A DNA stretch of 17,442 nt from NCBI GenBank assembly GCA_900299205.1, contig OMIW01000087.1, positions 1 to 17,442 on the forward strand. Reading direction: 5' to 3'. Shown in pieces: positions 1 to 17,442 of the stretch; position 1 is the first letter of the stretch; every line of letters starts with the position of its first letter. The translations under genes were made by a program, and so were the position numbers. This DNA is from Pseudomonadota bacterium (GTDB taxonomy: Bacteria; Bdellovibrionota_C; UBA2361; OMIW01). The notes below the pieces were generated by a model. It was not told the DNA's origin. It searched no databases and worked only from the letters and a program-made list of their open reading frames with translations.

Positions 1-2
1 AA

Positions 3-1493
3 CTAAGAGGTGGGCAAGCTCTAGGCAAGGAAGAGGAGGCCAGAGCGGAATTGAAGAGCCTTCGAGACCAGCGAGATACCCTGAAGGAGACTTTTTCGGA
101 ATTAGTATCTCAAACCGATCCCTCGGGGCTTGAAGAGTCTGCGGAGCAGCAGGAGCTCGACCTTGACAAAGAATTGCGAGCGCTTCTGGGACCGCTCATA
201 AAGGAGCTCAAGGAGCTTACTCGGCGACCTCGGGAGATAGAAAGGATTCGTTCAGATATCGTAAGGGGGCAACTTCGACTCTCTCGGATTGACAAGGCGA
301 TTGAAAACATTGGCATCTCTCGTGCGCAGCTCACGGATAAAGAGGTCCTCGATAAAATCGATGAAGTAGCCGCCTCGTGGGAGGCGCAGAAAAGAGCGAC
401 CTCGACTGATATAGAGATAAATCGCCAGCGACTCCAACAGAAGGAGGCGGAAAAAATATCGCTCTCGGCGGCTTTAGCTGAGTTATTTGGTCTCTTTTTC
501 AGGAGTCGGGGGAGAAATCTTCTCGTTGCCCTAACGGCTGCTGTGCTTTTTTGGGTTCTGGCACTTGAGGTGTGGAGGAGGTCGATGAGGCTTTCCTTTT
601 TTGCTCGTCGTCAAGCCTCCATGCCCATGCGATTCCTTAATCTCGTGGCGATGGGCGGAGTCGGTATGGGCTCCCTTATCATGTTCGCGGTTGTACTTTA
701 TTTTTTCGGTGATTGGGTACTTCTCATCCTCACTATTGCGCTGCTTGTGGGAATTGTGTGGACGTCGAAACAAGCGTTCGCAAGATTTTGGGCGCAGTTG
801 TCTCTGCTGATGAACGTCGGTTCGGTTCGGGAGGGAGAAGTGGTGGTGATAGACCAGCTTCCCTGGATTGTGCAGCGACTCAATCTACACAGCCAGCTGA
901 TAAATCCTCGGCTATCGGGCGGGTTTGTGAGGGTTCCTCTCAACCACCTGCTTTCTCTGCGATCTCGCCCCCTGAATCCCAGGGAAAAGCTCTTTCCAAC
1001 TAAGGAGGGGGACTGGGTAATTTTGGCCGATGATGTACTTGGACGGATAGCTTTGCAGACACCGGAAGTGGTGAGAGTAGACCTTATGGGAGGGGCCTAC
1101 AAAAACTATCCGACACCGTCATTTCTTTCCCTCCATCCACGAGTTCTTTCCCGGGGGTTCCGTTTATCCGAAATATTCGGATTGGATTACCGTCATCAAA
1201 AACAACTGATGGTCGAGATGGTCCCGAAGCTACGAGAATTTATTGAGGAAAAACTGAGGAACTTGGGATTCGGTGAGGATCTCGTTCAGGTATCAGTTGA
1301 GGTGCACTCGGCAGCATCATCGTCCCTCGAACTGATAGTTCTTTGCGATTGTCCGGGAGAATTAGCCGAGCACTACGATAAATTGAAGAGAAGTATCCGA
1401 CGATTTTTTATCGAAGCGTGCAATACGTTCAATTGGACGATACCTTTTGCACAAATGATGCTACATCTCGCGCCACCACGCTCAGAGGGGTGA
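3..1493 (+). CDS. MscS-like mechanosensitive channel protein, 5' end missing
   Basis: The frame is open to the left edge, so this is the C-terminal part of a longer protein; a TTG at 51 is an in-frame codon, not a convincing start. The N-terminal 150 visible residues are charged and heptad-like (coiled coil), as in the periplasmic part of large KefA/MscK-type channels. Three hydrophobic segments follow (about nt 510-580, 630-700 and 705-765). After them comes a stretch of MscS beta-domain type, with REGEVVVID, then VRVPLNHLL. A second, similar block (KEGDWVILADDVLGRI, then a G...PTPSFLSL ending) follows about 40 residues later, so the beta domain looks duplicated. The end is an alpha/beta tail like the MscS cytoplasmic cage. 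The role would be pressure-gated ion efflux in the inner membrane. The class is fairly sure; the subtype and the gating ability of this divergent sequence are not. Confidence 0.75.
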   Translation, partial: LRGGQALGKEEEARAELKSLRDQRDTLKETFSELVSQTDPSGLEESAEQQELDLDKELRALLGPLIKELKELTRRPREIERIRSDIVRGQLRLSRIDKAIENIGISRAQLTDKEVLDKIDEVAASWEAQKRATSTDIEINRQRLQQKEAEKISLSAALAELFGLFFRSRGRNLLVALTAAVLFWVLALEVWRRSMRLSFFARRQASMPMRFLNLVAMGGVGMGSLIMFAVVLYFFGDWVLLILTIALLVGIVWTSKQAFARFWAQLSLLMNVGSVREGEVVVIDQLPWIVQRLNLHSQLINPRLSGGFVRVPLNHLLSLRSRPLNPREKLFPTKEGDWVILADDVLGRIALQTPEVVRVDLMGGAYKNYPTPSFLSLHPRVLSRGFRLSEIFGLDYRHQKQLMVEMVPKLREFIEEKLRNLGFGEDLVQVSVEVHSAASSSLELIVLCDCPGELAEHYDKLKRSIRRFFIEACNTFNWTIPFAQMMLHLAPPRSEG

Positions 1494-1528
1494 GCCAGTA
1501 ATGGCTCAGTGGAAGTAGGGTGGCGTTT
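1471..1528 (+). terminator. Stem-loops at the end of the MscS-like gene, weak terminator candidate
   Basis: An outer inverted repeat CGCCACC (1471-1477) / GGTGGCG (1519-1525) encloses a perfect inner hairpin TGAGCC-AGTAAT-GGCTCA (1491-1508) that includes the stop codon. Only three T residues follow the outer arm, so termination by this structure is uncertain; it may instead stabilise the 3' end of the transcript. Confidence 0.3.
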
Positions 1529-1704
1529 CATTGCGGCGGCGACTGAGGCTAATAGTAAGCTACTAGTATCTCAGCTTATTTAGTGCTCTGCCCCTCAAAA
1601 TGATGATGCACGGCATATTTTTTTAGCTAAAGCCCAAAAAATATGCGGAATAGGGTCAAATCGAGTCGATAAACGAGGTAACCAAATGATTTGTGGGCTA
1701 ATCG
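1494..1704. other. Structured intergenic region upstream of the kinase gene
   Basis: No gene of useful length is visible. The region holds a two-part dyad at 1543-1574 (CTGAG/CTCAG outside, TAGTA-AGC-TACTA inside) and the perfect 11-bp inverted repeat at 1613-1646 described separately. It ends with a strong Shine-Dalgarno (SD) sequence at 1675-1678 serving a very short ORF. I see no convincing sigma-70 -35/-10 pair. Confidence 0.5.
1613..1646. repeat. Perfect 11-bp AT-rich inverted repeat
   Basis: The left arm GCATATTTTTT (1613-1623) and the right arm AAAAAATATGC (1636-1646) are exact reverse complements, separated by 12 nt. No T-run follows on the + strand, so it is not a standard terminator for the gene before it. 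Its place about 60 nt upstream of the kinase start fits an operator or a bent AT-rich promoter element. The function is inferred only from position. Confidence 0.5.
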
Positions 1705-1724
1705 GTGGGAAAAGATGTGTATGA
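1675..1724 (+). promoter_or_regulatory. SD sequence plus 12-codon leader-like ORF overlapping the kinase start
   Basis: GAGG at 1675-1678 lies 7 nt before an ATG at 1686. That ATG opens a 12-codon frame ending in TGA at 1722-1724. The kinase frame has only GTG starts (1705, 1717) and a weak RBS of its own, and an in-frame TAA at 1699 blocks any earlier start. The best ribosome entry site therefore belongs to the short out-of-frame ORF, which suggests translational coupling or a leader peptide. A sequencing indel is the alternative. Confidence 0.35.
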
Positions 1725-2841
1725 GATCCTTTCGGACTCACCCAACAAACGGGATGGTTCTACCAATCAGGATCTAAACATTCTTGAGCCGGGTACTCTT
1801 ATCGGCAGAGTGTACCGGATTTTGCGCTGCCTTGAGATTGGCAGGATGGGGGTGGTGTATGTATCGGAAGTTCTTGAGGATGATGTCTCCCCACCTCCCT
1901 TGGTCGTCATCAAAATGCTTTTTCCCTCGATTGTCGCCGACGGAGAGAGTAACCCCCTCTTTGTCAGGTTTCACCGTGAAGTCGATGCGCTCTTCAGAGT
2001 CGCTCATCCAAATGTAGTCGGGGCTCTTCAGTTCATAGGCGTCGACAATCATGTCGGATACTCAATGGAGTATGTCGACGGAGGCGATCTTTCCCGAATC
2101 CTCGCCTCTCAGGGGCCATTCGACGAACAAAAATCCATAGAAGTGCTCACGCAGATCGCGAGGGGCCTTGAAGCAATTCACAGAGCGGGAGTTATTCATC
2201 GAGACCTGAAGCCGGAGAATATCCTTGTTACCCGACAAGGGGAGCCTAAGATCTCCGATTTTGGTGTCGCATATTGTGGGTATGGGCAAAGACTAACCAC
2301 GAGAGGGTCGATTGTCGGCACTCTTTCGTATCTATCCCCAGAATATCTAGAGAAGGGGATAGTTCTCCGTCAAGGGGATGTCTATGCTCTAGGGGCTATC
2401 GGTTATGAAATGCTTATTGGAGAGCCACCTTTTTGGGGACTGAGTCTTTGTGAGACGATCGAATCAAAGGTATCTCGTCCCCCTCCTGACCCACGAGAAA
2501 AAAGGAGTGCTGTATCGAGAGCCCTCTCCGAGATCATAATGAAAGCCCTTGCGACTAACGTTGATGCACGATTTCGGACCGCCAGCGAATTCTGTGATGC
2601 GTTAAAGATGTTAGTCGGGACACCGGTAACTTCTCCACGAAGTAGGCACCTTCTGGACTCTGGGGATACCGTCAAAGAAATCGAGGCCAAATTAAATGAC
2701 GACAATGACGCTTCCGCTCCGATTGAAGTAGGTCAGGCTCCCTCAAGCGCTACGAATATTCAAGAGATTACCTATTGGCTCTCAATTCTGCTTGTCGCTA
2801 TCCTAGGGGGCTTAATAATATTCTTGGCTTTGTCGCGATAA
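1705..2841 (+). CDS. Tail-anchored eukaryotic-type Ser/Thr protein kinase
   Basis: A 378-residue protein with a full Hanks-type kinase core. The glycine loop is LEIGRMGVVY (43-52), the ATP-binding lysine is K70 in VVIKML, the catalytic loop is HRDLKPEN (165-172), the metal-binding DFG is at 185-187, and a GTLSYLSPEYL segment stands for the usual GT..Y.APE. The first glycine of GxGxxG is Glu (E44) and the usual GGMG is GRMG, while the catalytic residues are intact, so activity is likely. After the kinase domain come about 60 low-complexity polar residues and one C-terminal hydrophobic helix (about 355-377), giving a cytosolic kinase anchored by its tail with no extracellular sensor domain. Start: GTG 1705, directly after an in-frame stop at 1699; GTG 1717 is possible. 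The gene precedes the A2M operon by about 250 nt on the same strand, and no phosphatase gene is nearby. Its substrate is unknown. Confidence 0.93.
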   Translation: MGKDVYEILSDSPNKRDGSTNQDLNILEPGTLIGRVYRILRCLEIGRMGVVYVSEVLEDDVSPPPLVVIKMLFPSIVADGESNPLFVRFHREVDALFRVAHPNVVGALQFIGVDNHVGYSMEYVDGGDLSRILASQGPFDEQKSIEVLTQIARGLEAIHRAGVIHRDLKPENILVTRQGEPKISDFGVAYCGYGQRLTTRGSIVGTLSYLSPEYLEKGIVLRQGDVYALGAIGYEMLIGEPPFWGLSLCETIESKVSRPPPDPREKRSAVSRALSEIIMKALATNVDARFRTASEFCDALKMLVGTPVTSPRSRHLLDSGDTVKEIEAKLNDDNDASAPIEVGQAPSSATNIQEITYWLSILLVAILGGLIIFLALSR

Positions 2842-3089
2842 TTTGCGAGTCGCACCAAAAAGCTCTTATCGCTTTGATGGAAACAAATTTTCCCTTGCAC
2901 CCCAAAGTGCTCTCACTCAAAATCAAGGGGTCAGTTTTCACAAGAGGAAGAAGAGGCATGGTCTGATCAGTGCTTTGGCGAAGCCAAACTCATCATGAGC
3001 AGAAGGAATAATAAAGATGGCGGATGCCATCTCCTCGGCTATTTCTTGCACCTTTGAATCGGTAAGAAGGCGTCGTGAGGGACATTCCC
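2842..3089. other. Intergenic region between kinase and A2M operon
   Basis: No separate gene is convincing here. A small perfect hairpin TTTGGC-GAA-GCCAAA lies at 2974-2988 with no T-run. A good SD sequence (AGAAGGA, 3001-3007) lies 9 nt before an ATG at 3017 that opens a 61-codon ORF out of frame with, and overlapping, the next gene. I could not identify a strong promoter; the operon promoter may lie here or upstream of the kinase. Confidence 0.4.
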
Positions 3090-4613
3090 GTGAGATTGAG
3101 AAGCCCTTTTATATTCGTTCGAATCGCCGATTATTGTCGCTGGTGTGTGCTGTTATTTCTTTTGGTTGCCACGCTGCGGTGCGATGCGAGCCCGTCCTCT
3201 GATCCAGAAATTCTTGCTCGCCGAGGCATCTCCGCTCCTGTTAGTTCTGACGGTGAGCAGCTGGTACCGGAGCTCACCCTTGAGAGCCCGATTGGTGGAT
3301 GGACCTCCTCTCAGATGTTGGATATTCGGGGTCGATGTAGCGATGAAACCGTCAATCCAATCGTCGTTAATATTAACGGTGCTCGGTATCTTGTTTCTCC
3401 CAATACTGACGGTGCTTTCGCCCGCTCATTTCCCGCATCACAGGGCAGGAATACCGTTGAGGTCATCTGTCAGAATACCAAAGGAGTCGCACGACAGATT
3501 CGCTCTCTGTATGTTCAAACTGCCCCTCTTCCCCTCAAGGTAGTCCTTACCAGCGATACGGATGGGGTCTACACAGACTTACATGTTTATGAGCCAAATG
3601 GGGCGCATGTCTATTGGGCCCAAACAAAATCTCCTAGTGGCGGATTGTTTTTTCTCAATACGCAGGGGGACAATTTTGATAAACCGGGATACGGTCCCTA
3701 TTTATACGCTCATCCTGCCCCACCTATCGGCGTGTATCAAATCGACGCGAACTATTGGCCTGGAGGAGCCGTTCAGCACACCCTGGGTAATCTTGAGATT
3801 ATCACTAATGAGGGGACTCCTCAGGAATCTCGAAGGCGAGTGCAACGGCCTCTCGCACGACCAGGTGAGACGGCGACTCTTGCCTTCGTGATCATGCGAG
3901 GAATCGCCCAGAGCCCTGTCATTTATGTGCCCGGACAGGACTCCGAGGCGACTATGCCACCCGAGATCGCCAAGTACCGGCAGGAACATCCTCCATCAAC
4001 AGGAGGGGAGTATGCATCCCTACCTCTCAATGACAAAAGTCACCTAAGGGAAGCTGTCGTCGGAGTAGCTCTCGCTCAAGCAAAAGCGTTTAGCCCCCTC
4101 TGGGAACCATCGCAGCGAGATTGCGCCGGCCTCGTTCGGTTCGCCTTCCGTGAGGCGCTCAAGCCAAGAACGCTTGAACAGCGGGTTAAGCTTGGTTTGC
4201 CATCCCAGCTCACGTTTCCGCCAGTGTCGATTATGGCTCGACTTCACTTCCCCGAATATCCACGATTATGGCGGCAGGGAAACGGCACCCACGGAGCCTT
4301 CGCAGACAGTGAGATCTTGATTGGGCATAATTTTCTCCCGATAGGTCGATCGGTTGAAGAGGCACAGAATGGCGATATCCTGGCTTATGCGAAGTCATTC
4401 ACGACGGATGATCCGTTACATCTCATGATAGTAGCGCGGTCTCCCCACGGGGGACTGATGACGGTGTATCATAATGGAGCTCGCGCCCCGCACGGGGCGG
4501 TACGGGTCGTGCGCATCGGTGAGCTTGATACGGCTGATGATGAAACCTGGAGACCGGTCGCGGCAAATCCTCATTTCTTAGGAGTCTATCGGTGGAAACC
4601 CCTCATGGGCTGA
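3090..4613 (+). CDS. DUF2135-DUF1175 fusion protein (YfaP + YfaT type), A2M operon
   Basis: About 507 residues with an N-terminal hydrophobic export signal (CVLLFLLVATL). Residues about 50-140 look like a beta-sandwich. Residues about 145-270 match the DUF2135 pattern: TDLHVYEPNGAHVYW, a GG...N.QGDNFD stretch, then P.GVYQI...YWPGG. From about 320 onward the protein resembles DUF1175/YfaT, with an NlpC/P60-like layout: QRDCAGLVRFAF with C345 (codon 4122-4124), LHLMIV with H444 (4419-4421) and VYHNG with H461 (4470-4472). A periplasmic cysteine peptidase or amidase on cell-wall peptides is therefore possible; this is inference. In E. coli these domains are separate proteins of the yfa cluster. 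Start: GTG 3090, with GAGGG 8 nt upstream, is preferred over GTG 3075. The last bases overlap the next gene by 22 nt. Confidence 0.75.
   Translation: MRLRSPFIFVRIADYCRWCVLLFLLVATLRCDASPSSDPEILARRGISAPVSSDGEQLVPELTLESPIGGWTSSQMLDIRGRCSDETVNPIVVNINGARYLVSPNTDGAFARSFPASQGRNTVEVICQNTKGVARQIRSLYVQTAPLPLKVVLTSDTDGVYTDLHVYEPNGAHVYWAQTKSPSGGLFFLNTQGDNFDKPGYGPYLYAHPAPPIGVYQIDANYWPGGAVQHTLGNLEIITNEGTPQESRRRVQRPLARPGETATLAFVIMRGIAQSPVIYVPGQDSEATMPPEIAKYRQEHPPSTGGEYASLPLNDKSHLREAVVGVALAQAKAFSPLWEPSQRDCAGLVRFAFREALKPRTLEQRVKLGLPSQLTFPPVSIMARLHFPEYPRLWRQGNGTHGAFADSEILIGHNFLPIGRSVEEAQNGDILAYAKSFTTDDPLHLMIVARSPHGGLMTVYHNGARAPHGAVRVVRIGELDTADDETWRPVAANPHFLGVYRWKPLMG
4580..4594 (+). promoter_or_regulatory. RBS fixing a GTG start
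   Basis: AGGAG at 4580-4584 stands 7 nt before the GTG at 4592, inside the coding end of the preceding gene. It supports the GTG start of the DUF2138-like gene and the 22-nt overlap, which implies translational coupling. Confidence 0.65.
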
Positions 4614-6304
4614 ATCGTGTTGTGGTAGATCGCCGAAAGTGGATATTTTCAGCGATATTGCTGGTCGCCACTGTGTTGGCCGGTTCCGCGATATATGGGG
4701 TTCCTCGACTAACCGATTTCGGTCCCTTAGTGAGTGCTCTTCCTTCATCGATAGTCTACCAACCCGTATCCATAGTGCTCGATGGTAATCCTTGGGACCT
4801 GCCTGGGGCGGAGACTAAAGGTGAGACCGATAAACCGCGAGCTTCTCCTTCCGTTTCCTCTGCGGGAGGGGCGACTGCAACACTCCCCGAGGTGCCGACA
4901 TCAGGCACAGTTGAAACTGAGACCTGGGAGCTGGAAAGTAAATCATCGATCATTTCGGCTGAAATCGTCTCACCACGGCGTGTGATCAGTGCCGGTGAGT
5001 ATCTGTTCTCGGATGCCGGCCCTTTTGGTCCTAAGCTGGCTCCCTTGGTGCGAGCTGAAGTAGGCACATTGATAACCTCATATGAGCGCTCGCTTCTCTC
5101 GTTTTCTCCTGATGGCAGATTGCTGTTGACCGCATTGAAGCTTGGAGCAGTCAGTGGTTCGCAATTAGTCGTTACCTTCAACGATGAAAACGCGTCTGTT
5201 GCCTTCTTGGTGCCTCGTCGTGGAGCCCGATTGTTTAGTGCATTTCTGCGAGCGGTTATCCAATTATCAGCGCGCAAAGCATTCTCGCTCAGGAATGGTT
5301 CGGTGATTATAGAGGCGCGCATCGGACGAAGCACCGTTGGAATAGCGGAGACCGAGCAGTGGTATGTGATAGGCTCAACACCTCGCTCGGTAGCGCAGGC
5401 GTTGATTGATTCTCCGCCTGGGACTCAAACTCATAAGGTCAAGGGGGATGTCGTTATTTCGATCTGTGGTGAGGGACGACTAGGTGGGGCATTGCTGCGT
5501 ACCTTGACCGGCAGTGAACGATATCAGGTAGCCGTTGGAGTGGACCTGCGGATTCCATCACAGCCGAAGCTCACAGCTCTCCTTCCACCTGCCCGCATTT
5601 TTTCCGCGCTCTCTCGCCCTGTTCCCATTTCCCTCTTGCGATCAATTCCACACGACGTTGGAGTTGGGATTATTTCCTCCATTCCGATGCCTCTGAGTGC
5701 GGTAAGTGCTCAGTGGGTTAGTTTGGCCCGTGGTGAATCGTCGCTCTTGGAGCTACCTGCGGCCGATGGCGTAGGGCTTGTCTGGGATATTAATGCGGAC
5801 GACTCGGTTGCGGCAATTACGGTTGCTGTTCCTTCTGAACGCCCGGATGGAGTCGAAGAGACGTTCTGGCGGAAGGACCTTCCGCGAGGAAGTTGTGGTG
5901 CAAATTCTGTTCAAATTTATGCGACGACTACCTCCCTGTACCAGAGCATTCGAGAGTCGTGCGATGGTGCGTCTTTATCACTCGCATCTTCCCTTGATTT
6001 AACGGCTGCAGAGAATTCATCGCAGCTGGTAATAACTGTTCAGCCGAGTCAGATTCTGGCTGGTATCATTGACCAGGGAACCCCCAAATTTCCGAAAAGT
6101 ATTGGGTGGCAAAGGTCATGGCAGAGGAGAGCAGGTGCAAATCCATCATCAATGGAGGAAGTAAAGGTTCTGGTCAAGGATCTGATACCGTTGATGGAGG
6201 GCGCCCTGAGTAGATTGCCAGCGATTGTATTTTCGGGCAACAAGGGGAGTGATGGCTTCGTATGGTTGACATCGCGCATGAAGAGTCCGAAGCGGAGTGG
6301 ATGA
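4592..6304 (+). CDS. DUF2138-like membrane-anchored periplasmic protein (YfaA type)
   Basis: A 570-residue protein with one N-terminal transmembrane segment (about residues 18-37) after a short basic cytosolic start, so the bulk should be periplasmic. Residues about 70-115 are a low-complexity Pro/Ser/Thr/Gly linker. The rest is a mixed alpha/beta protein with stretches such as GSQLVVTFNDENASVAFLV and AETEQWYVIGSTPRSVAQAL, the alternation seen in DUF2138/DUF3352-type proteins. No catalytic motif is visible. The length is close to E. coli YfaA, as I recall it (about 560 residues), and its place between the DUF2135/1175 protein and the A2M matches the yfa/mag operons. The assignment rests more on context, size and topology than on a diagnostic motif. 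Pseudomonas Mag proteins of this operon form an inner-membrane complex with the A2M, and this protein would be the natural anchor. Function unknown. Confidence 0.65.
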   Translation: METPHGLNRVVVDRRKWIFSAILLVATVLAGSAIYGVPRLTDFGPLVSALPSSIVYQPVSIVLDGNPWDLPGAETKGETDKPRASPSVSSAGGATATLPEVPTSGTVETETWELESKSSIISAEIVSPRRVISAGEYLFSDAGPFGPKLAPLVRAEVGTLITSYERSLLSFSPDGRLLLTALKLGAVSGSQLVVTFNDENASVAFLVPRRGARLFSAFLRAVIQLSARKAFSLRNGSVIIEARIGRSTVGIAETEQWYVIGSTPRSVAQALIDSPPGTQTHKVKGDVVISICGEGRLGGALLRTLTGSERYQVAVGVDLRIPSQPKLTALLPPARIFSALSRPVPISLLRSIPHDVGVGIISSIPMPLSAVSAQWVSLARGESSLLELPAADGVGLVWDINADDSVAAITVAVPSERPDGVEETFWRKDLPRGSCGANSVQIYATTTSLYQSIRESCDGASLSLASSLDLTAAENSSQLVITVQPSQILAGIIDQGTPKFPKSIGWQRSWQRRAGANPSSMEEVKVLVKDLIPLMEGALSRLPAIVFSGNKGSDGFVWLTSRMKSPKRSG

Positions 6305-6327
6305 GTATGACTGAAAGGGATGAGCCG

Positions 6328-9300
6328 ATGAGCATGAGCGGCGATACTAATCGATCATCAATCGCTTTCGGTAGAATCGGTCAGCAGTGTGCCATGGGCA
6401 GGGTACCCAATGCCCTAAGGTTTTTTATCCTTTTTGGGATTCTTGCTCTGGCTACGGCCGTAAGGGCTGATAGCCCCTTTTACCTAACGGTTTCTCGCTC
6501 CATGAGCGAAAAAGAGCCGGTGCAGATCCGTCTCGATTCATCTGACAATCAATCTCCATTTCTTCTCCGTATTCTTAAGGCATCAGATGTTGACGCCTAT
6601 CTTGATGGCCAAGTGATGTTGAGTCGAGCATATGAGCCGCCGACAACGATTCCCAGTTTGTTGCGGGTTTTCGTTGATGGAGCGAATAAGGCAGTTTCTC
6701 CCCTGACGACTCTGAAGTCAGCGCTGGATAAAGATTTTCGGCGAGCACTTCACGATAGCGTTTCTCCACCTTTGCGCCGCTTCTCATCGGAACCGTTCGT
6801 GGGACCACCATCGATCAGGTATGACCCCCCTAAAGGTTTTTCTATTATTCGACAAACGTACCTTGATTTGTCGACTAGCGGCAAAAAAGCGGATGATGCT
6901 TGGTGGTGGTTTGGCGAAACCCCGTGGGCGATGCCAGAGCAGGCTGGTTATCGAACAAGAGTCATATACATAGATCCCCTGCCACCGGGGCTTTACACTG
7001 TTCAGGGAATTCAAGGAGATAATGAAGCTCAGGCGTTACTGCAAGTTAGTGCGTTATCGGTACAGGTAAAACAGTCAAGTAAGGATCTGCTCATTCGTAT
7101 AATGAACAGAGAAGGGCACCCAGTTTCGGGCGTGACGGCTCGAATTCGCGGGCGGTCTGGATCATGGGAATCGATATCAGGAGTCTCGAATCAGGACGGT
7201 GAGCTGACGGTGACCCGTTCAGAGCCCTTCGATGGACGGCTCGTTGTTCAGGTACATTCAGGATTGTATGGGGATGCTCTGGTAACAACTGATTTCCTCG
7301 CGTCGAGTCACGAGGTTCAGGATGCATTTATCTTTACAGATCGCCCAATTATCAAGCCCGGTGAAGAAGTATTCTTTGGGGGGATTGTCAGAAACTTTCG
7401 CGATGGTCGGCTGGAGGCAGGGACAACTGGAAGCGCGGGGTCGATGACCCTAAAAAACGGAGACTCGACCATTGGTCCTTTGCCAATAACGGTTTCGCCT
7501 GAGGGTAGCTTCAGTGGCATGGTTCCTCTGCCATCAGATGCGATACCGGGGCTGTATCGAGTTACCGCGACTCTCGATGAAAAGCGATATCAGGGGGAGG
7601 TGCGGATTCAGGAGTATGTGAAGCCTAGCTTTTATCTGACATTTGTTGAAAAACCGGCAACATTAATGCCGGGCCAGAATGTTCGATTGGTGTTGTCAGC
7701 GCAACGGTACCGCGGTGGACCTGCTCACCATGTCCGCTATGAGGTTTTTGTTTATAGGAAGCGATTTGAAACGCCTCAATTCGTTGCTGATGCTGGCGGA
7801 GGATTGGTGACGGGGAGCGACTATTACAACGATGTCCGAAGTGGTTCTGCTCTGACTCAGCCACAGCGAGTTTATAGCACCGTCGATAAGCGGATTCAGG
7901 ATGATTCAACCGGGGCAGTGTCATTGAATCCCTGGGCAAGCAGTCCCCTGATGGATGACTTGGGAAAAGCCACCATTGAATTTGTCATTCCTGAGGTACC
8001 TCAGGAGCAAGTGAACGAACAAGGGGGACAGGAGTGGATATATACAATCGTGGTGCGTGCTCAGGATGATGAAGGGGGTAATGCAACTGCATCTGAAAGT
8101 ATATATGTCACCAAAAGTTTGGCATACGCTGCGGCTGGCTTTGCAAAGACCTTCTATGATGAGGGAGATCTTGCGGTTCCATTATCCATCCAGACCTCCA
8201 ATGCTTCCGGCGATTCTGTGGGGCTCGCGAAAGGAGAGGTCCGATGTACCTTGGAGGGAATTGAGGGGAACGAGAATCCCCTACAAACGATACCGTTTGT
8301 GACTGACGACAAAGGTTCAGCGTTAGTATCGATTCCTCTTCACCGAGGTGAGCGAGGAGTGCTGCGAGCTTATCCGAAGGTTACTCAGGTAGAAGACCGG
8401 CCGAATCCATCGCCAATTGAGCCCGACCCAAGTCAGACGATTATCGTTGGTAAAAAAAATGAAAAGATAGTGAAAGAGCCGGTGCTCAATCTGATTCAGT
8501 CGCGTTCGGTATTGTCACCCGGTGAGCACGACACGCTCGTCGCACTCCTTCCTGAGGGTGCGCTTCTTGGTGAACGTCAACGTATGTGGGTATCGGTTGC
8601 AGGACGCAAAATATATGATCGTATGAGCATTCCCCTGAGCGGATCGACACTGAGTATTCCTATTAAAGCAAAGCCGGAGTATGGGACTGCTTTCTATGTC
8701 TCGGTGGCATTGCCGGTCGCGGAAGGACGCTTTGAGGAGCGCACGGTTAGTTATCGGATCGTTCCGAAAGATCAGCTTCTGAGGGTTGAGGTGGCACCTG
8801 AGATTGATGTGGTGGCTCCGTTGCAAGATGCCGCGATTGTCCTCAAGGTGACTGATTCCGAGGGAACGCCGGTGCCTCAGGTCGAAACCTTTACCTCCGT
8901 GGTTGATGAGGCGGTGTACGCCGTTCAGCCTGAGTTCCGACCAACGCTTCTTTCATTCTTTCTCCCCATCGATCGACTCAACGTGAGTTCATTCCTATCC
9001 GATGAACTTCAGGGATATGGGTATGCAGACCGCTTCTTTCGAGCGAACTATCGACTCCATGCATTGAAGGTTCAAAATCAGCCCAAGGATAGGTTGATGC
9101 GGGATACCGCTGGCTTCTTTCCTCATCGCATCACGGATGCAAACGGTGAGGTGCGGATTGTGGTTCCCATGCCATCAAATGTAACGAAGTGGCGGGTTTC
9201 CTCGTTGGCAATCGATCGGTCTGGGAGATTGGGCGAGGGGCGGGGCTACTTCTCCACCAAGAGCGATATCTCCGTAGAGGCTCGGGTCCCTTCGTTTCTT

Positions 9301-11316
9301 CGACAGGGAGATTCGGTGACTGGGAGCGTTGTGGTGGGAAGCCAGGTAGCATCCCAAGAGGTTTCAGGTGAGATAAATATAGCGGTGGAGCGCGGACTTG
9401 GAATTGGTTCGCCAGTGGTTCAGCGACCATTCTCTCTTACCGCCTCCGAGTCGGCGGTTGAACCGCTCAATCTAGTGAGTAGTTCAAATGTCGGAATGGG
9501 GGGAGTACGGGTAGAGATAAAGGGAGCAGCGCCTTCTCTGAAGATTGGTGGAGGACGAGAGTTTGATGTGACCCTTCGCTCTTCTGCAGAAGCGTTCAGT
9601 GAGGCAATTCCTCTCACCTCGGGATTCTGGAAGCTGGAGCGTCCGGAGAGTGTCAGCCGACTAGAGATTATTGGCACCCCTGGATTGGCCGCAGCGGTTA
9701 AGGAGGCCCAGAAATTCCTTCTCAGCTATCCCTATGGCTGCACCGAGCAGCTGTTAGCCTCGACCGTCCCCAATTTCCTAGCGCTTGCGGGGGAAAACTC
9801 ACCAGTAGCGAAGCAAAACCTCGCAACGGGATTGAGGAAACTATTAGCGCATCAGGGCCAGAGCGGAGGCTTTGGTATGTACGCAGGGGACAATCCCTCA
9901 GTTGACCTCACTGCCCTGGTGTATTCGACTCTCATTCCGTTTAAGGATGAAGCATCGCTTACGGGTACCGAAGTTGAGCGGTTGCTGGATGTAATCTTAG
10001 AACGGGGCAAGCAATATTTTCGAGGGATTAAAGAGGAAAACCCCGCAGAGGTATCGGTTGCGCGGGCGCGGGTGTTCGCCAAAATCGGCCCATCAGAGGT
10101 TCCGGGTTCAAATGGAACACTGGGAGAGGACACGTTGAGGAGGTTGTTTGAGGAGGTTGCCCGTAACGATAGTGCGCCGTCAATATCGGCGATAGCCACC
10201 GCATCAGAGCTTCTTCGTCAGTGGGGTGACTATCCTCCTGACGGGGTGTTCCCGCATGGAAATCGGGAAGCGTTCGTTTCACTGGTGAAGAAGCAGTTAC
10301 ACGTCGCCATATCTCAGATTAATTCCGATAGTTCTGGTAAAGGGATCGGGAAGGGTGATCTCCCGTTCTGGTCAGAGGGGAGTGCGCAGACGGCTTCAGT
10401 ATTGAGTGAGCTTTTCGCGTGGGATGAACTCAAGCCTGAGGAGGAGCGAACACTCGCTGAGTATCTCATGAAAGCGTACGATCCTGAGGATGGGTGGGGC
10501 TCCACTCTTGAGACCTCCTCGGTATTGCTCGGTCTGAGGGATTATCTCAGAGTTCGTGAAATTGGATCTAATGAGAGGGAGAAAGCTGATGGACGGGTAT
10601 GTCCGAGCAGTGTCTCGTTGGGTATCGGGTCCGAGACAGTTGCGTGTTTATGCCAAGAGTCGACTGTCCACTGTCTGATCGATAAAGAGAAGCTACGTGT
10701 GTCCCGAGAAGGCCACGTCTTGGTTAAATTGCCCGATTTGCCGAAATCATATCAACTAACTGCTCGTGTAGACCGAGAGGGTAAGCCGGGAGAAACTCCC
10801 CCAGCCGCAGGGGCTCTTCGCGTTGAGCGTACGTTGCTTCGAGTGATTGGCGGAGGCAAAACAGAAGCGGTAACCTCATCGACCAAGCTCCACCGTGGGG
10901 ACACGGTATTAAGTATTGTACGATTCTCCGATCTTCCCGCACCGCGACGACGCTGGCGGGTGAGAGCTGCGAGTAGTCTGTTCGTGGTGAAAGACACGAT
11001 ACCATCGATTGCCATCTCCGTGAATGACGAGCGCGAGGTCCTTGCTGATGCAGGTATTTCTGGTCCTGCGGAGTCAGAGGCATCGAATGATTATTGGGGC
11101 TCGATTCGCGAGACCCATCGGTTCCCGTGGCACATCGAGCGCGTCTTTCAGCTTCCCCGGAGGGAGTTTATTGGGAAGACAAGAACCGTCTACACCGGCT
11201 GGAAAGTTCTGTATTCCGGTAAAGCATCGCTCCCTGCGGCTCGCGTAACGGATATGTATAACGGTGAGCGATATGGGTTGGCCACGGGCGGGGTGCATGA
11301 AGTGGTTGCTGAATAG
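6328..11316 (+). CDS. yfaS: Bacterial alpha-2-macroglobulin, YfaS type, with thioester motif
   Basis: About 1,660 residues, with a signal peptide ending near ATAVRA. The early FYLTVSRSMSEKEPVQIRL block is the typical bacterial A2M N-terminus. A DRPIIKPGEEV motif (about 335-350) marks a macroglobulin domain. VVDEAVYAV (near nt 8900) precedes the A2M domain, with PMPSNVTKWRVSSLAID (about 950-966). The thioester domain carries YPYGCTEQ, with Cys1138 at 9739-9741 and Gln at 9748-9750, then helical repeats with SGGFG and DGWGSTLETS. In this family proteolysis of a bait region exposes the thioester, which covalently traps the protease; here it would act in the periplasm. Four cysteines cluster at about 10597-10680 and could form disulfides. 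Start: ATG 6328 has AAAGGG 8 nt upstream; ATG 6301/6307 (overlapping the previous stop) and ATG 6394 (shortest signal peptide) are alternatives. The 3' end overlaps the next gene. Confidence 0.92.
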   Translation: MSMSGDTNRSSIAFGRIGQQCAMGRVPNALRFFILFGILALATAVRADSPFYLTVSRSMSEKEPVQIRLDSSDNQSPFLLRILKASDVDAYLDGQVMLSRAYEPPTTIPSLLRVFVDGANKAVSPLTTLKSALDKDFRRALHDSVSPPLRRFSSEPFVGPPSIRYDPPKGFSIIRQTYLDLSTSGKKADDAWWWFGETPWAMPEQAGYRTRVIYIDPLPPGLYTVQGIQGDNEAQALLQVSALSVQVKQSSKDLLIRIMNREGHPVSGVTARIRGRSGSWESISGVSNQDGELTVTRSEPFDGRLVVQVHSGLYGDALVTTDFLASSHEVQDAFIFTDRPIIKPGEEVFFGGIVRNFRDGRLEAGTTGSAGSMTLKNGDSTIGPLPITVSPEGSFSGMVPLPSDAIPGLYRVTATLDEKRYQGEVRIQEYVKPSFYLTFVEKPATLMPGQNVRLVLSAQRYRGGPAHHVRYEVFVYRKRFETPQFVADAGGGLVTGSDYYNDVRSGSALTQPQRVYSTVDKRIQDDSTGAVSLNPWASSPLMDDLGKATIEFVIPEVPQEQVNEQGGQEWIYTIVVRAQDDEGGNATASESIYVTKSLAYAAAGFAKTFYDEGDLAVPLSIQTSNASGDSVGLAKGEVRCTLEGIEGNENPLQTIPFVTDDKGSALVSIPLHRGERGVLRAYPKVTQVEDRPNPSPIEPDPSQTIIVGKKNEKIVKEPVLNLIQSRSVLSPGEHDTLVALLPEGALLGERQRMWVSVAGRKIYDRMSIPLSGSTLSIPIKAKPEYGTAFYVSVALPVAEGRFEERTVSYRIVPKDQLLRVEVAPEIDVVAPLQDAAIVLKVTDSEGTPVPQVETFTSVVDEAVYAVQPEFRPTLLSFFLPIDRLNVSSFLSDELQGYGYADRFFRANYRLHALKVQNQPKDRLMRDTAGFFPHRITDANGEVRIVVPMPSNVTKWRVSSLAIDRSGRLGEGRGYFSTKSDISVEARVPSFLRQGDSVTGSVVVGSQVASQEVSGEINIAVERGLGIGSPVVQRPFSLTASESAVEPLNLVSSSNVGMGGVRVEIKGAAPSLKIGGGREFDVTLRSSAEAFSEAIPLTSGFWKLERPESVSRLEIIGTPGLAAAVKEAQKFLLSYPYGCTEQLLASTVPNFLALAGENSPVAKQNLATGLRKLLAHQGQSGGFGMYAGDNPSVDLTALVYSTLIPFKDEASLTGTEVERLLDVILERGKQYFRGIKEENPAEVSVARARVFAKIGPSEVPGSNGTLGEDTLRRLFEEVARNDSAPSISAIATASELLRQWGDYPPDGVFPHGNREAFVSLVKKQLHVAISQINSDSSGKGIGKGDLPFWSEGSAQTASVLSELFAWDELKPEEERTLAEYLMKAYDPEDGWGSTLETSSVLLGLRDYLRVREIGSNEREKADGRVCPSSVSLGIGSETVACLCQESTVHCLIDKEKLRVSREGHVLVKLPDLPKSYQLTARVDREGKPGETPPAAGALRVERTLLRVIGGGKTEAVTSSTKLHRGDTVLSIVRFSDLPAPRRRWRVRAASSLFVVKDTIPSIAISVNDEREVLADAGISGPAESEASNDYWGSIRETHRFPWHIERVFQLPRREFIGKTRTVYTGWKVLYSGKASLPAARVTDMYNGERYGLATGGVHEVVAE
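9739..9750 (+). other. CTEQ thioester motif codons
   Basis: The codons TGC ACC GAG CAG encode Cys-Thr-Glu-Gln, the CxEQ motif whose Cys and Gln side chains form the internal thioester of complement C3 and A2M proteins. It lies in the expected YGCxEQ context at the start of the helical thioester domain. The residues are read directly; formation of the bond is inferred. Confidence 0.9.
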
Positions 11317-13393
11317 AAATACGCTTCGAGAAGTAGCCTCGATATTTGTCATCGCACAAAGTCTGGCGAGTGGGGGTGGACTACAAAGACGGGCGGAATC
11401 GTACGCAGAGCGGTATACCAAAGTGGGGTATACCCTTCCCGAACGAATTGTCGTCACCGAGGCGGTAAACGGTGATGGATCGTTATCTGGACTACATGCA
11501 GGTGGCTGGTCACCGGGAGTCATCGGACTGCGAGCAAATCCAACGGGATTATTTGGTATCGATCAGTATCTTGCCCATGAATTAGCTCATGAGGCGGTAT
11601 TTCGGACCTGTGGAGGAATTCCCGAGTGGAAAAGTGAAGCGCTCGCGATGCTCTTGAGTGGTGAGCTCGCACAGGTCTGGGAGGTGGAGCAATCGGCTCT
11701 TAAGGATCGTGTGCATGATCGCAAGCTCCTGTGGGAGAGCGTCCGGGGTGTAAGGTCTTTCGAACCGGGTGCTGCTCGCGCACTACGTCAGATATTGCGA
11801 GCGTACGCACATCACAAACAACGACCGTGTGAGTTGCCGGAGGCAGCGGCCCAGGCTTTGCGTGGGCCAGTCCGAGATGAAACCCCTCGTTGGGTTGCAC
11901 TGTCTCTTTCGAGTGGTCGCTTGCTCGCCAAAAAGGGAGACATCTTCGATGAGGTCGCACCGGCCTCTCTGCTAAAGCTCCTCTATGTTGCGAGCGATAC
12001 TCGTGCTCTCTCCGTTGAGCAGGTTCAGGGGCTGCTCCGCAGTGATGAGGATCAGATTCGAGGGAGCAGTTCATTCGATCTAGGTCGCTACATGCTGATG
12101 TCAGCGCCTCTCCGAGATCACAGCAGTCTGCGAGAAGTTCCCCCAGCTCCGAGTGTTCTGATGGGTCAGGCAGATGCAGCCTCCTATCCCCTCCAGGGCT
12201 CATTGCAGGCGATTGCCCAAGCTGTTCGCAGTGCCATTCTTTTAAAGGGACGTTCATCTTGGAGCCCTTTGGTTAAGTTTGATGAGGATGAGAAGGCAAC
12301 AATCGGCATGGCCTCACAGAGCGTTCGACAGCTGATTCGAGAGCAGTCGGGCTGGGTAAAAACAGGCACAGCATCTTTGCACGATGGCACGCCCACAGAA
12401 GGAGTAATAGCGGTTGTGTGGCCGGCAACAGATCCGACCGTTCTACTGGTCGCTGCCCGAAACGGTGTGAAGGGAGCCCAGGTCTGGAATGGAGATGAGC
12501 CCACGCTCAATCGGGTCATGAAGCTTCTTGCGCCGTTTTCTCGAGATACGAAGAGTGAGGTTCTTTCGTTGCTTCCCCGAAACAGCTTTTCTATAAAAGC
12601 GCCATTTTCGGATACCTCCTGTGAACGGTTGATCCTCGATGATGGTGGCATTACCTCGACCTGTGGTGCTATTGAGATAGAAACCACCGTCAAGGGAGCC
12701 CTCCGTCGGCGATTCTTCCATGGAGTTCTCTCGTTTCGAGAGGATGCATTGGTTCTTCGGACGGATCCATACACCTACGGAGAGTATGTGGTTGAGGGCG
12801 AGGTAGCCCGGGAAGCTGGAGAACTGCGTGAGGCAGTTCAGATGGTCGGTGGTTGGAATAGTGCAAATGGCAACCACGGTCATCGATGGGGGACCGTGTG
12901 TGATACTTCGCATTGCATGGTTCAGAAGGGAAGCTCATCCCAATTGCTGCCACCAATCTCTCCTGAGCAGCTTGAACGCGTCGAACGCATATTTAGGATG
13001 CTTTCCGAATTTGCTGCGCGGCGAGGAGAGCGATGGTTCGAGTTTTCTTACAGCAAGCCAGCGGAATGGAGTCGAACGGTGCCAGTTATAGATGTTACCG
13101 CACGGATGGGGCTCGAGGGCAGTCTCTCGGTGTATCGTCAGCGAAACAAGGGAGGAGACGTGGCGATCGTGTTCAGCGGTGACGAGGTTACCCATGTAAC
13201 AACCTGCGATACTCTGATGGTAAAGCTCGATCTTCCCTCTTGCCCATCGCGAATCACGCAAGAGGAGGGGCTTGTTGCATTTCAGGGCGACATAGTCGGT
13301 CACGGTCGGGGGCTATCGATATGGGACTGGAATCGTCGTTGCATCGAGTCGCATTGCTCGGTTGAAGAAATTCTCCGGAGTAGCTATGGGTGA
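11297..13393 (+). CDS. DUF2300/YfaQ-like exported protein with HExxH, SxxK/KTGT and SpoIID-like segments
   Basis: About 698 residues starting with a signal-like segment (MKWLLN...ASIFVIAQSLASG). Three motif groups follow. (1) HELAH at 94-98, with PEWKSEALA placing Glu114 16 residues later, a gluzincin-like zinc-peptidase layout. (2) APASLLKLL, with Ser224 and Lys227, and GWVKTGTAS, with Lys355, the SxxK and KTG pair of penicillin-binding proteins and class A/C beta-lactamases; no clear SxN was found between them. (3) From about 495, GEYVVEGEVARE, a REAVQMV stretch and TVCDTSHCMVQKG (Cys535, Cys540), resembling the SpoIID/LytB lytic transglycosylase pattern. E. coli YfaQ is, as I recall, shorter (about 550). 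Position after the A2M gene supports YfaQ/MagE. ATG 11297 overlaps the A2M gene by 20 nt; GTG 11264 and ATG 11273 are alternatives. Likely periplasmic and acting on or binding peptidoglycan; activity is inferred. Confidence 0.7.
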   Translation: MKWLLNRNTLREVASIFVIAQSLASGGGLQRRAESYAERYTKVGYTLPERIVVTEAVNGDGSLSGLHAGGWSPGVIGLRANPTGLFGIDQYLAHELAHEAVFRTCGGIPEWKSEALAMLLSGELAQVWEVEQSALKDRVHDRKLLWESVRGVRSFEPGAARALRQILRAYAHHKQRPCELPEAAAQALRGPVRDETPRWVALSLSSGRLLAKKGDIFDEVAPASLLKLLYVASDTRALSVEQVQGLLRSDEDQIRGSSSFDLGRYMLMSAPLRDHSSLREVPPAPSVLMGQADAASYPLQGSLQAIAQAVRSAILLKGRSSWSPLVKFDEDEKATIGMASQSVRQLIREQSGWVKTGTASLHDGTPTEGVIAVVWPATDPTVLLVAARNGVKGAQVWNGDEPTLNRVMKLLAPFSRDTKSEVLSLLPRNSFSIKAPFSDTSCERLILDDGGITSTCGAIEIETTVKGALRRRFFHGVLSFREDALVLRTDPYTYGEYVVEGEVAREAGELREAVQMVGGWNSANGNHGHRWGTVCDTSHCMVQKGSSSQLLPPISPEQLERVERIFRMLSEFAARRGERWFEFSYSKPAEWSRTVPVIDVTARMGLEGSLSVYRQRNKGGDVAIVFSGDEVTHVTTCDTLMVKLDLPSCPSRITQEEGLVAFQGDIVGHGRGLSIWDWNRRCIESHCSVEEILRSSYG

Positions 13394-13415
13394 CATGGTG
13401 GACAGGTAATCCGCA

Positions 13416-13568
13416 ATGAATGACGCACTGTGGGGGACTCCCATGATTGCCCCCCGGTCACTCTTTGGCACTACGCCGAAAGGAAGCCTCTTTGGGGATG
13501 CTATCTCTTTGAAGCGGCGGCTCAGTAAAGTGGTAAAAACCGATCAGCTCAATAATAATAACGATTGA
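13416..13568 (+). CDS. Possible small hypothetical protein (50 aa)
   Basis: A 50-codon ATG-to-TGA frame begins 22 nt after the YfaQ-like stop, on the same strand and before the operon terminator. An AGG at 13404-13406 lies 9 nt before the ATG, a weak but well-placed RBS. The product is basic in its second half (LKRRLSKVVK), repeats the tetrapeptide SLFG twice within 13 residues, and ends in a short Asn tract. It has no membrane segment or signal peptide. I do not recognise it, and chance is a real possibility at this length. Confidence 0.3.
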   Translation: MNDALWGTPMIAPRSLFGTTPKGSLFGDAISLKRRLSKVVKTDQLNNNND

Positions 13569-13678
13569 ACCCAAAATGGGCAGAGCGGTTCACGGCGCCG
13601 TTTTTGAAGTTTTTCTTCGGTGATTGGTGGGTTAGCCCTGGACCACTAACCGATCCCTCAAGTTATGAATCTCTTATT

Positions 13679-13722
13679 CCGATACCGTCTTTTCGCGAGT
13701 CTCGAATCGGATCGGTTTTTTT
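13679..13722 (+). terminator. Rho-independent terminator of the A2M operon
   Basis: The stem CCGAT-a-CCG (13679-13687) pairs with CGG-ATCGG (13708-13715) with one bulged A. A possible inner pairing TTCG/CGAA lies in the loop, and seven T residues (13716-13722) follow directly. This is the only stem with an adjacent long T-run in the window. Confidence 0.7.
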
Positions 13723-13774
13723 AGCCGCAAACTGGATCGTATGGCTCCCTAAGCTCACCCTTCTTAATCGATAG

Positions 13775-13803
13775 TTGAAGAGAAAAAGGTCATCGGATTA
13801 AAC
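13775..13803 (+). promoter_or_regulatory. Weak sigma-70-like promoter candidate for the SPFH gene
   Basis: TTGAAG (13775-13780), a 17-nt spacer and TTAAAC (13798-13803). Four of six and three of six bases match the consensus hexamers, so this is suggestive only. Its place between the terminator and the SPFH start is what makes it worth listing. Confidence 0.22.
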
Positions 13804-13873
13804 TGGCCCCGCAAGGCATAGTGGCTTTTGAATGCGGTCGAGAGAGGGAATTTTAGCTAACATTGAGGTTCTT

Positions 13874-15919
13874 ATGGAAACAGTAACAAGCGATTTTGTT
13901 ATTTGGCGTTTCTTTTATCTGGTTTTGATCGGATTGGTAGGGTTTATCGCGTATAGAGGGCGTTTTATTCGTTACATTCCCAATAATCGGGTAGGTGTAG
14001 TAGAAAAGTTTTTTAGCACCCACGGATCGGTTGACGAGGGAATCATTGCTCTCAATGGAGAGGCTGGATATCAGCCGTCGGTGTTAAGAGGTGGATGGCA
14101 TCTTATGAAGCCGTTCATATACCGGATTCATAAGGTACCTTTAGTAACCATTCCGCAAGGCAAGCTTGGGTACGTTTTTGCGCGGGACGGCAAGGCACTA
14201 CTTCCCGAGCAGACCCTTGCGTCTAATGTTGAGGCATCTGACTTTGAAGATGTCGTTGATTTTCTCAGCAAGGGTGGGCAAAAGGGGCCTCAGCGGAAAA
14301 TTCTTCGGGAAGGAACTTACGCAATCAACCTCGCCCAGTTTGTCGTCATTACCCACGATACGCTCTACTATCACGATCTCGATGCGGGTGATGGCGCGCT
14401 GTTTCAGCAGATGGCTGAAGTCATCGCGGACCGCGGCGGTTTTGAGCCGGTCGTAATCAAGGACCGTGATGATAGTATCGGTGTGATAACCGTTCACGAT
14501 GGGCCATCGCTTAGTGAGGGCGAAATAATCGCCCCCATTGTCGGCAACGATGCCGGGGATAGGGATACCTTTCACAATAACTTTCAGGATCCGGAGGCGT
14601 TTCTCCGAGCTAAAGGAAGGAGGGGGCGACAATATCAGGTGCTCGTTGAAGGTACCTACTACATTAATCGATTATTTGCGACAGTTGAAGTCGTTCCGAA
14701 GACGATCGTAGAGGTGGGTCAAGTTGGTGTAGTGGTTTCGTACGTCGGAGCTCTCGGTGCGGATTTGTCGGGACTAGACTATAAGCACGGCGAATTGGTT
14801 CGGCAGGGTTCTCGTGGCGTATGGGAAACGCCGCTACTTCCTGGTAAATACGCTTTCAATACGTACGCTGGTAAAGTTGTAATGGTACCAACGACGAATT
14901 TTATTCTTAAATGGAATCGCTCGGAGACCGGTTCCCATAGGTTTGACGAAAATCTTGCAGAAGTTTCTCTTATCACTAAAGACGCTTATGAGCCGTCACT
15001 GCCATTAAGCGTTGTTGTGCATATTGATTATAAGAAGGCACCTCTGGTAATTCAGAGATTTGGAGACATTAAGCGGCTTGTCGAACAGACACTCGATCCA
15101 ATGGTTTCGGCCTATTTCAAAAACGTAGGTCAGACACGGACGTTGATTCAACTTCTCCAGGATAGGAGCGAAATTCAGCAGACATCATCGATGGAGATGA
15201 AAGCAAAGTTCGCCCACTACAATCTTGAGCTCGAAGAAGTATTAATTGGGACTCCGACATCAGGAGCGACCTCAGGGCAGATAGAGCAGATTCTGAATCA
15301 GCTGCGGGCCCGACAGCTTGCAGAGGAACAGGTGGAAACATATTCCCGTCAGCAGAAAGCATCGGTCAAAGAAAGGGAATTGAGGGAGACCGAGGCAAAG
15401 GCAAGGCAGCAGCAGGCGCTCACCGAATCTGAGATCAGTATCGAGATTCAATCAAATGAGGGAAAGGCCGAGTACCACCGGGCTTTGCAGCAGGCGGCTC
15501 AAATTCGTGCGCTTGCGGAGGCTGAAGCTGAGCGTGCAGCTCGAGTAGGAATTGGGCAGGCCATGGCTATCGAAGAGCAGGTGGCGGCCTATGGGGGTGC
15601 TCAATACCAGGTTCTGCAACAGGTGATAAACCGCTTTTCGGAAGCTATCGAAAAGTCCCGTGTAGATGTGGTTCCTAAGATAGTAATCGGCGGGGCTCAG
15701 GCCGGTAATAGTGAAAACTCGGGGCGCGGATTCTCTGGCGGTGGCGGTGCTAATGTTATCGAGGGGCTGATTGCTCTTTTGCTGTCCGAGAAGGTCGGTC
15801 TCGATATCCTGAACGAGTCTCGACCGCCACGAAATCCTGCCACCGAGGCAATGCGAAAGGCGATATTGACAAATATTGAAGCGGCAAATGAGACCAGTGA
15901 TCTCGAAGTGGGTAAATGA
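13874..15919 (+). CDS. Long SPFH/Band-7 domain (flotillin-like) membrane protein
   Basis: About 681 residues. One N-terminal membrane helix (about 9-27, FFYLVLIGLVGFIAY) leads into PNNRVGVVEKFF, the usual start of SPFH proteins. Before the main SPFH domain are repeated beta-rich modules with recurring phrases: KILREGTYAINLAQF, QVLVEGTYYINRLFA and PLLPGKYAFNTYAG, each followed by valine-rich strands. The SPFH core (about 360-460) includes LPLSVVVHIDYKKAPLVIQRFG and VSAYFKNVGQ. A long Gln/Glu/Ala coiled coil (about 465-570) follows, then a VDVVPKIVIGG segment, a Gly-rich patch and a helical end. Such proteins oligomerise into membrane scaffolds or cages. Start: ATG 13874 with GAGG 5 nt upstream and the membrane helix near the N-terminus; ATG 13832 has a poorer RBS. 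An upstream terminator separates it from the A2M operon. Function is scaffold-like by family only. Confidence 0.85.
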   Translation: METVTSDFVIWRFFYLVLIGLVGFIAYRGRFIRYIPNNRVGVVEKFFSTHGSVDEGIIALNGEAGYQPSVLRGGWHLMKPFIYRIHKVPLVTIPQGKLGYVFARDGKALLPEQTLASNVEASDFEDVVDFLSKGGQKGPQRKILREGTYAINLAQFVVITHDTLYYHDLDAGDGALFQQMAEVIADRGGFEPVVIKDRDDSIGVITVHDGPSLSEGEIIAPIVGNDAGDRDTFHNNFQDPEAFLRAKGRRGRQYQVLVEGTYYINRLFATVEVVPKTIVEVGQVGVVVSYVGALGADLSGLDYKHGELVRQGSRGVWETPLLPGKYAFNTYAGKVVMVPTTNFILKWNRSETGSHRFDENLAEVSLITKDAYEPSLPLSVVVHIDYKKAPLVIQRFGDIKRLVEQTLDPMVSAYFKNVGQTRTLIQLLQDRSEIQQTSSMEMKAKFAHYNLELEEVLIGTPTSGATSGQIEQILNQLRARQLAEEQVETYSRQQKASVKERELRETEAKARQQQALTESEISIEIQSNEGKAEYHRALQQAAQIRALAEAEAERAARVGIGQAMAIEEQVAAYGGAQYQVLQQVINRFSEAIEKSRVDVVPKIVIGGAQAGNSENSGRGFSGGGGANVIEGLIALLLSEKVGLDILNESRPPRNPATEAMRKAILTNIEAANETSDLEVGK

Positions 15920-15957
15920 AAGAGATTGTTCGGAAAAGTTTGCCTTTTTCTGAGGCC

Positions 15958-15978
15958 GAGGGGCGTAAAGTGCCCCTC
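15958..15978 (+). terminator. GC-rich stem-loop after the SPFH gene, weak terminator candidate
   Basis: The perfect 7-bp arms GAGGGGC (15958-15964) and GCCCCTC (15972-15978) surround a 7-nt loop, 38 nt after the SPFH stop codon. Position and strength fit a terminator stem, but the expected T-run is missing; it could act with Rho or as a 3'-end stabiliser. Confidence 0.35.
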
Positions 15979-16091
15979 CCCTCTGAAGCAAGGCTCAGGT
16001 GATACGCCCGCAGTTCCTCGTACCCTGAAACTTACCCCTTTCGAAACAGCTCAACCGCAACGCGACCATCGAGAAACATCAGCTTGCCCAC

Positions 16092-16140
16092 GTTACCCTC
16101 TGCCGAGCATCGATGGAAATCCTGCTCGGTGGAGGGTAAC
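16092..16140 (+). repeat. Near-perfect 18-bp stem-loop, possible structured RNA
   Basis: GTTACCCTC (16092-16100), TG, CCGAGCA (16103-16109), a 13-nt loop, TGCTCGG (16123-16129), TG, GAGGGTAAC (16132-16140). The 9-bp and 7-bp arms are exact reverse complements. The two TG steps face each other and would form two G-U wobble pairs in RNA read from the + strand, making a continuous 18-pair stem; on the - strand they would be C/A mismatches. No T-run follows. It is not an attC site, because the ends lack the RYYYAAC/GTTRRRY arrangement. Confidence 0.6.
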
Positions 16141-16522
16141 AAGGAGTCCGGCTTGTTGTGTACCACACGACAAGCACCGTTTTTGAAACTGGGTTCATCT
16201 GAATCAGAGGAGTGGTGACCGTGTTATAGCTGGTCAGGCAAAGTTTTTTTATTATTATCCCGGACCCACTGAAAGAGCAGTAATGGCCTTTCTCGAAATT
16301 ATTTATCACGGATTTTTTGGTCCTCAAGGTTCAAGGCTTAAAATGTATATTTAAAGACCCCGATTGGGCGCTCTTACTAAGATATTGCTACTGTTGCTCG
16401 GAGTAACACCAACATAAGGCTGGGTAGCATTCGAGATCATAGGTACTCGTGCGGATGAGAAAAAAGGTTTCAAATCGTAACATTAAATTGGGACGCAACC
16501 TATCAAATAAGAATTGAAAAGA

Positions 16523-17442
16523 ATGATTGGGGGAATATTGGAAGTAAGGCGTAGTCTTGAAAATATCGAGAGAAGAATAGGTTCTATATCTATTTCAATA
16601 ATTCTATTTTTTGTTTTCTTCTTCGTCGTAGACTTTGGTATCGGCCTTTTTCTGGAAAGTAACAAAAAGAAAGAGAATAACTTCCGCATGAGAGCCTACA
16701 TGCAACCTCTTCCTTTTGTAGGATTTGGTGGAACCCGTGAGCCCGCACTTCAGAAAAGATATGGATTAAATCGACTCGGCTATCGTGGGCCCATTCCCCG
16801 GGTACCCAAACCAACATCTGAGTTCCGAGTCGTCGTAATAGGAGGATCCACCGTGATAATGGGGGATCCTAGCATATCGGAGCTGATACAGAGTTATTTC
16901 GAAGAATCGGATTTTCCCCGAGTGAGGACCTACAACTTTGGGGTTGCAGCATCAACTCTTCGGATGGATATCGCACGACTTGTCTTCGAGGTTGGAGAAT
17001 ACCAGCCAGATTTGATCATCTTTTATGGGGGCGGAAATGATATTGGAATGCCATATCAGGGAGACCCAAGACCGGGGTATCCCCCAAACTTTATGGCCTA
17101 TGAGAACAATCCGCTCCTACTCGCAGGAACGGACGATCAGTCCCTCGGCACCCTCTTAAAGCTTGGATTGTTCCACAGTAAGATAATCAGCGAACTGGCG
17201 GGGGATAGGCTTCGGGCATCTTTAGTCCCGCTTCAGCAGATTCGAGACCATGTGGGGTGGAATAAAAATAACTGGAGTAAGAATGTCGCAGAAACATATT
17301 TGCGTGATGTAGCCAAGGCAAATGATATATCTTCGGTGTTCGGTGCCAAGGCCGTTTTTATTTTTCAACCTATTCTCGCATTTAAGAGGCAAAAGGGTAA
17401 GCGAGAAGAGAACCTTATTGACCCATCGTTTGGTGAGCACTC
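16523..17442 (+). CDS. Membrane-anchored SGNH/GDSL hydrolase, 3' end missing
   Basis: The frame runs open from ATG 16523 to the right edge (306 codons seen). After about 18 residues there is one hydrophobic segment (about 20-46, ISIIILFF-like, rich in Ile/Phe/Val) that would act as a signal anchor. The SGNH blocks follow in order: VVVIGGSTV with the likely nucleophile Ser109 (codon 16847-16849), YNFGVAAST as block II with its glycine, and LIIFYGGGNDIG as block III with Asn172 (17036-17038). A DPRPGYP...NPLLL stretch follows, which I associate with a family of exported SGNH proteins often found near polysaccharide genes. The catalytic Asp/His block V lies beyond the window. The likely role is an esterase or O-acyl-group enzyme outside the inner membrane; the substrate is unknown. 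No clear SD precedes the ATG; TTG 16514 is possible. Confidence 0.8.
   Translation, partial: MIGGILEVRRSLENIERRIGSISISIILFFVFFFVVDFGIGLFLESNKKKENNFRMRAYMQPLPFVGFGGTREPALQKRYGLNRLGYRGPIPRVPKPTSEFRVVVIGGSTVIMGDPSISELIQSYFEESDFPRVRTYNFGVAASTLRMDIARLVFEVGEYQPDLIIFYGGGNDIGMPYQGDPRPGYPPNFMAYENNPLLLAGTDDQSLGTLLKLGLFHSKIISELAGDRLRASLVPLQQIRDHVGWNKNNWSKNVAETYLRDVAKANDISSVFGAKAVFIFQPILAFKRQKGKREENLIDPSFGEH

Follow-up and report, generated by a model that had tools for sequence, protein, structure and literature searches.

What does the protein encoded next to an alpha-2-macroglobulin (A2M) gene contribute to its operon? The window analysed here, a whole stretch of 17,442 nucleotides, carries such a gene for a 698-residue protein (Table 1), which a preliminary description read as the union of a zinc peptidase-like module, a PBP/beta-lactamase fold and a lytic-transglycosylase relative. 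Our analysis supports that reading of its module composition. We consider it probable that this periplasmic, likely membrane-tethered protein of the MagE/YfaQ type is the peptidoglycan-processing partner of a thioester A2M.

Table 1. Features of the A2M operon in the window
Feature	Coordinates	Strand	Basis
MagE/YfaQ-like gene, 698 aa	11297..13393	+	ORF; ATG overlaps A2M gene end by 20 nt; also follows A2M in related loci
N-terminal hydrophobic helix, probable signal/anchor	11297..11371	+	hydropathy; predicted model
Predicted MA-clan (gluzincin-like) zinc metallopeptidase module, HELAH 94-98 and Glu114	11372..11812	+	invariant H, E, H, E; hhalign; Peptidase_MA_2 in relatives
PBP/serine beta-lactamase-like module, S224xxK227, S249-D-E (SxN position), K355TGT	11873..12547	+	VIA fold; PBP-A 3un7 profile match; hhalign
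SpoIID/LytB-like module, predicted lytic transglycosylase, E502, H529 C535 H539 C540, GHG 668-670	12584..13390	+	SpoIID structure profile match; hhalign
Alpha-2-macroglobulin (A2M), thioester motif GCTEQ at 9736-9750	6262..11316	+	Pfam MG2, A2M, TED
DUF2135 (MagF/YfaP-like) fused to DUF1175 (MagC/YfaT-like, NlpC/P60-type fold)	3075..4613	+	Pfam 1e-8 and 8.6e-49
570-aa protein between DUF1175 and A2M genes	4592..6304	+	ORF in operon

The motifs on which the three-module claim was built are present in the protein: HELAH (11576-11590) followed by a Glu codon at 11636-11638, SLLK (11966-11977) followed by KTGT (12359-12370) 131 residues after Ser224, and a SpoIID/LytB-like end with EYVVEGEVARE (12782-12814) and VCDTSHC (12896-12916). 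Two details of the last set are revised here. The SpoIID catalytic Glu aligns with E502, within VVEGE, and not with the final Glu of VARE, and the C-terminal SpoIID signature GHGxG, at 13298-13312, is added to the list. Every named motif residue is conserved: none of the 15 residues predicted to act in catalysis or metal binding (H94, E95, H98, E114, S224, K227, K355-T358, E502, H529, C535, H539, C540) varies among 15 homologues with 19-30% identity to the window protein, in which only 42 of 698 positions are invariant overall (hypergeometric p = 3e-20, a figure that ignores relatedness and residue type). Within the SpoIID motif Y-x3-V-x3-E, V498 and E502 are invariant across the 15 rows and Y494 is replaced by F in one. 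In the metallopeptidase module, H, E, H, E, an Ala and a Gly are the sole positions that never vary among 20 sequences of both module orders; its Glu lies 16 residues past the second His in the window protein, within the motif P-x-W-x-x-E-[AG]-x-A. The PBP module lacks the SxN motif, reading S249-D-E in the window and SDT in the nearest relatives, while the same position reads SCN in Myxococcota and Acidobacteriota and SCG in YfaQ. Since the Asn is lost in the window, transpeptidation is doubtful there, and we claim the fold alone and not PBP catalysis.

Single-sequence searches with the window protein gave no match in Pfam, NCBIfam, PDB, plasmids or genome contigs, and one relative (G032) was found among 45 genomes of its phylum, so we judged the three folds through relatives. 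They were reached through the DUF1175 domain encoded nearby, an alignment of which was used as the scan query. Of 513 DUF1175 relatives, we took the best 80 by similarity to the window, so the set is not a census. The 80 loci come from Methylococcaceae, delta-type proteobacteria, Myxococcota, Acidobacteriota, Spirochaetota, Pseudomonas, Enterobacteriaceae and Oxalobacteraceae, and profile searches of the open reading frames of related loci found the same kind of protein beside A2M.

Acidobacterial homologues match Pfam Transpeptidase PF00905 (2.3e-47) and SpoIID PF08486 (9.4e-22). They also share the HExxH...E module, which metallopeptidase Pfam families match weakly; the window protein has HExxH and a downstream Glu in common with MA-clan peptidases, and Peptidase_MA_2 reaches E 2e-5 at best in relatives, under Pfam's own curated cut-off. 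Compared with solved structures, the window-group profile aligns with C. difficile SpoIID (5i1t/5txu) in two stretches at 7.4e-5 to 9e-5, Zn ligands included, and with PBP-A (3un7) at E 2.4e-4; the metallopeptidase finds only weak aminopeptidase N matches in the PDB (E about 0.2). Nine module profiles, from the window group, acidobacterial proteins and gammaproteobacterial YfaQ, were compared pairwise by hhalign. Window and acidobacterial modules pair strongly, both for the metallopeptidase (C-terminal in the acidobacterial proteins; 97.2%, E 4e-11) and for the window PBP and SpoIID modules with their PF00905 and PF08486 counterparts (95.8% and 98.1%), and all non-corresponding pairs score 12% or less. 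Direct links between the window group and YfaQ are weak (PBP 24%, SpoIID 31%, metallopeptidase 1.4%) and pass through the acidobacterial sequences, which relate to YfaQ strongly by SpoIID (96%), moderately by metallopeptidase (58%) and weakly by PBP (18%), the last being nonetheless consistent with the fold. Homologue profiles relate the modules to PBP and SpoIID, and corresponding modules link only to each other.

Structure prediction bears out the PBP part of the claim. In a model of the window protein (mean pLDDT 74), residues 193-417 resemble a PBP transpeptidase (VIA Z 14.7, rmsd 3.3 over 199 aa to 5lp4_A), S224 starts a helix (223-233), KTGT lies on a strand (353-360), and HELAH and E114 sit on two helices (88-105 and 110-121), all as the motifs would lead one to expect. 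VIA and Foldseek lists for the whole protein are dominated by PBP domain matches, and the gluzincin-like part is read from sequence and the SpoIID part from profiles. In the model of a Pseudomonas MagE-type protein (pLDDT 83), residues 17-241 form a class D beta-lactamase-like domain (Z 14.2; BlaR1 sensor domain 13.6). Taken mainly on the strength of relatives' profiles, the evidence supports a PBP/serine beta-lactamase superfamily fold for residues 193-417 as modelled, SpoIID/LytB membership of the C-terminal module as a predicted lytic transglycosylase, and a putative gluzincin-like (MA clan) N-terminal module.

All three modules occur in 46 of the 50 informative A2M loci among the best 80 of 513 DUF1175 relatives, the other 30 of the 80 being too short to score for module content; in L020, L027, L078 and L083, A2M is followed by 2.5 kb or more of sequence that lacks the three modules. 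The three-module gene adjoins A2M in nearly all loci. In Methylomonas methanica it sits about 7 kb upstream of A2M and is read from the other strand (L017:3860-5977), and several other Methylomonas loci have A2M without a three-module gene nearby. A second PBP transpeptidase gene is found about 15 kb from the three-module gene in two loci (L066:27-1718, where it matches PF00905 at 5e-41, and L053:416-2137).

The modules come in two orders. Metallopeptidase-PBP-SpoIID is found in the window, in delta-type bacteria, Myxococcota and Methylomonas, and in G032, where the gene is split across two contig ends; PBP-SpoIID-metallopeptidase is found in Acidobacteriota and in YfaQ/MagE of gamma- and betaproteobacteria. 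Two spirochaetal MAGs (Spirochaetota L072/L080) carry the modules as three consecutive genes after DUF1175, A2M and DUF2135 (in L072 at 10291-11283, 11276-12400 and 12358-13050), and the acidobacterial loci L069 and L073 have the metallopeptidase in a separate reading frame. The parts in L069 are divided by a single in-frame stop, and a damaged or misassembled gene is possible there. Nine sampled metallopeptidase-first loci fall on one side of a branch (SH-aLRT 99) in a DUF1175 tree that omits ten further such loci, mostly Myxococcota, dropped for short domains. This is consistent with, and not proof of, a single rearrangement behind the two orders.

The preliminary description had also called the protein a DUF2300 protein. 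Pfam DUF2300 (PF10062) has no match in it or in its genome, and BLASTP detects no direct similarity to YfaQ or MagE. The assignment holds by position and composition: like E. coli YfaQ and P. aeruginosa MagE (tandem DUF2300), the window protein is encoded by A2M with DUF1175 and DUF2135 partners, has PBP, SpoIID and HExxH modules, and keeps the SpoIID catalytic Glu, SxxK and HExxH. The order in YfaQ/MagE is rotated, with the metallopeptidase C-terminal, and YfaQ has KTW in place of KTG and has lost both the Zn site and the GHG motif of SpoIID. The SpoIID module shares more with C. difficile SpoIID, in which E101, C140 and H145 are required for peptidoglycan cleavage in vitro and the zinc site is formed by H134, C140, H145 and C146 (PMC6221140). 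E101 aligns with E502 and the zinc ligands align with H529, C535, H539 and C540, the spacing from first Cys to second His being one residue shorter in the window protein, and the GHG motif aligns as well; the window protein differs in its fusion to two other modules, its place in an A2M operon and its activity, which is predicted. The PBP module resembles class B PBP transpeptidases, PBP-A and class D beta-lactamases in SxxK, KTGT and fold, and differs from them in the replaced Asn and its short length (about 225 residues). Type I bacterial A2Ms are likewise paired with a PBP-type protein, PBP1C, which is a glycosyltransferase-transpeptidase, whereas the window partner adds SpoIID and metallopeptidase modules.

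The window protein and its orthologues share an N-terminal hydropathy peak of 1.5-2.2, where the model places helix 7-25 at low confidence, and we infer a periplasmic, probably membrane-tethered location. There, the SpoIID domain would cleave glycan strands, perhaps denuded ones, and the zinc peptidase may cut peptides, whether stems of peptidoglycan or A2M/protease substrates. The PBP-like domain may bind or acylate stem peptides of the D-Ala-D-Ala type; it could work as an enzyme where SxN survives, whereas docking or sensing is more likely in YfaQ and the window clade. In concert with A2M and its NlpC/P60-like partner MagC, the protein could remodel or repair a wall under attack by hydrolases, with A2M trapping proteases at the same time. 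The profile matches, the 15 invariant residues, the alignment of E502 and the zinc ligands with SpoIID residues characterised by mutants, the PBP and class D beta-lactamase/BlaR-like folds, the three-gene spirochaetal form and the recurrence across loci count for this reading. So do the wider cells of an E. coli yfaQ deletion, whose phenotypes resemble those of mepS/mepK mutants (PMC12282094), and the protection that the P. aeruginosa mag operon gives against some T6SS effectors that target the wall, demonstrated for magD, not magE (PMC12663445). Against it counts the report that MagE is cytoplasmic and does not bind MagD stably (PMC5764988).

Loss of SxN in the window clade and YfaQ, together with KTW and the missing Zn site and GHG motif in YfaQ, means that some modules may be inactive. 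The main alternative takes this further: the protein might be a catalytically weakened peptidoglycan-binding scaffold whose modules keep their folds as wall anchors or sensors and place A2M at damaged wall. MagC offers a precedent, since this DUF1175 protein is NlpC/P60-like and called inactive yet peptidoglycan-binding in the account that PMC10318531 gives of Zouhir 2021, and the BlaR1 sensor is among the folds that the YfaQ-type PBP domain resembles. We nevertheless regard a scaffold as rather unlikely: a pure scaffold would have no use for the catalytic and zinc residues of SpoIID or for SxxK, KTGT and HExxH...E, all of which stay constant in the window clade and Myxococcota and almost constant in Acidobacteriota. 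Less probable still is a maturation factor, in which the metallopeptidase or the whole protein would process or chaperone A2M and not act on the wall. Adjacency to A2M would suit it, as would the changed amount and forms of MagD on magE loss (PMC5764988), but it leaves the SpoIID and PBP modules unexplained, and the yfaQ phenotype is of the wall type in E. coli, where yfaS is annotated as a pseudogene in K-12 MG1655. A coincidental occurrence of the motifs in some unrelated protein of unknown function has next to no probability and is refuted by conservation and profile results as well as the PBP fold and gene fission, even though the window protein by itself matches nothing in Pfam, NCBIfam or PDB.

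Peptidoglycan processing beside a thioester A2M thus remains our preferred reading. More tentatively, these loci may belong to a widespread A2M envelope defence with a modular wall toolkit (zinc peptidase, PBP, SpoIID), joined in two orders or left as three genes, in which an attack on the wall is answered jointly by A2M trapping and by wall cutting or repair, with an undescribed zinc peptidase linking the two. Earlier work assigned no enzymatic function to MagE in the Mag complex (PMC5764988) and in 2025 described E. coli YfaQ as bipartite, transpeptidase-like and SpoIID-like (PMC12282094). In the part of the literature that we searched, we found neither the metallopeptidase module nor the reordering or the three-gene form described, and no link to thioester A2Ms beyond the gammaproteobacteria. 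The zinc-peptidase module appears to be new, as do the change of order, the fission and the distribution. Shuffling and splitting of modules beside A2M points to a direct cell-wall role for a poorly understood defence operon. Three conserved predicted active sites in one partner make its mechanism testable by point mutants, and reordered or split versions in other phyla offer single-domain proteins suited to biochemistry.

Other members of the operon add to this picture of the locus. The DUF1175 alignment matches the solved MagC structure 7bk8 (E 1.5e-87), and the window's DUF1175 part keeps DCAGL and HLM motifs of NlpC/P60 type; its fusion to DUF2135, joining MagF and MagC counterparts, also occurs in G032. 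The 570-aa protein has an N-terminal hydrophobic stretch and counterparts in related loci, no Pfam match, and no detectable homology to gammaproteobacterial MagB/YfaA. GCTEQ is retained in the window A2M and most A2Ms of related loci and is absent from enterobacterial ones; that type II A2Ms lack the thioester does not hold for the wider MagC/MagF-type operon family. Downstream of the three-module gene, on the same strand and after a gap of 438 nt, lies a gene for an SPFH/Band 7 protein (13832-15919).
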